From contig JAKRSB010000081.1 of NCBI GenBank assembly GCA_022402525.1, positions 1 through 64,000 on the forward strand: a stretch of DNA of 64,000 nt, given 5' to 3'. The number at the start of each line of letters is the position of its first letter. Position 1 is the first letter of the stretch. Below, piece by piece: positions 1-64,000 of the stretch. A program made the translations under genes and the position numbers. The DNA comes from Thermosynechococcaceae cyanobacterium MS004. GTDB lineage: Bacteria > Cyanobacteriota > Cyanobacteriia > Thermosynechococcales > Thermosynechococcaceae. The notes beneath the pieces are model-generated. The model was not told the origin of the DNA and searched no databases. It worked only from the letters and a program-made list of their open reading frames with translations.

Positions 1-60
1 AGTGGTTCGCTCAACTCCTCTTGAGGCAATGTTTTTGCCAAAGTGGGATGCTCCCGACAA

Positions 61-157
61 CTATCCGTCTATATGCCAAATTAGGCGATATGGCTGGACT
101 GCTATCCATCTATATGCCGTAGGGAGCGACATAGGTGGATGCTGTCCGTCTACATAT
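61..157. repeat. Three spaced imperfect 16-17-bp direct repeats
   Basis: Copies of CTATCCGTCTATATGCC lie at 61-77 and 102-118 (one difference), and a shorter, more diverged copy CTGTCCGTCTACATAT lies at 142-157. The starts are 41 and 40 bp apart, close to four helical turns, so all copies face the same side of the DNA. They end about 105 bp before the AbiE-like pair. They could be binding sites for a regulator of that pair or the edge of a larger repeat cut by the window start. No gene is visible in 1-261. Confidence 0.55.
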
Positions 158-261
158 AGTTAGATCACTCAGAGCTTGCAGTGGACAAACTACCAAATTG
201 TATTGGTGGCAACACTCTGGTGATGGAGATTCACTGAGACTACTTACGTCATGGAATAGAG

Positions 262-1431
262 ATGGCTTATCATCCTTTCCTTGATTTCAAACAAAAGTGT
301 ATAATTAAAACCTATATTGCTGAAGCCAAGTGGGCAATTATTCCAATGCAACCCAAAAACCCACTTTTTCAAAAATGTTTCAATTATCTTGAATCGCTAC
401 CTCATATTGAGGTAGCGATTCAAGAAGAACCCTATTTTTCTAGTGAGTTTCTAGCTGATGGGAAACTAATAATTAAGACATCAAACAGAAGTGTAAATTA
501 TGTCTGTGAGATTAAATCTGGACTCACAAACGATGTAATTGAACAAGTCACTAAATATTTTTATAATTTAGGCGGAAGATTAAAACATACCGAAAGACCA
601 TTGCTGGTTACTCGTGGATTATCTAATGTAGTCGTAGAGCAACTTCTAAAGAACAATATTGAATTCATAGATGTTGATGGAAATATTTATCTAAATAGTC
701 CAGAAATTTATATATTAGTTCGCAATCAAGTTTCTAAAGAAGGTGCAAGCAAATCTCTGGAAATCACCGCTGCCGCCCTGCAAGTTATATATGCTTTTCT
801 TAGTCAGCCCAATCTTCTTGTAGAATATGACTTTGATGAAGAGATTTCTCATATCTCTGGTGTTACCCCAAACACGGTAAAGAATATTCTTAAGAAACTT
901 CAGAACTTAGATTACATTGCACGTAGGCGTGGAAGGTATGAGATTGTTGATTATGTCAGGCTCCTTGAACGTTGGGAGCTAGGATATATTGAAAGACTAC
1001 GTGCAAAATTACTTCTCGGAACTTTCTCGCCCATTGAAAAAGGAGGCTTTCCAGAGGTCAAAGATAAAATAAAAGAATGTGCAAAGCAATTCAATTACTT
1101 GATAGGTGGTGAACTTGCTGCTTCAATAATGACCGATTATCTTCGCCCTATTAGTGCAACCTTGCATTTGATCAACAACTCTGATAGTCGTCAAATAGCA
1201 GTTAAGTTAAAGCTGAAGCCTGACCCAGATGGTGATGTTGTATTGCTCCAAACTTTTGGTCATGTTGAATATCAGCTATGTGATCGTGAAAAAAATCAAC
1301 AAAATCTTGTTCATCCATTATTAATTCATGCAGAGCTAATTCGAACTGGAAACAGCCGCCTAAAGGAAACTGCCCAACTCATTTATGATCGCTACATTGA
1401 AGAGTTAGCACAAAAACATGATTGGCTCTAA
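262..1431 (+). CDS. AbiEi-like antitoxin / winged-helix regulator
   Basis: This 389-residue protein looks like the regulator half of a type IV (AbiE-like) toxin-antitoxin pair. Residues about 40-155 have a nuclease-fold-like pattern with a strand ending EIKSG (83-87) and a later FIDVDGNIYLN segment (135-145), as in the AbiEi_2 type of antitoxin. Residues about 165-230 read as a winged helix-turn-helix (SGVTPNTVKNILKKLQ followed by a basic RRRGRYEIV wing). The rest, about 230-389, is an uncharacterised C-terminal domain. The ribosome-binding site is weak, and ATG 346 (residue 29) is an alternative start. The 14-bp overlap with the next gene implies translational coupling and supports a paired function. 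The gene is AT-rich and nearly free of HIP1 sites, unlike the core genes, which suggests recent acquisition. The family assignment is from motif resemblance, not a search. Confidence 0.7.
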   Translation: MAYHPFLDFKQKCIIKTYIAEAKWAIIPMQPKNPLFQKCFNYLESLPHIEVAIQEEPYFSSEFLADGKLIIKTSNRSVNYVCEIKSGLTNDVIEQVTKYFYNLGGRLKHTERPLLVTRGLSNVVVEQLLKNNIEFIDVDGNIYLNSPEIYILVRNQVSKEGASKSLEITAAALQVIYAFLSQPNLLVEYDFDEEISHISGVTPNTVKNILKKLQNLDYIARRRGRYEIVDYVRLLERWELGYIERLRAKLLLGTFSPIEKGGFPEVKDKIKECAKQFNYLIGGELAASIMTDYLRPISATLHLINNSDSRQIAVKLKLKPDPDGDVVLLQTFGHVEYQLCDREKNQQNLVHPLLIHAELIRTGNSRLKETAQLIYDRYIEELAQKHDWL

Positions 1432-2197
1432 AGAAAAGCAAGTCTTGGCTGATTTAATTGATGTAGTCAGCTCGTTGGATTTGCCAATGATTTTAGTCGG
1501 CGCAGGAGCCAGACTTCTAATATTTGACCAGAAATTTGGAGAAGGAAGAAGTACTAAAGATTGGGACGTGGCAATTTCTATAGATAGCTGGGAAATCTAT
1601 CAAGAACTTCGTAAATCTTTGACGACTGGTGAATCTCCACGTTTTAATTCTACAAAAAACTCTCACAAATTTATACATATAGAGACCAGTATAGAGGTTG
1701 ACATAGTTCCATTTGGAGAAATTGGTGAGCCAGATCAAGAAATTATCTGGTCTGATAGTGGTAATTCTATGAATGTTTCAGGTTTTGCTGAAGCTCTTCT
1801 ACATGCGAAAACCACTACTATAGATGAACTAGAAATCCAAGTGGTTGATACGCCAGCTTTTATGGTTCTCAAATTTTTTGCGTGGGGAGATCGTGGAGAG
1901 CGCACAAATAAAGATTTAGAAGATATTGATTTTATCTTATTGAAATATGAAGATGATGAGCGCGTCTATTCTGAGTTGTCAGAAGAGCTTGCCGATGGAG
2001 TAGTTGACTTTCTCGATGCAAATATATACCTGCTTGGACAAGATATTTGCAAAATCCTTCAAGAGAAAACCTTGGTTGAATTTTGTTCATTATTGAATAG
2101 GCTGATTGAAAATCTAGATTCTGATGAAGCTGGATCTTTGGGTTATAGATTGAAAGTGTTGCAGAAAGGAATTTGCTCTATATATCCACCGACATGA
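1418..2197 (+). CDS. AbiEii-like nucleotidyltransferase, putative toxin
   Basis: The protein has a nucleotidyltransferase fold: a GAGARLLIF motif at 28-36, the acidic pair in RSTKDWDVAI (D48, D50), a third acidic residue in IEVDIVPFG (D95), and a downstream block with K152, R162 and K165-D166 like the fourth AbiEii motif. AbiEii-type toxins of type IV systems transfer nucleotides to cellular targets, for some members to tRNA, and are neutralised by AbiEi. Its start ATG at 1418 lies inside the end of the upstream regulator gene, so the two are probably translated together. At 259 residues it is within the range of the family. The stop codon is immediately followed by an attC-like sequence. Toxicity is inferred from the family and the pairing. 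Confidence 0.72.
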   Translation: MIGSKEKQVLADLIDVVSSLDLPMILVGAGARLLIFDQKFGEGRSTKDWDVAISIDSWEIYQELRKSLTTGESPRFNSTKNSHKFIHIETSIEVDIVPFGEIGEPDQEIIWSDSGNSMNVSGFAEALLHAKTTTIDELEIQVVDTPAFMVLKFFAWGDRGERTNKDLEDIDFILLKYEDDERVYSELSEELADGVVDFLDANIYLLGQDICKILQEKTLVEFCSLLNRLIENLDSDEAGSLGYRLKVLQKGICSIYPPT

Positions 2198-2286
2198 TCT
2201 AACAACGCTCATGCTCGCCGACCGCTCAAAGCTATCGGTCATGATGCAAAGTGCAATGCCGTCCGGTGACGCGCAAACCGTTAGGC
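2197..2286 (+). other. attC-like recombination site
   Basis: The segment opens with ATCTAAC (2197-2203, matching RYYYAAC) and closes with GTTAGGC (2280-2286, matching GTTRRRY), the outer boxes of integron attC sites. Inside are further complementary pairs: TCGCC (2215-2219) with GGTGA (2265-2269, one G-T pair), and an inner hairpin GACCG (2220-2224) with CGGTC (2236-2240). The 90-bp length is normal for attC. The first box overlaps the stop codon of the AbiEii-like gene, as in gene cassettes. No integrase and no convincing second attC are in the window, so activity is unknown. Confidence 0.5.
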
Positions 2287-2415
2287 TCTCTGCTGGTCTA
2301 ATGGGATACTTTACCGAAACGCCCATAAGAGTGAGTAGATCCTCGTTGCTTTCCAAACATTTAGCAATGAAAGTTAGATAGTGATTAAGTCTGATGCGCT
2401 GCGAGGCAGTTGAAA

Positions 2416-2988
2416 ATGGAAAAATATTTTAATGGTATTCGATTCAAGAAAGTACAAAGTGAAAAATGGTACGACTGGCTTTCTGATGCGATCGCTATTC
2501 CTTATCTTGAAAACAAAGAACTCCGTATTCATCTTGAATTCGATGATAATGAGCTTGATCAGTTTCAGAAAGAAATAGAGCTTACGGTAAAAAATACCTT
2601 GAGACTAAATGCTAATCATCGAAAACAAACTAAACCACATCTGTTTGCTTATTACAAAGATGTTGCGCTTGTCATCGGTGAAGAAAACCTTGAGGAGATG
2701 CCACCGCTAAAGACCGACGAGGACATTTTTAACTATGTTGACTTGACGCGGCTTAGTATTGGCAAAGGTAGTATTGTTGGCAATTTCTATGCGAATTTTA
2801 GTGGAAACTGTGATTGGGACATGGAACATGGTGTTTCTATATCTTTTCTGTGGGGAGAAGAAATTGCTATGGTGTCGAGCAACAGTCATATCTGTAATTC
2901 AGACGCCTACGCCGATAAGGACAAAGATCAATATATCTACATAGGAAGCAATATCAAAACAACCTTAGCGCAAGGGGATTGTAAATAA
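2416..2988 (+). CDS. Hypothetical protein, possible DUF6985/immunity-like
   Basis: I do not firmly recognise this 190-residue acidic protein. It has no signal peptide or membrane segment. A mixed alpha/beta layout and a central NCDWDMEHGVSISF segment (residues about 134-147) resemble DUF6985-type proteins, a group often found near toxins or in immunity roles, but this is only a resemblance. ATG 2416 is chosen over TTG 2410 because GAGG at 2403-2406 is well spaced for the ATG. The gene stands alone downstream of the AbiE-like pair and the attC-like site, with one HIP1 octamer. Its AT-rich composition matches the accessory region rather than the core. Confidence 0.5.
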   Translation: MEKYFNGIRFKKVQSEKWYDWLSDAIAIPYLENKELRIHLEFDDNELDQFQKEIELTVKNTLRLNANHRKQTKPHLFAYYKDVALVIGEENLEEMPPLKTDEDIFNYVDLTRLSIGKGSIVGNFYANFSGNCDWDMEHGVSISFLWGEEIAMVSSNSHICNSDAYADKDKDQYIYIGSNIKTTLAQGDCK

Positions 2989-3020
2989 AGTATCGGTTAG
3001 TTTGACAGGCGCAGCGTAAT

Positions 3021-3052
3021 GGTAACTTGGGTTGAGGCACGTAACCCATACC
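3021..3052. repeat. REP-like imperfect hairpin
   Basis: GGGTT (3029-3033) pairs with AACCC (3043-3047), and an outer GGTA (3021-3024) pairs with TACC (3049-3052). It lies just beyond the 3' end of a decayed REP-associated transposase. REP hairpins are the usual substrates of those transposases, so the two may belong together. One copy only was noticed. Confidence 0.35.
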
Positions 3053-3066
3053 CACCCTACAATAAA

Positions 3067-3234
3067 TCACTCAGAGCCATCCTCAAATTCAAGTGAAGTT
3101 GAAGTATCCGCCCCCCGCCTCAAGTTATACTTCTCTTCGCGCACAGACTTGTGAAAGCTCGAATACTCCCAATCCTGCGGTGCCCCTGTCAAGCCATGCC
3201 GCACTAGATTGTAGCCGCACCAGTTGTAATCGAA
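3067..3234 (-). pseudogene. Remnant of REP-associated (IS200-like Y1) transposase
   Basis: The minus strand encodes YNLVRHGLTGAPQDWEYSSF followed by about twenty-five residues and a TGA at 3069-3067. This matches the highly characteristic C-terminal tail of REP-associated tyrosine transposases (consensus N-P-V-K-H-G-L-V then D-W-x-x-S-S-F). Upstream the frame is interrupted by a stop, the expected HxH/tyrosine core is not readable, and the segment before the tail has two extra residues. It is therefore a decayed fragment of a mobile-element protein with no remaining activity. Confidence 0.6.
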
Positions 3235-3407
3235 TCATCTGAATTCCCCTCCAGCAAAGACTGCCAGAGCAATCTCCAGTGGATAACTGCATCACGGACA
3301 AATGCGATCGCCTACAACCCAACATTCCGAGAGCTGTATCAATGCGATCGCCGATTAGGTGTCGCCTAACGCCCTGACTCTGTAGTACCCCATTGCTGAG
3401 AACTTGA

Positions 3408-3445
3408 GTTTCTCAACTACCATTGGGTTTCTCAACTACCACTTT
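3408..3445. repeat. 19-bp tandem duplication
   Basis: GTTTCTCAACTACCATTGG at 3408-3426 is repeated with four differences at 3427-3445. It lies 40 bp beyond the end of the Uma2 gene at 3485 (minus strand). The rest of the 3235-3484 stretch shows HIP1 sites but no gene. Confidence 0.6.
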
Positions 3446-3471
3446 GGGGTATTCGTGAAAGAAATCTAATC

Positions 3472-3495
3472 CTTAACGATCTACTTAACGATCTA
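3472..3495. repeat. Perfect 12-bp tandem duplication over a stop codon
   Basis: CTTAACGATCTA is present twice, head to tail (3472-3483 and 3484-3495). The second copy contains the stop codon (3485-3487, minus strand) of the Uma2 gene. It is one of many short arrays in this window that touch a gene end. Confidence 0.8.
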
Positions 3496-4171
3496 ACTGT
3501 TGCAAGAATGCAGCGTGCTCTGGACTGGCTATCCCTTCTTGCAATACTGCCAATACACGAGACATATTCCCCGCCAGTAAGTCATCCACTGCCAGCCATA
3601 ACCCTGGAAAAACTCGACTGCGGATTACGCTATCTGGGTCTATGGGTAAAGCTAGATACTCACCGTCTTGGAGGTAAAACCAGTCTACTTTTTGGTCAAA
3701 CACCTGCCAGACAATATATTCCTTCACTCCATTCCGGCGATAGACTCGCTTTTTATCGCCTAAATCGATCGCCGCACTACTCGCCGCAATCTCTGCCACC
3801 AACTCAGGTGCGCCCTCAATATAGTCATCTGCACTAATTCGAGACTGTCCGCCTGCTTCTTCTTCAATCAGCAGCACTGCATCGGGTTGAGGCTCATTAT
3901 CAGTATCGAGTCGGACGGTGGGCGTATCGCCTAAGGCAAGGCCAGCCGTTCCAACTTTATAGCTGCCCAGCCAGAGCAGGAGATGACTATGGGGTTCAGC
4001 ATGGCTTCTAAAGCGGAGCGCAGCGGCCATGTACACAACTCCTTCAATCAGTTCTGCTTTTTTGAGGTGGGGCATGGCACGATAGCGCCGCTCAAATTCA
4101 TAGCGACTCAGGCGATCGCCATTTTCTAGGGGTGGCAATAATGGCTTGGACTGTTGCGGAGTTTTGACCAT
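3485..4171 (-). CDS. Uma2 family endonuclease-like protein (DUF820)
   Basis: This 228-residue protein is a Uma2-family member, with a PD-(D/E)XK nuclease-like fold that is greatly expanded in cyanobacteria and whose biological role is largely unknown. The visible marks are ELIEGVVYM (40-48), QPDAVLL (95-101), PELVAEIAASS (122-132) and the GVKEYIVW block (148-155). The usual central S/T-rich GxxH motif is present as RSHAEPHSHL. It is the first of three Uma2 genes in the window; the three are not close copies. It is monocistronic and divergent from kdpA. The tandem duplication at its 3' end may have altered its last residues. Confidence 0.85.
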   Translation of the reverse strand: MVKTPQQSKPLLPPLENGDRLSRYEFERRYRAMPHLKKAELIEGVVYMAAALRFRSHAEPHSHLLLWLGSYKVGTAGLALGDTPTVRLDTDNEPQPDAVLLIEEEAGGQSRISADDYIEGAPELVAEIAASSAAIDLGDKKRVYRRNGVKEYIVWQVFDQKVDWFYLQDGEYLALPIDPDSVIRSRVFPGLWLAVDDLLAGNMSRVLAVLQEGIASPEHAAFLQQLDR

Positions 4172-4421
4172 TGTTGGCAGGGCCGATTGTCGGAGGTATG
4201 TTCTCTCATCATAATTCTCTCACCATCAAAGAAGGGCTGAGGTGAAACGGCGATCGCAAGTCAAATCGGTATAGACCGCCGCTGCACTTCCCGCATAAAT
4301 CGGCTGTTTAGAAATCTAAACGCAAATCTATATCCTTCTATACCTTCTGCTTTCGAGAAGAGCATTGTTTGATGAAAGACAGAGATTTAACCCTCAAAAC
4401 CCTTCAGGTGGTTTTACCCTC

Positions 4422-6167
4422 ATGCTACAAGGCTGGTTTCAAATTGCTCTGACGCTATGCATTATTGCGGCAATCACCCCGATTCTGGGGGGCTACATGG
4501 CTCGCGTCTACCAAGGCGATCGCACAGTTCTAGATCGACTGCTCAATCCCGTTGAGGGACTGCTGTACCGCTTAACGGGCATACAAACCCAGGAAGCCAT
4601 GACGGGCTGGCAGTATGCCCGCGCCATTCTTTACAGCAACCTTGGGATGGCGCTACTGATTTTTTTGATCATTGCCAATCAGGGCTGGTTGCCCTTTAAC
4701 CCGACGGGCGTAGGTGCCCCCACCTGGGATACGGTGCTGCACACCACCATTTCTTTTATTACCAACACCAACCAGCAGCACTATTCTGGCGAAACGTACC
4801 TCAGCTATGGCAGCCAACTGTGGGGGCTGGGCTACCCGATGTTTACCTCAGCCGCAACCGGACTAGCCGTGGGGATTGCCTTCATTCGAGGGCTGACGGG
4901 GCGACCGTTGGGTAATTTTTATGTAGACCTCCTTCGCTCCATTACCCGAATTCTGCTCCCCATTAGCCTCGTGGGAGCCATCGTTTTTATAGCAGCAGGG
5001 GTGCCGGAAACCTTAGCGGGAACCGTAGTCATCCCAACCCTAGAAGATCCGACGGTGAGTCAGGCGATCGCCCGTGGCCCCGTCGCGCATTTTGAAATTA
5101 TCAAGCAGCTCGGAGAAAACGGGGGCGGATTCTTTGCCATCAACTCAGCCCATCCCTTTGAGAACCCCAGCCCGTTTACGAACCTGCTGCAAATTGTGGG
5201 GCTGATGGCGATTCCCACGTCGCTGATTTATACCTACGGTATCTTTGCCAACAACCGCAAGCAGGCATGGCTGATCTATGGCATGGTGCTGGTGCTCTAT
5301 AGTGCGTTCATTCTTGTGGTGGGGATTGGCGAATACCAGGGCAACCCGGCAGTAAATGCCTTGCTAGGGGGGCAGGTTCCCAATCTAGAAGGGAAGGAAG
5401 TTCGATTTGGTTGGGCACAGTCTGCCCTGTACGCAGTTTCGACGACGGGAACCATGACGGGGGCGGTCAACAGTCTTCACGATTCCTTTATGCCCAGCGG
5501 GGGCTTCGTTACCCTCTCGGATATGTTTTTGCAAATTGTCTGGGGTGGGCAGGGGACGGGGACGGCCTATCTGTTTGCCTACCTGATTTTGGCGGTCTTT
5601 GTGACGGGGCTAATGGTAGGGCGTACCCCAGAATTTTTGGGACGCAAAATCGAGAAGCGGGAGGTGGTGCTGGCGAGCTTTTTGCTGCTGCTGGTTCACC
5701 CCATCGCCATTCTGATTCCAGGTGCCATTACCCTGGCTTTCCCCGACCAGTTGGGAGGCATTAGCAATCCTGGGTTTCATGGGCTGGCTCAGGTGATCTA
5801 TGAGTACGCCTCCGCCGCTGCGAACAATGGTTCTGGATTTGAGGGGCTAGGGGATTCTCAGCCCTCTCCCTTTGCGATCGCCGCTGGTGCGACCCCCACC
5901 ACCACCGCCCTCTGGTGGAACCTGAGTACCTGCTTCAGTCTGTTGGTGGGGCGATACGTGCCGATTACTGCGCTGCTGCTGTTGGCAGACAGCATGTCTC
6001 GCAAGCAGCCCGTCCCCCTCACCACAGGCACCCTTCGCACCGATACGGGACTCTTTATTGGCGTCACCGCAGGGGTGATTTTAATTTTGGGGGCGCTGAC
6101 GTTCTTTCCGATCTTGGCTCTAGGGCCGATCGCCGAAGCCTTTCAAATTGCCAAAGGGATTGGATAA
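4422..6167 (+). CDS. kdpA: K(+)-transporting ATPase subunit A
   Basis: KdpA is the channel-like K+-binding subunit of the KdpFABC pump in the plasma membrane. The protein is a string of about ten hydrophobic helices. Selectivity-filter loops are recognisable as [31 protein letters not shown] and the later [18 protein letters not shown] 4422 ([10 protein letters not shown]) is preferred because family members begin with this segment and AGGTGG lies at 4406-4411; a TTG at 4365 would add 19 residues. The resulting 581 residues are slightly above the usual 555-565. It starts the operon kdpA-kdpB-(EEP gene)-kdpF-kdpC. No kdpDE sensor genes are in the window, and no recognisable riboswitch was seen in 4172-4421. 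Confidence 0.95.
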
Positions 6168-6178
6168 CTCAACACACT

Positions 6179-8305
6179 ATGCAAACGCCAAACAACGCCC
6201 AAGGGAAACCCCTTCGCATACCCAGCGGTAAACGGGGCGATCGCCGCCACACCCCTAAAGCCAACCTGAGCGGCCTCTACCAACGCGCCGTGCGGGAAGC
6301 CTTTCTCAAGCTCGACCCGCGCAACGCGGTCAAAAACCCTGTGATGTTTATCGTATGGGTGGGTACAGGGGTCACAGCCCTCGTCACCCTCGACCCCAAT
6401 CTGTTTGGCACCGTCCAGGCCGATGCGGGGCAGCAGCGGATTCTCAACGGACTCATTACAATCATTCTGTTTTTTACAGTAGTCTTTGCCAACTTTGCTG
6501 AAGCCGTCGCAGAAGGGCGGGGTAAGGCTCAGGCCGATTCGCTGCGCTCTACCCGCTCCGAGGCGATCGCCCGTAAGCTATTGCCCGACGGTACGATTCA
6601 AGAAATTAGCTCCACGGAACTACGGCGAGGCGATCAGGTGAAAGTGATTGCGGGAGACATGATTCCCGCCGATGGGGAGGTGATCAAGGGAGTCGCCTCC
6701 GTGGATGAGTCTGCCATTACGGGGGAATCGGCTCCGGTATTGAAACAGCCCGGAACCGATATTGCCAGTTCCGTAACGGGCGGGACGCGGATTCTTTCTG
6801 ATGAGTTAATTCTCACCATCACCTCCGACCCAGGCCAAGGCTTTATTGACCGGATGATTGCCCTCGTCGAAGGGGCAGAGCGCACCAAAACCCCCAACGA
6901 AATTGCCCTCACGGTATTGCTGACGGTCTTAACCCAAGTCTTTTTGATTGTGGTGGCGACGGTATCACCCCTTGCCAACTATGTTCAGGCACCCACCACG
7001 ATTGCCATTTTGATCTCCCTGCTGGTGGCCCTGATTCCCACCACCATTGGCGGCTTACTGAGTGCGATCGGTATAGCGGGGATGGATCGGGTGGCGCAGT
7101 TTAACGTCATTGCGACCTCCGGTCGAGCCGTGGAAGCCTGTGGCGATATCAATACCCTTGTCCTCGACAAAACCGGAACCATTACCCTGGGCAATCGCTT
7201 AGCGAATGAATTTATTCCGGTGAATGGACACAGCGTAGAGGAAGTCGCCCAGGTTGCCCTCGCCGCCAGCATCTTTGACGAAACCCCAGAGGGCAAGTCC
7301 ATCGTCCAGCTTGCCGAACAACAGCATCAAGCCAAAACAACTTTTGACCCGACTCAAGCCGAAGGGGTAGAATTCTCTGCCCGCACCCGGATGAGCGGCA
7401 CCAATCTTCCGGGTGGACAGGAAGTTCGTAAGGGAGCCGTGGATGCGGTGAAGGGCTTTGTGCGATCGCGAAGCGTCTCCTCTGGAGATTCGCGGGGGGG
7501 CACCATTTCCGCCCAGCTCGATGCCGCCTACGAGAAAGTCTCCCGATTGGGAGGCACGCCCCTCGCGGTCTGTCAGGATAACGAGATCTACGGGGTCATT
7601 TACCTCAAAGATATTGTGAAACCTGGTCTACGAGAGCGCTTCGACCAGCTTCGCCGCATGGGAGTGAAAACCATCATGCTCACGGGCGACAACCGCATCA
7701 CGGCCTCGGTCATCGCCAAAGAAGCGGGGGTGGATGACTTTATTGCCGAGGCCACGCCGGAAGACAAAATTGACGTGATTCGCAAGGAGCAAGCCGAAGG
7801 TAAACTGGTTGCCATGACAGGGGACGGAACTAATGATGCCCCTGCCCTCGCCCAAGCGAACGTGGGCGTAGCCATGAACTCCGGCACCCAGGCCGCTAAG
7901 GAAGCGGCCAATATGGTGGATCTAGACTCTGACCCCACCAAGCTGATTGACCTAGTCACCATCGGGAAGCAGTTGTTGATTACGCGGGGAGCGCTTACCA
8001 CCTTTTCGATCGCCAACGATATCGCCAAATACTTTGCCATTATCCCCACGATCTTTGCAGCGGCGGGGATTGGGTCGCTGAACGTTATGGGGCTAAAAAG
8101 TCCACAGTCCGCCATTATCTCGGCACTGATCTATAACGCCCTGATTATTCCGGCCTTGATTCCCTTAGCCCTAAAAGGGGTTCAGTTCCGGCCCCTGACC
8201 GCCGATCAGCTCTTGCGCCGCAATATGTTGATCTATGGCTTAGGCGGTGTAATTGCGCCGTTTATTGCCATCAAAATTATTGATGTATTGATTCCACTTG
8301 CTTAG
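6179..8305 (+). CDS. kdpB: K(+)-transporting P-type ATPase subunit B
   Basis: KdpB is the catalytic P-type ATPase that powers K+ uptake by the Kdp complex. The phosphorylation motif DKTGTIT begins at residue 330; the actuator motif TGES is near residue 181 and the hinge motif GDGTNDAP near residue 548. Membrane helices flank these as expected. ATG 6179 lies 11 bp after the kdpA stop, though the frame is open upstream. At 708 residues it is about 20-30 longer than most family members. Part of the excess is a 13-residue Ser/Arg/Gly stretch encoded by a palindromic repeat at 7462-7493, in the nucleotide-binding domain between the conserved RKGAVDAV and GGTPLAV segments. Confidence 0.96.
7462..7493 (+). 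repeat. HIP1-linked palindromic repeat inside kdpB
   Basis: The element starts with GCGATCGCGAAGCG and ends with GGAGATTCGC, with an inverted pair TCTCC/GGAGA around a short loop. Similar short palindromes joined to HIP1 sites are scattered through cyanobacterial genomes, including inside genes. Here it is in frame and encodes a Ser/Arg-rich linker ([13 protein letters not shown]) absent from typical KdpB proteins. Confidence 0.6.
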
Positions 8306-8347
8306 AGAGTCATCATAATTGAGCTGATCCGACTGAATTAAGTTGCT

Positions 8348-9070
8348 ATGACTCCCAAAAATTTGAAAATTGCGACCTGGAACTTAGATCATCCGAAGCC
8401 GAATAGCTGGAAGAAAAAACCTCATATTGAGGCACAGATTCAAAGAGTTGATGCTGATATTTGGATCTTGACAGAAACGAATAATTTAGCAATTGACCTA
8501 TCCAAGAACTATCACAAATTCACGACAACGGAGGATTTTAAAAAAGATTCCTACACAACGATTTGGGTTAGGTCTTCCTTTTCTGGACATTTACTAAACA
8601 CCTTTGACTCAGATATTGCAGTTTGCGTTTCTCTCAATCTTCTCTCTGGAAATCTTCTAATTTATGGAACTATTATTACCTGGCATGGCGATCGCGGCAA
8701 AGATGGACAGTCCAAAAACTGGGAAGAACATTACAAGTCTATTCAACTGCATGGAGATGACTGGCATCGCTTACTTCAAGAAAATTCTGGCTCTGGGCTA
8801 CTTGTTGCAGGAGACTTCAATCAATCGAGGGATGAATCCAACTGGTACGGCACAGAGAAAGGTCGTGCTTTACTTACTGAGCAGTTAAAGCGAAATCATC
8901 TTGTTTGCCTAACGGATGAATTGAAACCCATGCAGCGACATAATATTGACCATATTTGTCTTAGTGAAGACTGGGCTGAAATATCGTTGGTAGCGTGTTG
9001 GGAAGGCAGAACAGAAGATGATATCAAGCTCAGTGATCACAATGGTGTTTATGTTGAAATAACGCTCTAA
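8348..9070 (+). CDS. Endonuclease/exonuclease/phosphatase-family protein
   Basis: This 240-residue protein carries the complete motif set of the EEP superfamily (DNase I/exonuclease III fold): ATWNL (N12), the metal ligand E43 in LTETN, GDFN (D156, N158), NIDHI (D201) and the terminal catalytic LSDHNGV (D230, H231). It has no signal peptide, so it should act in the cytoplasm. Whether the substrate is nucleic acid or a phosphoester cannot be told. It sits between kdpB (42 bp away) and kdpF (5 bp away), a place where no such gene is expected. It is more AT-rich than the kdp genes and has a single HIP1 site, suggesting later insertion into the operon. Co-transcription with kdp is likely from the spacing. 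Confidence 0.82.
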   Translation: MTPKNLKIATWNLDHPKPNSWKKKPHIEAQIQRVDADIWILTETNNLAIDLSKNYHKFTTTEDFKKDSYTTIWVRSSFSGHLLNTFDSDIAVCVSLNLLSGNLLIYGTIITWHGDRGKDGQSKNWEEHYKSIQLHGDDWHRLLQENSGSGLLVAGDFNQSRDESNWYGTEKGRALLTEQLKRNHLVCLTDELKPMQRHNIDHICLSEDWAEISLVACWEGRTEDDIKLSDHNGVYVEITL

Positions 9071-9075
9071 GTAAA

Positions 9076-9339
9076 ATGTTGGTAAAAACGATGAATCGAA
9101 CCCTGAAACTGACTATGAGTAATTTCTCTGAACTATGGGCTGCCTTCAGCAGACAAAAGTTACCCCCTCGTGTGCTGCTACTCATGTGTCTCAACTTAGT
9201 TGTAGCCCCTGCGGTTCAAGCTACTACTGGCAATGAGTTTTCTCGAACTCAAGCCTATGCTTTAGGTCTTTTGGGCTTGGTCACCGTTGCGCTCTCGATC
9301 TACCTCTTCTTTGTCATGTTTGCACCGGAGAAATTCTAA
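9076..9339 (+). CDS. kdpF: KdpF-like small subunit, extended (kdpG type)
   Basis: The C-terminal 30 residues (YALGLLGLVTVALSIYLFFV then MFAPEKF) match KdpF, the single-helix peptide that stabilises the KdpABC complex. Before it there are about 55 extra residues including a second hydrophobic segment (PPRVLLLMCLNLVVAPAV) that resembles a signal or anchor. An extended gene at this position in the Anabaena kdp operon has been called kdpG. The stop TAA overlaps the kdpC start ATG by one base (TAATG), indicating coupling. ATG 9091 (MNRTLK) is an alternative start. The extension's role is unknown. Confidence 0.8.
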   Translation: MLVKTMNRTLKLTMSNFSELWAAFSRQKLPPRVLLLMCLNLVVAPAVQATTGNEFSRTQAYALGLLGLVTVALSIYLFFVMFAPEKF

Positions 9340-9983
9340 TGAGTGTTGCCCGTGAAGCCAGTCGAGCCATCCGAGTTACCCTGGTGCTGTGGGTGCTGAC
9401 CGCTGTTATTTACCCCTTTACGATGATTGCCTTTGGACAGGTGGTGTTTCCCTTTCAGGCCAATGGAAGCCTGCTCACTAATGCCCAAGGTCAAGTGGTG
9501 GGTTCTGCTTTAATGGGTCAGCCCTTTACGAGCGATCGCTACTTCAATAGCCGCCCCAGCACCACTCGCTACAGCACCGCCGACCCCAAAAAAGACGAAG
9601 CGGGCATTCTCAAAACAGGGGTATCGGGAGCCAGCAATCTTGCCCCCAGTAACCCTGCGCTGCTGGATCGAATCAAGGGGACAGTAGATGCAGAGCCAGA
9701 AAAGGCGATCGCCGGAGATCTCCCCAGGCTCAAAGAAGCAGGCATTCAACCTACCGCCGATCTTGTGTACACCTCTGGGTCAGGCCTCGACCCTCACATC
9801 ACGCCAGAGGCCGCAAAAGCGCAGATTCAGCGGGTCGCCAAAGCGCGAAAGCTAGATACGAACCGCCTTGAAATAATGATTGTCCAACACACCGATGGTC
9901 GATTTCTAGGCATCTTTGGGGAACCAGGGGTGAATGTATTGAAGCTGAATCTAGCACTGGATGAGATGCAAACTAAATCGTAA
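9339..9983 (+). CDS. kdpC: K(+)-transporting ATPase subunit C
   Basis: KdpC is the single-span subunit that assists ATP binding and assembly in the KdpFABC pump. One N-terminal transmembrane helix (residues about 12-37) is followed by a periplasmic-type domain with family signatures GQPFTSDRYFNSRPS, ASNLAPSNP, the TSGSGLDPHITPEAA segment, and VNVLKLNLALD at the end. Its 214 residues are typical for cyanobacteria. The gene is coupled to kdpF by the TAATG overlap and closes the operon; a rho-independent terminator lies 210 bp downstream. Confidence 0.95.
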   Translation: MSVAREASRAIRVTLVLWVLTAVIYPFTMIAFGQVVFPFQANGSLLTNAQGQVVGSALMGQPFTSDRYFNSRPSTTRYSTADPKKDEAGILKTGVSGASNLAPSNPALLDRIKGTVDAEPEKAIAGDLPRLKEAGIQPTADLVYTSGSGLDPHITPEAAKAQIQRVAKARKLDTNRLEIMIVQHTDGRFLGIFGEPGVNVLKLNLALDEMQTKS

Positions 9984-10007
9984 AGCCAAAACAGAACTGT
10001 TTCGTTG

Positions 10008-10115
10008 ATGCCAGAATGGACGCTCTTGTGGCTACATCAGCCCCATGTTGACATCGTGGGGGTCTCCCGTTCCAGTCGGGATGTGCCCATTCTTTTGCGG
10101 ATTGATTTAATCTAA
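10008..10115 (+). other. Possible 35-codon ORF or gene remnant
   Basis: An ATG frame encodes MPEWTLLWLHQPHV, then a VGVSRSSRDVPILLRIDLI tail and TAA. The regular alternation of hydrophobic and polar residues looks protein-like but I do not recognise the family, and no ribosome-binding site is evident. It may be the 3' fragment of an older gene between kdpC and hsdR. Apart from this, the terminator at 10194-10220 and a pair of ATTCATGT repeats near 10250, I see nothing in 9984-10318. Confidence 0.2.
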
Positions 10116-10193
10116 GAAATATCGGGGACAGACCGTGGCTACTAGAATTTAACCACTGTCGCCAAAGCAGTAGTAACTCATTAAACCTTTTTC

Positions 10194-10220
10194 GTGAAAG
10201 CTCAAGGCTTTCACTTTTTT
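10194..10220 (+). terminator. Rho-independent terminator after kdp operon
   Basis: A perfect 8-bp stem GTGAAAGC/GCTTTCAC with a 5-base loop is followed by six T residues. It would end transcription from kdpC before hsdR. Confidence 0.85.
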
Positions 10221-10318
10221 CGAGCAATGATTAATTGATGTGAATGAATTCATGTAAATTAATTCATGTCAAAACCGTTTGATTTAAGTAGCCTTCTGAG
10301 GAAGGGGTTCTAGCGCTG

Positions 10319-13081
10319 ATGGCAATACTGAATCAAGATCCTGAGCAGCTTGCAAGAGACCAAATTGATCGGTTGCTTCGGGGGTCTGGCTGGATTGTCC
10401 AAGGTAAAAATGCCATTAATCTGAATGCGGGCCTTGGCATTGCGGTTCGAGAGTACCAGACAGATGTTGGCCCGGTGGACTATGCGCTCTTTGTTGATCG
10501 CAAGCCGATTGGGGTGATAGAGGCGAAGCGGGAAGAGAAGGGGCATCAGCTCACGACTGTGGAAGAACAGTCTGGGGAATATGCTGACAGTAAGCTGAAA
10601 TACCTCAATAATGAGCCGCTTCCCTACATCTATGAGAGCACAGGGGTCATAACCCGTTTTACCGATCGTCGAGATCCGAAGCCGCGATCGCGGTTGGTTT
10701 TTTCGTTCCATCGCCCTGAAACATTTCAAACTTGGGAAAAACAGAACAACTCCCTGCGGAGTCGTTTCTGCGATATTCCGGCTTTAGAGCCTGAGGGGCT
10801 TCGTACCTGTCAGATCTCAGCCATCACAAAGCTAGAGCAATCATTTCGGGAAAATCGGCCTAGAGCTTTGGTGCAGATGGCCACGGGGAGCGGTAAGACG
10901 TTTACGGCAATTACAGCGGTGTATCGGCTGCTGAAGTTTGCTGGGGCAAAGCGGGTTCTGTTTTTGGTGGATACTAAGAACCTGGGCGAGCAGGCGGAGC
11001 AGGAGTTTATGGCCTACACGCCCAGCGACGACAATCGCAAGTTTACGGAACTCTATAATGTGCAGCGGCTCCAGTCTCGCTATGTGGCGACGGATAGCCA
11101 GGTCTGCATTTCTACAATTCAGCGACTGTACTCGATCCTGAAGGGTGAGGATTTGGACGAACGGGCTGAGGAGGAGAACCCCAATGAGCGGGTACAGCCG
11201 AAGCAGCCGTTGCCGGTGGTCTATAGCGACAAACTACCGATTGAGTTTTTTGATTTCATCATTATTGATGAGTGTCACCGCTCAATTTATAACGTTTGGC
11301 AGCAGGTGCTGGACTATTTCGATGCGTTTTTGATTGGGTTGACGGCAACGCCAGACAAGCGAACTTTCGGCTTTTTTAATGAAAATGTGGTGAGCGAGTA
11401 TACCCATGAGGCGGCGATCGCCGATGGGGTGAATGTAGGTCACGAGATCTATGTGATTGAGACGGAGATTACGCAGCAGGGCAGTCAGATTAAAGCGAAG
11501 GAATATATTGGGAAGCGGGAAAAGCTATCTCGGCGGCAGCGATGGGAGCAGCTCGATACGGATTTGAGCTATACGGGGCAGCAGCTTGACCGGGATGTGG
11601 TGAACCCCAGTCAGATCCGCAATGTGGTGAAAGCCTTTAAGGAGAAACTGCCGGAGATTTTTCCGCATCGGGTGGAAGTACCAAAGACGCTGATTTTTGC
11701 GAAGTCTGATAGCCATGCCGATGACATCATTAAGATTGTGCGGGAGGAGTTTGGTGAGGGAAATGACTTCTGCAAAAAGATTACTTACAAGTCAGTGGAT
11801 AACCCGAAGTCGGTGCTGGCGCAGTTCCGCAATGACTTTAATCCACGCATTGCCGTGACGGTGGACATGATTGCGACGGGGACGGATGTGAAGCCCCTAG
11901 AATGCGTGTTCTTTATGCGGGATGTAAAGTCTAAAAATTATTTTGAGCAGATGAAGGGGCGGGGGACGCGCACGCTGGGCTATGACGATTTGAAGAAGGT
12001 GACGCCCTCAGCTTTTTCGGCAAAGACCCATTTTGTGGTTGTGGATGCGGTGGGGGTGACGAAGTCTTGTAAGACCGATAGCCGCCCACTGGAGCGTAAG
12101 AAGGGGGTGCCGCTGAAGGATTTGATGATGGGCATCATGATGGGGGCGCAGGATGCGGATGCGTTCGATTCTTTGGCGGGGCGGCTGAGTCGCTTGGATC
12201 GGCAGATGGAACCCAAGGAACGGGAAGGATTGAAGGCGCTGACAGGTGGGCTAGAACCGGGCGATATTTCGAGGGCGCTGCTGCGTGCCTATGACCCGGA
12301 TGCGATTCGAGAGCAGGCTCAGGCCGATTATGGGTTAGCGTCTGGGCAGGAGCCGACGGCTGACCAGAGCGAGGCGACGCAGCAATCTTTAATTCGGCAG
12401 GCGGCGGGTCTTTTTACGGGCGAGATTGTGGATTATCTGGAAAATGTGCGGAAGGTGCATGAGCAGGTGATCGATACGGTGAATTTGGATCGGGTGCTGA
12501 AGGCGGGTTGGGATGATCAGGCTCAAGATCAGGCGGCGGTACTGGTGGAAGATTTTGCCCAGTTTATTGCGCGCAATCAGGATGAGATTACGGCACTGAA
12601 GATTTTTTACAGTTTGCCCTATCAACGCCGGACGGTGACTTACGCAATGATGAAGGAGGTGTTGGATGCGCTTAAGGTTCAAAAACCGAATTTGGCTCCG
12701 CTCCATGTGTGGCAAGCCTATGCGCGGCTGGAGAATCTGCAAACCACGAACCCAATTAGCGAGTTGACGGCGCTGGTGGCGTTGATCCGACGGGTGACGG
12801 GGGTTGATGAGGTGCTGACGCCCTATGAGGCGACGGTGAATCGGAATTTTCAGGCTTGGGTATTTAAGAAGCAGGCGGGGGCTGCGCCTAAGTTTACGGA
12901 GGTACAGATGGGCTGGCTACGGATGATTAAGGATCATGTGATGAGTTCGTTTCATGTGGAGCGGGATGATTTGGACTATGCACCGTTTGATGGAGAAGGG
13001 GGTTTGGGGCGGATGCATGAGCTGTTTGGGGAGGAGATGGATAGCATTTTAGAAGAGATGAATGAAGCGTTGGCGGCTTAG
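10319..13081 (+). CDS. hsdR: Type I restriction enzyme, R (translocase/nuclease) subunit
   Basis: HsdR cuts unmodified DNA after ATP-driven translocation in complex with HsdM and HsdS. The N-terminal PD-(D/E)XK nuclease shows D54, then E68 and K70 in GVIEAK. The helicase core has ATGSGKT near residue 188, DECH at 317-320 and LTATPDKRTF near 340; later ATGTDV and QMKGRGTR are motifs V and VI. The C-terminal part resembles the EcoEI-type R domain. Its 920 residues are full length for this type. ATG 10319 follows GAGGAAGG about 14 bases upstream. The gene is strongly G-over-C on its coding strand (21 G to 7 C in 12901-12960), the opposite of hsdM. Confidence 0.93.
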   Translation: MAILNQDPEQLARDQIDRLLRGSGWIVQGKNAINLNAGLGIAVREYQTDVGPVDYALFVDRKPIGVIEAKREEKGHQLTTVEEQSGEYADSKLKYLNNEPLPYIYESTGVITRFTDRRDPKPRSRLVFSFHRPETFQTWEKQNNSLRSRFCDIPALEPEGLRTCQISAITKLEQSFRENRPRALVQMATGSGKTFTAITAVYRLLKFAGAKRVLFLVDTKNLGEQAEQEFMAYTPSDDNRKFTELYNVQRLQSRYVATDSQVCISTIQRLYSILKGEDLDERAEEENPNERVQPKQPLPVVYSDKLPIEFFDFIIIDECHRSIYNVWQQVLDYFDAFLIGLTATPDKRTFGFFNENVVSEYTHEAAIADGVNVGHEIYVIETEITQQGSQIKAKEYIGKREKLSRRQRWEQLDTDLSYTGQQLDRDVVNPSQIRNVVKAFKEKLPEIFPHRVEVPKTLIFAKSDSHADDIIKIVREEFGEGNDFCKKITYKSVDNPKSVLAQFRNDFNPRIAVTVDMIATGTDVKPLECVFFMRDVKSKNYFEQMKGRGTRTLGYDDLKKVTPSAFSAKTHFVVVDAVGVTKSCKTDSRPLERKKGVPLKDLMMGIMMGAQDADAFDSLAGRLSRLDRQMEPKEREGLKALTGGLEPGDISRALLRAYDPDAIREQAQADYGLASGQEPTADQSEATQQSLIRQAAGLFTGEIVDYLENVRKVHEQVIDTVNLDRVLKAGWDDQAQDQAAVLVEDFAQFIARNQDEITALKIFYSLPYQRRTVTYAMMKEVLDALKVQKPNLAPLHVWQAYARLENLQTTNPISELTALVALIRRVTGVDEVLTPYEATVNRNFQAWVFKKQAGAAPKFTEVQMGWLRMIKDHVMSSFHVERDDLDYAPFDGEGGLGRMHELFGEEMDSILEEMNEALAA

Positions 13082-13121
13082 GATTGATGAATGAGTTACG
13101 GGTTGGATGGCAGTATGAATT

Positions 13122-13231
13122 CCCCTCATCCCCTAACCCCTTCTCCCATGGGGAGAAGGAGGACAAGAAGAAGAAAAGCTTTAGGATTCTAGCTCCCCTC
13201 TCCCGCTGGGAGAGGGGCTGGGGGTGAGGGG
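13122..13231. repeat. MITE-like palindromic repeat
   Basis: The segment begins CCCCTCATCCCC and ends GGGGGTGAGGGG, with nested hairpins CCTTCTCCC/GGGAGAAGG (over an AT-containing tip) and CCCCTCTCCC/GGGAGAGGGG. Such C-rich/G-rich palindromes are widespread intergenic repeats in cyanobacteria. A related copy lies at 45989-46110. It separates hsdR from the following Uma2 gene. Confidence 0.7.
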
Positions 13232-13280
13232 CAAGGGTGGAGAGCTTAAATCCAAGCTCCTTAGCAAGTGAAGGTGTGCA

Positions 13281-13889
13281 ATGGTTCAGGCTATATCCCA
13301 GGGAATGAGTTTTCAGGAGTTTCTGGCGTGGAAGCCGGAGACGGGGCGTTACGAGTTGCACGATGGAGTGGTGGTTGAAATGCAGCCGACTGGGCCTCAT
13401 GAGCAGGTGGTGGGGTTGCTCAATCGCAAGCTGAATGTGTTGATTGATCGAGAGAATTTGGCTTATTTCATCCCAAATACGGCGCTGGTGCAGCCGTTGG
13501 ACTCTGCAAATGGCTATAAGCCGGATGTGTTGATGATTGATGCGGCTGCGTTGGGGCTAGAGCCGTTTTGGGAACGGGAATCTGTGATTACGCTGGCGAG
13601 TTCGGTAAAGCTGTTGGTGGAGGTGGTTTCGACGAATTGGCCGGATGATTATGCCCGTAAGTTTGAAGATTATGAGGCGATGGGGATTGCTGAGTATTGG
13701 ATTGTGGACTACAAGGGGCTGGGGGGACGACGCTATATTGGGTCGCCGAAGCAGTCTACCATTACGATTTGCAGTTTGGTGGATGGGGTGTATGAAACAC
13801 AGCTTTTTCGACGGGGGGATGTGCTGATTTCACCAGGTTTTCCAAGCTTGATGCTGACGGCAGATGAGGTTTTTAGTGCAGGGGATTAA
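13281..13889 (+). CDS. Uma2 family endonuclease-like protein
   Basis: This 202-residue Uma2 protein shows the family order GRYELHDGVVVEM (27-39), a GPHEQVVGLLNRKL helix, YKPDVLMID (80-88), VKLLVEVVSTNW (114-125) with the acidic nuclease residue, a DDYARKFEDYEAMGIAEYWI block (127-146) and a C-terminal SPGFPSLMLTADEVF. It lies inside the restriction locus between hsdR and hsdS, on the same strand and with the same G-rich coding strand as hsdR, so the two have probably travelled together. A link to restriction is only positional. Confidence 0.88.
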   Translation: MVQAISQGMSFQEFLAWKPETGRYELHDGVVVEMQPTGPHEQVVGLLNRKLNVLIDRENLAYFIPNTALVQPLDSANGYKPDVLMIDAAALGLEPFWERESVITLASSVKLLVEVVSTNWPDDYARKFEDYEAMGIAEYWIVDYKGLGGRRYIGSPKQSTITICSLVDGVYETQLFRRGDVLISPGFPSLMLTADEVFSAGD

Positions 13890-14020
13890 TAGAGTAAATG
13901 AGCATAGTAGACAGGAATTTATGAGCAGAAAAAGCTATTATAAGGAATAGGAAAATACCGTACTAACATTTAATTAGTCTGTTAAAATACACTAATAAAA
14001 CAAGATTTTGCCGAATCAGT

Positions 14021-15649
14021 ATGACTGATGATTTTATTGATAATACGACTGAAATATATCATGAAATTGAAACCTTGCCAGAAAATTGGCATCTTTGTTT
14101 TCTAGAAGAATTACTAGACAGATTGAGCAACGGAAGCTCTGCTACTCAATTTTCAGAATGTGCAGGCTTTCCTATCACTAGAATTGAGACTATATCAAAT
14201 GGTTTTATTGATACAAATAGAGTTAAATATGTTCAAGAAACATCTAAAGATTTTATTGATAAATATGGATTAAAATCAGGAGATATATTATTTAGCCATA
14301 TCAATAGTGATTCTCATCTTGGGAAGACTGCCTTATATAAAGGATTACCCAAAACACTAATTCATGGAATAAACTTACTTCTTCTAAGACCTAGTAGGTG
14401 GATTTCATCTCCCTATCTTAATTATTACCTCAAATTTCTTCGAGTGAAAGGTGTCTTCATAAAAGTTGCCCAAAGAGCTGTAAACCAATCTTCCATTAAT
14501 CAGAGGAAATTGAGTAAAATTCCTATTAGACTATGTCCAATAGATGAACAAAAACGCATTGTAGAAAAAATCGAAGAGCTTTTTTCCGATCTTGATAGCG
14601 GTATTGACAGTCTCAAAAATGCGCAGCAACAACTTAAAGTTTATCGTCATGCGGTTTTGAAGTGGGCATTTGAGGGAAAGCTGACGGCGCAATGGCGGGA
14701 AGAGCAAAAACGGCTAGGTAAACTTGAGTCTGTGGAGGTTTTGCTGGCGCAAATTAAGGCCGAGCGGGAACGTCGCTATCAAGGTAGATTCCAAAATTCT
14801 CTTTTGCCAGAGACAGAAACGTTATTTCAAATTCCTAAGGGCTGGTATTTAGTAACACTTGATCAGCTCAGTCTTCTTATTACAAGTGGATCGCGTGGCT
14901 GGGCAGAATATTATTCTGAGTCTGGAGATTATTTTATTCGAGCACAAAATATTAGTACTGATGAACTTGATTTAAGTAATGTAGCTTATGTGACGCTTCC
15001 ACAAGGTGTAGAAGGAAAACGCACTAACATAAAATTTGAAGATCTTCTTATCACAATTACTGGAGCTAATGTTACTAAGACTGCATTAGTTAAGATTGAA
15101 TTTGATAAAGCTGCTTATGTGAACCAGCATGTCGGATTGGTGAGATTGACAAAGTATGTAAATCGAAAATTCATTTATTACTGGATTATTAGTCCTCAAA
15201 ATGGTCGCTCCCAACTGACTGAAGCTGCCTATGGTGCTGGTAAACCTGGCTTAAATCTGACCAATCTTAAAGAAATTATTATTGCTTTACCCTCGCTCAG
15301 CGAACAAAATCAAATAGTCGATGAGATTGAATCTCGGCTTTCTATTTGCGATCGCCTCGAAGCAGAAATCGAAACCAACCTCAAAAAAGCCGAAGCATTG
15401 CGCCAAAGCATCCTCAAGCAAGCCTTTGAAGGCAAACTCGTCCCCCAAGACCCCAACGACGAACCCGCCTCAGTCTTGCTAGAGCGCATCCGAGCCGAAC
15501 GCGAAGCCCAGAAAAACGGCAAACCGACCCCTGCCTCAAAGCGACAATCGCGGAAAAAGAAAAACCTACTGGAGCTTTCAGGCCAAATCCAACTCGCCGA
15601 TGACTACGACTACAAAGCACTGAGAGGCGATCGCCATGTTGAGGATTGA
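14021..15649 (+). CDS. hsdS: Type I restriction-modification specificity subunit
   Basis: HsdS recognises a split DNA target and holds the HsdM/HsdR complex. The 542 residues show two target-recognition domains (about 15-170 and 270-440), each followed by a helical spacer: the first beginning CPIDEQKRIVEKIEELFSDL (about 179-198) and ending WAFEGKL, the second beginning SLSEQNQIVDEIESRL and ending QAFEGKLVP. A basic C-terminal tail carries KKKNLLELSGQIQLADDYDY. The first recognition domain is AT-rich, as is common. The central spacer is G-rich (23 G to 9 C in 14641-14700) and the last spacer C-rich (24 C to 11 G in 15421-15480), so the gene looks like a recombinant. The 131 bp upstream are AT-rich and probably carry its promoter. 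Confidence 0.92.
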   Translation: MTDDFIDNTTEIYHEIETLPENWHLCFLEELLDRLSNGSSATQFSECAGFPITRIETISNGFIDTNRVKYVQETSKDFIDKYGLKSGDILFSHINSDSHLGKTALYKGLPKTLIHGINLLLLRPSRWISSPYLNYYLKFLRVKGVFIKVAQRAVNQSSINQRKLSKIPIRLCPIDEQKRIVEKIEELFSDLDSGIDSLKNAQQQLKVYRHAVLKWAFEGKLTAQWREEQKRLGKLESVEVLLAQIKAERERRYQGRFQNSLLPETETLFQIPKGWYLVTLDQLSLLITSGSRGWAEYYSESGDYFIRAQNISTDELDLSNVAYVTLPQGVEGKRTNIKFEDLLITITGANVTKTALVKIEFDKAAYVNQHVGLVRLTKYVNRKFIYYWIISPQNGRSQLTEAAYGAGKPGLNLTNLKEIIIALPSLSEQNQIVDEIESRLSICDRLEAEIETNLKKAEALRQSILKQAFEGKLVPQDPNDEPASVLLERIRAEREAQKNGKPTPASKRQSRKKKNLLELSGQIQLADDYDYKALRGDRHVED

Positions 15650-15700
15650 TGCCTCCACATGGATTAACGTGGTCTTCACCCCAGCCTTACCCCAAAAGCC

Positions 15701-15737
15701 AAACCTGTCGATCAAATCATCATCTATCGACAGGTTT
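15701..15737. repeat. Perfect 12-bp inverted repeat between hsdS and fic
   Basis: AAACCTGTCGAT (15701-15712) and ATCGACAGGTTT (15726-15737) are exact complements around a 13-base loop. There is no T run, so it does not look like a simple terminator. It shares the TGTCGAT core with the sites at 15745 and 15773-15805 and may be part of an operator array. Confidence 0.7.
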
Positions 15738-15772
15738 CGGGCATATGTCGATAGCGTAAACATGTTTATAAA

Positions 15773-15805
15773 ATATGTCGATTTTTTTGAAAAAAATCGA
15801 CATAT
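15773..15805. repeat. Perfect 16-bp palindrome between hsdS and fic
   Basis: ATATGTCGATTTTTTT (15773-15788) and its exact complement (15790-15805) flank a single G. The convergent ends of hsdS and fic lie on either side. The T/A tracts sit at the tip rather than after the stem, so cruciform or protein-binding roles are as plausible as bidirectional termination. Its outer part repeats the TGTCGAT motif seen upstream. Confidence 0.75.
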
Positions 15806-15813
15806 ACTAAAAC

Positions 15814-16893
15814 TCATCTGATTAGGAGATTGTAGAACGGGACGTTTATAAAATATCGCTCACGACCTTTTTTATAGCTTTGGAGCACTCCAACCCTCTC
15901 TAGCTCCTGTAAATACATTGAAGCGGTCTGTCGTTTGGCGATGTTGGCCTCTTCTAAAAACCGGATTTTACAGTAAGGCTGTCGGAACAGAACCTCAACC
16001 AATTCTTTGCTGTAGACCTTGGGTAAGTCTTGTTTGACCGACTCAGTGACGGCCTCCATAAGTTTCTTGATGTCCAAAATCTTGTTACGGGTTAGTAGTG
16101 CCGTTTCTTGAATGGCTTGCAGCATATAGAGAATCCAGGGCTCCCAGCTTTCTTTCTCTGTAATGTGTCGTAGCCCTTTGTAATAGTCGTTTTTGTGCTG
16201 AATGATATAGCTGCTCAGATAAAGTACCGGAAATTCCAGTAATTTTTGCTCTACCAGATAAAGCATGTTTAGAATGCGCCCTGTCCTACCATTCCCGTCC
16301 GTAAAGGGGTGTATGGCCTCGAACTGATAATGAATCACTGCCATTTTGACGAGAGGATCTAAATCGTCTGAGTCATCATAGATGAAGTTTTCAAGATTTT
16401 CTAATTTATCCCGAAGCAATGCCTCTCCTTCTGGTGGTGTATAAATAACTTCACCTTCGCCATCTACAATTTTGGTTCCAGGGATCTTACGCACTCCTGA
16501 AATGCTGGGCTTAATATTCCGGGCAATGTCTTCAAACAATCGTGTAGCAAGAGGTTGTCCTAACATTAGACTTTGTACCCCAAACCATAGTGCTGTGTTG
16601 TAGTGCAAGACTTCTTTCGTCTGAGGATCGGTGTGATGATCATCATCTGCTAGTGCGCGGTACAGTTCATCATTCGTGGTAACAATATTTTCAATTTCTG
16701 ATGATAGCTTGGCCTCCTGAAGTGCCAAAGTACTCAATAGCACGGTCTGATTGGGAATTAAGTCCCCCACTCCTTTTAATTCGGCAAGTGCTCGGTTAGC
16801 TGCGATCGCCCGTTTGAGAACTGCTTTGGTTTCCAAGTCTGAGGAAGGGGGGAGCAAGGGAAGGTCGTTATAGGGTTGATTTTTATCAAACAT
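15814..16893 (-). CDS. Fic family protein (putative AMP-transferase)
   Basis: Fic proteins modify target proteins, usually by adding AMP. The active-site loop HPFTDGNGRTGR is intact at 195-206. An N-terminal inhibitory helix motif SSEIEN (64-69, the S/T-x-x-x-E-N pattern) marks an auto-inhibited, class II type protein of the Fic/DUF4172-like N-terminal layout. The C-terminal 60 residues resemble a winged helix. At 359 residues it is full length. It is the only gene on the minus strand within the restriction locus, and is flanked on one side by the end of hsdS and on the other by a second copy of the hsdS tail. Phage-defence or stress roles are known for some Fic proteins; its role here is open. 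Confidence 0.9.
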   Translation of the reverse strand: MFDKNQPYNDLPLLPPSSDLETKAVLKRAIAANRALAELKGVGDLIPNQTVLLSTLALQEAKLSSEIENIVTTNDELYRALADDDHHTDPQTKEVLHYNTALWFGVQSLMLGQPLATRLFEDIARNIKPSISGVRKIPGTKIVDGEGEVIYTPPEGEALLRDKLENLENFIYDDSDDLDPLVKMAVIHYQFEAIHPFTDGNGRTGRILNMLYLVEQKLLEFPVLYLSSYIIQHKNDYYKGLRHITEKESWEPWILYMLQAIQETALLTRNKILDIKKLMEAVTESVKQDLPKVYSKELVEVLFRQPYCKIRFLEEANIAKRQTASMYLQELERVGVLQSYKKGRERYFINVPFYNLLIR

Positions 16894-16972
16894 GATGCTT
16901 GTAACTTATCGGCATGAATTTTGAGTTGCGTTAATTGATAAAACAGACTAATCCTCAAAGAAATAATTCTGT

Positions 16973-17056
16973 AAAAAGAAGAACCTCCTACACCTCTCAG
17001 GCTCAATCCAATTCACCGATGATTACGACTTAAAAGCCCTGCGTTCAAGCCATTGA
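16973..17056 (+). pseudogene. Fragment of a second hsdS (C-terminal tail)
   Basis: The plus strand encodes KKKNLLHLSG, then SIQFTDDYDLKALRSSH and TGA, closely matching the tail of the intact HsdS (KKKNLLELSG, QIQLADDYDYKALRGD). The frame closes at a TAA (16964-16966) just upstream, so only the last 27 codons remain. DNA similarity to 15557-15650 is clear, with several silent differences, so the copy is not brand new. It shows that the locus once held another hsdS or that the hsdS end was duplicated around fic. Confidence 0.75.
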
Positions 17057-17106
17057 TTGAGCGAAATTATGTCAGCATTAAATTGCGACTGTTTTGTTAT
17101 TCTCCA

Positions 17107-17340
17107 ATGAACTTCAACATCTGTCTTGAAGAGAGCCTCATTGAAAAGCTTGATTACCTATCAAAACAACAAGGCAAAACCCGCAACACCATTATCCGTG
17201 AAGCCCTTGAAGCTTGGACTACTCAATCCTCGCCTACCGCTTGGCCTGATATTGTATTGAACTATAGCGGAACTGGGGACAGCATCATCTTTGAAAGCAC
17301 TCGTAGCGAATTGACCCCGCCCAAAGACGTAAACCTTTAA
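17107..17340 (+). CDS. CopG/ribbon-helix-helix protein, antitoxin-like
   Basis: This 77-residue protein begins with a ribbon strand (MNFNICLEESL) and two helices, LIEKLDYLSKQQGKTRNTII and REALEAWT, the layout of ribbon-helix-helix DNA-binding proteins such as CopG-type antitoxins. ATG 17107 is chosen because the family starts at this strand; ATG-less extension to 17053 is in frame but not supported. Such genes normally pair with a toxin gene just downstream, but the next gene is hsdM, 40 bp away. It could be an orphan antitoxin or a local regulator of the restriction genes. Confidence 0.65.
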   Translation: MNFNICLEESLIEKLDYLSKQQGKTRNTIIREALEAWTTQSSPTAWPDIVLNYSGTGDSIIFESTRSELTPPKDVNL

Positions 17341-17380
17341 CCATCGAAAATTGGCGACAACCGTCAAAGTAACACCCCCC

Positions 17381-18862
17381 ATGAGCAACACCGCCAGCAT
17401 CATCTCCAAAGTCTGGAACTTCTGTAACGTCCTCCGCGACGACGGCGTTGGCTACGGCGACTACCTAGAACAGCTCACCTACCTGCTGTTCCTCAAAATG
17501 GCCCACGAATATAGCCAGCCCCCCTACAAACGCGATACCGGAGTCCCTGCCGACTGTAACTGGGAAAGCCTCAGCACCAAACGCGGCGACGAACTCGAAA
17601 AACACTACATCTACACCCTGCGTACCCTTGGCCAGCAAAAAGGAATGTTGGGGCAAATCTTCACCAAATCCCAAAACAAAATCCAAAACCCAGCCCTGCT
17701 GCTCAAAATCATCGACATGATTGACCAAGAAAGCTGGGTACGCATGGGAGCCGACGTCAAAGGCGACATCTACGAAGGGCTATTAGAGAAAAACGCCGAA
17801 GATACCAAAAGCGGCGCAGGCCAATACTTCACCCCCCGCGCCCTCATCTGGGCAATGGTCGAATGCATCCGCCCCCAACCCCTCAAAACCATCGCCGACC
17901 CCGCCTGCGGCACCGGAGGCTTCTTCCTCGCCGCCTACGACTTTCTCGTTAAAAATCACCAGCTCGACCGAGACGACAAAGAATACCTCAAATTCTTCAC
18001 CTTCCGAGGCAACGAAATTGTCGCCAACACCCGCCGCCTCGCCCTCATGAATATGTTTTTGCACAACATCGGCGACATCACCAGCGAAAGCATGATTTCC
18101 GCCCAAGATGCCCTTCTCGCCGACACCGGAGAACGCTTCGACTACGTGTTAGCCAACCCGCCCTTCGGTAAAAAAAGCAGCATCAACATCACCAACGAAG
18201 AAGGCGAACAAGAAGAACAAGACCTAGCCTACAACCGCCAAGACTTCTGGGCCACCACCTCCAACAAACAGCTCAACTTTGTTCAGCACATCCGCACCAT
18301 CCTCAAAACCACAGGCCAAGCGGCGATCGTCCTGCCCGATAACGTCCTATTTGAAGGGGGTGCAGGCGAAACCGTCCGTAAAAAGCTGCTCCAAAATACA
18401 GACCTGCACACCATCCTCCGTCTCCCTACAGGCGTATTTTATAAACAAGGCGTCAAAGCCAACGTCCTCTTTTTCGACAATCAACCCGCCGCCAAAGACC
18501 CCTGGACTAAAGAAGTCTGGTACTACGATTTCCGTACCAACATCCACTTCACCCTCAAGAAAAATCCTCTGAAAAAAGCAGATCTCCAAGACTTTATCGA
18601 TTGCTATAACCCACAGAATCGCCGCGATCGCCAAGAAACCTGGTCAGAAGCAAACCCAGAAGGCCGCTGGCGCAAGTTTTCCTACGAAGAGCTAGCTGCT
18701 AGGGATAAGACCAGCCTTGACATTTTCTGGCTGCGAGACAAAAGTCTTACAGATCTAGATAGCCTGTCTGACCCAGACATTTTGGCTCAAGAAATCGTCG
18801 AAAACCTAGAGGCAGGACTGGAGAGCTTTCGGGCGATCGCAGGGGCCCTCAACATCCTCTAG
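17381..18862 (+). CDS. hsdM: Type I restriction-modification methyltransferase subunit
   Basis: HsdM methylates adenine in the target recognised by HsdS. The N-terminal helical domain (ISKVWNFCNVLRDDGVGYGDYL) is followed by the SAM-dependent N6-adenine methylase with GQYFTPRALI, the SAM motif PACGTGGFFLAA near 173 and the catalytic NPPF near 258. ATG 17381 gives 493 residues and is preferred to TTG 17351, although neither has a clear ribosome-binding site. The coding strand is C-rich (28 C to 13 G in 17881-17940), opposite to hsdR. It is the last gene of the locus, an unusual order. Confidence 0.93.
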   Translation: MSNTASIISKVWNFCNVLRDDGVGYGDYLEQLTYLLFLKMAHEYSQPPYKRDTGVPADCNWESLSTKRGDELEKHYIYTLRTLGQQKGMLGQIFTKSQNKIQNPALLLKIIDMIDQESWVRMGADVKGDIYEGLLEKNAEDTKSGAGQYFTPRALIWAMVECIRPQPLKTIADPACGTGGFFLAAYDFLVKNHQLDRDDKEYLKFFTFRGNEIVANTRRLALMNMFLHNIGDITSESMISAQDALLADTGERFDYVLANPPFGKKSSINITNEEGEQEEQDLAYNRQDFWATTSNKQLNFVQHIRTILKTTGQAAIVLPDNVLFEGGAGETVRKKLLQNTDLHTILRLPTGVFYKQGVKANVLFFDNQPAAKDPWTKEVWYYDFRTNIHFTLKKNPLKKADLQDFIDCYNPQNRRDRQETWSEANPEGRWRKFSYEELAARDKTSLDIFWLRDKSLTDLDSLSDPDILAQEIVENLEAGLESFRAIAGALNIL

Positions 18863-18937
18863 TCGATTCTTTGATAAGCGCCCATCCCAGGATTGGATCT
18901 GCCCAACTCGATTGATGGGAGTATTTCTGGCGTTAGC

Positions 18938-18977
18938 AACCGTTTAGACGGGCGTTCGATGAGGGGCGGTTGTTTTT
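18938..18977 (+). terminator. Probable terminator after hsdM
   Basis: CAACCG and CGGTTG form a 6-bp stem with a long inner loop, followed by TTTTTT. The right half (from 18958) is shared with a repeat at 46087-46110 (23 of 24 bases), so it may be a repeat-derived terminator. Confidence 0.5.
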
Positions 18978-18992
18978 TGTCCAACTCATATT

Positions 18993-19026
18993 AAAAAAGG
19001 CTCTCGGACTGACGGATCCAAGAGCC
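18993..19026 (-). terminator. Rho-independent terminator of rpsD
   Basis: On the minus strand GGCTCTTGGA pairs with TCCGAGAGCC (one mismatch) around a short loop and is followed by TTTTTT. It lies 45 bp after the rpsD stop codon. Confidence 0.85.
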
Positions 19027-19070
19027 AAACAAGAAGTGTTAAACATTGCCGCGGGAATTGTAGACTGCGT

Positions 19071-19679
19071 CTAGCCTTTACGAGAGTAGTATTCCACCAC
19101 CAGAAGCTCATTAATTTCGAGGGCAACCCATTCCCGTTCTGCGAGTCCATTGACCTTACCTTGGAGCTTGGCCTTATCTAGCTCAAGGTGGGCCGGAATA
19201 TTGGCTAATCCAGGGAACTGAAGGTTTGCTTCTACTAGCTTGCGAGATTGGTCGCGGTTTCTGACCCCAATTTCTTCACCAGCACGACACTGATAGCTCG
19301 GAATTGAGACTGTTGAACCGTTCACCGTAATGTGGCCATGATTCACGAGCTGACGCGCAGCAGGAATCGTGGGGGCCATGCCCAAGCGAAAGACCGTATT
19401 GTCTAAACGCATTTCTAAGAGCTGAAGCAGGGCTAGTCCAGTAGAACCGCCTGCGCGCCGTGCTTTACGCACATAACGCAAGAGCTGACGCTCTGTCAGA
19501 CCATAGTTAAAGCGAAGCTTTTGCTTCTCTTCTAGCCGAACGCCGTACTCGGATTTTTTCTTCCGAGCTTGGCCATGCATACCCGGCGGATAAGCCCGTC
19601 GAGCCGATTTTCTTGTCAAACCCGGTAAATCTCCCAGGCGACGCACTATCCTAAGGCGAGCGCCTCTATATCGCGACAT
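19071..19679 (-). CDS. rpsD: 30S ribosomal protein S4 (uS4)
   Basis: S4 binds 16S rRNA early in small-subunit assembly and in some bacteria represses its own translation. The 202 residues begin [20 protein letters not shown], as in cyanobacterial and plastid S4, and contain the S4 RNA-binding domain ([20 protein letters not shown], then [12 protein letters not shown]). A good ribosome-binding site (GAGGAAG) precedes the ATG. It is monocistronic with its own terminator, next to but convergent with the restriction locus. Confidence 0.97.
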
Positions 19680-19867
19680 ATCACTTCCTCTTCAAACTAA
19701 TGAAGTCACAGTCTTCCAGTATAGGTTTTATTGCCATCAACATACAATAGATGAGGAGATAACTTCTGTTGCAGCAGCGTCAGACATCGAGTCATCATCA
19801 AAATCAAAGGCCCACGACAAGCCAGTCATGGAGTCTTTTAGGGTGAATGCGTATGGTGAGACGTGCT

Positions 19868-20455
19868 TTATAGTCTGGCTGCTAATACTTGAGCCGATGT
19901 CAAGCCTAGATTTGGAAAGGTGGGAGACAGAATGTGTTCTTCGCCTTGAAATTCTGTCACATCATAAAATTCATGATCTAAAACACACAGAGTAACTTTC
20001 TGGGCGATCGCATCCACAATCCAGTACTCAGCAATTTCCAGCAGCCCATATTCAGAGCGTTTTGAGCGGTAGTCATCCGTTTTAGTAGAAGGGCTTACCA
20101 CTTCAACCACCAACAAGGGAGGTGGTTCATTGAAATTGATGATGGCTTCTCGGTCTGCCATGGATTCCCACTGGGCGAGAGACAAAATGGTGATATCAGG
20201 AATACGAGAGGTATCCCAACTGCGCCCACGGGGTGATCGCACCCCAACGGTCATTTGCTTACAAGTCCAGGGAAGTTTTGCTTGCCTGATTTGATCTCGG
20301 AATTGTTCATGTAAGAACTCAATGATGTCACTATGCTTTCCAGTCCCTAGGCTTATGGGGATGAGTTCTCCATCGACCAGTTCGTAGCGGCTATCCGTCC
20401 CGTCTGCATGGGTAAGATACTCTTCAAACGTGAGCTTTTGGGTGGTAGTGGTCAT
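19868..20455 (-). CDS. Uma2 family endonuclease-like protein
   Basis: Third Uma2 gene of the window, 195 residues. Visible family blocks are LTFEEYLTHADG, SRYELVDGELIPIS (22-35), the GKHSDIIEFL helix, SRIPDITIL (83-91), PLLVVEVVSPSTKTDDYRSK (112-131) with the nuclease acidic residue and lysine, and EIAEYWIVDAIAQKV. It is about as long as the usual family member. It lies 10 bp downstream of nadE on the same strand, so it may be read through from nadE. Its role is unknown, as for most of the family. Confidence 0.9.
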   Translation of the reverse strand: MTTTTQKLTFEEYLTHADGTDSRYELVDGELIPISLGTGKHSDIIEFLHEQFRDQIRQAKLPWTCKQMTVGVRSPRGRSWDTSRIPDITILSLAQWESMADREAIINFNEPPPLLVVEVVSPSTKTDDYRSKRSEYGLLEIAEYWIVDAIAQKVTLCVLDHEFYDVTEFQGEEHILSPTFPNLGLTSAQVLAARL

Positions 20456-20464
20456 GGTGCTGCG

Positions 20465-22219
20465 CTATCCTCCGCATCCGCTCTCTCTATTGTAAGATTT
20501 TGCATCCCACTCCGAGGCAATGGGCATTCGCCAGCCGGTACCAAAGGCGCGATCGGTAATTTTGAGCCCAGGTGCAGCCTGCTGTCGCTTAAATTCAGCC
20601 CGTTTAACGAGGGTCAAAATCCTCTGGACGGCTTCGGGGTCATGGCCGCTGGCCACGATTTCCGCAAGAGACTGATGCTGATCGATGTACCGATACAAAA
20701 TATCATCCAAAATTTCGTAGGGCGGCAGGGAATCTTGGTCAATCTGTCCTGGCTTAAGCTCTGCGCTAGGCGCTTTGTCGATGATATTGGTTGGAATAAT
20801 CTCAGCGCGATCGCCATTCCCCTGCCGTAGCTCTACCCAAGGCTGTGCCTCAGGACTATTGAGCCACCGACATAGTTCATAGACGCGCATCTTGGGAACA
20901 TCCGCGATCGCCGCCAGTCCCCCACTCATATCCCCGTAGAGGGTGCAGTAGCCCACGGCCAGCTCAGACTTATTTCCAGTTGAGATCAGCAGCCGATTAA
21001 ACTTATTGGCGATCGCCATCAGCAGATTGCCACGAATCCGCGCCTGGATATTTTCTTCGGCAATGCCTGCCTCTGTTCCGGCAAATAAGGGGCCTAGGGC
21101 TTGGGTAAAACATTCCATCAATGGCGCGATGGGTACAGTGTGAGTGGCGATGCCTAGATTTTTTGCCAGCGCTAGGGCATCTGTCACCGAATGGTCGGAG
21201 CTATAGGGCGACGGCATCAAGACGCCTAATACATTTTCAGTGCCCAAGGCTGCCGTGGCGATCGCCGCAACCAGGGCAGAGTCAATCCCGCCGCTGAGCC
21301 CCAGAACCACCTGCCGAAAGCCACACTTGCGCACATAGTCTTGCACTCCCAGCACCAAGGCACCCCAGAGTTCAGCCGCACCCGATGGACTCTCTTGAAG
21401 ATGGGATGTTTTGAGAGCCGATGCCTGTTGCGATGGACTTTCACGAGAGCATTCAACCCAAAATAAATCTTCAGTAAAGGCCTGACCGCGCCCTAGAACC
21501 GTGCCCTGAGCGTCTACGGCAACACTGCGGCCATCAAAGATGAGATCATCATTGCCCCCCACTTGATTCACGTAGAGAATAGGGACGCCGTAGCGCTTTG
21601 CCGTATGGCTCAGGAGCGTTTCTCGGAGGGCTTGTTTTTCAAGACAAAAGGGTGAAGCGGACAGATTCACCACCACATCTACGGACTGGGCGACTAGCTC
21701 GGCGACAGGATTAATGCGGTAGCTACGGCGTCTCCAAAAGGACTCCTCGTTCCATAGATCCTCGCAGATGGTGATGCCAAGGCGAACCCCCTCTAGCTCT
21801 AATACATTGACATCCTGGCCAGACGCAAAGTATCGGTCTTCATCAAACACATCGTAGGTGGGCAGCAGTCGCTTATGGAAAAAACGGAGGGGAAGGCCCT
21901 GCTCTAGCAGCACCGTGCTGTTATACAGCGGTTTTTCGCCCAGTTCAGAAGCTCTAGGGTTGCCGTCTACAGCTCCAACTAAGACCGCTAGGCCGGCTGG
22001 AATCTCCTGGACTAACCCTTCAAGGGTGTGCCTGAGCGCCTTCACAAAACTAGGATGCAGCAGCAGATCGCGGGGCGGATAGCCACAGAGTGAAAGCTCC
22101 GGCGTTAACAAGAGTCGGGCACCCATCGCTGAGGCCTGATGGGCAGCGGCTAAGATGCGCTGAGCGTTGTGGCCAATGTCCCCCACGAGCGGGTTGAGCT
22201 GGGCGATCGCAATTTTCAT
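20465..22219 (-). CDS. nadE: Glutamine-dependent NAD(+) synthetase
   Basis: The enzyme makes NAD+ from nicotinate adenine dinucleotide, ATP and glutamine in the cytoplasm. The N-terminal nitrilase-fold glutaminase has its catalytic triad E41, K116 and C152 (ITICEDLW). The C-terminal synthetase has the ATP-pyrophosphatase loop SGGIDS (309-314), STGNKSELAVGYCTLYGDM and the DEVPPSAEL-like NIIDKAPSAELKPGQ. The 584 residues are full length for the two-domain form. The start MKIAIAQLNP is the usual N-terminus. It is divergent from the dacB gene. Confidence 0.95.
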   Translation of the reverse strand: MKIAIAQLNPLVGDIGHNAQRILAAAHQASAMGARLLLTPELSLCGYPPRDLLLHPSFVKALRHTLEGLVQEIPAGLAVLVGAVDGNPRASELGEKPLYNSTVLLEQGLPLRFFHKRLLPTYDVFDEDRYFASGQDVNVLELEGVRLGITICEDLWNEESFWRRRSYRINPVAELVAQSVDVVVNLSASPFCLEKQALRETLLSHTAKRYGVPILYVNQVGGNDDLIFDGRSVAVDAQGTVLGRGQAFTEDLFWVECSRESPSQQASALKTSHLQESPSGAAELWGALVLGVQDYVRKCGFRQVVLGLSGGIDSALVAAIATAALGTENVLGVLMPSPYSSDHSVTDALALAKNLGIATHTVPIAPLMECFTQALGPLFAGTEAGIAEENIQARIRGNLLMAIANKFNRLLISTGNKSELAVGYCTLYGDMSGGLAAIADVPKMRVYELCRWLNSPEAQPWVELRQGNGDRAEIIPTNIIDKAPSAELKPGQIDQDSLPPYEILDDILYRYIDQHQSLAEIVASGHDPEAVQRILTLVKRAEFKRQQAAPGLKITDRAFGTGWRMPIASEWDAKSYNRESGCGG

Positions 22220-22436
22220 GGAGGAAGGTCAGCAGTTTCCGATTCAAGTTTTGGGGTTAATGGGATCAACGGTATCAATGGGCCGTGGACTGCCAGTGTC
22301 TTCAAGCGTCGGCTTTGTTGGATGAGCGCCAATCTGGTCGCTAATCTGGATGGGCTCAATCATTTTTTTAAGTCTTGCCAGACCCCAGAGGACTTATTCT
22401 ATCTAAAGTAAATGATCGCGCTGGAAAGAAGGGCTG

Positions 22437-23966
22437 ATGAAACGATACATCCAATCGGTCGGCTATGGCCTCATAGGGTTGTTTGGAGTTGGCTCAGTGA
22501 GTCCGGCGATCGCAGTGATCACTCAGTCGAATGTGGGATTTAGGAGTGTTACCCCGCCTAACCTGGCCCAAGCAAATCCTGCTCAGCCCAGCGCTAGCCA
22601 ATGTGCCGCCAATCTAAATACCGCCATCAACGCCATTACTCAGCAGCCCGCGCTCAGCACCGCTTACTGGGGAATCCATGTGCAGCCGCTCCAGTCCAGT
22701 CGCCCCCTCTACAGTAGTAATGGCGATCGCTTTTTCCTGCCGGCCTCCAATGCAAAGCTGCTCACCACAGCGGCGGCGCTTGCCTCCCTCACCCCCCAGC
22801 CGCCGCGCTCAACCCCGGTATTTGCCACGGGCCAAGCGCCGATCCTCAATACCCTCCGCATCGTCGGGCAGGGAGACCCTAGCTTCAGCGATCGCAACCT
22901 TGAGCAAATTGCCCAGGCCCTAAAAGCCAAGGGCGTGCAGAGTATTGGCACCCTCATTGGGGATGACTCCCTCTTTCAGGGACGGCGGCTGGCCCCTAGC
23001 TGGAGTTGGGAAGACCTCCAGGGCGGGGATGGCCTTGCCGTTAACAGCCTCATCCTCAACGGCAACATTATTTTGGCCAAACTCGCGCCCCAATCTCTGG
23101 GCCAGCCGCTTCGCTTAGAATGGCTCACGCCAACCCTGCCCAGCAGCTATAGAGCGGTGCAAAACTTTTCTAAAACGACAGATGCAGGCCCCGAATTTGT
23201 TGAAGTGGATCGGGAGGAAGGCCAGTTTCTGGTCTTTGGCCAACTCCGGCCTGGGTCAGCGGCCAAGACTGCCGATGTGCCTGTTCCAGATCCAGGACTT
23301 GCCTTCCTAGAACGGCTGCGAGCGATCCTTCAGACCCAGCAGATTCGGGTCAATCGCTTGTCCGTCACCGCCATACCCAGCCCCCAGCCAGGAGAAATCT
23401 CCGTGGCTGCAATCCCCTTTCCGTCCCTGGCGGCGCTGACCGCTGAAACCAACCAGCAAAGCAATAATCTCTACGCTGAAACCTTACTGCGCTTAATGGG
23501 CAGTCGGGTTTCTCAGCCCGCAGAAGCATCTACCCCAGACCGAGGGCTTTTAGTGTTGCGTCAAACCCTGACCCGCCTCGGCATTGATCCTCAGGGCTAT
23601 CGGCTCGTTGACGGGTCCGGTCTGTCTCGCAAAAATCTGGCCAGTCCCAAAGCCCTCGTGGACACCTTAAAGGCGATCGCCCAGTCACCCCATCGAGAGG
23701 TCTTTCGCGCTTCCTTAGCGGTTGCGGGACAAAGCGGCACCCTGCGCCAGCGATTTCTCAATACGCCCGTTGCAGGCCGCTTCTATGGTAAAACAGGGAC
23801 GCTCCAGGGCGTCTCCACCCTGGCTGGCTACCTTGAAATGCCGGCCAAACCGCCACTCGCTCTGAGTGTCCTCGTGAACCATTCCAACCAGCCCCATGCT
23901 GTCCTAAGACAGGCCACCGAGCAGGTTGTGATCGCGATCGCTCGATCTGCCAGTACTTGCTTTTAG
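22437..23966 (+). CDS. dacB: D-alanyl-D-alanine carboxypeptidase (PBP4/DacB, S13)
   Basis: This penicillin-binding protein trims or cleaves peptidoglycan peptides in the periplasm. A signal peptide covers about residues 1-27. The three active-site motifs of peptidase family S13 are present: S104-N-A-K107, SNN in ETNQQSNNLYAE, and GKTGT near the C-terminus; VDGSGLSRKN is another family mark. At 509 residues it is typical. It stands alone behind a 217-bp spacer shared with divergent nadE. The symbol is by family, since cyanobacteria may have several S13 members. Confidence 0.9.
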   Translation: MKRYIQSVGYGLIGLFGVGSVSPAIAVITQSNVGFRSVTPPNLAQANPAQPSASQCAANLNTAINAITQQPALSTAYWGIHVQPLQSSRPLYSSNGDRFFLPASNAKLLTTAAALASLTPQPPRSTPVFATGQAPILNTLRIVGQGDPSFSDRNLEQIAQALKAKGVQSIGTLIGDDSLFQGRRLAPSWSWEDLQGGDGLAVNSLILNGNIILAKLAPQSLGQPLRLEWLTPTLPSSYRAVQNFSKTTDAGPEFVEVDREEGQFLVFGQLRPGSAAKTADVPVPDPGLAFLERLRAILQTQQIRVNRLSVTAIPSPQPGEISVAAIPFPSLAALTAETNQQSNNLYAETLLRLMGSRVSQPAEASTPDRGLLVLRQTLTRLGIDPQGYRLVDGSGLSRKNLASPKALVDTLKAIAQSPHREVFRASLAVAGQSGTLRQRFLNTPVAGRFYGKTGTLQGVSTLAGYLEMPAKPPLALSVLVNHSNQPHAVLRQATEQVVIAIARSASTCF

Positions 23967-24494
23967 ACTATTGCGAGGGCAAAAAACAGAAGCTTAAGAT
24001 CAGCGCTCAGGATAAAAGCTCAGGAAAGGGCAGAGTTATTGCAAAATATTAAGTATTTATGAAAGAAAATCATGCTTAATGCCTCGATTAATGTTCTCTC
24101 TAGAGGTACAGGAGGACGGAGATCAAATGGCTATAGGCTAATGTTTGTAGCGGTTTAAGGCATTCGAGAAAATCTTAAATCTCCACCGAAGCTGTTTCTC
24201 ATTAAACCTCTATGTTCTCTTAAGGTTTTCTACGGGATCAATCCAAAATGTTGTGTCAATAATAGAAATGTAGAGCAGCTTTCTTTGCACCAAACTCCCA
24301 GATATCAAGCTCTGAGATGTCATACAGAGAATTGGTTAAAATAAGCAAACTTTGAAGAATATCGGGCAATTTAGGGCATATTAATATCTGGCTTGCATGA
24401 CTCAGCTAATGAGATATTGTCCTAAGTCTCCCTTTTTATAAAGCGATTTTGAAACTTAAGTTAAATCACTCTGGCATAGCGAAGGACAATTAAG
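23967..24494. other. 528-bp AT-rich stretch without a recognised gene
   Basis: I see no coding frame, tRNA or terminator hairpin here. The last 60 bases before the zinc-ribbon gene carry TATAAAG and could hold its promoter; the length leaves room for an unrecognised small RNA. Confidence 0.4.
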
Positions 24495-24725
24495 ATGACA
24501 CAGATAGAAACAATTCGCTGCCCAAACTGCGGTAGGCCTGGCGAGCGTCACCACATCGAAGAAAGGCATTTAGTTCGCACCCAGTGTCCAGAATGCGACT
24601 ATTTGATGGTGACCTGTAGCCTAACGGGTAAGGTCATTGAAGCCTATGCCCCAGGGCTTTCTGCGGCTGCGGTGCAGCTTCACCGTGGGCGCTCTTCAGT
24701 CATGCGGGCGCTCTTAGCTTCCTAG
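24495..24725 (+). CDS. Small zinc-ribbon protein, unknown function
   Basis: The 76-residue protein has two CxxC pairs (C9-P-N-C12 and C31-P-E-C34) that should bind one zinc, plus a further cysteine at 41. The C-terminal half is a predicted helix rich in Ala, Arg and Leu without a membrane segment. Zinc ribbons of this size serve in nucleic-acid binding or protein contacts, but nothing here fixes the role. The start ATG is preceded by AAGGAC at a good distance. The gene is monocistronic and ends before a strong bidirectional terminator shared with clpC. Confidence 0.8.
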   Translation: MTQIETIRCPNCGRPGERHHIEERHLVRTQCPECDYLMVTCSLTGKVIEAYAPGLSAAAVQLHRGRSSVMRALLAS

Positions 24726-24828
24726 CTAGCATTAGCCCCTCATTTTCTCTGGTAGGGGCCAGTCAATTTTATACGCACCCATACGCATCCATATCTATAC
24801 CAATCTCCAACATGACATTCGACCCATT

Positions 24829-24862
24829 AAAAAGCGCTTCCCTTAAGGGAAGCGCTTTTTTT
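24829..24862. terminator. Bidirectional rho-independent terminator
   Basis: AAAAAGCGCTTCCC and GGGAAGCGCTTTTT form a near-perfect palindrome around TTAA, with T runs in both directions. It serves the zinc-ribbon gene on the plus strand and clpC on the minus strand. Confidence 0.93.
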
Positions 24863-24884
24863 AATCCTTATCCTTAGCTTCTCG

Positions 24885-27365
24885 CTACTCCACAGCCTGG
24901 GGTAAAAGCTCCTGAGGCTGCTGTTGGGGCAGCACCAACACCTGCCCTTCTTCTCCAACGTCCACCGTGATGGCGTCTCCATCCGAGATCTTGCCCGTCA
25001 GAATCTCTTCTGCCAGACTATCTTCGAGCAGACGCATGATGGCGCGGCGCAGAGGTCTTGCACCATAGCTGGGGTTATACCCTTCTTCCACAAGGCGATC
25101 CTTAAATCGCTCTGTGACGTTGAGGTTGATATTTTTCTCTAGGAGACGCTTAAACACTTCAGCCAGAAGCAGATCGGCAATTTCCTTGACTTCAGGCTTC
25201 GTGAGCTGACGGAAGACAATGATCTCATCCAGACGATTCAGGAACTCTGGCCGGAAGTATTGCTTCAGCTCTTCGTTGACTAAAGAGCGAATTCGATTGT
25301 ACTGGGAATCCACTTCGCTGCCGCCAAAGTCAAAGCCAAGGCCACCGCCCCCCTTCTCAATCACTTTTGACCCAATGTTAGAGGTCATGATCAGCAGGGT
25401 GTTTTTGAAGTCTACGGTGCGTCCCTTGGCATCGGTCAGACGACCGTCTTCTAGGATTTGCAGCAGAAGATTAAACACATCCGGGTGCGCTTTTTCAATT
25501 TCGTCAAAGAGCACCACGGTGTAGGGACGTCGCCGGACTGCTTCGGTGAGCTGTCCGCCTTCGTTGTAGCCTACGTATCCGGGTGGGGAGCCAATGAGCT
25601 TCGAGACGGTGTGCCGCTCCATAAATTCGGACATATCCAGCCGAATCATGGAGTCTTCGGAGCCGAAGAAGTACGTCGCAAGGGCTTTGGTCAGCTCGGT
25701 TTTCCCGACTCCAGTGGGGCCAGAGAATATAAAGCTGGCGATCGGCCTGTTGGGGTTTTTGAGCCCAACCCTTGCCCGTCGAATGGCGCGAGAAATGGCC
25801 TTGACGGCTTCTTCTTGACCAATTAAGCGCTGGTGCAGGGTGTCTTCCATGTGCATCAGCTTTTCAGACTCGGATTCCGTAAGCTTACTCACGGGAACAC
25901 CTGTCCAAGAGGCCACGATGCCGGCAATATCCTCTTCTGTCACCACGGGGGATTCGCTATCGCCTTCGGTTTCCGTTGCGGCTTTTCGGGTCTGCGCAAT
26001 CACTTTGATCTCAGACTTGAGCTGCATTTCGCGATCGCGGAGTTCTCCTGCTTTATCAAAGTCTTGCCCACGGACAGCCTCATCTTTCTCGCGGAGTACC
26101 TGGCGCAACTCTTTGTCGAGTTCTTTTGCAGCGGGGGGCAATTGGGAGTTAATGAGCCGCACACGAGAGCCGGCTTCATCCATGAGGTCAATGGCCTTAT
26201 CTGGCAAGAACCGATCTGAGATATAGCGATCTGCAAGGGTTGCAGCAGCCTCTAGGGCTTCGTCAAGAATGCGGAGCTTGTGATGCTTCTCGTAGCGTTC
26301 CCGCAGTCCAAAGAGGATCTCGATGGTTTCATCCACGGAGGGTTCACCCACCATGACGGGCTGGAACCGCCGCTCTAGGGCAGCATCCCGCTCGATGTGC
26401 TTGCGATATTCATCGAGGGTGGTGGCACCGATGCACTGGAGTTCGCCACGGGCTAGGGCGGGCTTCAGGATGTTTGCGGCGTCGATCGCCCCTTCAGCAG
26501 CACCTGCACCAATCAGGGTATGAACCTCATCAATGACCAGGATAACGTTGGAGGCCTGACGAATTTCGTCCATGATTTTTTTGAGGCGCTCTTCAAATTC
26601 ACCTCGATACTTGGTGCCAGCAACCAGCAGACCAATGTCCAGGGTGACAACGCGCTTATCTTCTAGGATGTCAGGAATGTCCGCATTGGCAATCCGCTGC
26701 GCCAAGCCCTCTGCGATCGCCGTTTTGCCGACCCCAGGCTCCCCAATCAAGACCGGATTATTTTTGGTGCGGCGACCCAAAATCTGAATCACGCGCTCAA
26801 TTTCTTTTTGACGGCCAACAACCGGGTCAAGCTTGCCGTCTAGAGCCATTTGAGTCAGGTTTGCGCCAAACTCATCTAACGTTGGCGTCTTCGTGCGGCC
26901 GGAACTACCGCCGCCGGCAGAGACTTCAGCCGTCTCGCCCAGCATGCGAATAACTTGGGTTCTCACCTTAGACAGATCAACCCCTAGGTTTTCCAATACC
27001 CTAGCAGCAACGCCCTCACCCTCACGGATTAGGCCAAGCAGCAGGTGCTCTGTGCCGATATAATTGTGGCCCAGCTGGCGCGCCTCCTCTAGAGACAGCT
27101 CCAAAACCCGCTTTGCCCTTGGCGTAAACGGAATTTCGACCGCCACAAAGCCAGAGCCACGTCCAATAATTTTTTCAACCTCAACACGGGCGTCTTTAAG
27201 GTTGACACCCATAGATTTCAGCACCTTGGCAGCGACGCCTGTACCTTCTCCAATCAAGCCCAATAGAATTTGCTCTGTCCCAACAAAGTTATGCCCCAAT
27301 CGGCGAGCCTCCTCTTGGGCCAGCATGATAACTTTGATGGCTTTTTCAGTGAAGCGTTCAAACAT
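24885..27365 (-). CDS. clpC: ATP-dependent Clp protease ATPase subunit ClpC
   Basis: ClpC unfolds proteins for the ClpP-type protease in the cytoplasm. Two N-terminal Clp repeats (about 1-145; [20 protein letters not shown] and [20 protein letters not shown]) come first. The first AAA+ domain has GEPGVGKT near 207, a UVR-like linker ([18 protein letters not shown]) follows near 430, and the second AAA+ domain has GPTGVGKT near 550. The ClpP-contact loop [11 protein letters not shown] is present. At 826 residues it is full length and very like cyanobacterial and plastid ClpC. Confidence 0.97.
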
Positions 27366-27754
27366 AGCCTTTACCCACTGCCTGCTGGTAAACCGATATT
27401 AACACAAAGGACTATTGCAAACCGTGTGAAGGGGTTGTCAATAAAGGCGTTAAGGTTCGTTCTAGATGGTCTTGACTTTTAAGAGATCTAGCGAAATGCT
27501 GCGTCTCAAAACATTGAGTTCAACGGGTTGAGGCCAATGCCTTATCAACGCCTTAATCAATGCCTTAAAGATTAGACACGAATCTAACACAGACTTAACG
27601 CTCTTAAAAACCAATTGTAGGCGCTCTTAAGAAGAAGTGGGGGCTGAATTGAGAGCAAAAAGAGCGGTTTGTACACTCCCCACGGGTGCAATATCCCTAC
27701 TGACGGCTATTCTCCCTACGGTATGCTAGGCTTCTGGCCCATCGGTTTGGCCGA
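27366..27754. other. 389-bp spacer between rimI and clpC
   Basis: No gene is recognised. It contains a loose 11-12-bp tandem run (CAATGCCTTAT, CAACGCCTTAAT, CAATGCCTTAA near 27535-27570) and should hold the clpC promoter on the minus strand. No clear terminator for rimI was needed, as rimI reads away from its start toward this spacer. Confidence 0.4.
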
Positions 27755-28450
27755 TCAGTCTGGGTGAGCCAACTGCCAAGACTGCTTTGCCCAGCGCGCT
27801 TTCAGGATTTGCCAGTGCTGATTACGCTGTTGCTGGAAGCATTCAGACTGCAGTCCCGATCGCCAAAGAATGAGTGCGTCTTCAGCATCGCGGGTTGAGC
27901 CGCGCTCTGAACGCCTCGCTGAACCACCCTCAACGTGAGGCGTGCTGTAGTAGCCCGGTCGTCGCCCTGCGGTTTTAAAGCCCAGTTTTTCGTAAAGGGC
28001 GATCGCCCCTGAATTAGCGGCGTTAACTTCCAGGGTGGCGTAGTGAGAACCGCGATCGCGAGCACAGTCCAGCAGCCCCAGCAACAGCGCCAAACCGAAA
28101 CCTTGGTGCCGGAGTTCGGGATGCACCGCCAATAAGACAATATGGGCCTCATCCAGAATTGACCAGGCACACCCAACCCCCCATAGCGGGATCTGGAGCG
28201 GCATTGAGGAGGCCATAGAAGACGAACTTAAAGGCTGCGTCCCTTGTGCCTGAACTTGTGTCTGAATTTGTGCCTGAACTTGTGCCTGAACCTCCTGTGC
28301 TGGCCAGATTCCTAATAGATCGCTACTGGGCTTTTGCATTTCCTGTAGATAGCTCTCTGCTGTCCAAAGCCCTCCCAAGGTTACTTGGTCTAGGGCAACA
28401 GCGGCAGATCGTAAGCGCTCAGGCAAGGCATTGAGGTCAAGGGAAATCAC
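27755..28450 (-). CDS. rimI: GNAT acetyltransferase, RimI-like
   Basis: The protein carries a GNAT fold with the acetyl-CoA motif in VHPELRHQGFGLALLLGLLD and a following NSGAIALYEKLGFKTAGRRP segment typical of RimI, which acetylates the N-terminus of ribosomal protein S18. A Gln/Val/Ala-rich repeat (VQAQVQAQIQTQVQAQ, near residues 53-70) from a 12-bp DNA repeat is inserted near the N-terminal part, and the C-terminus has about 60 extra residues. At 231 residues it is longer than the usual 150-190. The symbol is by resemblance; other N-acetyltransferases share these motifs. Confidence 0.78.
   Translation of the reverse strand: MISLDLNALPERLRSAAVALDQVTLGGLWTAESYLQEMQKPSSDLLGIWPAQEVQAQVQAQIQTQVQAQGTQPLSSSSMASSMPLQIPLWGVGCAWSILDEAHIVLLAVHPELRHQGFGLALLLGLLDCARDRGSHYATLEVNAANSGAIALYEKLGFKTAGRRPGYYSTPHVEGGSARRSERGSTRDAEDALILWRSGLQSECFQQQRNQHWQILKARWAKQSWQLAHPD
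28245..28292. repeat. 12-bp tandem array inside rimI, four units
   Basis: TGTGCCTGAACT, TGTGTCTGAATT, TGTGCCTGAACT and TGTGCCTGAACC follow each other exactly. On the minus strand they encode a QAQV-type tetrapeptide repeat in the RimI-like protein. Confidence 0.9.
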
Positions 28451-28858
28451 GGCTTTCTTTCGCGGGGCAGTGTATTTACAGCGCGCTTAGTTGCAGGCAG
28501 CTCATCCTACACCAAGACGTTAGCCTTAGATTAAGGCCCCAATTGACGCTTTAAATTTGGGAATGCATCCAGAACCGCCAAATTGTACACTGATAGGGTG
28601 ATGCACAAATGATGCACAAGATTTACGGCTTGCCTGTTGGCTCAACCACAGCTTAAAGGTAAGTCAACTTGCCCAAAAGTTGTCTGAAAAGTTTTCTAAG
28701 TTTCTGGTGAATCCGTTTACCGTATCAAGCTTTAGGGGCATCAAAATTCAGGCTTCATCAAAAGTCGGTATCAAAAGTCGGCATCAAACAGCATCAAACA
28801 TTAGACGTCATTTTATTGATTGAGTTAGTTGTAAGTTAGGCGTATAAGCTAGGCATAT
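28451..28858. other. 408-bp rimI-lysA divergent spacer with short repeats
   Basis: No gene is recognised. A run of CATCAAA-starting units (28739-28800, with two 13-bp copies CATCAAAAGTCGG and TATCAAAAGTCGG) and a 13-bp pair AAGTTAGGCGTAT/AAGCTAGGCATAT (about 28833-28858) lie just before the lysA start. The lysA promoter should be in the AT-rich part. Confidence 0.55.
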
Positions 28859-30277
28859 ATGGTAGTTGTCCAAGATTCAGCGCGCATCCAGGCTGGTGTA
28901 GACTTTTTGAGCGGTTCCACAGAGGGGCTGTCGCCCAATCAGTCTCTGCTGCCCCTCAGTGCTGAGGTGAATGGGAAAGGTGAGCTGGAGGTTGGTGGCT
29001 GCAGCGTGGTTGACCTTGTGCATCGGTATGGATCGCCCCTGTATATTTTGGACGAAGCCACGCTTAGAGCTGCAAGTCAGCAGTACCGAGAATTTTTAGC
29101 ACAATACTATCCAGGCCCAACCCAGGTCATCTATGCATCTAAGGCTTGGAGTTGCCTGGCGGTCTGCGCGATCGTGGCGAGTGAAGGAATTGGGCTGGAC
29201 GTGGTGTCTGGCGGCGAGCTGTATACGGGTTTGCAGGCTGGTGTTGACCCTGCCCAAATTTACTTCCACGGCAACAATAAATCGCTGGATGAGCTGGACT
29301 ATGCGCTCCAGGCCGGCGTGACGGTGATTGCAGACAACTGGCTTGAGTTGAAGTATCTTGCTGCCCTGGCCAAGCGCAATTCCGAGGGGACTGGAACGCC
29401 CCCACGGGTCATGCTACGGATTACCCCCGGGATTGAGTGCCATACCCACGAATATATTCGCACCGGCCACTTGGACAGTAAGTTTGGGTTTGACCCCAAC
29501 CAAATTCCAGAGGTGTTTCAGTTTGCACAACAAAACCCCCAAATTCAGTGGGTGGGGCTACATGCCCATATTGGCTCTCAAATTTTTGAGCTGAGACCCC
29601 ATGAAGATTTGACGGGCGTGATTGTGGACTGGCTAGTCACAGCCCAGGCTGCTGGTCTACCCATGACAGAGCTTAATGTAGGGGGTGGACTGGGGATCCG
29701 CTACACCGAGTCTGATGATCCTCCCAGCATTGAGGACTGGTGCCGCGTCATTGGCAACGGGATTGCTGCGGCCTGTCAAGCGCGATCGCTCCCGCTCCCC
29801 AAATTGTTGTGTGAGCCGGGTCGCTCTTTGGTGGGTACCGCCTGCGTCACGGCCTATCGTGTGGGCAGCAAAAAAGTTGTCCCCGACCTTCGCACCTATA
29901 TCTCAGTCGATGGCGGCATGTCCGATAACCCTAGGCCCATTACCTATCAGTCTCAATACCGAGCCGTCATTGCCAATCGGATGCAAGAGGCCGCAACGGA
30001 AACCGTCACCGTCGCAGGGAAGCACTGTGAGTCTGGCGACATTGTGCTAAAAGATGCCCAACTGCCCCCCACCGAACCTGAAGATATTTTGGTGGTGATG
30101 GATACCGGAGCCTATAACTACAGTATGGCCTCCAACTACAACCGCCTGTCTCGCCCTGCGGCGGTTCTCGTGAACCATGGGGAGGCAAATCTTATTCTGG
30201 AGCGAGAAACTTATGCAGACTTAGTCCGTCAAGATCGGCTTCCAGAGAGACTGAGATCACCCTTTACGACACCTTAA
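28859..30277 (+). CDS. lysA: Diaminopimelate decarboxylase
   Basis: LysA makes lysine from meso-diaminopimelate with pyridoxal phosphate. The cofactor lysine is K95 in VIYASKAWSC. Further family marks are HIGSQIF, the phosphate-binding GGGLGIRY, CEPGRSLVG and the C-terminal DTGAYNYSMASNYN. At 472 residues it has a longer N-terminus than most bacterial forms (about 45 residues before the fold starts), as in other cyanobacteria. It precedes cdaA and uppS on the same strand, 147 bp away. Confidence 0.95.
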   Translation: MVVVQDSARIQAGVDFLSGSTEGLSPNQSLLPLSAEVNGKGELEVGGCSVVDLVHRYGSPLYILDEATLRAASQQYREFLAQYYPGPTQVIYASKAWSCLAVCAIVASEGIGLDVVSGGELYTGLQAGVDPAQIYFHGNNKSLDELDYALQAGVTVIADNWLELKYLAALAKRNSEGTGTPPRVMLRITPGIECHTHEYIRTGHLDSKFGFDPNQIPEVFQFAQQNPQIQWVGLHAHIGSQIFELRPHEDLTGVIVDWLVTAQAAGLPMTELNVGGGLGIRYTESDDPPSIEDWCRVIGNGIAAACQARSLPLPKLLCEPGRSLVGTACVTAYRVGSKKVVPDLRTYISVDGGMSDNPRPITYQSQYRAVIANRMQEAATETVTVAGKHCESGDIVLKDAQLPPTEPEDILVVMDTGAYNYSMASNYNRLSRPAAVLVNHGEANLILERETYADLVRQDRLPERLRSPFTTP

Positions 30278-30328
30278 GCCCGTTATGAGCCAGTCATTCT
30301 GGCAGTTGTTTTGATTTTATCCTCATTC

Positions 30329-30356
30329 TTTGATCTCATCCCTTTGATCCCATCCT
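30329..30356. repeat. 14-bp tandem pair after lysA
   Basis: TTTGATCTCATCCC is followed directly by TTTGATCCCATCCT, and a looser copy precedes them. It lies about 50 bp after the lysA stop. A weak GCCAG/CTGGC hairpin at 30289-30303 with T-rich follow-up may be the lysA terminator. Confidence 0.6.
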
Positions 30357-30424
30357 AGGATGTCGTACTAGAGATATCATCAATTACGTCTGTTTACGTC
30401 AGCGCAGAAGGTTAGACCGGAGCA

Positions 30425-31339
30425 ATGGAAGGGTTAAAGCAATGGCTGGTTGACTATCACTGGAGTCAGTCCTTGCTGTTGCTGGTGGATGTGGGTCTGG
30501 TTTTGACCCTAACTTATATTGTGCTACTGGTGATTGCTGAGCGGCGTACCCTGTGGATGGTGCGGGGCTTTATCTTTTTGATGTTGGCGGCTGCGGTGAG
30601 CCAGCGACTGCGCCTGTCACTCTTGAGCTTTGTGCTGAACAATCTCGTCATTGGTTCGGCAGTGGCGATGGCTGTTATTCTTCAGTCTGAAGTCCGGCGA
30701 TTTCTAGAGCAGTTGGGTCGCGGCGAAATTTTAAGTTTGCTGCGCCCGATTCAGCAGGCGGTGCTCAGTCACGATAATGTTATTGGCGAAATTGTGGACG
30801 CTATTAAGGAGCTATCCCAGAACCGGACGGGAGCGCTCCTGATTTTGGAAACCACAAATAATCCCGTGGACGAGCGAGATTTCTCTGTTCCCGGCATTCG
30901 ACTCAATGCGGATGTCTCTTGTGAGCTGATTCAAAGCCTATTTCAGACGTCTACCCTACTTCATGATGGAGCTATTCTAATTCGAGGGTCTAAAGTGGTG
31001 GCGGCTGGCGTCATTTTACCGATCTCAGAACGGGACGCCTCCCGGCAGCTCGGCACCCGGCACCGTGCCGCGATGGGCATTACAGAGCGGGTAGATAACT
31101 GCCTCTGTATTGTTGTTTCAGAAGAAACGGGCTCAATTTCCCTGGCAGAGAAAGGAACACTAAATCGTCCATTAACTAGCAGTAAACTGAAGGAATTGCT
31201 AGAAGCTCGGCTCACGCTTTCGATTGATCGGGAGGCATCCAGCCCTGGTCTATGGCGGCTGGGGAATCGAATCGGTAAAAAAGGCTGGGGGATACTCTCT
31301 CGCTTCTTTCCATTTTTTGTGACGCGTAGAAAAAAATGA
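30425..31339 (+). CDS. cdaA: Diadenylate cyclase CdaA
   Basis: CdaA joins two ATP into the second messenger c-di-AMP at the plasma membrane. Three N-terminal transmembrane helices (about 16-38, 45-60 and 68-86) precede the DAC domain, whose catalytic motifs DGA (181-183) and RHR (212-214) are intact. The C-terminal tail after about residue 260 is basic. The stop codon overlaps the uppS start (ATGA), so the two are translationally coupled. c-di-AMP restrains potassium uptake and tunes cell-wall synthesis in other bacteria, which fits the neighbouring uppS and the kdp operon elsewhere in the window. Confidence 0.93.
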
Positions 31340-32097
31340 CTTTGAATCCAACGGTTTTAGACGTTTTGCCCGCTGATCTGGACGTGCAGCGTCTCCCAAA
31401 GCACGTTGCGGTGATTATGGACGGCAATGGACGTTGGGCGCAGCGTCAGGGTTTACCCCGCTTTATGGGGCATCGTCGCGGTGTAGATACGCTAAAGCAG
31501 CTGCTCCGCTGCTGTAAGGACTGGGGGATTGAGGCGCTGACGGCCTATGCGTTTTCTACGGAAAACTGGGGGCGGCCGATGGCTGAGGTGGAATTTTTGA
31601 TGACGCTCTTTGAGCGGGTGCTCCGGCGCGAGCTTCAGGAGATGGTGGATGAGGGAGTGCAGATTCACTTTGTGGGGGATCTCCAGGCGCTGCCCAACTC
31701 TCTCCAGGAGGAAATTAATCGCGCGATGGTGGCAACCCAGCACAATACGAAAATTAAGTTTGTGGTGGCAACCAATTATGGGGGTCGTCGCGAAATTTTA
31801 CAGGCCTGTCGGGCGATCGCCCATAAGGTTCAGCAGGGGGAGCTAGCGCCGGAAGCCATTGATGAAGGAGTCTTTGAGCATCATCTCTACACCGCTGGAA
31901 TCAGCCATCCTGATCTCTTAATTCGTACCAGCGGTGAAATGCGGGTCAGCAATTTTTTGCTCTGGCAGGTGGCCTATGCCGAAATTTACGTGACCGATAT
32001 TCTTTGGCCAGATTTCAATCGCGCTGCCTTTCACTTAGCGCTCCATGACTACCAAAAACGTCACCGCCGTTTTGGCAAAGTTGAGCCAGAGGGGTAG
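31336..32097 (+). CDS. uppS: Isoprenyl (undecaprenyl diphosphate-type) transferase
   Basis: UppS extends farnesyl diphosphate to the long cis-polyprenyl carrier used for cell-wall and surface polysaccharides. The catalytic aspartate is D29 in [38 protein letters not shown] and [18 protein letters not shown] are the other signatures. The 253 residues are typical. It overlaps cdaA by 4 bp. A 14-bp tandem duplication starts right after its stop codon. Confidence 0.95.
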
Positions 32098-32098
32098 G

Positions 32099-32126
32099 CT
32101 CCAAGGCTGAAACTCCAAGGCTTGAG
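32099..32126. repeat. 14-bp tandem pair directly after uppS stop
   Basis: CTCCAAGGCTGAAA (32099-32112) is followed by CTCCAAGGCTTGAG (32113-32126). The first base lies two positions after the uppS stop codon. Confidence 0.75.
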
Positions 32127-32188
32127 GGATGAAAATCTTGTGTTTTGGAATTTCAGGGTTCCAAACAAGCCTCCTGAGGGGAGAGCTG

Positions 32189-32467
32189 CTAGGGGCCTGC
32201 GAAGATGGCGTTCTCTACATCCTGGCGGCTCAGAGAATACTTAAAGTTTCGGCGCAGGGTTGAGGACTGATCCTGAGGATTTTGGTAGAGGATGGAAAGC
32301 TCCTCAATCTCTAGGCGAATTTCGGCTGACCAAGTGGGATACTTAGCGTGCCAAAGATGAAGTTCTTCTGAGTCTCGCTCACAGCCAAGATCCCGAAGCC
32401 AGTGTTCCAGATCGGGCAGGGTATGGTTGTAGAGCGGCGTTTCTGATTTTGGTAGAGAGGAAGCCAT
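32189..32467 (-). CDS. DUF3143 family protein
   Basis: The 92-residue protein matches the cyanobacterial DUF3143 family: an N-terminal SETPLYNHTLPDLEHWLRDL, a central WSAEIRLEIEELSILYQ strand-helix, and the conserved end FKYSLSRQDVENAIFAGP. No function is established for the family. ATG 32467 (MASSLPK) is preferred to the upstream ATG 32479, since homologues start near here. It has no membrane segment and is a single gene convergent with uppS. Confidence 0.85.
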   Translation of the reverse strand: MASSLPKSETPLYNHTLPDLEHWLRDLGCERDSEELHLWHAKYPTWSAEIRLEIEELSILYQNPQDQSSTLRRNFKYSLSRQDVENAIFAGP

Positions 32468-32637
32468 ACGGTAGAACAATGATTCAGGTCTAGACTAGGG
32501 CGTGATGTTAATGATCAAAAGACCTCAAGCATTCAAGAACCAGCCAGCAGCCAATGGGTTGGAATAGATGACTGGGCTTGAGGGCAATGGGACGAGGATT
32601 AAGTCTAAAGGACTCGTCCTAAAAGACTAATCGCAAC

Positions 32638-33498
32638 TCAGCCTGCCTTGGGAGAACCCAGTACGGCACGGGATGAGTCTTTAGATTGAGTCTCTGGACG
32701 AGCCAAAAAGGTCTGACGCTTCTTTATTATGCCTGAATCCTTCTGAGGTAAAGTAGTTAGCGCCTTCATGGGGGTTGAGTTAGGGGGAAACGAGTTAGGG
32801 GGCATTGACTTAGGGGGCAACGACTTCGTGGACGCCGATTTGCTTACCGCTGATTTGCTTACCATTGACTTCTTCTCCATTGATGTGCCAGCCATCGACT
32901 TCTGCGCCATTGGTGTATTCGCTACGGACTGAGGTGAAGCAGGCTGGGCTGTTGTTTGAGAGAGGGTTGGGGGTAAGTTCGGCTGCGGTATTGATGCTTT
33001 CTCTAGCGCCACTGGGAGAGCAGTCAGCACCATTTCACCCCGCGCAATCCCCAGAATCAGCGCCAGGACTAGACAAGCGACAAAGGTAAAGCCCAGAAGA
33101 AAGAGCGCAAATAGCTCGCCTGGGGACAGGGGGCGCTCTTGGGGGCCAGTGTAGACCCCCGCAGACTTGGTGCGCACTCCGGCGGCCATAGCTTTTTCAG
33201 AGGGTGGTATGAAGCGATCGCCTGTGGAAGAGAGCCATAGGTTGTAGCGCGATCGCTGCTCTGGGTTGCCCAAGACGGCGTAGGCTTCATTGAGTTCACG
33301 AAATTTTTGCACAGCGGTCTCTGGGTTGAGGGCTGTGGTGTCTGGATGATACAGCTTACTTTTGAGGCGATAGGCTTTACGAACTTCCTCCGCCGTAGCC
33401 GTTGATGGAATATCCAGCCATTGATAGTAGGTGCCGCTGGAGCCTAGTCGCTGGCCAGAGCGTTGTGGTGAATCTTCTCTAAACTGTTCCTGACCCAC
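32638..33498 (-). CDS. J-domain membrane protein with pentapeptide repeats
   Basis: Residues about 23-85 form a DnaJ-type J domain with the HPD motif at 51-53, which should stimulate an Hsp70 (DnaK). A single transmembrane helix lies near 128-150 (LFALFLLGFTFVACLVLALI). The C-terminal part is low-complexity and includes about nine imperfect pentapeptides of KSMxx type (KSMAG, TSMEK, KSMVS, KSAVS, KSLPP and others) encoded by a 15-bp DNA array. The protein would thus be a membrane-anchored co-chaperone with a flexible Ser/Lys/Pro tail. No zinc or glycine-rich DnaJ domains follow. A 16-bp tandem array sits 10 bp upstream of the start. Confidence 0.82.
   Translation of the reverse strand: MGQEQFREDSPQRSGQRLGSSGTYYQWLDIPSTATAEEVRKAYRLKSKLYHPDTTALNPETAVQKFRELNEAYAVLGNPEQRSRYNLWLSSTGDRFIPPSEKAMAAGVRTKSAGVYTGPQERPLSPGELFALFLLGFTFVACLVLALILGIARGEMVLTALPVALEKASIPQPNLPPTLSQTTAQPASPQSVANTPMAQKSMAGTSMEKKSMVSKSAVSKSASTKSLPPKSMPPNSFPPNSTPMKALTTLPQKDSGIIKKRQTFLARPETQSKDSSRAVLGSPKAG
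32767..32916. repeat. Ten-unit 15-bp array inside the J-domain gene
   Basis: Exact 15-bp steps can be read from 32767, including AGGGGGAAACGAGTT, AGGGGGCATTGACTT and AGGGGGCAACGACTT, then GCTTACCGCTGATTT and GCTTACCATTGACTT. On the minus strand they encode the KSMPP/KSMVS-type pentapeptides. Confidence 0.9.
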
Positions 33499-33507
33499 AA
33501 CAATGTT

Positions 33508-33555
33508 CCTAAAAGTGCTTGTGCCTAAAAGTGCCTGTGCCTAAAAGTGCCTAAC
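33508..33555. repeat. Three-unit 16-bp array before the J-domain gene
   Basis: CCTAAAAGTGCTTGTG, CCTAAAAGTGCCTGTG and CCTAAAAGTGCCTAAC follow each other exactly, ending about 10 bases from the start codon at 33498 (minus strand). They would form the gene's untranslated leader. Confidence 0.9.
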
Positions 33556-33664
33556 CCACGGCTTTTATTGTAGACATGGGTCTAGGCTCATGGCTAGGCT
33601 CACTCAGGACGAGGGGGGGCTGCCATTAATCGCGACAAATAATCGCGACAAAAATCGCTGCGAA

Positions 33665-33698
33665 ATAGCCCCAAGCTGCGATCGCGGCTTGGGGCTAT
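33665..33698 (-). terminator. Probable terminator of pilC around a HIP1 site
   Basis: ATAGCCCCAAGC (33665-33676) and GCTTGGGGCTAT (33687-33698) are exact complements around a GCGATCGC octamer, 45 bp after the pilC stop. Only a short TTTC follows on the minus strand, so termination efficiency is uncertain. Confidence 0.6.
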
Positions 33699-33742
33699 GG
33701 ATTGGATTGAACTGCTGTAAACGGAAGGCGGAAGTAAGCTTC

Positions 33743-34972
33743 TTACTTGACCAGCTCGAAGACTTGGAACATGGGTAGGTACATGGCCACCAGAATAGAG
33801 CCGACCATGCCGCCCAGCACCACAATCATAATGGGTTCCATGATGCTGGTCATGGCTTTCACGGCCTGCTCCACTTCATCTTCGTAAAAGTCAGCAACCT
33901 TCATCAGCATCTTGTCAATTTCGCCCGTCTCTTCCCCCACGTTGATCATTTGGGTTGCCAAGACCGGAAACACTTTTTCTTTCTGAAGGGCAAGGCTGAG
34001 CATTCCGCCCCCTGTGACCTCTCGACGGGCCTCATCGATCGCGTTGGAGATAATCTGATTGCCCGCAGTATCTCGCACAATCTCTAGCGCCATTAAGATG
34101 GGCACCCCAGAGCGTGAGAGAGAGCCAAAAGTTCGGCAAAAGCGAGCAACGGCTGTTTTTTGAATCAGATCTCCAAACAAGGGCAGCTTTAAGGAGATGC
34201 GGTCAATGGTTTCGCGGCCCGTGCGGGTTTGGTAGTACTTACGAAAGCCAAAGACCAGACCAATGACAAAAATCAAGAAAGTGATGCCGTACTGAGGGGT
34301 GCGTAAAAATTCGCTCAGGTTCACCAAAGCCTGGGTAAAGGCCGGAAGCTGGCCGCCGAGCTGTTTAAAGATCCCGTCAAACACCGGAATTAGGAAAATA
34401 ACCATCCCAAAAAAGATCGTGACGGCAATCAGGCTCACCACGACGGGGTAGGCCAGGGCGGACTTGATTTGGTTGTTGAGGCGGGTCTGATCTTCTAGAA
34501 GCTTCGAGAGGCGGTTGAGCACTTCATCCAGCACCCCACCCGTTTCTCCAGCCTGCACCATCGCCACATACAGGTTGTCAAAGGCTTGAGGATGCGATCG
34601 CATTGCTTCAGAAAGGCTCATCCCCTGCTGCACATCGGCATTAATTTCCAGCAGGATTTTTTTGAACGTCTTATTGGTGCACTGATCGGCCATCACGCCC
34701 AGCCCGCGCACCATCGCCACCCCTGCATTGACCAGTGCAGCAAACTGGCGCGAGAAAATCGCTTTATCTTTAACCTTGATAGAAGAAGGAAGGTTGAGAT
34801 TGAGGTCTGCTAAGTCAACATTGAGCGAAAACCCCTGGTTTTCGCTCACGTCTAGAACTTGGAGGCCCTGACGCTGTACGGAAGTACGCGCCTCTCTAGG
34901 GGAACTAGCGTTGACTTTCTGACTCGTTCGCTTTCCACTTGCATTTCGTGAACGAACAACGTAAGTAGGCAT
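33743..34972 (-). CDS. pilC: Type IV pilus inner-membrane platform protein
   Basis: PilC is the membrane platform on which the PilB and PilT motors act. It has the GspF/PilC double-domain layout: a basic N-terminal region, then FSRQFAALVNAGVAMVRGLG with the helix NAGVAMV, a central transmembrane pair (about 205-225 and 255-275), and a second copy FCRTFGSLSRSGVPILMALEI, ending with a transmembrane helix at SIMEPIMIVVLGGMVGSILV. The 409 residues are full length. It is the last gene of pilB-pilT-pilC. Confidence 0.95.
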   Translation of the reverse strand: MPTYVVRSRNASGKRTSQKVNASSPREARTSVQRQGLQVLDVSENQGFSLNVDLADLNLNLPSSIKVKDKAIFSRQFAALVNAGVAMVRGLGVMADQCTNKTFKKILLEINADVQQGMSLSEAMRSHPQAFDNLYVAMVQAGETGGVLDEVLNRLSKLLEDQTRLNNQIKSALAYPVVVSLIAVTIFFGMVIFLIPVFDGIFKQLGGQLPAFTQALVNLSEFLRTPQYGITFLIFVIGLVFGFRKYYQTRTGRETIDRISLKLPLFGDLIQKTAVARFCRTFGSLSRSGVPILMALEIVRDTAGNQIISNAIDEARREVTGGGMLSLALQKEKVFPVLATQMINVGEETGEIDKMLMKVADFYEDEVEQAVKAMTSIMEPIMIVVLGGMVGSILVAMYLPMFQVFELVK

Positions 34973-35051
34973 ATAAAACTCTTAGGGCAGCAGTAAGGGA
35001 TAAGAAAGCAAGATGAGGGTAAAGGGCGACGATAATGATGACGATGAAAGG

Positions 35052-35090
35052 CTGAACCAAGGAACACTGAACCAAGAAACGCTGAACTGT
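35052..35090. repeat. 15-bp tandem units between pilC and pilT
   Basis: CTGAACCAAGGAACA (35052-35066) and CTGAACCAAGAAACG (35067-35081) are followed by a partial third CTGAAC. They lie 33 bp after the pilT stop (minus strand). Confidence 0.8.
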
Positions 35091-35122
35091 GCGGGTTCCG
35101 GCCGTGCAGAATAAGCGTTTTT

Positions 35123-36229
35123 CTAGCGCCGCCGCATCCCTGCAGGCTCAACTGGGCCCGTGCCAATCAGCCGCTGGAGTTCTTCTGGGCGAGAGGTCTT
35201 GGACATCGCAGACTCAAAGGAAATGGTGCCTGCATTATATAAATCCGCCAGCACTTTTTCGAGAGTCACCATGTTGAGCCGTCCCCCAGTCTGAATTGCT
35301 GAGTAGATTTGAGAGGTTTTTCCTTCTCGAATGAGATTGGCGATCGCAGGAGTCACCACCATAATTTCTTGAGCGAGTGTCCGGCCATATTCCCCAGGCT
35401 TTACGTTTTTGCGCGGCACCAGCGTTTGGCTAAAGACTGCCACCAGGGAGTTAGACAACTGCACCCGCACCTGGGTCTGCTGCTCTGGGGGGAATACATC
35501 CACCATCCGGTCCACGGTTTGAGATGCGGAGCTGGTGTGCAGCGTACCGAAGACTAAGTGTCCCGTTTCAGCGGCGGTAATCGCAAGCTGAATGGTTTCT
35601 AGATCCCGCAGTTCCCCCACCAGAATCACGTCTGGGTCTTCTCGCAAAGAGGATTTCAGGGCATTGGAAAAGCTGCGCGTATCTTCTCCCACTTGGCGCT
35701 GGTGAATGACGCTTTTAATGGGTTCATAGACAAATTCAATGGGGTCTTCAATGGTCAGAATATGCTCTGCCCGCGTAATGTTGATGTTGTTAATCATCGA
35801 AGCGAGGGTGGTGGACTTCCCCGATCCGGTTGGCCCGGTCACCAGAATTAAACCCCTGGGCTTTTCCGACATTTCGCGGACAATATTGGGCAGCCCCAAG
35901 GTTTCAATGGTGGGAATTTTGGAGCTGAGGGCGCGGAGTGCTGCCGCATAGGTGCCCCGATCTTTATAGACATTGACCCGAAACCGCGCTAAACCGCGCA
36001 CCCCATAGGAGCAGTCTAGTTCCCAGTTTTGCTCTAGGTTCTTGCGCTGGGTGTTGTTGAGCATGGTAAAAATGAGGCGTTGACACTGCTCAGGGGTCAG
36101 CGGATCTCGATCGGTGGGGGTCAATTTTCCGTTAATGCGGATATAGGGGGAAAGCCCCGCTGAAATATGTAGATCTGAGCCACCGCGCTCTACGACCTCT
36201 TCCATTAAATCTTCAATCATGTAGTCCAT
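35123..36229 (-). CDS. pilT: Type IV pilus retraction ATPase
   Basis: PilT powers pilus disassembly and so twitching or phototactic movement and DNA uptake. The N-terminal MDYMIEDLMEEVVERGGSDL and the RinvG-like IRINGKL are typical. The Walker A GPTGSGKST lies near 130, the Asp box and Walker B LREDPDVILVGELRDLETI follow, and the His box TLHTSSASQTVDRM is intact. At 368 residues it is normal. It sits between pilB and pilC in the same orientation. Confidence 0.96.
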   Translation of the reverse strand: MDYMIEDLMEEVVERGGSDLHISAGLSPYIRINGKLTPTDRDPLTPEQCQRLIFTMLNNTQRKNLEQNWELDCSYGVRGLARFRVNVYKDRGTYAAALRALSSKIPTIETLGLPNIVREMSEKPRGLILVTGPTGSGKSTTLASMINNINITRAEHILTIEDPIEFVYEPIKSVIHQRQVGEDTRSFSNALKSSLREDPDVILVGELRDLETIQLAITAAETGHLVFGTLHTSSASQTVDRMVDVFPPEQQTQVRVQLSNSLVAVFSQTLVPRKNVKPGEYGRTLAQEIMVVTPAIANLIREGKTSQIYSAIQTGGRLNMVTLEKVLADLYNAGTISFESAMSKTSRPEELQRLIGTGPVEPAGMRRR

Positions 36230-36385
36230 AAGGCTCTCCTCTAAGGCGCGGTTTACTCTGTAATCAATTCATCAGTAGTTGAGAATGCAGCGAAGGGGCT
36301 TCTGACTTGGCAGCGTTGATTTTGTCAAAACTTTCATGGAGCCAGCGCTTCCCACTAAGTCCCTCCGGTGCTGGTTTCCCACTCC

Positions 36386-38383
36386 CTAGTCTTCAAAGCG
36401 AGCCGTCATGCAGTAGGGGCAGTCGAGCCACTCCGGTTTAGCAGCAGCGCCACAGACGCGGCAGGTCAAGGAACTCTTACGCTTTGCCTTCAGCTCTGAC
36501 TCCAGACCAGAGTCGGTAAAGGTCACTCGCTCCACTTCATCCAGGGTTGTTTCACCGCGTTTCACGAGGTTGAGGCTGTAGGACAGTAGGGTAATCATGC
36601 CCTCATCCACGGCAACCTCCTTGATGCGCTCCGTGGGAGCACCTTCGGTGACCAGGCCCTGGAGCAGTTCAGTGATGCGCATAATTTCGTAAACCCCAAC
36701 CCGTCCTCGGTAGCCAATCCCGTTACAGTTGGAGCAGACGGGCTTGCCAGAGTGAAGCTCTTCTGGGGTCAGGGTATTGGCCTTATAAAAGGTGATTTCA
36801 GTGCCGACTGAGGCGGACAGGCCAAAGCGACCTAGATCGGTGGGGGAAGGCTGGTACGGAATACGGCATTCTGCACAGACGCGGCGCACCAGACGCTGAG
36901 CCACCACCCCAATGAGCGAAGCAGAAACCATGAACGGCTCTACGTCCATTTCGGCAAGACGGGCGATCGCGCTGGCTGCATCGTTGGTGTGCAGGGTTGT
37001 TAACACCAAATGCCCGGTCAAGGCTGCTTCAATGGCGGTTTTTGCCGTTTCCTTGTCACGAGTCTCACCCACCAGAATCACGTCTGGATCTTGGCGCAGG
37101 AAGGCGCGGAGAATCGTTGCAAAGTCCATCCCCTTTTCACGAATCACCTGAACCTGGGTGAGTCCGGGCAAAGTGTATTCAATGGGGTCTTCTGCCGTAC
37201 TGATATTGACCCCAGGATGATTACATTCTGCCAGGGCCGAGTAGAGCGTCGTGGTTTTCCCTGAACCCGTCGGCCCCGTAACCAGAATTAGCCCAAAGGG
37301 CCGAGTCACCATGTCTCGCACAATTTCTAAGCTGTCGGGGTCGGTGATCAGCTTATCTAAGCCGAGCTGCGTGGAAGAGTTATCCAAAATTCGCAGCACC
37401 ACCTTTTCACCAAAGCGGCTCGGCAGGGTACTGACCCGAAAATCCACTTTGCGGCCCTGATAGAGACGCCGAATGCGTCCATCTTGAGGCTGACGGCGCT
37501 CAGCAATATCAAGGCTGGCAATAATCTTAAAGCGGGACACGACCGCCGCAATAATTTTGCGCGGCAATGGGTCAAAGGCTTGGCTTAACACCCCGTCTTT
37601 CCGAAAACGAATCCGAAGGCTTTCCTCTTGAGGCTCAATATGAATATCTGATACGCCCTCTTGCAGCGCCTTTGCCAAAATTTTATTGACCAAGCCAATA
37701 ATTGGCGCGGCCTCCGCATCCTGAAGTGCTGCGCCTAAATCTGTATCCCCCTCATCAGAACTCAGCTCTTCAAAGCCGACCATGGCGTCTAAGTCGTCGC
37801 CGAGGTCAATCTCCATAGACTGGGCAATGCTGGCTTTCGACTGGCGCTCTGCATTTTCGTCCAGATATTTTTGAATGAGCTGCAGGTAGTCATCCGGCGC
37901 AATCACCATGCGGCGGGAAACAATGCCTTCAGGGCGCAAAATCCGATTCAGCCGATCCAGCGCTTCCAGGTTATCTGGCTTAACCATCGCCACGAGGAGC
38001 GTGGGCGGGTCAACTTCTGAATTAAGACTGAGCGGAATTAATTCATAGTTCCGACAAATCTCGAGGGGAATATAGCGCTCAATCAACGCTCCAATCTGGT
38101 CGGTGGGAATTTGATTGATTTCTGGATCAAGGGAGTCAATCCCGTAAATGATCTTGAGCTCAAAGAGCTGCTGCTGCTTATATTGCCGCAGCAAATCTGG
38201 CGGCAAAGCCTTTCCGGTTAAACCCTGAAGTACCTCGACCAGCGACTTGCCTGACTGCCGACTTTCAAGCGAGGCTTGTAGCATCTGCTCTTGGTCGGCG
38301 TAGCCCGTTAAAATTAGCTTGTTCCCGAAGGGCGAAAAGCTCTGGCGGGTAATTAAAGCACGTCGCGAAGAAGAGTTAACCAT
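36386..38383 (-). CDS. pilB: Type IV pilus assembly ATPase
   Basis: PilB powers pilus extension from the cytoplasmic side. The N-terminal GspE/MshEN-type domain (about 1-170) is followed by the secretion-ATPase core with GPTGSGKTT, FLRQDPDVILVGETRDKETA and LTTLHTNDAASAIARL. Four metal-binding cysteines are present in CAEC and CSNC. Past the core, the last 30 residues add CRVC and CPYC, a possible second zinc ribbon. At 665 residues it is close to the cyanobacterial norm. It starts the pilB-pilT-pilC run, 952 bp from divergent grpE. Confidence 0.95.
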   Translation of the reverse strand: MVNSSSRRALITRQSFSPFGNKLILTGYADQEQMLQASLESRQSGKSLVEVLQGLTGKALPPDLLRQYKQQQLFELKIIYGIDSLDPEINQIPTDQIGALIERYIPLEICRNYELIPLSLNSEVDPPTLLVAMVKPDNLEALDRLNRILRPEGIVSRRMVIAPDDYLQLIQKYLDENAERQSKASIAQSMEIDLGDDLDAMVGFEELSSDEGDTDLGAALQDAEAAPIIGLVNKILAKALQEGVSDIHIEPQEESLRIRFRKDGVLSQAFDPLPRKIIAAVVSRFKIIASLDIAERRQPQDGRIRRLYQGRKVDFRVSTLPSRFGEKVVLRILDNSSTQLGLDKLITDPDSLEIVRDMVTRPFGLILVTGPTGSGKTTTLYSALAECNHPGVNISTAEDPIEYTLPGLTQVQVIREKGMDFATILRAFLRQDPDVILVGETRDKETAKTAIEAALTGHLVLTTLHTNDAASAIARLAEMDVEPFMVSASLIGVVAQRLVRRVCAECRIPYQPSPTDLGRFGLSASVGTEITFYKANTLTPEELHSGKPVCSNCNGIGYRGRVGVYEIMRITELLQGLVTEGAPTERIKEVAVDEGMITLLSYSLNLVKRGETTLDEVERVTFTDSGLESELKAKRKSSLTCRVCGAAAKPEWLDCPYCMTARFED

Positions 38384-39003
38384 AGGACTCTAACCGAAAC
38401 CTTAAGTGAGATATAAAGAGCGAAGCTATATATACAAAAAGAGTGAAGCCGTATAAAACTTCTACTGGGTTGAGTCAGTTGGATTCAGGCAACTTGATGC
38501 AGTCGGCTGGATTGTATCAATTTTAAGAGGATGATAAAAAAGGATCTATCCAACCTCAATCGTCTACCTTATCGTCTGCCAGTAAACCCAGAAGCATAAT
38601 TGGTCACGATAATCAGCACCATTTGTGATCGGCACTATTCAAAACGTATCGATGATGCTTCCCTATACAGCGTTCCCACATGGCTGCCTTTTTTTAGCAA
38701 TGTGAGTATTGAAATCATCCATGAATAATTCATGCACACTTGGGGCACAATAAAATCGACAACACAATAACCTTTGGATTTTCTTGTTAACGGCTCTCGA
38801 CTCAGCTTCATTGATATGTTTATATCCGCAGAAGTTTCCCCTGAGATTAGGTCAACGCCCTTGAAGAATGGGACATCGCAATATGGGATAAGACTCTATT
38901 CCTGCTTAGTGTCAAGGCTGCATTGGCAGTCAAACGTGGCCAATCAAACAGCAGAGTCAAAATGTTAAGCTTATTCTCAGGTTCTTAAGGATTGGGTTAC
39001 ATG

Positions 39004-39078
39004 GTCTTGATGCCTACAGTCTTGATGCTCACGACGTTGACGCTCACGACCTTGATGTTCACGGTTTCAATGCTCAGA
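39004..39078. repeat. Five-unit 15-bp array upstream of grpE
   Basis: Units are GTCTTGATGCCTACA, GTCTTGATGCTCACG, ACGTTGACGCTCACG, ACCTTGATGTTCACG and GTTTCAATGCTCAGA, in exact 15-bp steps. It lies 258 bp before the grpE start. Confidence 0.9.
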
Positions 39079-39303
39079 TTCAGTGCTCAGAACTTAGCAC
39101 GTTGCTCTAAGTTATGAAGTACAAGCCCTAGACCACAGGATCTAGACTGAAACTTCTGCATCAGGATCTGTCTGACGGAAGAAGAGCCCTAAGATAAATG
39201 TATCTATGCATTGATTTTAGTCAAGTTTAATCCAGTTTTGATTGGACAGACTGTATTGACCCAGCTTAAAATCCTGCCTCTCACTAGATGCCTCCAACTA
39301 GAT

Positions 39304-39335
39304 AAAGACTACTCAATTTAAAGACTACTCAATCC
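39304..39335. repeat. 16-bp tandem pair flush with the grpE start codon
   Basis: AAAGACTACTCAATTT (39304-39319) and AAAGACTACTCAATCC (39320-39335) end one base before the ATG at 39336. No Shine-Dalgarno sequence is visible in the repeat. Confidence 0.9.
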
Positions 39336-40175
39336 ATGAGCGCTGAGTTCGCAGAAATGACTGAAAATTCTGATATGAGCATAAATGAAGACGGAACAGT
39401 ACAGGATATGAAGACTGATGGGGCGATCGCATCTGAGGAATCCATGGCAGACATGACCTCTAGTCAGGAAGCAGATTCAAGCTCCGCAGCTTCAGCATCC
39501 ACCAGTTCAGGTTTGGAAGATTTAGAGGTAAGGGAAGACCTCGCTCAGCAGGGAGAAGAAAACTTGGCCGCTACGGTTGCCGCAGGGGAAAATCCAGAAG
39601 AGATTTTAGCGCCAGAAGTGACGGAAGCAGCCCCAGAAGCGGCAGATGGTGATGTTGTAGCGCAGCTTGCAACGCAGGTTGAATCCCTGCGCCTTCAGGT
39701 TGAGGAGCGAACAAGTCAGTATATGAGGATTGCGGCTGACTTTGATAACTTCCGCAAGCGCAACGAACGGGAAAAAAGTGAGCTAGAGCTTCGGGTGAAG
39801 CGGGATGCCATCAGTGAACTGCTGCCGGTGATTGATAGTTTTGAGCGGGCACGCACCCAAATCAAGCCCCAAACTGATCAAGAGGTCAATATCCACAAGA
39901 GCTATCAAGGCGTTTATAAGCAGCTAGTGGACTGTCTGAAGCGGGTTGGAGTCTCGCCCATGCGTGTGGAGGGACAGCCCTTTGATCCGGTCTACCACGA
40001 CGCCATTATGCGTGAGGCGACCAATGAACATCCAGAGGGGACTGTTATCGAAGATCTGCGCCGGGGCTATCTCATGGGCGATCTGGTTTTGCGTCACGCG
40101 ATGGTGAAGGTTGCGATCGCCGCAGACCCCACCGCCCCATCTGAGGCAGGCGAGGATGATTCAGGTGCTGAATAA
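39336..40175 (+). CDS. grpE: GrpE nucleotide exchange factor
   Basis: GrpE releases ADP from DnaK in the chaperone cycle. After an acidic, Ser/Ala-rich N-terminal extension of about 100 residues, a long coiled coil (VAQLATQVESLRLQVEERTS, about 105-150) leads into the conserved YMRIAADFDNFRKRNEREK and the C-terminal beta domain with GVYKQLVDCLKRVGV and GYLMGDLVLRHAMVKVA. At 279 residues it is long because of the N-terminus. It opens the operon grpE-dnaK-dnaJ-tusA-rsgA. Confidence 0.95.
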   Translation: MSAEFAEMTENSDMSINEDGTVQDMKTDGAIASEESMADMTSSQEADSSSAASASTSSGLEDLEVREDLAQQGEENLAATVAAGENPEEILAPEVTEAAPEAADGDVVAQLATQVESLRLQVEERTSQYMRIAADFDNFRKRNEREKSELELRVKRDAISELLPVIDSFERARTQIKPQTDQEVNIHKSYQGVYKQLVDCLKRVGVSPMRVEGQPFDPVYHDAIMREATNEHPEGTVIEDLRRGYLMGDLVLRHAMVKVAIAADPTAPSEAGEDDSGAE

Positions 40176-40263
40176 AATACGTTGTGCTCAAAGAGCTCTC
40201 TGCCTCTAGTCCGAGACTCTAGCCAAAGGTTCCTTCAATATTCCTTGTTTGTAGATTTAAGTC

Positions 40264-42243
40264 ATGGGGAAAGTCATCGGAATTGATTTGGGAACGACGA
40301 ATAGCTGCGTAGCTGTTCTCGAAGGCGGTCAGCCGATCGTCATTCCTAATGCGGAAGGAGGACGCACAACCCCCAGCATTGTCGGGTTTGGTAAGTCCGG
40401 CGATCGCCTCGTGGGTCAGCTTGCCAAGCGACAGGCCGTCACCAATGCGGAAAATACAGTGTTCAGCATTAAGCGGTTCATTGGTCGGCGCTGGCAAGAA
40501 ACCGAAATCGAGCGCGCCCGCATCTCCTACAGTTCCGTAGCGGGTCGTGACGACACCGTGGATGTTCTCATTCGCGGCAAAGCCTATACCCCCCAAGAAA
40601 TTTCGGCCATGATTCTCCAGAAGCTAAAGCAGGATGCGGAAGCTTATCTGGGAGAATCTGTGACCCAGGCTGTCATTACCGTGCCCGCCTACTTCAGTGA
40701 CGCCCAGCGCCAAGCCACCAAAGACGCTGGGACGATCGCCGGGCTAGAGGTCATGCGCATCATCAACGAGCCCACAGCGGCGGCACTGTCCTATGGGCTC
40801 GATAAGCAAGACCAAGAGCAATGCATTTTAGTCTTTGACCTAGGAGGCGGCACCTTTGACGTCTCAATTTTACAGCTTGGCGACGGCATTTTTGAAGTCA
40901 AGGCGACGGGCGGCAATAATCACCTGGGGGGAGATGACTTTGACGACGCCGTTTTGCGGTGGATGATCGACGCCTTCCAAGAGCAAGAAAAGATCGACCT
41001 TTCCAACGATAAAATGGCGCTCCAGCGGCTGCGAGAAGCCGCAGAAAAGGCCAAGGTGGAGCTGTCCAGCACGGTCAGCACCTCCATTAATTTGCCCTTT
41101 ATCACCGCTGATGAGTCTGGCCCAAAGCACCTTGAAATGAATTTGAGCCGCGCTACCTTTGAAGGGCTGGTACGGCACTTAGTAGAGGCAACCCTAGAGC
41201 CTATCGAGCAGGCGCTCAAAGACAGTGGCCTTGAGCCTGAAAACATTCAGCGCATTATTTTAGTGGGCGGCTCCACTCGAATTCCGGCGGTGCAGGAAGC
41301 GGTTAAGCGCTTTTTTGACGGGAAAGCCCCCGATCGATCGGTCAACCCCGACGAAGCTGTTGCCTTGGGTGCAGCCATTCAGGCTGGGGTCTTAGGTGGA
41401 GAAGTAAAAGATCTGCTGCTGCTGGATGTTACGCCCCTTTCCCTGGGCATTGAAACCTTGGGTGGCGTGTTTACCCGCATCATTGACCGCAATACGACCC
41501 TCCCCACCAGCCGTTCACAAGGGTTCTCTACGGCGACAGACGGGCAAACCTCCGTGGAAATTCAGGTTTTCCAGGGTGAGCGCGCTATGGTCAAGGACAA
41601 CAAATGCCTCGGCAAATTTGAGCTGACAGGCATCCCGCCAGCGCCTAGGGGGGTTCCTCAAATTGAAGTGACCTTTGATATTGACGCCAACGGCATTCTG
41701 AACGTTGCTGCCCAGGATAAGGGTACAGGCCGACAGCAGAGCATCAGCATTTCTAATACGGGCGGACTCAGCAGTCTAGAAGTGGAGCGGATGCGTCAAG
41801 AAGCTCAAATCTATGCGGACTATGATCGTAAGCAGCAGGAAATTGCCCAAATCAAAAACCAAATGGATGGCGTGATCTACAGCTACACCTCCACTATTCA
41901 AGAAAGCGGCCATTTGGTCGATGCGGGTATTAAGCAGCGTGCGGAGCGGCTTGTTGAAGAACTGAAGGTGCTGTCCGTGCAGCCGGATGTTGTGTCTTCC
42001 ATGCTGCAAAGCAAGATTGATCAGCTCCAGCAGGTTTTACTAGAGCTAGGCACTGCTGTCTATCATCAATCGCCAGGAGTCTATGAAGCAGCAGCCAGCG
42101 CCGCCGCTAATGGCTCACCTGAACCTGTTACTGTGGGGAGCAATGTCAAGGACTCCAGTAGCTGGAGTTTTGGAGATGAGCAGACGCTGATTGGAGATGA
42201 TATCGACGAGACGGTCATTACGGATTATGAAGCGGTAGACTAG
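40264..42243 (+). CDS. dnaK: Chaperone DnaK (Hsp70)
   Basis: DnaK binds and releases unfolded proteins using ATP. The nucleotide-binding domain begins [20 protein letters not shown], with [20 protein letters not shown] and [14 protein letters not shown]; the substrate-binding domain has [14 protein letters not shown] and [20 protein letters not shown]. The helical lid follows, and the C-terminus ends [12 protein letters not shown] instead of an EEVD-like end. At 659 residues it is full length. Cyanobacteria have several DnaK paralogues; this is the one linked to grpE and dnaJ. Confidence 0.95.
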
Positions 42244-42291
42244 CGGCTAGAGATCTTCTTGTTTTTACGCTGTAACTGAAACACTGTACCT

Positions 42292-43422
42292 ATGGCTGGC
42301 GACTACTACGAACTATTGGGTGTCTCTCGGAGCGCAAATGCAGATGAGCTAAAGCAAGCTTATCGCCGCCTAGCCCGTAAGTATCACCCCGACGTGAATA
42401 AGGAGCCGGGGGCGGAAGATCGATTTAAGGAGATTAATCGGGCTTACGAAGTGCTGTCGGACGCGGATTTGCGATCGCGCTATGACCAGTTTGGGGAGGC
42501 GGGGGTCAGCTCTGGCGGTGGTGCGGGCTACCAAGACTTCTCCGACATGGGCGGCATTGCGGACATCTTTGAGAGCTTTTTTGGTGGCTTTGGGGGTGCG
42601 GGCGGCGGCCAAGGTGCGCGGCGGCGGTCTTCCCCGACCCGTGGGGATGATTTACGATTTGACCTCAAGCTAGACTTTCGGGAAGCCATCTTTGGCGGAG
42701 AGCATCAAATTCGGATTAATCACCTAGAAAACTGCGGCACTTGCCAGGGTTCTGGGGCAAAAGCCGGCACCAAACCCCAAACCTGCGGCACCTGTCAGGG
42801 AGCAGGACAGGTGAGACGGGCAACCCGTACCCCCTTTGGCAGCTTTACCCAAGTTTCTGTGTGTCCCACCTGTAACGGAACAGGCCAAGTCATTACAGAA
42901 AAATGCGATGCTTGCGGCGGCAAGGGGCAAAACCAGGTGGCCAAAAAGCTCAAGTTGACTATTCCGCCAGGGGTCGATACCGGGACTCGTCTGCGGGTCT
43001 CCAACGAAGGGGATGCTGGAACCAGGGGTGGGCCTGCAGGGGATCTGTACGTCTATCTTTTTGTCCAAGAAGATCCAGAGTTTCGTCGGGACGGCATTAG
43101 CATTCTCTCCGATCTCAAAATTAGCTACCTACAGGCCATCCTGGGGGCAGAAATTGCGGTCAAAACCGTGGATGGCGAACAGCCTCTCACGATTCCAGCT
43201 GGCACCCAGCCCGGAACTGTCCTAACCCTGGAAAATCAAGGCGTGCCTCGCTTGGGCAACCCCGTTAGCCGTGGAGATCATCTCATTACTGTGGTGGTCG
43301 ATATTCCAAATCGTGTGACACCAGAGGAGCGAGAACTTCTGGAGCAGCTAGCGCAGATTCGAGGCGATCGCGCAGGGAAGGGCGGGGTCGAGGGCTTTTT
43401 AGGCGGACTCTTCGGAAGATGA
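42292..43422 (+). CDS. dnaJ: Chaperone DnaJ (Hsp40, type I)
   Basis: DnaJ delivers substrates to DnaK and stimulates its ATPase. The J domain has HPD within [12 protein letters not shown] (about residues 29-40). A Gly/Phe-rich linker follows ([14 protein letters not shown]), then four zinc-binding CxxCxGxG repeats: [24 protein letters not shown] and CDACGGKG. The C-terminal substrate-binding domains complete the 376 residues. Its TGA stop at 43420-43422 overlaps the ATG of a 20-codon frame that runs to tusA. Confidence 0.95.
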
Positions 43423-43481
43423 TGCCCAGAAAAATTATGGCCAGAAAAATAATGGCCGGAAAGATGATGGCCAGAACATGA
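43419..43481 (+). CDS. Candidate 20-codon ORF bridging dnaJ and tusA
   Basis: The frame reads [20 protein letters not shown] and stops. Its ATG overlaps the dnaJ stop (ATGA, 43419-43422) and its TGA overlaps the tusA start (ATGA, 43478-43481), so ribosomes could pass by termination-reinitiation from dnaJ through to tusA. From 43422 on it is four 15-bp units: ATGCCCAGAAAAATT, ATGGCCAGAAAAATA, ATGGCCGGAAAGATG and ATGGCCAGAACATGA. The product would be a very basic peptide of MARKI repeats. No independent ribosome-binding site is seen. It may be a coupling leader, or chance product of a repeat. Confidence 0.4.
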
Positions 43482-43753
43482 GTCATGTCGTTTCTCTCCC
43501 TGAACCCCAGGAGCCAGACGCAACGCTAGATTTGCGAGGGGTGCCCTGCCCCTTAAGCTTTGTGCGGACAAAGCTCAAGCTCCAGCAAATGACGCCCGGT
43601 GCGCTACTAGAGGTATGGCTAGATGCAGGAGAACCCATTGAGCAGGTGCCCGACAGCTTAGTGATGGCTGGGTATAAGATCGAAGCGCGTACAGACCAAG
43701 ACTTGTTTTGTGTCTTGAGGGTGCGACGACCTTTAGTTGATGGGGTTGAATGA
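43478..43753 (+). CDS. TusA-family sulfur-carrier protein
   Basis: The 91-residue protein has the TusA/SirA fold signature TLDLRGVPCPLSFVRTKLKL with the sulfur-carrying Cys at position 24 (CPxS/P motif), then a compact beta-alpha domain with VAGYKIEA-like VMAGYKIEARTD. TusA-type proteins hand persulfide sulfur to tRNA thiolation or other pathways; the partner here is unknown. The start overlaps the mini-ORF stop, and the stop overlaps the rsgA start (ATGA), so translation is coupled on both sides. Confidence 0.88.
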   Translation: MSHVVSLPEPQEPDATLDLRGVPCPLSFVRTKLKLQQMTPGALLEVWLDAGEPIEQVPDSLVMAGYKIEARTDQDLFCVLRVRRPLVDGVE

Positions 43754-44913
43754 CAGTCCAGAAAATGGCCCAAAAGATAGCCCAGGACATTAACCTAAAA
43801 GTTCCGGTAGCGGCTCGCTCCAGCCATAAACGAGAAGCAGCCGTCCCTGAACCCAGCCTCATCGGGACGGTTGTTGCGGTGCAGGCCAATTTTTACCGAG
43901 TCCAGATCCCACAGACAGATCTCGGCGTCATGCACCTGCTCTGTACGCGCCGCGCTCGGCTAAAAAAGCTGGGGCAGCAGGTGATGGTGGGCGATCGCGT
44001 TTTGGTGGAGGAGCCGGACTGGCTGGGGGAGAGGGGTGCAATTGCGGAGGTACTGCCGCGCCATAGCGAACTAGAGCGTCCACCCATTGCCAATGCAGAC
44101 CAGGTGCTGCTGGTCTTTTCTTTGGCCGATCCTGTGATTGATGTTTACCAGCTCAGCCGTTTTCTGGTGGCGATCGAAAGTACAGGACTGGTCATTTTGC
44201 CCTGCTTTAGTAAAGCAGACCTCGTCAGTGCCGCAGAGCAGCAGCAGTGGTGCGATCGCTTAGCCCAATGGGGATATACAGCCTGCCTGATTAGCGTCCA
44301 AACTGGCTTAGGCTTAACCCAGCTCAGCACGGCGCTCCAGGGTAAAATTACCGTCCTGGCTGGGCCTTCTGGCGTGGGGAAGTCCAGCCTCATTAATACC
44401 CTAGTCCCGGATTTGGCGCTGCGCGTGGGAGAAGTGTCCGAGCACTGGCGACGGGGAAAGCACACAACCCGCCATGTCGAGCTGTTTGACTTGCCTAGGG
44501 GTGGACTCCTTGCAGATACCCCCGGCTTCAGTCAGCCCACCCTTTATACTCTGCCCGAACAGCTCATTTACGCCTTTCCAGAAGGGCGCGATCGCCTAAA
44601 AGTCGGGCAATGCCAATTCCGCGACTGCCTGCACCACCACGAACCGGGCTGTATTGTGCGAGGCGACTGGGAGCGATATCCAGATTATCTAGGCTTTTTA
44701 GAAGAGAGTCTGGCCTATCAGACCCAGCTACGGGAGTCGCCAAATCCAGAAGCGCGGGTCAAACTGAAGTCGAGTCAAAGCGGCGAGGATAGCTATGAGC
44801 CCAAGCTAGAAACCAAACGCTACCGGAGAACTGCACGCCGCACCCAGCAGCAGGCGCTCAATCATCTGTACGACGAAGCGCAAGACTCCGCTTATCCGTC
44901 TCATGGGCCATGA
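43750..44913 (+). CDS. rsgA: Small ribosomal subunit biogenesis GTPase RsgA
   Basis: RsgA is a circularly permuted GTPase that checks late maturation of the 30S subunit. An N-terminal OB-fold (about 35-100) is followed by the G4-G5-G1-G3 order: FSKAD (a variant of NKxD), GPSGVGKSSLINTL, then DTPGFSQP. The C-terminal zinc site C-x4-CLHHHEPGC is present. At 387 residues it is slightly long owing to a basic N-terminus and a C-terminal tail of charged residues. It is coupled to tusA by a 4-bp overlap. A 16-bp repeat pair crosses its stop codon. Confidence 0.94.
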   Translation: MTVQKMAQKIAQDINLKVPVAARSSHKREAAVPEPSLIGTVVAVQANFYRVQIPQTDLGVMHLLCTRRARLKKLGQQVMVGDRVLVEEPDWLGERGAIAEVLPRHSELERPPIANADQVLLVFSLADPVIDVYQLSRFLVAIESTGLVILPCFSKADLVSAAEQQQWCDRLAQWGYTACLISVQTGLGLTQLSTALQGKITVLAGPSGVGKSSLINTLVPDLALRVGEVSEHWRRGKHTTRHVELFDLPRGGLLADTPGFSQPTLYTLPEQLIYAFPEGRDRLKVGQCQFRDCLHHHEPGCIVRGDWERYPDYLGFLEESLAYQTQLRESPNPEARVKLKSSQSGEDSYEPKLETKRYRRTARRTQQQALNHLYDEAQDSAYPSHGP

Positions 44914-44933
44914 AGCTCATGGGTCATGAGGCT
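44902..44933. repeat. 16-bp tandem pair across the rsgA stop
   Basis: CATGGGCCATGAAGCT (44902-44917) and CATGGGTCATGAGGCT (44918-44933) are head to tail. The rsgA stop (44911-44913) lies in the first copy. Confidence 0.88.
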
Positions 44934-45028
44934 CCGTCATTTGGCGCTGCAAAAAAGCAGCTAGCCCCAGTACGATAGAGATTGGTTATCCACCCCACGA
45001 TTTATCTACCCTACGTTCCGGGAACCCC

Positions 45029-45877
45029 GTGCTGAAAACCCTTAAAGCAGACTTCGACATTATTTTTGAGCGCGACCCCGCCGCTCGAAATGCCTTAGAG
45101 GTGCTGTTTTGTTATCCCGGTCTTCAGGCGTTGTGGCTTCATCGTTTTGCCCATCAGCTCTTCAAAATTAGAGTTCCCTTTGTGCCTCGGCTCATTTCTC
45201 ACATCAGCCGCTTCTTGACGGGGGTTGAGATTCATCCCGGCGCAGAGGTAGGCTGTTCCGTTTTTATTGACCACGGCATGGGCGTTGTGATTGGCGAAAC
45301 CGCCATTATTGGCGACTACTGCTTAATCTATCAGGGCGTCACCTTAGGTGGAACCGGAAAAGAAAGCGGCAAGCGCCATCCGACCCTGGGCGAAAATGTC
45401 GTTGTGGGTGCAGGCGCTAAGGTTCTAGGCAATATTGAGGTCGGTAATAATGTCCGCATTGGTGCTGGCTCCGTTGTGCTGCGGGATGTTCCGTCAGACT
45501 CTACGGTGGTCGGTATTCCTGGTCGCATTATTTATCGTCAGGGAGTTAAGGTTAACCCCCTCGATCATGCGAGTCTCCCAGATTCTGAGGCGCAGGCTAT
45601 TCGCTGTCTGATGGATCGCATAGAATCCCTAGAAGATGAGCTGTTGGCGCTGAAAAAAAATGCGGTGCAGCCGAATAGATTCCTGGAGACGAATGGATTA
45701 ATGTCGCCAAATGACTTGATGCAGGCTAACGGGGTTTCAGCTAACGGGACGCAGCCTAGCGAATTGACTCACAGCGCTCATACGAGCTGCCGTCTCCGCG
45801 ATCGCTCGGTGGAGGAATTCCTAGAAGGCTCTGATTGTGATGGAGCTGAGCACGTAGAGCCTGTGAAACAGGTCTAG
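45029..45877 (+). CDS. cysE: Serine O-acetyltransferase
   Basis: CysE makes O-acetylserine, the precursor of cysteine. An N-terminal helical region (MLKTLKADFDIIFERDPAAR) leads to the left-handed beta helix of hexapeptide repeats with catalytic FIDHGMGVVIGETA (His-Gly-Met-Gly) and GGTGKESGKRHPTLG. The start is GTG 45029. After about residue 190 a long tail follows with several NG-containing imperfect repeats (LETNGLMSPN, MQANGVSANGTQ), so the protein is 282 residues, longer than the 240-270 of many forms. A 16-bp repeat array begins before its stop and encodes the last residues. Confidence 0.93.
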   Translation: MLKTLKADFDIIFERDPAARNALEVLFCYPGLQALWLHRFAHQLFKIRVPFVPRLISHISRFLTGVEIHPGAEVGCSVFIDHGMGVVIGETAIIGDYCLIYQGVTLGGTGKESGKRHPTLGENVVVGAGAKVLGNIEVGNNVRIGAGSVVLRDVPSDSTVVGIPGRIIYRQGVKVNPLDHASLPDSEAQAIRCLMDRIESLEDELLALKKNAVQPNRFLETNGLMSPNDLMQANGVSANGTQPSELTHSAHTSCRLRDRSVEEFLEGSDCDGAEHVEPVKQV

Positions 45878-45912
45878 ATTGAAACAGGTCTAGATTGAAA
45901 CAGGCCTAAATT
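45865..45912. repeat. Three-unit 16-bp array overlapping the cysE stop
   Basis: GAAACAGGTCTAGATT occurs twice exactly and once with two changes (GAAACAGGCCTAAATT). The cysE stop TAG (45875-45877) lies in the first unit. Confidence 0.92.
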
Positions 45913-45988
45913 CTTCTTAAGCTCTGACAACTAGCTTTTGGGTCAATTAGCTTTTTAATCAATTAACGTGAGTTCGATGATGCACTTA

Positions 45989-46110
45989 AAGCCCCTCACC
46001 CCAAACCCCTCACCCAAAGGCGAGGGGCTTAAGAAGCTTGATTTTTAGTTTCCTTTTCTTCTCCCTGGGGAGAAGGAGGGTGGGAGGATGAGGGGCGGCT
46101 GTTTTTTGTC
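45989..46110. repeat. MITE-like palindromic repeat, second copy type
   Basis: AAGCCCCTC (45989-45997) pairs with GAGGGGCTT (46022-46030), and CTTCTCCC pairs with GGGAGAAG about 30 bp further on. The right end (46087-46110) is nearly identical to 18958-18981. It is related to the repeat at 13122-13231 by its CCCCTCA and GGGGAGAAGG blocks. The 45878-46314 spacer otherwise contains two tandem arrays and no gene. Confidence 0.7.
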
Positions 46111-46203
46111 GATCTCACGTTCCATTAGCTGTCTGGTCGCTGGATGCTGGTCACTAGACTCTGGGTAGCCAGTTTTGGGCGCTGACTTAAGCTTTAAGAT
46201 TAA

Positions 46204-46278
46204 ATCTTAGGCCATTCGATCTTGAGCTATTAGATCTTGGGCCATTCAATCCTAGGCCATTAAAACCTAGGCTCAAAA
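46204..46278. repeat. Five-unit 15-bp array before pheT
   Basis: Exact 15-bp steps: ATCTTAGGCCATTCG, ATCTTGAGCTATTAG, ATCTTGGGCCATTCA, ATCCTAGGCCATTAA and AACCTAGGCTCAAAA. It ends 36 bp before the pheT start and so lies in its probable leader. Confidence 0.92.
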
Positions 46279-46314
46279 TCAATTTTTATAGAAACCTCCT
46301 GACCTTTAAGACCT

Positions 46315-48840
46315 ATGCGCATTTCTCTCAACTGGCTCCGGGAACTCGTTGCATTTAACGAGTCCGCCCAGACCCTTGCCGAAAAATTGACCCTCGCTGG
46401 GTTTGAAGTCGAAGACATTGAAGATCGACAAACCTGGGCAGATGGAGTGGTCGTGGGGAAAGTGCTGGACTGCGAGAAGCATCCCAACGCAGATAAACTA
46501 AGGGTCTGCCAAGTAGATATTGGGGCAGAGTCTCCCTCAACCATTGTGTGCGGAGCGCCTAATGTGGCGGCAGGGCTGTTTGTGCCCGTGGCGACGCTGG
46601 GGACATACCTCCCAAAAGTAGATCTTAAAATCAAGCCCGCCAAACTGCGCGGGGTAGCCTCCGCAGGCATGATCTGCTCCCTTGCTGAGCTTGGCTTAAC
46701 CAAGGACTCTGAAGGTATCCACTCGTTTGACCCAACGCACGGCACGTTTAAGGTTGGGGATGATGTGCGGCCACTGCTGGGTTTAGACGACGCTATTCTG
46801 GATTTGACCTCTACGGCCAATCGGGCCGATGCCCTAAGCATGGTGGGCATTGCCAGGGAAGTTGCGGCGCTCACAGGTGCCCCTCTCACCTTGCCTAAGG
46901 TTCCCGATTTGGTGCTGGAGACTTCTAGCCAACCCGCCAGCCTCTCTGTGACAGTGGCCGACCCATCGGCCTGTATGGCCTATATTGCGACCCGACTAGA
47001 GGGTGTCACGATCGCCCCTTCTCCGGAATGGCTCCAGCGCCGTCTAGAGGCCGCTGGTACTCGCCCCATCAGTAATGTGGTGGATATCACCAACTATATT
47101 TTGCTGACCTGGGGGCAGCCGCTCCACGCCTTTGATGCAGATACCCTTCAGGCAAAAGGTACTCCTCTAACCTTAGGCGTTCGCTTTGCCAACGCCCAGG
47201 AAGCCTTAACCACCCTGGATGGCCAGGGGCGATCGCTCACGTCCCAAAACCTGATCATTACGGCCAACGATCATCCTGTGGCGATCGCGGGGGTGATGGG
47301 GGGTGAAGAAACGGAAGTCCGAGCCACCACCACAAACATCATTTTAGAAGCAGCACTGTTTAGCGCCATTAGTGTGCGCCGTTCTGCCCGCGCCCAAGGG
47401 CTGCGTACCGAAGCCTCGACGCGGTATGAGCGCGGTGCTAATGAAGCCCTGCTGGATATTGCCTGCCGCCATGCGATCGCCCTACTCCAGGAGTTAACTG
47501 GCGGTAAGCCCGTAGAGCAGCAGCTTGTGGATCACCGCACAACCTTCGCGCGCTCCATTGAATTACGCCTCGCGCGCGTCAATCAGATATTAGGCCCTCT
47601 AGAGCAGGATCTTTCAAAGCGTCCCCTTTCAGACAACGATTCAGGCCAGGATGCCTCCGCCACTCAGGCTGATGACGAGAACGAAGCCCTAGGTGAACTC
47701 AGCGCCCAACAGGTCACAGAGATTTTAGAATCCTTGAGCTTTACCCTAAAGTCCACAGAAACAGAAGGCGTGTGGCAAGTTGAAGTGCCGCCCCACCGCT
47801 ACCGCGATATTGAGCGCGAAATTGACCTCATTGAAGAAATTGCGCGGCTTCACGGGTATGACCAATTTTGCGACACCCTGCCGGCCAAGACCGAACCCGG
47901 CTATCTCCCCACCGATGAGATCGCTATCCGCAAAATTCGGGAAGCCTTTCGCGCCAATGGCCTCACGGAGCTGGTGCACTACACCTGGAGTAAACCCGGC
48001 ACCGGCGGCTCTCGTCAAATTGCCGTGGTCAATCCACTGCTGATTGAATTTTCTGCCCTGCGCACTGAAATGATTAGCGGACTGTTGACGGCCTTTCAGT
48101 ACAACCAAGAACAGGGCAATGGCCCCCTCAATGGGTTTGAGCTAGGCCGGATTTTTTGGCGAGAGGAAGAAGGCTTGGCCGAGGCAGCGGCATTGGCTGG
48201 AATTATGAGCGGGAAGCCCATTCAGGGACGGTGGCAGGCTGCAAAAGCTGGCACAGAACTCACTTGGTTTGAAGCAAAGGGGCTGCTGGAGCGCGCCTTT
48301 AATAGTCTGGGCCTAACCGTGGAATACCAGCCTGATCGCCAAGATGAGCGATTTCACCCTGGACGGACGGCGTCTCTTTGGCTCCAGGGAGAACGCCTAG
48401 GGCGCTTTGGTCAGGTTCATCCTCAGCTCCGTCAAGCGCGCGACTTGCCCCAGGATGTCTATGTTTTTGAGCTAAATCTGGACGTATTGCTGGATGCGAT
48501 CGCCCAGGATCAGACCCTTTGCCCCCTCTATCAGCCCTACTCCACCTTCCCCGCCGCAGATCGTGACTTAGCCTTCTTTGTCTCCACTGAAGTCTCCGTC
48601 TCCGAGATTGAGCGTGTGATGCGTAAAGCAGCCCAGGCTGGCGGCACTAGCCTGCTGTCTTCCGTGGAGCTGTTTGATGAATATCGCGGTGAGCATGTCC
48701 CCGCAGGTCAAAGGAGCCTAGCCTTCCGGCTCATTTACCGAGCAACTGACCGCACCCTTACCGATGAAGAAGTCAATCCGGTTCATCAAAGAGTCCGAGA
48801 CATTCTGGAAGATAAGTTTCAAGTCAGCCTACGCAGCTAG
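46315..48840 (+). CDS. pheT: Phenylalanine-tRNA ligase beta subunit
   Basis: PheT, with PheS, charges tRNA-Phe. An N-terminal OB-fold tRNA-binding domain (about 40-150, [20 protein letters not shown]) is followed by B3/B4 editing (about 210-390) and B5 domains, the core, and a C-terminal anticodon-binding FDX-ACB domain ([15 protein letters not shown] to the end). Family members run about 790-820 residues; this has 841. An acidic, Ser/Asp-rich stretch of about 35 residues is inserted near residues 430-465 between NQILG and [14 protein letters not shown]. pheS is not in the window. A 15-bp array begins at the base after its stop codon. Confidence 0.95.
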
Positions 48841-48930
48841 AGCATTTATCGTCAGGGCATTTGTAGGGAGGGCATTTGTAGCGAGGGCACTGGTTGCTAA
48901 GGGGCTTGTCTTTAGAGACTTGTCACTAAA
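48841..48930. repeat. 15-bp array starting at the pheT stop
   Basis: AGCATTTATCGTCAG, GGCATTTGTAGGGAG, GGCATTTGTAGCGAG and GGCACTGGTTGCTAA follow in exact 15-bp steps from the first base after the stop, with two more diverged units to about 48930. The remaining 48931-49093 shows no gene. Confidence 0.9.
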
Positions 48931-49093
48931 GCACCACATAGCGCTGGAGACTCATGGGGCAGCTTTGGGCATCTTAAAAAAGGCGTCAAAAACGTCTGGT
49001 GTTTCCGAGCCGTCTTTCCTGAGTTTGCGTTCTAAGGAATGTCTCCCAACAAACGACTAGCGCTGGAGGGCTGATTCATAATACAAGTAGCTC

Positions 49094-49165
49094 CCTCACC
49101 GCCTCTTCCCTCACCGTCTTCCTCACCTCCCCTTTCCTCGCCGCCCCTTTCCTCGCCACCAGTAA
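49094..49165. repeat. C-rich 15-bp array (one 12-bp unit)
   Basis: Units CCTCACCGCCTCTTC, CCTCACCGTCTT, CCTCACCTCCCCTTT, CCTCGCCGCCCCTTT and a partial CCTCGCCACCAG. It ends about 30 bp before the next start codon. Confidence 0.8.
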
Positions 49166-49193
49166 AGCATGACCTTTTACGGAGATCCTGATC

Positions 49194-49526
49194 ATGACTT
49201 TCCTCAAATCACTCCTCCCCAGCGTTGGCATTATCAGTATTCTGATGTGCCTTCCGACCTCTGCCCAAGCTCGCCCAAGAACAGCGCCTTCTGAAACCCC
49301 TAAACTGATGAGTCCGTCTTCTAGCCTTGGTGGCCCCATTACCCCCACCCAGCCAGACTTTTTCTCAACTCAGTCAAACTCTCTCCAGTTGAATACAGAG
49401 GGCAACAACTCCCAGCCCATCATCAGTGCGGGGAGCTTGGTTAAGCCCGTTGAGCGCAAGCCCGCACCCCTTGTGGATGACCCTCCTCGTCCGGCTGGAG
49501 GTTTCCTCAAGATTGACCTGGACTAG
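49194..49526 (+). CDS. Small secreted protein of unknown function
   Basis: The 110-residue protein has a clear signal peptide (MTFLKSLLPSVGIISILMCL then PTSAQA, cleavage near residue 26). The mature part is Pro/Ser-rich and looks unstructured (SETPKLMSPSSSLGGPITP, then KPVERKPAPLVDDPPRP), ending GGFLKIDLD. I do not recognise the family. CGGAGAT lies a few bases upstream of ATG 49194, a fair ribosome-binding site. It is a single gene between pheT and the methyltransferase. Confidence 0.75.
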   Translation: MTFLKSLLPSVGIISILMCLPTSAQARPRTAPSETPKLMSPSSSLGGPITPTQPDFFSTQSNSLQLNTEGNNSQPIISAGSLVKPVERKPAPLVDDPPRPAGGFLKIDLD

Positions 49527-49639
49527 CGGAATGGCCGCCCAAAGCGCTTGATTCATCTCTGGCCTTATTGCTGCTGCTGAACCCTCAGGCGGTCAATCTT
49601 TCCAGGCGGCTTCATTCGCCTTAATTTGCTGAGCTGAGT

Positions 49640-50800
49640 ATGATAAGAGATGTAACGAAACGTCATCTTTCTTCATGCTCTAAGCTTATGCAGCCCGCCA
49701 TTAACCCCACCGCGATCGCCGATTTACTTACTGCCAACCCGCTCAAAGTGGCCTATGAGGCAGTGCAGTGGAGCAAAAATATTTTTGGACTGGCGCATAA
49801 AAATGCAGCAGGTCGCATGTTCCGTCTGTTATTTCCAGAATCTGAGCACAAGGGTTCCGGTAGTGAAGAGCGAGCGATCAGCCCAGACCTTCTCGAATAT
49901 TTTCGGCAGCGGTATCAGGCGCTTTTAGAGCAAGACTGGAAAGATGCAGAGGCTGGGGTTTATCCCGTGAGCCTGTTGTTTGATACTCCCTGGGATGAGT
50001 TCTTCCGGTTTTATCCTGCTGTGTGGCTGGATGCACCCAAAACTTGGCAAAAGGGAACCGCCAAGCGCTACCAAGAGTTTTCTTCTGAAATCGAGACGGA
50101 GGGCTATCCCAAATACTACCTTCAAAACTTTCACTACCAAACCGACGGCTACCTGAGCGACAGCTCCGCTAATCTGTACGATTTGCAGGTAGAGCTGCTC
50201 TTTGGCGGCATGGCTGACCCCATGCGGCGGCGGATTTTGCCCCTCCTCAAGTCTGGCTTGGCGGAATCCTCTGGTGCTGGTCTAGAGCGCGTCAAGGTAC
50301 TGGATGTGGCCTGCGGGACAGGGCGAACCCTGCGCCAGCTTCGTGCTGCATTTCCCAAAGCCGCTTTGTATGGCGTGGATCTATCGCCCGCCTATCTGCG
50401 CAAAGCCAATCAGTTGCTGTCTCAAAATCCTGGCGACCTGCCCCAGCTCTTGCAGGCCAATGCGGAAGCGCTTCCCTACCAAGACGCCTACTTTGAAGCC
50501 GTCAGCAGCGTCTTTTTATTCCATGAGCTGCCGCCGCAAGCGCGCCAAAGCGTCATTAATGAGTGTTTCCGCGTTTTGCAGCCCGGTGGCACCTTCGTTA
50601 TCTGTGACTCCATCCAGCTCAGCGACTCCGCAGAGCTTTCGCCCATGATGCAAGGGTTTTCCAAGACCTTCCATGAGCCCTACTACACCAGCTATATCCA
50701 TGATGACTTCACCCAGCGTCTAGAGCAGGCTGGATTTCAAAACATCAGTAGTCAAGCTTACTTTATGAGTAAGTACTTCACTGCACAAAAGCCTGTCTAG
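49640..50800 (+). CDS. Class I SAM-dependent methyltransferase
   Basis: The C-terminal half carries a Rossmann-type methyltransferase: motif I VLDVACGTGRTLRQLR (about residues 222-237), the acidic GVDLSPAYLRKAN (about 246-258), then motif II/III region LPYQDAYFEAVSSVFLFHEL and RVLQPGGTFVICDSI. The N-terminal 200 residues (VAYEAVQWSKNIFGLAHKNA and others) are a separate region of unknown fold. The substrate is unknown; it may act on a small molecule or lipid. ATG 49688 (MQPAINP) is an alternative start. A seven-unit 15-bp array begins 12 bp after its stop. Confidence 0.82.
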   Translation: MIRDVTKRHLSSCSKLMQPAINPTAIADLLTANPLKVAYEAVQWSKNIFGLAHKNAAGRMFRLLFPESEHKGSGSEERAISPDLLEYFRQRYQALLEQDWKDAEAGVYPVSLLFDTPWDEFFRFYPAVWLDAPKTWQKGTAKRYQEFSSEIETEGYPKYYLQNFHYQTDGYLSDSSANLYDLQVELLFGGMADPMRRRILPLLKSGLAESSGAGLERVKVLDVACGTGRTLRQLRAAFPKAALYGVDLSPAYLRKANQLLSQNPGDLPQLLQANAEALPYQDAYFEAVSSVFLFHELPPQARQSVINECFRVLQPGGTFVICDSIQLSDSAELSPMMQGFSKTFHEPYYTSYIHDDFTQRLEQAGFQNISSQAYFMSKYFTAQKPV

Positions 50801-50811
50801 AATTAGTCTGG

Positions 50812-50916
50812 GCTTATTGGGTCTGAGCTTATTGAGCCTGGACATATTGGGTCTGGGCTTATTGAGCCTGAGCTTATTGGGCCTGAGCTTATTGGGCCTG
50901 GGCTTATTGAGCCTCA
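50812..50916. repeat. Seven-unit 15-bp array
   Basis: Seven units in exact 15-bp register: GCTTATTGGGTCTGA, GCTTATTGAGCCTGG, ACATATTGGGTCTGG, GCTTATTGAGCCTGA, GCTTATTGGGCCTGA, GCTTATTGGGCCTGG and GCTTATTGAGCCTCA. It fills most of the spacer before ftsY. No reading frame through it has a convincing start. Confidence 0.95.
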
Positions 50917-51020
50917 ATTTTCACCCTTGTGCTGGATGGGCTGTCCCTTAATCCTCTTTAATGGAAATAGGTTGACTGGACTGGCTCATTCAACCTATTT
51001 GACCGCCCTAGGACAGTGCA

Positions 51021-52715
51021 ATGGCTTTTAATTGGTTTCGTCGACAGTTTCAGCCTGAAGATGCGCCGGAGTCTCCAGCAGAGCAAGCGTCTCCCGCGAC
51101 CTCAGAATCGCCCTCAGGGGAAGGTGCCTCAGCAGATGCCGTGCAGGAAGACTACCTCGCTTGGGCGAAGGCTGCTTATCAGAATATTCAGCAGCGGCAG
51201 CAGCCTGTAGCAGCGACGGAGACGGCGGAGACTGAAACGGTAGAGATTGAGGGAGGAGAGGCTGAGAAGGCAGACCCAGAAATTCCGGATCCAAGTCCCC
51301 AGGATTCAGCGAATCCTGATGTGCTTGAGTCTGATGCGGCTGTTCTTGAGGGTGCTGAAACGGCTGAGAGTCTTACAAAGACGGAGGCGATCGCCTCAAC
51401 CCCTTCTTCAGATTCCTTGACGGATGAGACTGCGGCTGTCCCAGAAGGCAGCTCAGCAGAAGACAGCCCAGCAGAACCCTCTAGTAACCTGCCCCTGTGG
51501 GCAAGAGCAGATGCAGAGCGTCAGGCCCGTCTAGAGCGCCTGAAAGCCACGGCCATTGAAACGGTTGAGGCTTCGGTAACGCCAGCGCCACAGTCCCTTG
51601 CCCCAAGCCCAGCCCAGCCACGGCAGACCCCCGCGCCAGGGATCAGCAGCAGCGTCAGCGCGCCAGATGCCCCGCCAGATGCCTCACCAGAGACCCTGGA
51701 CGAAGGATTCCTCTGGTCAGCGGAGGTACTAGCCGCTCAAGGGCGACGCCCTGACGAGGTGTCAGCCGATGAAATTACCTGGCTGCAAAAGCTGCGAAAA
51801 GGACTCGATAAAACCCGACTCGGCCTCGTCAATCAGCTTAAAACCATAGTCGGGAAAGGCCCCCTCACCCAAGAAGCGGTGATGGAAATTGAGGCGCTGT
51901 TGCTTCAGGCGGACGTGGGAGTTGGCGCAACAGATACCATTATTGAAGCGCTTCAGCAGCGCATGCTTCAGGAAACCCTGCCCCCCGATGAGGCGATCGC
52001 CTATCTCAAAAAAATTCTGCGCGACATTTTAGATGCGCCCTTTACATCCAGCGAGAGGAAGTCCAGCTATAGCCCCGTTTTTACCCCCACTAAAGATACG
52101 CTGAATATTTGGCTGATGACGGGCGTGAACGGCGCGGGCAAAACCACCACCATCGGTAAGCTGGCGTATGTCGCTAAAGAATCTGGCTATGTCTGCCTCA
52201 TCGCAGCAGCGGATACTTTTCGGGCTGCCGCTGTAGAGCAGGTCAAGGTGTGGGCAGGACGAAGCGGGGTAGAGGTCATTGCAAATCCTGGACAGAACAC
52301 AGACCCCGCCGCCGTGGTGTTTGACGCCATTACTGCGGCTCAGTCTCGCAATATTGAGCTGCTGTTGGTGGATACCGCTGGCCGCCTGCAAAATAAGAAA
52401 AACCTGATGGACGAATTACGAAAGGTGCGTCAGGTCATTGAGAAAAAAGCGCCCCAGGCCAAAGTTGAGTCGCTGCTGGTTCTTGATGCGACCCTGGGGC
52501 AGAATGGACTACGACAGGCTCAGGTGTTTGCGGAAGCGGCTCAGCTTTCGGGCGTGGTGCTGACCAAGCTGGATGGCACCGCAAAAGGGGGCGTGGCGCT
52601 TGCCGTAGTGCAGCAGTTGGGTCTGCCGATTCGGTTCATTGGTGCGGGGGAAGGCATTAAGGATTTACGCCCCTTCTCTAGCTATGAATTTGTTGAGGCG
52701 CTGCTGAGTCGTTAG
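51021..52715 (+). CDS. ftsY: Signal recognition particle receptor FtsY
   Basis: FtsY docks SRP-ribosome complexes at the membrane. A 250-residue acidic, Ala/Glu/Ser-rich N-terminal domain (the A domain) precedes the NG GTPase: the four-helix N domain (LRKGLDKTRLGLVNQLKTIV), then G1 GVNGAGKTTTIGKLA, DTAGRLQNKKNLMDEL (G3) and TKLDGTAKGG (G4). The C-terminal GEGIKDLRPFSSYEFVEALL is typical. At 564 residues it is long only because of the acidic domain. MAFNWFRRQF is the common cyanobacterial start. Confidence 0.95.
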   Translation: MAFNWFRRQFQPEDAPESPAEQASPATSESPSGEGASADAVQEDYLAWAKAAYQNIQQRQQPVAATETAETETVEIEGGEAEKADPEIPDPSPQDSANPDVLESDAAVLEGAETAESLTKTEAIASTPSSDSLTDETAAVPEGSSAEDSPAEPSSNLPLWARADAERQARLERLKATAIETVEASVTPAPQSLAPSPAQPRQTPAPGISSSVSAPDAPPDASPETLDEGFLWSAEVLAAQGRRPDEVSADEITWLQKLRKGLDKTRLGLVNQLKTIVGKGPLTQEAVMEIEALLLQADVGVGATDTIIEALQQRMLQETLPPDEAIAYLKKILRDILDAPFTSSERKSSYSPVFTPTKDTLNIWLMTGVNGAGKTTTIGKLAYVAKESGYVCLIAAADTFRAAAVEQVKVWAGRSGVEVIANPGQNTDPAAVVFDAITAAQSRNIELLLVDTAGRLQNKKNLMDELRKVRQVIEKKAPQAKVESLLVLDATLGQNGLRQAQVFAEAAQLSGVVLTKLDGTAKGGVALAVVQQLGLPIRFIGAGEGIKDLRPFSSYEFVEALLSR

Positions 52716-52716
52716 T

Positions 52717-52777
52717 CTGAGTTTTTTGACTCTAAGTTCTTTAGACGCTGAGTTTTTTGACTCTGAGTGCTTTGACT
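52717..52777. repeat. Four-unit array one base after the ftsY stop
   Basis: CTGAGTTTTTTGACT (52717), CTAAGTTCTTTAGACG (16 bp), CTGAGTTTTTTGACT (52748) and CTGAGTGCTTTGACT (52763). The first begins two bases past the ftsY stop at 52715. The rest of the 335-bp spacer to 53050 holds a HIP1 site but no recognised gene. Confidence 0.9.
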
Positions 52778-53050
52778 TGGATGGGCGGCTGTAAAACAGG
52801 CGATCGCAGATCCACCGTCCAAGCTGACTGCGCTAGAGGAGATTGTTAGGGAAAAAGGCATCAGCAAGTCCTGAACAAACGAGCAAAAAAAACAGCAAAA
52901 ACCAGCAACAGAAACAGCATAAGAAACATTGACATCTTTCATGAAGAGTGCGTTCTTTTAGGGAATAAGGGTGCTAAGCTATCTGTTCAGAACTTCAAGT
53001 TCGTCCAGATAGCACCACAATACGTTTCCTTTCGCCTGCATCCAGCCTTT

Positions 53051-54514
53051 ATGTCAGCGGTTCCGGCACCACAGCAATCTTCAGAATCCTTAGATCAAGT
53101 CCAAGGATATCCCTTGGGTTCGGCTTCCATTCCTAACCTGAAGAAGCTTGTTGCACGCCTGCAGCGAGAGCAGCGCAAAACTCAGGATTTGCTGAGTTCT
53201 CTCAGTTTTTCGCTCCGCAGCTTCAAAAATCTCAATGAATTTCTCTCTTTAATTTTGCTCATTGTCAGCCGCGTGACCGACGCAGATGCAGCGGCGCTGA
53301 TTCTGTTTCGGCCCAATGGGCAAGTTTCTGTGGATCAGCTTTTTTCCCATGAAACTCGCCCGTCACGCACCATTCGCCATGCTCTAGAAATTGCGATCCA
53401 GAGTTTAAGCACTCAAAATAGCGTCATCCAGAATGTCCCAAACGCCGACCCCTTTCCGGTTCGCTTAGAGCAGCAGTTTAATGAGCTGCTTCAGAATGAG
53501 TATCGGTGGTTTGCAACGTCCATTTTGGTGCGCCATGTGGAGTCCAATGAACGGGGTCGACTCTATCTTTTCAGCCGCAGTGCTGATTACGAATGGACAG
53601 ACACCCGCCAAAAGCTGGCCCAGCTCGTGGCGGATCAAACGGCTGTGGCAATTGAAAATGACGATCTCAACGCCCAGGTCCGCCGTCAGGAGCGATTGGC
53701 GCGGGAGCTAGAGATTGGCGCTGAAATTCAGGCTCGCCTTCTTCCGACCCAGTGCCCCAACATTGAGGGGGCTGAAGTTGCAGCAACCTGCAAAACTGCT
53801 AACCAGGTAGGGGGGGACTATTACGACTTTATTCCAATTTCCTTTACGCCCTCTCCTCAGCTCCCTTACGAAATCGCCAATGCAGATCGCTGGAGTTTGG
53901 TGATTGGGGACGTGATGGGAAAGGGGGTTCCGGCGGGGTTAATCATGACGATGACGCGGGGAATGCTGCGCACAGATATTCTCAACCGTCATTCCCCTGC
54001 CCGGATTTTGCAGGATTTAAACGCGGTTATGTATGGCGATCTGGAAAACTCTAATCGCTTTGTGACGCTGTTTTACTCTGAGTATGACCCTAAGACGCAG
54101 CGACTGTTTTTTAGTAATGCAGCCCACCATCCGCCCTTACTCTGGCGATCGCTGACTGACCAGATTGAGCGCCTAGATACGGACGGTATGTTGATTGGCC
54201 TGGACATCAATACCGAATTTTGCGAAAGCGAAGTTCAGCTTTATCCCGGCGATACGCTGATCTACTACACCGACGGCTTCACCGACGCGGCAAGCCCTAC
54301 TGGCGCACGCTTTGACGAGGAAAATCTACAGCGCGCATTCCATGAAGCCTGCCATCGGTTTCAGCATCCCAAAGAAATTCTGGACTATCTCTTTGAGCAG
54401 GTGCAGTTCTTCATCGGTCGCCAGGGCATTCAAAACGACGATATGACCCTGATTGTGTTTCGCGTAAAGTCTAAGCCCTCTCCCCTGCCCTCCATCAAGC
54501 CATCTGCAGCGTGA
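53051..54514 (+). CDS. GAF-domain protein serine phosphatase (RsbU/SpoIIE type)
   Basis: A GAF-like sensory domain (about 50-215; NEFLSLILLIVSRVTDADAA) is joined by a short helix (RQERLARELEIGAEIQARLL) to a PP2C/SpoIIE-type phosphatase. Its metal-binding marks are VGGDYYDF, GDVMGKGVPAGLI, SNAAHHPPLLW, DTLIYYTDGFTDA and the terminal NDDMTLIVFRV. Such enzymes remove phosphate from anti-sigma-factor antagonists or other serine/threonine targets. The ligand sensed by the GAF domain and the target are unknown. At 487 residues it is complete and stands alone. Confidence 0.92.
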   Translation: MSAVPAPQQSSESLDQVQGYPLGSASIPNLKKLVARLQREQRKTQDLLSSLSFSLRSFKNLNEFLSLILLIVSRVTDADAAALILFRPNGQVSVDQLFSHETRPSRTIRHALEIAIQSLSTQNSVIQNVPNADPFPVRLEQQFNELLQNEYRWFATSILVRHVESNERGRLYLFSRSADYEWTDTRQKLAQLVADQTAVAIENDDLNAQVRRQERLARELEIGAEIQARLLPTQCPNIEGAEVAATCKTANQVGGDYYDFIPISFTPSPQLPYEIANADRWSLVIGDVMGKGVPAGLIMTMTRGMLRTDILNRHSPARILQDLNAVMYGDLENSNRFVTLFYSEYDPKTQRLFFSNAAHHPPLLWRSLTDQIERLDTDGMLIGLDINTEFCESEVQLYPGDTLIYYTDGFTDAASPTGARFDEENLQRAFHEACHRFQHPKEILDYLFEQVQFFIGRQGIQNDDMTLIVFRVKSKPSPLPSIKPSAA

Positions 54515-54560
54515 CGAGAGGTGATCCGCGTTCAGCAAGCCAAGCAATTTGGGCCGGACA

Positions 54561-54824
54561 TTAAGGCTTCTGCTCTTTAATCTGCTCTAAAACCCAAGGG
54601 TCTACGGGCTGTCCATCTCGCCGCTTCAACTGCACTTCAATGATAAAAGGCATCTCCGAGCCTTTTGGTGCAGGCTGCTTTTGAAAAGAAATGAGGTAGC
54701 TAAGGGGGTCTTCCCCCTTTTCAATGAGCCACTGCTCCACCTTGGAAACGGCAAAAAACGACTGCCCGTCCCGGAAAAGGCGCGTGAGCTGAAGCTGAAG
54801 CGAGTAAGGGCTAAAGCGAGCCAT
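54561..54824 (-). CDS. Small conserved cyanobacterial protein (possibly DUF3146)
   Basis: The 87-residue protein has an N-terminal alpha/beta pattern (YSLQLQLTRLFRDGQSFFAV), the AVSKVEQWLIEKGEDPLSYL segment, and a C-terminal VDPWVLEQIKEQ helix. It has no signal peptide or membrane helix. Its size and layout suggest the cyanobacterial family DUF3146, but I cannot confirm it. It is convergent with the phosphatase gene and 102 bp downstream of yjbQ on the same strand. Confidence 0.65.
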   Translation of the reverse strand: MARFSPYSLQLQLTRLFRDGQSFFAVSKVEQWLIEKGEDPLSYLISFQKQPAPKGSEMPFIIEVQLKRRDGQPVDPWVLEQIKEQKP

Positions 54825-54926
54825 TCAGACCTCCGATTTAGGTGATTCTTCGCGTGATTTTGCAAGCTGTGTTTTCTAAGTAAAGGACATGCGAGCAGGC
54901 CAGTGTCATGGTTGAATCTCCTGAGA

Positions 54927-55343
54927 CTAATCTCCTGAGATATGAATGACGACCTCACGCTGAGAGCCGTGGTGTCGATGCTCCCAGAGAAAAATGCCTT
55001 GCCAAGTCCCCAGCACGAGCCGACCGCTATTGATGGGCACCTGTTCAGAGGTATGGGTTAGGGCGCTACGGATGTGCGCTGGCATATCGTCTGGGCCTTC
55101 GGAACTGTGGCGATAGGAGGCACCCTCCGGCACCAGCTTTGCCAGAAACGTTTCGAGATCTGCCAAAACATCTGGGTCAGCATTTTCTTGAATGAGAAGG
55201 CTGGCGGAAGTGTGACGCAAAAACAGTGTACAAAGCCCGGTGGTGACGCCGGACTGAGCCACAAAGTCCTGAACCTTACGGGTAATATTGCTCAGGGACT
55301 GACCGCTGGTCTTAACCTGCAATAGCTGTTGGCGATGGGTCAT
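54927..55343 (-). CDS. yjbQ: YjbQ/UPF0047 family protein
   Basis: The family is described as secondary thiamine-phosphate synthase-like, with an uncertain physiological role. The 138 residues contain GLCTLFLRHTSASLLIQEN (metal-binding His) and the C-terminal GTWQGIFLWEHRHHGSQREV with its metal-binding His/Glu cluster. ATG 55343 (MTHRQQLLQVKT) is preferred because family members begin with a strand at this point; an upstream start at 55403 would add 20 residues. Confidence 0.9.
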   Translation of the reverse strand: MTHRQQLLQVKTSGQSLSNITRKVQDFVAQSGVTTGLCTLFLRHTSASLLIQENADPDVLADLETFLAKLVPEGASYRHSSEGPDDMPAHIRSALTHTSEQVPINSGRLVLGTWQGIFLWEHRHHGSQREVVIHISGD

Positions 55344-55521
55344 GAGGGGTGAAGCATTAAACGTCCCTTCCCTAAAATAGCCCACGCTTAAGCCCACGCT
55401 CAAAAAGTTTTAGTTTTACACTAGGCGATCGCATCCAGCCCTTTCCGCTCTAACCTTATTCAGTTTTCTCCTCCAGTTTTAATCCCGTACCCGTGCAGCG
55501 TAGAATAAGAGCCAAGTCTTT

Positions 55522-55579
55522 CCTGCACGGGTGCTATTCGCCCGCGCGGGTGCTACTAGCCTGCACGGGTGCTACCAGG
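55522..55579. repeat. Three-unit 19-bp array before the 55587 gene
   Basis: CCTGCACGGGTGCTATTCG, CCCGCGCGGGTGCTACTAG and CCTGCACGGGTGCTACCAG in exact 19-bp steps. The GGAG that serves as ribosome-binding site of the next gene starts at the end of the last unit. Confidence 0.9.
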
Positions 55580-55586
55580 AGTCTCT

Positions 55587-57020
55587 ATGCCCTCCACTCA
55601 CCGCTTTCAGAGTCGTCTTTTTCAGACGCTTCAGACTAAGTTTTATCAGGCGCAAGATGCTGTGCAGCTTCGCTGGCGACAGCTTAAGGTTGATGCCCTT
55701 TGGACTGCACAGGTTGGGCTGTCTCCCTTGTATGGGTTATTGCAAGTGGGGCGCTGGTGCGGGAAGGGACTAAAGCAGGCGACTGGAAAAGTGCGATCGC
55801 TTTCTCTAGGGCTAGCGCCTGAGATTGAGGCTGATCAGCCCATTCACAATATTCTGGCTGCGCTTGAGGTTCAGAAACTTCCTGTCGCTGCAAGTCAGTC
55901 AGCTTCCTGGCAGATTACCATTCAGCCTGCGGTGTCTCCAGGGCGATCGCTTGCGGTAGCCTGCGGGAACCTTTGGCAAAAAGTACGGGGTTGGTGGGGG
56001 CAGTCCAGCGAGATCGCACAGCCCACCCCCGAATCGGTAACATTAGCTGCCGCTTCCAAGCGTTCCCTGCAAAGGGTTGTGATCCAGGGCGTTGCTAGCT
56101 CACTTCAGAAGCGACGGCTGGTGCTCATTACCACGGAAAACCAGGTCCTCGATGTCTTGACCGCAGAGCAGCAGCAGATCCTTCATCAGCGAATTATTTT
56201 TGAAATTGCAGTTGCTCTCAGCCAAAAAGGTCGCCATACTGCTCGTCGGCTCAGGGCTTCATCACTGCTATGCTCCCAACCCTCGCCAGAGGCTTTATTA
56301 AAAAGCACTTGGAGGCAGATCCAGCAGCCTGCGCGAGCTGTTCAGGCAACAGTTCAGTCAATACGCTCAATACGCCGATTATCGCTTCCCGCTGCGTTTT
56401 CAGGGCTGCTGAAGCCAGCCTCAAGACTCTCTGAATCACTCTCCTGGGCGAGAGGGCAGGAATGGGTACAGGAATGGGTCCCGCAATGGGCACAGTCGCG
56501 CCTTCAGCCAATCGCACCGCGTCTCAAAGCACTGCGAGGCGCGATTGTTGTCGGGCTAAGCGCGATCGCCCTAGCCCCGTTTACCCTTGCACTGCCGGCG
56601 ACGGCGGCGGCATCACCCGCTGTGCCTGCACCCCGTCCCGCCCCGCTGCCCATGCCCCTAGCCGTCACAGACTGGCTGGCCGACCCCGCCCGTACCCGCA
56701 AGCAGTGGCTCAAAGGGTCTGACCTCTTTAAGCCAGCAAAACCAACTCAGGGGAAAATTCGTCTTGCCCCCGACAGAACGCCTGCGGCCCTGGCGTCCAA
56801 GCCCTTTGATCAGGCGATCGCAGACTGGGCTTACGGGTCTACCCAGGTTTCAACCACGGGCGCTGTCCCCATCGATGTTAAGGCGGCTTTTATGGGCTAC
56901 CACTACCACCCCTTGGAACTGCTGCTGCTGTGGCTTGACCGAATCATGGCTTGGGTCGAAACTCAGATTCTGTGGCTATATCAGCGCAGCGTATCTGCTC
57001 TTCGCAGTTTCTTAGCCTAG
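55587..57020 (+). CDS. Putative membrane protein of unknown function
   Basis: I do not recognise this 477-residue protein. ATG 55587 is chosen because GGAG lies six bases upstream; GTG 55569 is in frame. The N-terminal two thirds are basic, Gln/Arg/Ser-rich and mostly helical. A transmembrane segment (AIVVGLSAIALAPFTLALPA) lies near residues 315-340, followed by a Pro/Ala-rich linker and a C-terminal domain with a second hydrophobic helix (LELLLLWLDRIMAWVETQIL). It is a single gene upstream of psbI; nothing in its context fixes a role. Confidence 0.72.
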   Translation: MPSTHRFQSRLFQTLQTKFYQAQDAVQLRWRQLKVDALWTAQVGLSPLYGLLQVGRWCGKGLKQATGKVRSLSLGLAPEIEADQPIHNILAALEVQKLPVAASQSASWQITIQPAVSPGRSLAVACGNLWQKVRGWWGQSSEIAQPTPESVTLAAASKRSLQRVVIQGVASSLQKRRLVLITTENQVLDVLTAEQQQILHQRIIFEIAVALSQKGRHTARRLRASSLLCSQPSPEALLKSTWRQIQQPARAVQATVQSIRSIRRLSLPAAFSGLLKPASRLSESLSWARGQEWVQEWVPQWAQSRLQPIAPRLKALRGAIVVGLSAIALAPFTLALPATAAASPAVPAPRPAPLPMPLAVTDWLADPARTRKQWLKGSDLFKPAKPTQGKIRLAPDRTPAALASKPFDQAIADWAYGSTQVSTTGAVPIDVKAAFMGYHYHPLELLLLWLDRIMAWVETQILWLYQRSVSALRSFLA

Positions 57021-57257
57021 GCGCTTGGGAGAGGGGCACGAAGGGGAAGTTCTTTGCAAATGAACTTTGAGGCAGCTTGGGAGCAACTTCAGGGCAACTT
57101 GGGGACAATCAAGGTGCAACAGTTCGATATGATGATGGAACTCAGCTTGCAATACCGCTCACTGGGATGCCTCCTCGGAATCCTTTTGATGGAACTTTGA
57201 TTGAATTTTGATTGATTTGACTGAATATTGTCCACTTATCTGTGAACTACGGCGACC

Positions 57258-57374
57258 ATGGAAACTCTAAAAATTGTTGTTTACATCACGGTTTTCTTCT
57301 TTCTCGGCCTCTTTATTTTTGGCTTTTTGTCCAACGATCCATCCCGAAACCCCAAGCGCAAAGACCTAGACTAG
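57258..57374 (+). CDS. psbI: Photosystem II reaction center protein I
   Basis: PsbI is a single-helix subunit bound near the D1 protein of photosystem II in the thylakoid membrane. The 38-residue frame begins [20 protein letters not shown] and ends [17 protein letters not shown], matching PsbI over its full length, including the conserved FGFLS-DP-RNP-RKDL end. It is too short for most gene calls. It stands alone after the unknown gene at 55587. Confidence 0.95.
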
Positions 57375-57475
57375 GCTTTGCCCTCATCTCTTGATCTTGA
57401 GTTTGAACCCTTGCTTTTGGATCCAGATAAGGAGGTTGTGCGTCTGAGCTATTCATCGGCATACCGTATTACGAC

Positions 57476-59962
57476 ATGGTTTATCCTCCATTAGAAGCAG
57501 CAGCACCGCCGCCTCTAGTTCAGTCTTTCTCGGCTCCGGTCTTAACCTCAGACGCCTCAATTTCTCCTTCGCTCAAGGCTCCGACGCTCAAGGTTCCGGC
57601 TCAGAAAGCTATCTCTCCTAAGCCTTTGTCCCCATCCCCTGCTTCTGCTGTGGCTCAGTCAGTGCAGGAAGGGCTGCAGGACAGCACCACAGCAAGTGCC
57701 GCTGTCTTGGGGACGCCCGTTAGCATTCCACCCGCTGCTGAAAAGGCCTCGGTTCGGTTTACGTTTAGTCCGCTGGATGCGCTTTCAGGTTCAAAAGCGT
57801 TGGGGTTGCAAGCTTTTGAATCACATTTTTTTGAGTCGCAATCAAAGGGGTTAAGCTTCTCAACATCTAGCCCCCCTTCGTTTAGCTCGCAAACCCTTAA
57901 TGCTCAAAAATTTAGTTTCCAAACGCTAGAAGCCTCAGTTGCTAAGCCCCCTAGAAGACAACAGGCCCAGCAGCCCGCTCCGCTGCCCTCTGTTACGCCC
58001 TCTATTTCGCCCAAGCCAAACCTAGCGCCTGACCTGCCTAGTGAGCCTGCGATCGCCCCACAAAACCCCGCAGTTCCCCAACCTCGTCAGCCGGAGACAG
58101 CCTCGCCCTCACCCGCCAGTCAGTCTTTTGTGGAGTTGTCAGCCGATCGCCAGGAATATGAGACGCTGGAACGGAGCGTGACGGCCATTGGCAATGTGCT
58201 GCTCAATTACCGCAACGCCCAGCTTAGGGCGGATCGCGTGAGAACCTTAGCCCTCACAAAACAGGTTTTTGCAGAGGGCAATATTCGATTAACCCTCGGT
58301 GAGCAAGTCCTAGAGGGCGATCGCCTTGAGTACCAGCTTGACCAAGAGCGCGGCGTTTTGTTTAAGCCGAGGGGCATCATTAACCTACCTTCTACGGGTC
58401 GCGATTTTTCAACCCAGACCCCCGGCACCAACGCCACAGGCAGCAACCCCCTCACGCCGCTGAGCGAAACCCTGCAGCGATCGCCCAACCCAGAAGGTAC
58501 AGCCCCAGAAAGTACAGCCCCAGGAGGTACCGCTCCAGAAGGAGCAACTTCAAATATTACAACCCTAGAAGCTAAAGCAGGACTTCAGCGGCTGCGGTTT
58601 GAAGCAGACCGCATTGAATTTGCAGCCAATAGCTGGAAAGCCACTAATATTCGCATCACCAGCGACCCCTTCTCTCCCCCAGAGCTAGAGTTAAGAGCAA
58701 ATCAAGCCCAGCTCACCCGAATTTCTGCCCAAGAAGATCTTGTCACCCTCCAGCGGCCTCGCCTCGTCTTTGACCAAAACATCAGCATTCCCATCCCGCG
58801 CTCCAAAATTGGGTTAAGCCGCCAGCGCCAGAATCCCTTTGCCGTGGATATTGGGTTTGACGATCGCGATCGCGGGGGGCTGTACCTGGGCAGCACCTTT
58901 ACGCCCATCTCTAACCCCAAATTTTCCCTCGCCATTACCCCACAAATCTTTTTGCAGCGCGCCCTACTAGATCGGGACTTTGGCTTCCTGAGTCCCGATG
59001 TTTATGGCTTAAACGTAGCAATTAGGAGTACATTTTCACCTAAAACCAGTCTGGGGGCGTTTGTGGCTCTGCGCAGCCTTGACCTCACCAAGCTAAACGA
59101 CACCACCCGCGCTGGACTCCGACTCACCCAACAGCTCAAAAACGACTACCGCCTAGACTTTGAAGCAGCCTACCGCGAGCGCGTTTTGAATGGCTCCCTT
59201 GAAGAGCAAAATATTCAAAACCGCGTGGGCGCAATTTTAATCGCACCCACCCAGCAGATTGGCAAAACAGGCATTCAGCTTGACTATCGCGTTGCCGCAG
59301 AGCTGTTTACTGCCCAAACAGACAGCTTTGGCGGCCTCAGCAACGTCACCTTGGGGCGCGTCCAGGGTAGCGCATCACTCCAAAAAGCCTTTGACCTCTG
59401 GCAAGGCACCACGCTGCCCCCTACCGCAACGGAGGGGCTGAAGTATACCCCTGAGCCCATTCGACCCTACTTTAGGATTGTTGTGGGCGCAACTGGCGTA
59501 TTTAGCGCCTACTCCAACAGCGACACCCAAACCAGCCTGATTGGCAAAATTCGCTTTGAAGGCCAGTTTGGACATTTTTCTAAACCCTACCTAGACTACA
59601 CAGGATTTTTTGTCGGGTTTTCCCAAGGGCTTCAGCTAGGGGAGTCGCCCTTTTTGTTTGATCGAGTTGTCGATCGCCAGACCGTATCCTTTGGCTTTTT
59701 GCAGCAGGTGTATGGCCCCATTCGGCTTGGTTTTCAAACTTCGATTAATCTAGATACGGGGGAATTTTTTAATACAGACATTATCCTGGACTACAGTCGC
59801 CGCACCTATGGCCTAAGCCTTCGGTATAACCCAAACCTTCAGCTCGGCGCGATTGAGTTTCGCATCAATAGCTTTAACTGGGTCAGCAACCGCAATCCTC
59901 TTTCTGCCCCTGAGGTGGGCGTGGTAGAAGCTGGGGTGGGTCAAAGTAACGATCCATTTTAG
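57476..59962 (+). CDS. LptD-like outer-membrane protein (DUF3769)
   Basis: Cyanobacterial DUF3769 proteins are the counterparts of LptD, the beta-barrel that places lipopolysaccharide in the outer membrane. A Pro/Ser/Ala-rich N-terminal region of about 210 residues precedes an LptA/OstA-like domain (SADRQEYETLERSVTAIGNV and LRADRVRTLALTKQVFAEGN) and a long C-terminal barrel with repeated aromatic beta strands. No classical signal peptide is obvious at the N-terminus. The 828 residues are in the family range. The ATG at 57476 has AAGGAGG 41 bases upstream rather than close by, which is odd. Imperfect 15-bp coding repeats occur near 57570 and at 58493-58552. Confidence 0.82.
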   Translation: MVYPPLEAAAPPPLVQSFSAPVLTSDASISPSLKAPTLKVPAQKAISPKPLSPSPASAVAQSVQEGLQDSTTASAAVLGTPVSIPPAAEKASVRFTFSPLDALSGSKALGLQAFESHFFESQSKGLSFSTSSPPSFSSQTLNAQKFSFQTLEASVAKPPRRQQAQQPAPLPSVTPSISPKPNLAPDLPSEPAIAPQNPAVPQPRQPETASPSPASQSFVELSADRQEYETLERSVTAIGNVLLNYRNAQLRADRVRTLALTKQVFAEGNIRLTLGEQVLEGDRLEYQLDQERGVLFKPRGIINLPSTGRDFSTQTPGTNATGSNPLTPLSETLQRSPNPEGTAPESTAPGGTAPEGATSNITTLEAKAGLQRLRFEADRIEFAANSWKATNIRITSDPFSPPELELRANQAQLTRISAQEDLVTLQRPRLVFDQNISIPIPRSKIGLSRQRQNPFAVDIGFDDRDRGGLYLGSTFTPISNPKFSLAITPQIFLQRALLDRDFGFLSPDVYGLNVAIRSTFSPKTSLGAFVALRSLDLTKLNDTTRAGLRLTQQLKNDYRLDFEAAYRERVLNGSLEEQNIQNRVGAILIAPTQQIGKTGIQLDYRVAAELFTAQTDSFGGLSNVTLGRVQGSASLQKAFDLWQGTTLPPTATEGLKYTPEPIRPYFRIVVGATGVFSAYSNSDTQTSLIGKIRFEGQFGHFSKPYLDYTGFFVGFSQGLQLGESPFLFDRVVDRQTVSFGFLQQVYGPIRLGFQTSINLDTGEFFNTDIILDYSRRTYGLSLRYNPNLQLGAIEFRINSFNWVSNRNPLSAPEVGVVEAGVGQSNDPF
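58493..58552 (+). repeat. Four-unit 15-bp coding array in the LptD-like gene
   Basis: GAAGGTACAGCCCCA, GAAAGTACAGCCCCA, GGAGGTACCGCTCCA and GAAGGAGCAACTTCA encode the pentapeptides EGTAP, ESTAP, GGTAP and EGATS. They fall in a flexible loop of the OstA-like region. Confidence 0.9.
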
Positions 59963-60029
59963 GCTCTAGCTTCCCTTATTTTAGGATGATTATTTAGCTC
60001 ATTTTTGGCTCACTTCCCCTCACTGACCC

Positions 60030-61211
60030 ATGACGCTATTTTCTGACAGTCCTCAGCCCAGCCTACGGAATACCCCTGAACACGATACTCACGAGTTTTG
60101 GATGCGCCGATGTATTACCTTGGCGCGTCAGGCCGCAGGGCTGACCGCACCGAACCCCATGGTAGGCTGCGTCATTGTAAAGGCAGGCAAGATAGTGGGA
60201 GAAGGATTCCACGCGAAGGCCGGAGAGCCCCATGCGGAAGTCATGGCGCTGCGGTCTGCGGGACTGAATGAGCTGCTTGATGCAGAGGCCCAGCCCAGTG
60301 CGGTGCAAGGAGCAACGCTCTACGTTAATCTAGAGCCCTGCAATCACTATGGCCGCACGCCTCCCTGCACTGAGGCCGTGATTCGGGCGCAGGTGGCGCG
60401 GGTCGTGGTGGGCATGGTAGATCCTGATCCAAGGGTTTCGGGGGGCGGTATTGAGCGGCTCAGAGCGGCCGGGATTGAGGTCGTTGTAGGGATCGAGGAG
60501 CAGGCCTGCCTGGATCTCAATGAGGGGTTTATCCATCGGGTGCGGCATCAGCAACCCTTGGGAATTTTGAAGTATGCCATGACCCTAGACGGCAAGATTG
60601 CAACAGCCAACGGCCACAGTGCTTGGGTGACGGGGTCTGAAGCGCGGGGCTATGTCCATCAGTTGCGATCGCAGTGTGATGCGGTAATTGTGGGCACCAA
60701 TACGGTCTTTCGCGACAATCCGCAGCTCACAAGCCATCACAGCAGTCCCGCCCATAATCCGCTGCGGGTGGTGATGAGTCGCTCTTTGAACTTACCGGAG
60801 CAGGCGCAGCTATGGGAGACCGACCTTGCCCCGACGGTCATTTTTACGGAAGGGCATCCAGACCCCGCCCTAGAGGAAAAGCTACAGCAAAAGGTTGAGC
60901 TGGTTTCTTTGCCCGACCTCACGCCAAAGGCGGTCTTGGACAATTTATATCAGCGCGGATGCGCAACGGTTTTGTGGGAGTGTGGCGGAACCCTGGCCGC
61001 TCAGGCGATCGCCCAGGGCTGTGTGCAGAAAGTGTTGGCCTTTATTGCGCCCAAAATTATTGGAGGGCGAGATGCCCCTGCGCCTGTGGGTGAGCTAGGG
61101 CTGAGTCAAATGACCCAGGCGCTCAGCCTGGAGCGGGTTTCGTTCTATACCATTGGATCTGACTACCTGCTGACGGGCTATATTCCCGCCATTGATCCAA
61201 AGGATTTTTGA
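60030..61211 (+). CDS. ribD: Bifunctional riboflavin deaminase/reductase
   Basis: RibD performs two steps of riboflavin synthesis: deamination then reduction of the pyrimidine intermediate. The N-terminal deaminase has the zinc motif PHAEVMAL and PC..CTEAVI (NLEPCNHYGRTPPCTEAVIR). The C-terminal reductase (about 150-390) contains LKYAMTLDGKIATANGHSAW and VIVGTNTVFRDNPQLT. The 393 residues are full length. ATG 60102 (MRRCITLARQAAG) is an alternative start nearer the family's usual N-terminus. Confidence 0.94.
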   Translation: MTLFSDSPQPSLRNTPEHDTHEFWMRRCITLARQAAGLTAPNPMVGCVIVKAGKIVGEGFHAKAGEPHAEVMALRSAGLNELLDAEAQPSAVQGATLYVNLEPCNHYGRTPPCTEAVIRAQVARVVVGMVDPDPRVSGGGIERLRAAGIEVVVGIEEQACLDLNEGFIHRVRHQQPLGILKYAMTLDGKIATANGHSAWVTGSEARGYVHQLRSQCDAVIVGTNTVFRDNPQLTSHHSSPAHNPLRVVMSRSLNLPEQAQLWETDLAPTVIFTEGHPDPALEEKLQQKVELVSLPDLTPKAVLDNLYQRGCATVLWECGGTLAAQAIAQGCVQKVLAFIAPKIIGGRDAPAPVGELGLSQMTQALSLERVSFYTIGSDYLLTGYIPAIDPKDF

Positions 61212-61352
61212 TAAAGAAACGTGCACTCGGATGTCTTCTACTAAACATCTGTGAGCTTTGTGTAACTTTTGTTGCATCTTTTATCACAGACTGTCTGTAA
61301 AACAAATATATGGGTAAGCTGTAAACATAAAGAAATTATTAAGGTGTGCATT

Positions 61353-61562
61353 ATGCCTCCTAGTATCCTCCACAGGTTTTGGGCCTTCATCGAAGAAACC
61401 CAGATGTCTGCGCTCCTGAATTTGGATGATTCGGCGCTGGTTTCGTCTCTGACGGGTCAGTTTCAGCAGCAGACGGCTCTTAATTCTGAAGAAACGCAGA
61501 GCCTATCCGCCTATGTATCGGGGCGGGTGCCCCTCATTCGGGAATTAGCGCAAGACAGATAG
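61353..61562 (+). CDS. Small hypothetical protein
   Basis: The 69-residue frame begins MPPSILHRFWAFIEETQMSA with AAGGTG eight bases upstream. It contains a predicted amphipathic helix and a polar C-terminus (SLSAYVSGRVPLIRELAQDR). Homologues of similar size occur in cyanobacteria but I cannot name the family. It follows ribD at 141 bp. Confidence 0.6.
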   Translation: MPPSILHRFWAFIEETQMSALLNLDDSALVSSLTGQFQQQTALNSEETQSLSAYVSGRVPLIRELAQDR

Positions 61563-61752
61563 GACGTTTAGCGTTTCTTGATAATGTTTCCTTGGGGTAG
61601 CGTTCCTTTGGGTTTAGGATAGGGCGCGATCGCAGAGAGAGAACGGGTGCTTCCAAGCCGTGAACCCCACCGCCACTGAAGAACAGACAGCATAGGTGCT
61701 CTTAGAAGTGGACTTGCTGCTGAATACAAGGCAAGTCATTTTCGTAAAGCTT

Positions 61753-61782
61753 TTCCCTTCAATAAAATTCCCTTCAATAAAA
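61753..61782. repeat. Perfect 15-bp tandem pair beside a terminator
   Basis: TTCCCTTCAATAAAA occurs twice in a row. It abuts the terminator at 61783, in the spacer between the small protein gene and the sigma factor gene. Confidence 0.95.
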
Positions 61783-61816
61783 ATAGGGTGTGACGCAAGG
61801 TCACACCCTATTTTTT
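61783..61816. terminator. Strong bidirectional terminator of the sigma factor gene
   Basis: ATAGGGTGTGAC and GTCACACCCTAT form a perfect 12-bp stem with loop GCAAG and T runs on both sides. It lies 24 bp after the sigma gene stop (minus strand) and also serves the plus-strand small gene. Confidence 0.95.
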
Positions 61817-61838
61817 AGGCATTCTGTCCAGCAGAGCG

Positions 61839-62981
61839 CTAGCGGATATACTCTTTCAAAACGCTATTCCGGTTGGGGTGGCGGAGCTTGCGTAGCGCCT
61901 TGGCCTCAATTTGACGAATTCGCTCCCGCGTGACGTTGAAGATTTGGCCGATTTCTTCTAAGGTCTTCATGCGGCCATCATCTAAGCCGTAACGCAGCTT
62001 TAGTACATCGCGCTCACGGGGGCTAAGGGTATCTAGGACGCTTTCTAGATCTTCGCGGAGAAGATTTTTAGAAACCTGGTCTTCGGGCGTTTCGCCATCG
62101 GACTCAATAAAATCACCGAGGCGAGAATCTTCTTCTTTGCCAATGGGGGTTTCTAAGGAGATGGGAAGCTGGGCTGATTTTGCAATAAATCGCAGCTTCT
62201 CGATGGTCATTTCCATTCGAGTGGCAATTTCTTCCTCCGTGGGCTTACGTCCCATCTCTTGGGACAGCAGCTTGGTGGTTTTCTTGATCCGAGAAATGGT
62301 CTCGTAAAGGTGAACCGGGAGCCGAATGGTGCGGGACTGATCGGCGATCGCTCTGGTAATGGCCTGACGAATCCACCAGGTTGCGTAGGTGGAGAACTTA
62401 TAGCCCTTCTCGTGGTCAAACTTTTCTGCGGCTCGAATTAGCCCCAAGCTGCCTTCTTGAATCAAATCCTGAAAGGACAGGCCCCGATTCATGTACTTTT
62501 TGGCAATGGAAACCACCAGCCGTAGGTTAGACTGCACCATCTTGTCTTTGGCGCGGCGGCCTAGATGAAGGCGATGGCGGAAGGGATGGAGCGTCATGCC
62601 CACGGCCTCTCCCCATTCTGCATCCAGCGGATCGCGATCCAGCTTCAGAAAGAGATCATCCCGAACGCGCTCTAGCTCTAGCAAATCAGCAATCTTGCGG
62701 GCTAGCTCAATTTCTTCGTCAGCGCGCAGGAGCCGAATTCGGCCAATTTCTTGAAGGTATAGCCGAATGGAGTCTTCGGTGTAGTGCTTTTTCTTGGCCG
62801 CAACGCGACGCTTACCGCCCTTGGCACTGGACTCAACCTTTTCATCCTCACTGTCGGCATCATCCGACTGAAAATCCTCTTCGTCCGATTCGTCTTGAGG
62901 CTTTACTCCACCTCGAAGTAAGTTCTCAAGCTCGGTTTTAGGGGTCTTGATAGCCTCTAGTAGATTATTGGCTTGGGTCAT
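61839..62981 (-). CDS. rpoD: Principal RNA polymerase sigma factor (RpoD/SigA)
   Basis: Group 1 sigma-70 directs RNA polymerase to housekeeping promoters. Conserved region 1.2 ([16 protein letters not shown]), region 2 with [20 protein letters not shown] and the DNA-melting [20 protein letters not shown], region 3, and region 4 ([20 protein letters not shown]) are all present. The N-terminal acidic, Lys-rich stretch (residues about 25-65) is characteristic of cyanobacterial SigA. Its 380 residues are complete. It is often named sigA in cyanobacteria. Confidence 0.96.
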
Positions 62982-63433
62982 GCCGGATTCCTCATACTCC
63001 CTGACTAAGAAAAAGGAGACGTAATTTAAGTGGACTCAAAAATGGATGGCTCAAAGCGTGGTTAATTCCCCACCCAGTAAGGGGTCTAAGCAGAGAGCAG
63101 CTTGCTTTCTCTAGATTGTTCAGCTGATTCAATTTAGAGCGCTGCTGCCTAGGGCTGTTTAGAAAGTAGGGTCAAATTTTTCCGTTACTTTTAACGTTCA
63201 CGATTGTAGCTTCTCTTACAGTTTTTGGCCGTAGGTCGACTACGCTTCTCAGTCATTATGGCGTAATCCTTTAGTCGCGCGCAGGAAAACCAGGAATGAA
63301 TGTCATTTTAGGGTCGGAATGTAAAGTTATTTGTAGATGAAGGCCTAAAAAGACTCGCATTCCGTATCAAGAGTATTTTTGAAATCGTGTCTTTTTACCT
63401 TGCTGGGCAAGGGTTTGCAGCCTGTGGTCTGGA
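62982..63433. other. 452-bp spacer upstream of rpoD
   Basis: No gene is recognised. It should carry the promoters of rpoD (minus strand). The start of the region (63000-63200) contains a run of A/T-rich stretches and no clear hairpin terminator for the response regulator. Confidence 0.35.
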
Positions 63434-64000
63434 CTATTCTCGTAGCACATAGCCAACGCCACGAACAGTTTGAATCAGCCGCTTTTCTTGGTTTTCTTCG
63501 AGCTTTAGGCGGAGATATCGGACATACACCTCAATGATGTTGGAGTCTCCCATGAAGTCGTAGCCCCACACTTCTTCAAGGATGCGATCGCGGGTCAGGA
63601 CTTGGCGTGGATGGCGCATTAGATAGACCAACAGGTCAAATTCTTTGGCGGTGAGTTCAATGGCGCGATTGCTGCGCCTAATGTCTCTGGTTTTTTGATT
63701 GAGAGTGAGGTCGGCAAACTGAAGCGTTTCGGCATCTTCTTCGCCGGTACGGCGGAGTTGGGCACGCACTCTCGCCAAGAGTTCTTCTATGCTGAAGGGT
63801 TTAACCACGTAGTCATCAGCTCCGGCATCGAGTCCCGATACGCGATCGCGGATTTCGTCTTTGGCCGTGACCAAAATGATAGGGGTTTTATTTCCCGTGG
63901 TGCGCAGGCGCTGGCAGACTTCCACCCCAGCCAGTCCAGGCAGCATCCAGTCCAAAATAATGAGGTCGAGCGGATGCTCACGGGCAGCGGTCAGTCCGGC
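63434..64000 (-). CDS. OmpR-family response regulator, N-terminus cut off
   Basis: The frame is open to the window edge, so the first part of the receiver domain is missing; the first visible residues read [20 protein letters not shown], with the phosphorylated aspartate at LDWMLPG. The receiver switch residues ILVTAKDE and the lysine in VVKPFS are present. A winged-helix output domain follows ([20 protein letters not shown], then [16 protein letters not shown]). It is an OmpR/PhoB-type transcription factor. The family members in cyanobacteria include NblR/RppA-like regulators, but the exact one cannot be named from this fragment. Confidence 0.88.

Follow-up and report, generated by a model that had tools for sequence, protein, structure and literature searches.

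A cyanobacterial gene cassette with an AbiE-like toxin-antitoxin pair and an apparently hybrid attC site

Introduction

Integron study has centred mainly on Proteobacteria. Earlier genome surveys reported integrons in cyanobacteria (PMC2426708 and work cited there), and a cyanobacterial attC model has drawn on them (PMC8352920). Both these integrons and toxin-antitoxin cassettes are thus already published, each separately; for AbiE cassettes we found no paper in the open literature searched, which does not prove that there is none. Here we analysed a 64,000-nucleotide stretch of DNA (the window) with which contig C131 begins, in a cyanobacterial genome of 4.93 Mb and 150 contigs, and asked whether an attC-like site directly behind an AbiE-like pair is the attC of an integron cassette. 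We consider it very likely that positions 1-2286 belong to a cyanobacterial chromosomal integron and comprise its cassette-bearing end, with an attI cut by a repeat, one captured AbiE-like cassette and a hybrid attC. The features are listed below, a slash marking the crossover point.

1-55, no strand assigned: end of a repeated element, candidate insertion sequence, interrupting the attI; also the contig end
56-165, plus strand: attI site, expected crossover between G159 and T160 (G/TTAGAT)
160-2280, plus strand: putative gene cassette with the AbiE-like pair, G/TTRRRY at both bounds
300-305, plus strand: possible -10 element TATAAT, a weak candidate for a cassette promoter, conserved in Oscillatoria sp. 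CS-180
346-1431, plus strand: AbiEi-like antitoxin (Pfam AbiEi_2)
1418-2197, plus strand: AbiEii-like nucleotidyltransferase toxin, overlapping the antitoxin by 14 bases
2197-2286, plus strand: attC, with R'' at 2197-2203, L'' region at about 2207-2224 (family B), L' region at 2259-2274 (family A) and R' at 2280-2286
2287-2990, plus strand: possible second cassette, with a DUF6985 ORF at 2410-2988 (Pfam DUF6985, 1.9e-24)

An attC-like site begins at the toxin stop codon

The original prediction, made from the sequence of the window, described a 90-bp site with RYYYAAC and GTTRRRY outer boxes that starts at the stop codon of the toxin gene. Each of these elements was recovered. The R'' box is ATCTAAC and the R' box GTTAGGC, the site measures 90 bp from end to end, and the toxin TGA (2195-2197) overlaps the first base of R''. 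We searched for related sites with two covariance models, R1 built from 12 sites of one repeat family (A) and R2 from 11 sites of another (B), the window site being left out of both. It scored 47.7 bits with R1 (E 2e-14 in the window, 1.5e-12 genome-wide) and 42.6 bits with R2 (E 7.2e-11 in the window, 5.4e-9 genome-wide) and was the only strong match in 64 kb, the next best reaching 15.8 bits. In the genome as a whole, R1 and R2 matched about 40 sites. The training sites had been gathered in part through half-site resemblance to the window site, and the E-values therefore establish that it belongs to a repeat family, not that it functions as an attC. Against the class 1 attC sites on an IncP plasmid, R1 and R2 gave weak matches at most (best E 0.069, for the attC of aacA4), and therefore these are cyanobacterial and not general attC models; two real attC sites of the class 1 integron plasmid were ranked high, without significance.

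Neither model detected a second attC in the 64-kb window, including the upstream stretch 1-165, where the prediction had also found no full second site; by cluster rules the window attC is a single site. An Rfam scan of the window gave no match, and folding of the isolated site as a single strand was not informative.

The related repeats have the structure and placement of attC sites

Related sites in this and other genomes, reached through similarity to the window site, comprised two well-marked families, A (TAACAAGCGCTTGCAC-CGGAACGG ... CCGTCCGGTGAAGCGC) and B (TAACAACGCCCATGCACACCGACCG ... GCGGCGGGTGATGGGC), as well as further subtypes. Both families follow the plan of an attC: their R and L boxes pair, the left arm contains extrahelical bases, and compensating changes occur. 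This pairing, with its extrahelical bases and covariation, argues against a dispersed palindromic repeat (REP- or MITE-like) that only looks like an attC. Such a repeat would fit the loop, which is conserved between A and B across genera and in this is unusual for attC loops, and also the many solitary sites. We nonetheless regard it as very improbable. Among the 31 matches within 20 kb of an intI, 28 had the canonical geometry of a site that lies upstream of intI on the strand opposite to it (binomial p 2.7e-14; the 31 matches represent about 17 loci, and sites within one array are not independent). Across 116 sampled related cyanobacterial genomes, intI was present in 47 (TIGR02249, E up to 1e-30; 35 over the curated cut-off), with several genomes holding two or three full-length copies, and R1 attC matches were present in 63. 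The two co-occurred: sites were found in 35 of the 47 genomes with intI and in 28 of the other 69 (Fisher p 3.4e-4).

Two further observations speak against a REP- or MITE-like repeat: the sites form arrays with forward ORFs between them, and attI junctions break at G/TTRRRY. The ORFs between sites run mostly in the direction of the array, and by eye their products include acetyltransferase-like and other typical cassette proteins. The same geometry was seen on plasmid pB of Kovacikia minuta, which has an annotated integron integrase and three to five sites of families A and B upstream of intI; the genes between the attC sites of this plasmid include a DNA methyltransferase and an AAA ATPase. 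The attC identity of the family rests on IntI, attI and array geometry, and we conclude from the sequence that the element at 2197-2286 is a real integron attC directly after the AbiE-like pair.

The upstream box belongs to an attI, placing the pair in a first cassette

The failed search for a second attC at 1-165 led to the attI. Window positions 56-163 are 78-92% identical to six loci in the same genome, each placed 320-540 bp upstream of an intI remnant in divergent orientation, and the homology among the window and these six loci ends at GTTAG. The core CTACATATAGTTAG also precedes the intact intI on contig C140, as well as the C28 and C115 loci. The prediction had noted that GTTAGAT at 159-165 fits the right-hand attC box. 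That box is real, but the six-locus homology identifies it as the core of an attI and not as half an attC. The AbiE-like pair would therefore occupy the first cassette, at 160-2280. IntI would have inserted this cassette, as a circle, at the attI by recombining the folded bottom strand of its attC.

The left side of the attI is interrupted. Positions 1-55 are identical to the first 55 bases of contig C93 (C93:1-55), and similar 26-base stretches end contigs C78, C20 and C6; the element is probably an insertion sequence. No intI lies beside the cassette within the window; the attI is present, and the contig ends at its interrupted left side, inside the repeat. For the chromosomal integron the sequence provides attI homology with a break at G/TTAG, the attC, an intact intI on another contig of the genome and, in another genus, a cassette that matches. 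Together with the covariance models and about 40 further attC sites in the genome, these bear out the prediction of an attC in a cassette-like unit; a lack of model score and of other copies, which would have spoken against it, is clearly not what was seen.

The attC joins arms of two families and is predicted to fold poorly

The prediction also included inner complementary boxes, and here it held in part: 16 of 21 consensus pairs form in the window attC, whereas five fail because its left arm is of family B and its right arm of family A, and these do not belong together. With the arms scored separately, the left gave 25.4 bits with B and 3.5 with A, and the right 27.0 bits with A and 5.6 with B. 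Among 74 sites scored by arm, the window site was the only strongly discordant one. We therefore read the site as a chimera of a family-B left arm and a family-A right arm.

Two other origins of this arrangement were weighed. Drift of a family-B attC by point mutation would be in keeping with the many degenerate attC sites in the genome and with the low own-arm complementarity of the window site (6.5), a value as low as that of 14 of 73 other sites. Each half is, however, close to its own family, and a consensus A arm on the right would not arise by drift from one of family B, which leaves drift improbable. An assembly artefact joining two repeats appears a little less probable still. In its favour, the contig ends within a repeat 2.2 kb away and the genome has multiple copies of attC, but the loop common to A and B spans only about 20 bases, well under the 55-base overlap at the contig ends, and the remainder of the region is unique.

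A true hybrid would most simply have arisen by homologous recombination or slippage between the original B site of the cassette and the A site of the cassette that followed. The exchange would lie in the loop sequence common to both families and would delete the intervening DNA; exchange by IntI at R' only would not make a B/A hybrid.

We calculated folding probability in the manner of PMC5371416. For the bottom strand of the window site it was about 1e-7, below all 23 reference family sites (5.6e-6 to 0.84), although the minimum energy of that strand was not unusual. Because its predicted folding probability falls below every reference site, recombination at the window attC is probably impaired. 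In the study just cited, cassettes flanked by sites of low folding probability showed reduced or undetectable excision (PMC5371416). The window site resembles the low-probability VCR attC sites of that study in that its bottom strand would seldom adopt the recombinogenic fold, and differs from them in that its poor folding stems from arms of different families. Poor pairing between the arms of the hybrid probably leaves the cassette fixed, and we infer from the folding model that the AbiE-like cassette may be locked in place. The hybrid suggests a simple route from a mobile cassette to a fixed gene.

Arms of unlike type were also seen at G008:C133:1117-1209, a possible second hybrid attC with a family-A left arm and a right arm of another subtype.

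The cassette carries an AbiE-like pair that is scattered across cyanobacteria

The antitoxin matched Pfam AbiEi_2 (7.3e-22; 78.7 bits, over the cut-off of 21). Its ORF could begin at 262, and the starts of homologues support ATG346. The toxin scored 18.7 bits against Pfam AbiEii, below the cut-off of 22.5, and for this reason we label the pair only AbiE-like. All 11 toxin homologues matched AbiEii (best 4.1e-7), and the window toxin matched the PADLOC profile PDC-M21B (8.1e-8). A nucleotidyltransferase motif is conserved, G28, G30, T46, D48 and D95 being invariant and D50 present in 10 of the 11 homologues. Predicted structures were poor (mean pLDDT 57 for the toxin and 58 for the antitoxin), and profile search gave no credible PDB relative. 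Like an AbiE type IV system, the locus has an AbiEi_2 antitoxin that overlaps a nucleotidyltransferase-like toxin; unlike one, its putative toxin lies below the AbiEii cut-off. A promoter scan did not pick up the TATAAT at 300-305, and there is no good -35 element. The DUF6985 ORF directly behind the attC is followed by no recognised attC and no R1 or R2 match.

The cassette is also present in Oscillatoria sp. CS-180, where integron-type sites lie at its bounds. The alignment reaches GTTAGAT (window) and GTTGAAC (Oscillatoria) upstream and runs into an attC downstream, with a degenerate family-B attC at the toxin stop (E 7.4e-6). This is the one case in another context in which the cassette is bounded by recombination sites, and the site there is degenerate. 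Homologues of the pair are scattered across cyanobacteria, and apart from Oscillatoria sp. CS-180 no attC was detected beside about two dozen homologous pairs, including an 89%-identical copy in Spirulina subsalsa FACHB-351; the pair is therefore not an obligate cassette. In one further genome (G048:C26) a copy of the pair is followed at the toxin stop by TGATCTAAC, possibly a decayed attC, which was non-significant by model.

We would expect the pair to stabilise the locus as an addiction module, possibly also an anti-phage one, tying a candidate module of this kind to cyanobacterial gene capture. Vibrio superintegrons likewise hold two-gene toxin-antitoxin cassettes, which are thought to stabilise arrays and carry their own promoters (PMC11023631, PMC8618304). 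The present case differs in its AbiE-like type IV pair, its cyanobacterial host and its position as the first cassette at the attI.

One intact integrase accompanies many attI platforms

The integrase on contig C140 is intact, with 324 aa, 485 bits against TIGR02249 (cut-off 265) and 54% identity to IntI1. It is the one intact copy in the genome; the many others are truncated or contain stops. About a dozen attI or intI-attI loci were found, on C140, C146 (two), C74, C64, C62, C20, C72 (two), C28, C54 and C115 and in the window. In six loci intI is cut short at varying points, and the stretch running from the attI crossover into its 5' part is about 79-91% identical among them. Two features of this system are unusual: its attC is a hybrid, and the genome combines numerous attI platforms with one intact integrase. 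The surprising part is the number of platforms relative to that single integrase.

In its integrase score above the curated cut-off, its attI before a divergent intI, its attC sites with R and L boxes and extrahelical bases, and its cassettes in one orientation, the system resembles a sedentary chromosomal integron. It differs from one in that about a dozen attI loci are dispersed, most of them beside a truncated or broken intI. In the IntegronFinder 2.0 survey, more than one IntI was found in 22% of genomes with IntI (PMC9024848). A tentative and rather doubtful model is that the intact integrase acts in trans on about a dozen attI platforms that are dispersed through the genome and share the core CTAYATATAGTTAG, most of which keep the attI, the 5' part of a dead intI and cassettes of their own, while hybrid attC sites lock single cassettes such as the AbiE-like pair. 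With its many attI platforms and single intact integrase, such a genome would show how integrons increase in number and decay, and how they share an integrase.

Contig C28 carries two tandem 745-base cassettes that are 95% identical (709/745) at 113059-114553, with no forward ORF of at least 60 aa. C72 has two copies, at 6841-7455 and 14574-15188, of a 615-base stretch covering attI and 5' intI; they are 99.7% identical, and the sequences beyond their crossovers differ.

Follow-up and report, generated by a model that had tools for sequence, protein, structure and literature searches.

The hsdS-fic intergenic region and its repeat array

The window, a 64,000-nt stretch of contig JAKRSB010000081.1 from Thermosynechococcaceae cyanobacterium MS004, carries hsdR (10319 to 13081), hsdS (14021 to 15649) and hsdM (17351 to 18862), all on the plus strand, and a fic gene (15814 to 16893, minus strand) that converges with hsdS. 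By local alignment, 16953 to 17041 (plus strand, 89 bp) matches 15534-15622 and is a diverged relic of the 3' end of a second hsdS, and fic and the repeat array described below are bracketed by these two hsdS ends.

The fic product (359 aa) contains Fic_N and Fic domains followed by a SoFic-like_C winged helix, as indicated by Pfam, PADLOC and structure comparison. It matched the PADLOC SoFic profile PDLC03963 with an E-value of 1e-117, and the sequences of the solved SoFic structures at about 1e-112. The active-site motif HPFTDGNGR is found at residues 195-203, and the inhibitory motif (S/T)xxxE(G/N) is present as SSEIEN at residues 64-69; S64, E68, H195 and R203 are among the invariant columns of the Fic alignment. 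The AlphaFold model (mean pLDDT 94.6) gave VIA Z scores of 48.7 to 3zcn, 35.8 to 7cb8 and 25.0 to 8cil, and has a C-terminal winged helix made of helices 296-302, 310-315 and 321-333, plus a wing of two strands. Helix 321-333 is the predicted recognition helix, and the codons of residues 320-325 (KRQTAS), where it starts, lie at 15919 to 15936 on the minus strand. Judged by these features, the gene is of Sofic type and encodes a putative anti-phage AMPylator.

The hsdS and fic stop codons enclose a 103-bp array (15703 to 15805) composed of three inverted pairs of the 10-bp half-site AYRTGTCGAT, with the structure 33+7+23+7+33. Pair 1 (15703 to 15735) consists of ACCTGTCGAT (15703-15712) and its inverse (15726-15735) around a 13-bp spacer and is followed by a 7-bp linker (15736 to 15742). 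Pair 2 (15743 to 15765), with a spacer of 3 bp, combines ATATGTCGAT (15743-15752) with a degenerate partner, ACATGTTTAC on the minus strand (15756-15765), and a second 7-bp linker (15766 to 15772) leads to pair 3 (15773 to 15805), in which ATATGTCGAT (15773-15782) and its inverse (15796-15805) are again separated by 13 bp and form a 33-bp palindrome around one central G. The first-pass annotation had described five TGTCGAT motifs in 105 bp. All five are there, starting at 15706 (+), 15726 (-), 15746 (+), 15776 (+) and 15796 (-), with start-to-start steps of 20, 20, 30 and 20 bp; three of the starts given earlier (15705, 15745 and 15775) were one base low, and the degenerate sixth half-site, the 13-3-13 architecture and the motif spacings had been overlooked. 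The 12-bp inverted repeat (15701-15712/15726-15737, 13-nt loop) and the 16-bp palindrome arms (15773-15788/15790-15805, flanking one G) were correctly described. So was the 13-bp duplication reaching into the end of fic, GTTTATAAAATAT being found at 15764-15776 and again at 15844-15856; since the second copy falls within the fic coding region, where it specifies part of a YFIN stretch, this duplication is probably a coincidence.

The array departs clearly from random expectation. TGTCGAT occurs 12 times in the window against 5.08 expected, a count attained in none of 100 shuffles, and whole-window shuffles (n=200) placed at most two copies within 105 bp, where the array has five. A layout score that assumes no motif reached 52, the maximum among 5000 dinucleotide shuffles of the intergenic region being 41.

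A search of the host genome for the motif, as the first-pass annotation had proposed, returned the array as the single such site found. Exact N13 pairs are confined to the two in the array, N3 pairs with up to three mismatches to its central pair, and BLAST detected no additional match to the region in this genome. The region gave no BLAST match among plasmids and only matches at E 0.2 among phages. No locus with three TGTCGAT in 120 bp was found among the cyanobacterial hsdM relatives (10 of 145 genomes beyond the host's own). A DNA search of the 145 relatives returned four weak matches beyond the host genome (E 9e-4 to 7e-3), of which one was inspected and taken for chance.

Elsewhere in the window, long perfect palindromes with arms of 16-18 bp occur at 387-425, 24829-24860 and 61779-61815, and are possibly bidirectional terminators. 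An Rfam search of 13000-19000 gave sub-threshold matches only, all of them outside the array at 13115-13243; this stretch, between hsdR and a Uma2 gene, shows several weak microRNA-type matches on both strands and is probably an inverted or dispersed repeat.

Occurrence of the array beside Sofic-type fic genes

Clusters of at least three TGTCGAT within 120 bp were found beside fic in distant bacteria. The spacings between motifs are mostly multiples of 10 and follow an orientation rule, in which 10 bp occurs only as +-, 20 and 50 bp are inverted, and 30 and 40 bp are in the same orientation. A scan for the Fic protein yielded 80 genome-contig loci. To the loci of the rigid-layout test described below, the 128-locus set adds 39 genome loci (three of 42 being duplicates) together with six plasmid loci. 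L112 (partial fic) was left out of both the rigid-layout and the 128-locus tests, and L115 (interrupted fic) and the duplicates L168, L197 and L198 (of L073, L042 and L041) were left out of the latter.

The rigid-layout test, which assumes no motif, was positive in 47 of 84 loci compared with 3 of 166 control segments. When 1-bp slips were allowed, 76 of the 128 Sofic-type fic loci, from many phyla, reached z>=4, while none of 254 control segments from elsewhere in the same loci did so (maximum z 3.6); the window array scored z 16.1. It has the alternating N13 and N3 inverted pairs and 7-bp linkers that are found beside Sofic-type fic genes. Array frequency follows identity to the window Fic: 17/17 loci at 56% or more, 40/46 at 50-56%, 11/15 at 48-50% and 8/50 below 48%. 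Six loci at 50-56% were misses; two of these, L053 and L068, keep two TGTCGAT in the upstream flank, as does L110. The short internal direct repeats could suggest a chance or functionless duplication of a palindromic stretch. This explanation is refuted by the layout score (attained in 0/5000 shuffles), the recurrence in distant phyla and the 0/254 controls.

Among the 77 positive flank segments, 50 lie upstream and 27 downstream of fic, L135 having both. Upstream arrays typically begin 100-180 bp ahead of the fic start codon. Where the array lies downstream, fic frequently overlaps a same-strand gene or follows it closely, this gene being hsdS in L034; according to Pfam, the array stands ahead of hsdR in L033, L034 and L035 and ahead of hsdS in L043. 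These positions bear on a reading in which hairpins of the two long palindromes act as bidirectional terminators for the hsdS and fic transcripts, which converge here. Stop codons do converge on the array from both sides, each strand folds much more stably than shuffled sequence (z -5.0 and -6.4), and the 33-bp palindrome leads, in the fic direction, into a short T-rich stretch. However, no intrinsic terminator, with a GC-containing stem and a T run behind it, was called in 15650-15816, and termination leaves unexplained the common 10-bp core, the fixed 13-3-13 spacing and the central pair, as well as the upstream location of the same architecture in most positive segments. Termination is thus a rather unlikely main role, and a secondary one would be compatible with a Fic operator.

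Pattern searches led back to fic as well. Allowing up to one mismatch, the junction ATCGACAYRT-N7-AYRTGTCGAT was found in 10 of 321 gammaproteobacterial genomes, 7 of which are fic-positive; exact junctions occurred in four genomes, all four fic-positive, against a background of 36/321 with a Sofic-type fic. A reversed control pattern had no match in the 321 genomes. In the host's own phylum (386 genomes), the exact N13 pattern was present in 10, and, besides the host itself, the pattern alone led to L135, where fic is present. Among 5426 E. coli genomes, 45 matched the fic query, and the two loci inspected (L345 and L346) both have upstream arrays, with z 10.9 and 8.4. In L346 (2922-3997, E. 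coli S10), a frameshifted Sofic-type fic stands beside a second Fic-family gene. The cyanobacterial relative G111 (74% identity) has a fic interrupted by about 1.2 kb and a weak array behind it (z 2.2).

A resolvase res-like site, a tyrosine-recombinase core or a transposon end might also be considered. Serine-resolvase res sites consist of inverted half-sites in three sub-sites with differing spacers, a layout that the window array resembles, and a serine recombinase follows the plasmid fic in L154 and L158. Unlike res sites, the window array has no linked recombinase: relatives of those serine recombinases were found only in the plasmid loci L154, L155, L156 and L158, and neither in the window nor in the 80 genome-contig loci. 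The region also lacks a further copy in its own genome, so that recombination, one of two functions first proposed for the repeats, is very improbable, whereas the other, a regulator site, gained support from conservation beside Sofic-type fic and from the covariation described below.

Several further observations were made at these loci. The plasmid-borne Sofic-type fic genes (rhizobial and related) adjoin repABC in five of six cases (L154, L155, L157, L158 and L159). A single perfect N3 site (L160:2865-2887, G487:C123) lies by ABC-transporter-like genes in the Armatimonadetes genome that also contains L036 and is a possible second Fic target. Genes near an orphan array in L161 resemble, by sequence, a HigBA-type toxin-antitoxin pair. 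When 62 loci lacking a strong array were searched more broadly, there were hints of other repeats, of TGTATA types, about 41-42 bp apart, and TGTATA-type words were seen upstream of fic in loci below about 48% identity (e.g. L079, L108 and L078). These suggest a second array geometry in a sister clade of fic.

Covariation of the half-sites with the predicted Fic recognition helix

The half-sites differ between lineages and include the types TCGAT, TCGAA, TCGCT, TCCAT, TCTAT, TTCAT, GGTAA and CACTR; 16 proteins with internal stops or of unsuitable length were skipped when these types were first compared. For covariation with the protein, 51 loci were retained, namely the 66 with z>=5.5 less two with damaged C-termini and 13 at more than 85% identity to another locus, and the half-sites were drawn from our own motif search. 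The two damaged loci, L203 and L178 (C-terminus disrupted or truncated), were dropped from both the covariation and the tree pairs.

Among 353 six-residue windows of Fic, residues 320-325 (KRQTAS) ranked first against motif bases 6-10. Their partial Mantel r, corrected for the distance over residues 1-260, was 0.71 (mean of all windows 0.03, sd 0.15; 0/2000 permutations, which ignore tree structure beyond the distance correction). The best base-residue partners were base 8 with Q322, base 9 with T323 and base 10 with K320, while bases 4 to 7 partner best with other Fic residues, some of them distant from the helix. Comparisons of independent pairs on the tree of residues 1-260, all small in number, pointed the same way: K320 with T10 gave 10 for, 1 against and 1 tie (n=12), Q322 with G8 gave 8, 1 and 1 (n=10), K322 with C8 or T8 gave 6, 0 and 2, and T323 with A9 gave 7, 1 and 1 (n=9). 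Residues 320-323 form the start of the recognition helix predicted by the model, and the window half-site TCGAT fits its helix KRQT under the code so derived. Since the best-tracking window of the whole protein coincides with this predicted helix start, Fic itself can be proposed as the reader of the array, for which the covariation is strong, indirect evidence. The earlier suspicion that the C-terminal domain of Fic is the binder is strongly supported by conservation and covariation together.

A different binder, either the CopG-like protein suggested alongside Fic or a widespread host regulator, would leave the Fic loci as mere carriers of the array. Such a protein could account for phage contigs that carry the element without fic and for the one orphan array, of TCCAT type (L161:2719-2811, G488:C35), which has no fic in 5.5 kb. 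Against it, motif changes follow residues 320-325 above any other Fic window, and no other site of this kind was found in the array's own genome. A copG gene was found only at the window's own locus among the 14 fic loci listed with an hsd match; the architecture recurs in many contexts in which fic is the common gene, and a CopG-like binder is superfluous. We consider a binder other than Fic unlikely.

A candidate Fic operator and its viral counterparts

Taken together, these features indicate that the array is very probably a docking array or operator for the adjacent fic product, a Sofic-type anti-phage AMPylator (probability about 0.86). It is read as a binding site for the Fic winged helix because the architecture flanks Sofic-type fic genes and its inner bases change with the recognition helix. 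Fic is dimeric in solved relatives, and the C-terminal winged helix of such a dimer would grip each inverted pair, several dimers being phased about every 10 bp on one DNA face. Three observations sit less easily with a Fic operator: the sixth half-site is degenerate, few loci below 48% identity fit, and the array sometimes occurs without fic (L161 and phages).

Occupancy of the array may repress transcription in cis, for which we see about even odds, and the toxic enzyme would then be kept low where the array precedes fic. This typical upstream position suits autorepression of the kind known from CccR, a Fic protein of Yersinia pseudotuberculosis whose HTH recognises a 10-bp inverted repeat in the promoter of its own gene (PMC9755527). 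Alternatively, arrays between fic and hsdR or hsdS, as in the downstream group, may gate restriction genes. In the window, autoregulation is not evident because the downstream flank of fic scores and its promoter does not; fic has the opposite orientation here and the array comes after both genes, so that neither arrangement applies, and control in cis could come about only through looping, through a roadblock where hsdS and fic converge, or through a private reserve that keeps Fic on DNA.

The candidate Sofic array is very probably a new variant of Fic-HTH operators. CccR likewise joins a Fic enzyme to a C-terminal HTH and has 10-bp inverted half-sites by its own gene, and dimer binding has been demonstrated for it (PMC9755527). 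As described there, the CccR site is one pair of AGATAATCAT with a spacer of 26 in the cccR promoter, whereas the window has three pairs of another sequence, spaced 13-3-13 and downstream of fic. SoFic (3eqx/3zcn) and E. coli Sofic (9vjc, PMC12249575) belong to the same protein family as the window Fic, and the KRQTAS segment is also present in SoFic. The published account of E. coli Sofic, unlike ours, treats the C-terminal domain as a toxicity regulator, proposes a small antitoxin, AS1, and, as far as covered here, describes no DNA site; it terms the regulation of Sofic toxicity elusive (PMC12249575). CbFic2 of Coxiella burnetii is a class II Fic with a wHTH whose AMPylation is affected by DNA binding; it was studied as a predicted secreted effector, has Z 25.0 to the window model, and differs in that, as far as covered here, no specific site is known for it (PMC10628234). 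According to the same source, DNA binding by SoFic had not been demonstrated as of 2023. The literature covered, mostly abstracts with partial inclusion of preprints and subscription journals, contained no published Sofic or SoFic operator, and no publication was found for PDB entries 9tb0, 9tc4, 9tch and 9tcl.

Viral contigs also carry the exact junction, with at least 120 such stretches, mostly without fic; none was found there with a linker of 5 or 9. In 79 non-identical contexts drawn from these stretches (158 sides), an inverted partner with at least 8/10 matches was found at spacer 3 in 31 cases and at spacer 13 in 20, while all other spacers from 0 to 40 together gave 9. A Sofic-type fic was seen in 2 of 80 viral loci among the matches listed and in 2 of 37 records of at least 30 kb. 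Four phage records searched whole contained no convincing SoFic_C relative (best E 0.08). The viral sites are not all intergenic, 32 of 80 among the matches listed lying inside an ORF of at least 90 aa. The TCGAA version was found in 17 viral contigs, with partners mostly at spacers 3 and 13; TCCAT (4 contigs) and GGTAA (2) may be there by chance. Within the sets L223-L302 and L348-L370, one podovirus-like group has several elements between capsid and tail genes, and another group has the element inside small ORFs. No relative of the gene downstream of the element in phage L232 was found in named phages.

Phages, many of them tailed, thus seem to carry sites of Sofic type, including a second specificity (TCGAA). 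We infer that host Sofic could bind them, and a phage protein of the same specificity is a possible alternative binder. More tentatively, phage-borne Sofic operators might act as an infection sensor or as a decoy, in that the site copies on replicating phage DNA would pull Sofic off its array, or hold it on DNA, so that the toxin is freed or induced, or is disarmed.

The array offers a concrete candidate DNA ligand for Sofic, with a recognition code in which residues 320, 322 and 323 pair with bases 10, 8 and 9, and a testable tie of Sofic to phages as well as restriction operons. Should docking on DNA control Fic enzymes, the phage copies of the site provide a testable model for sensing or evasion. 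Were the sensor proposal true, the docking array would serve as the sensing component of an abortive-infection system that counts the copies of a DNA site.
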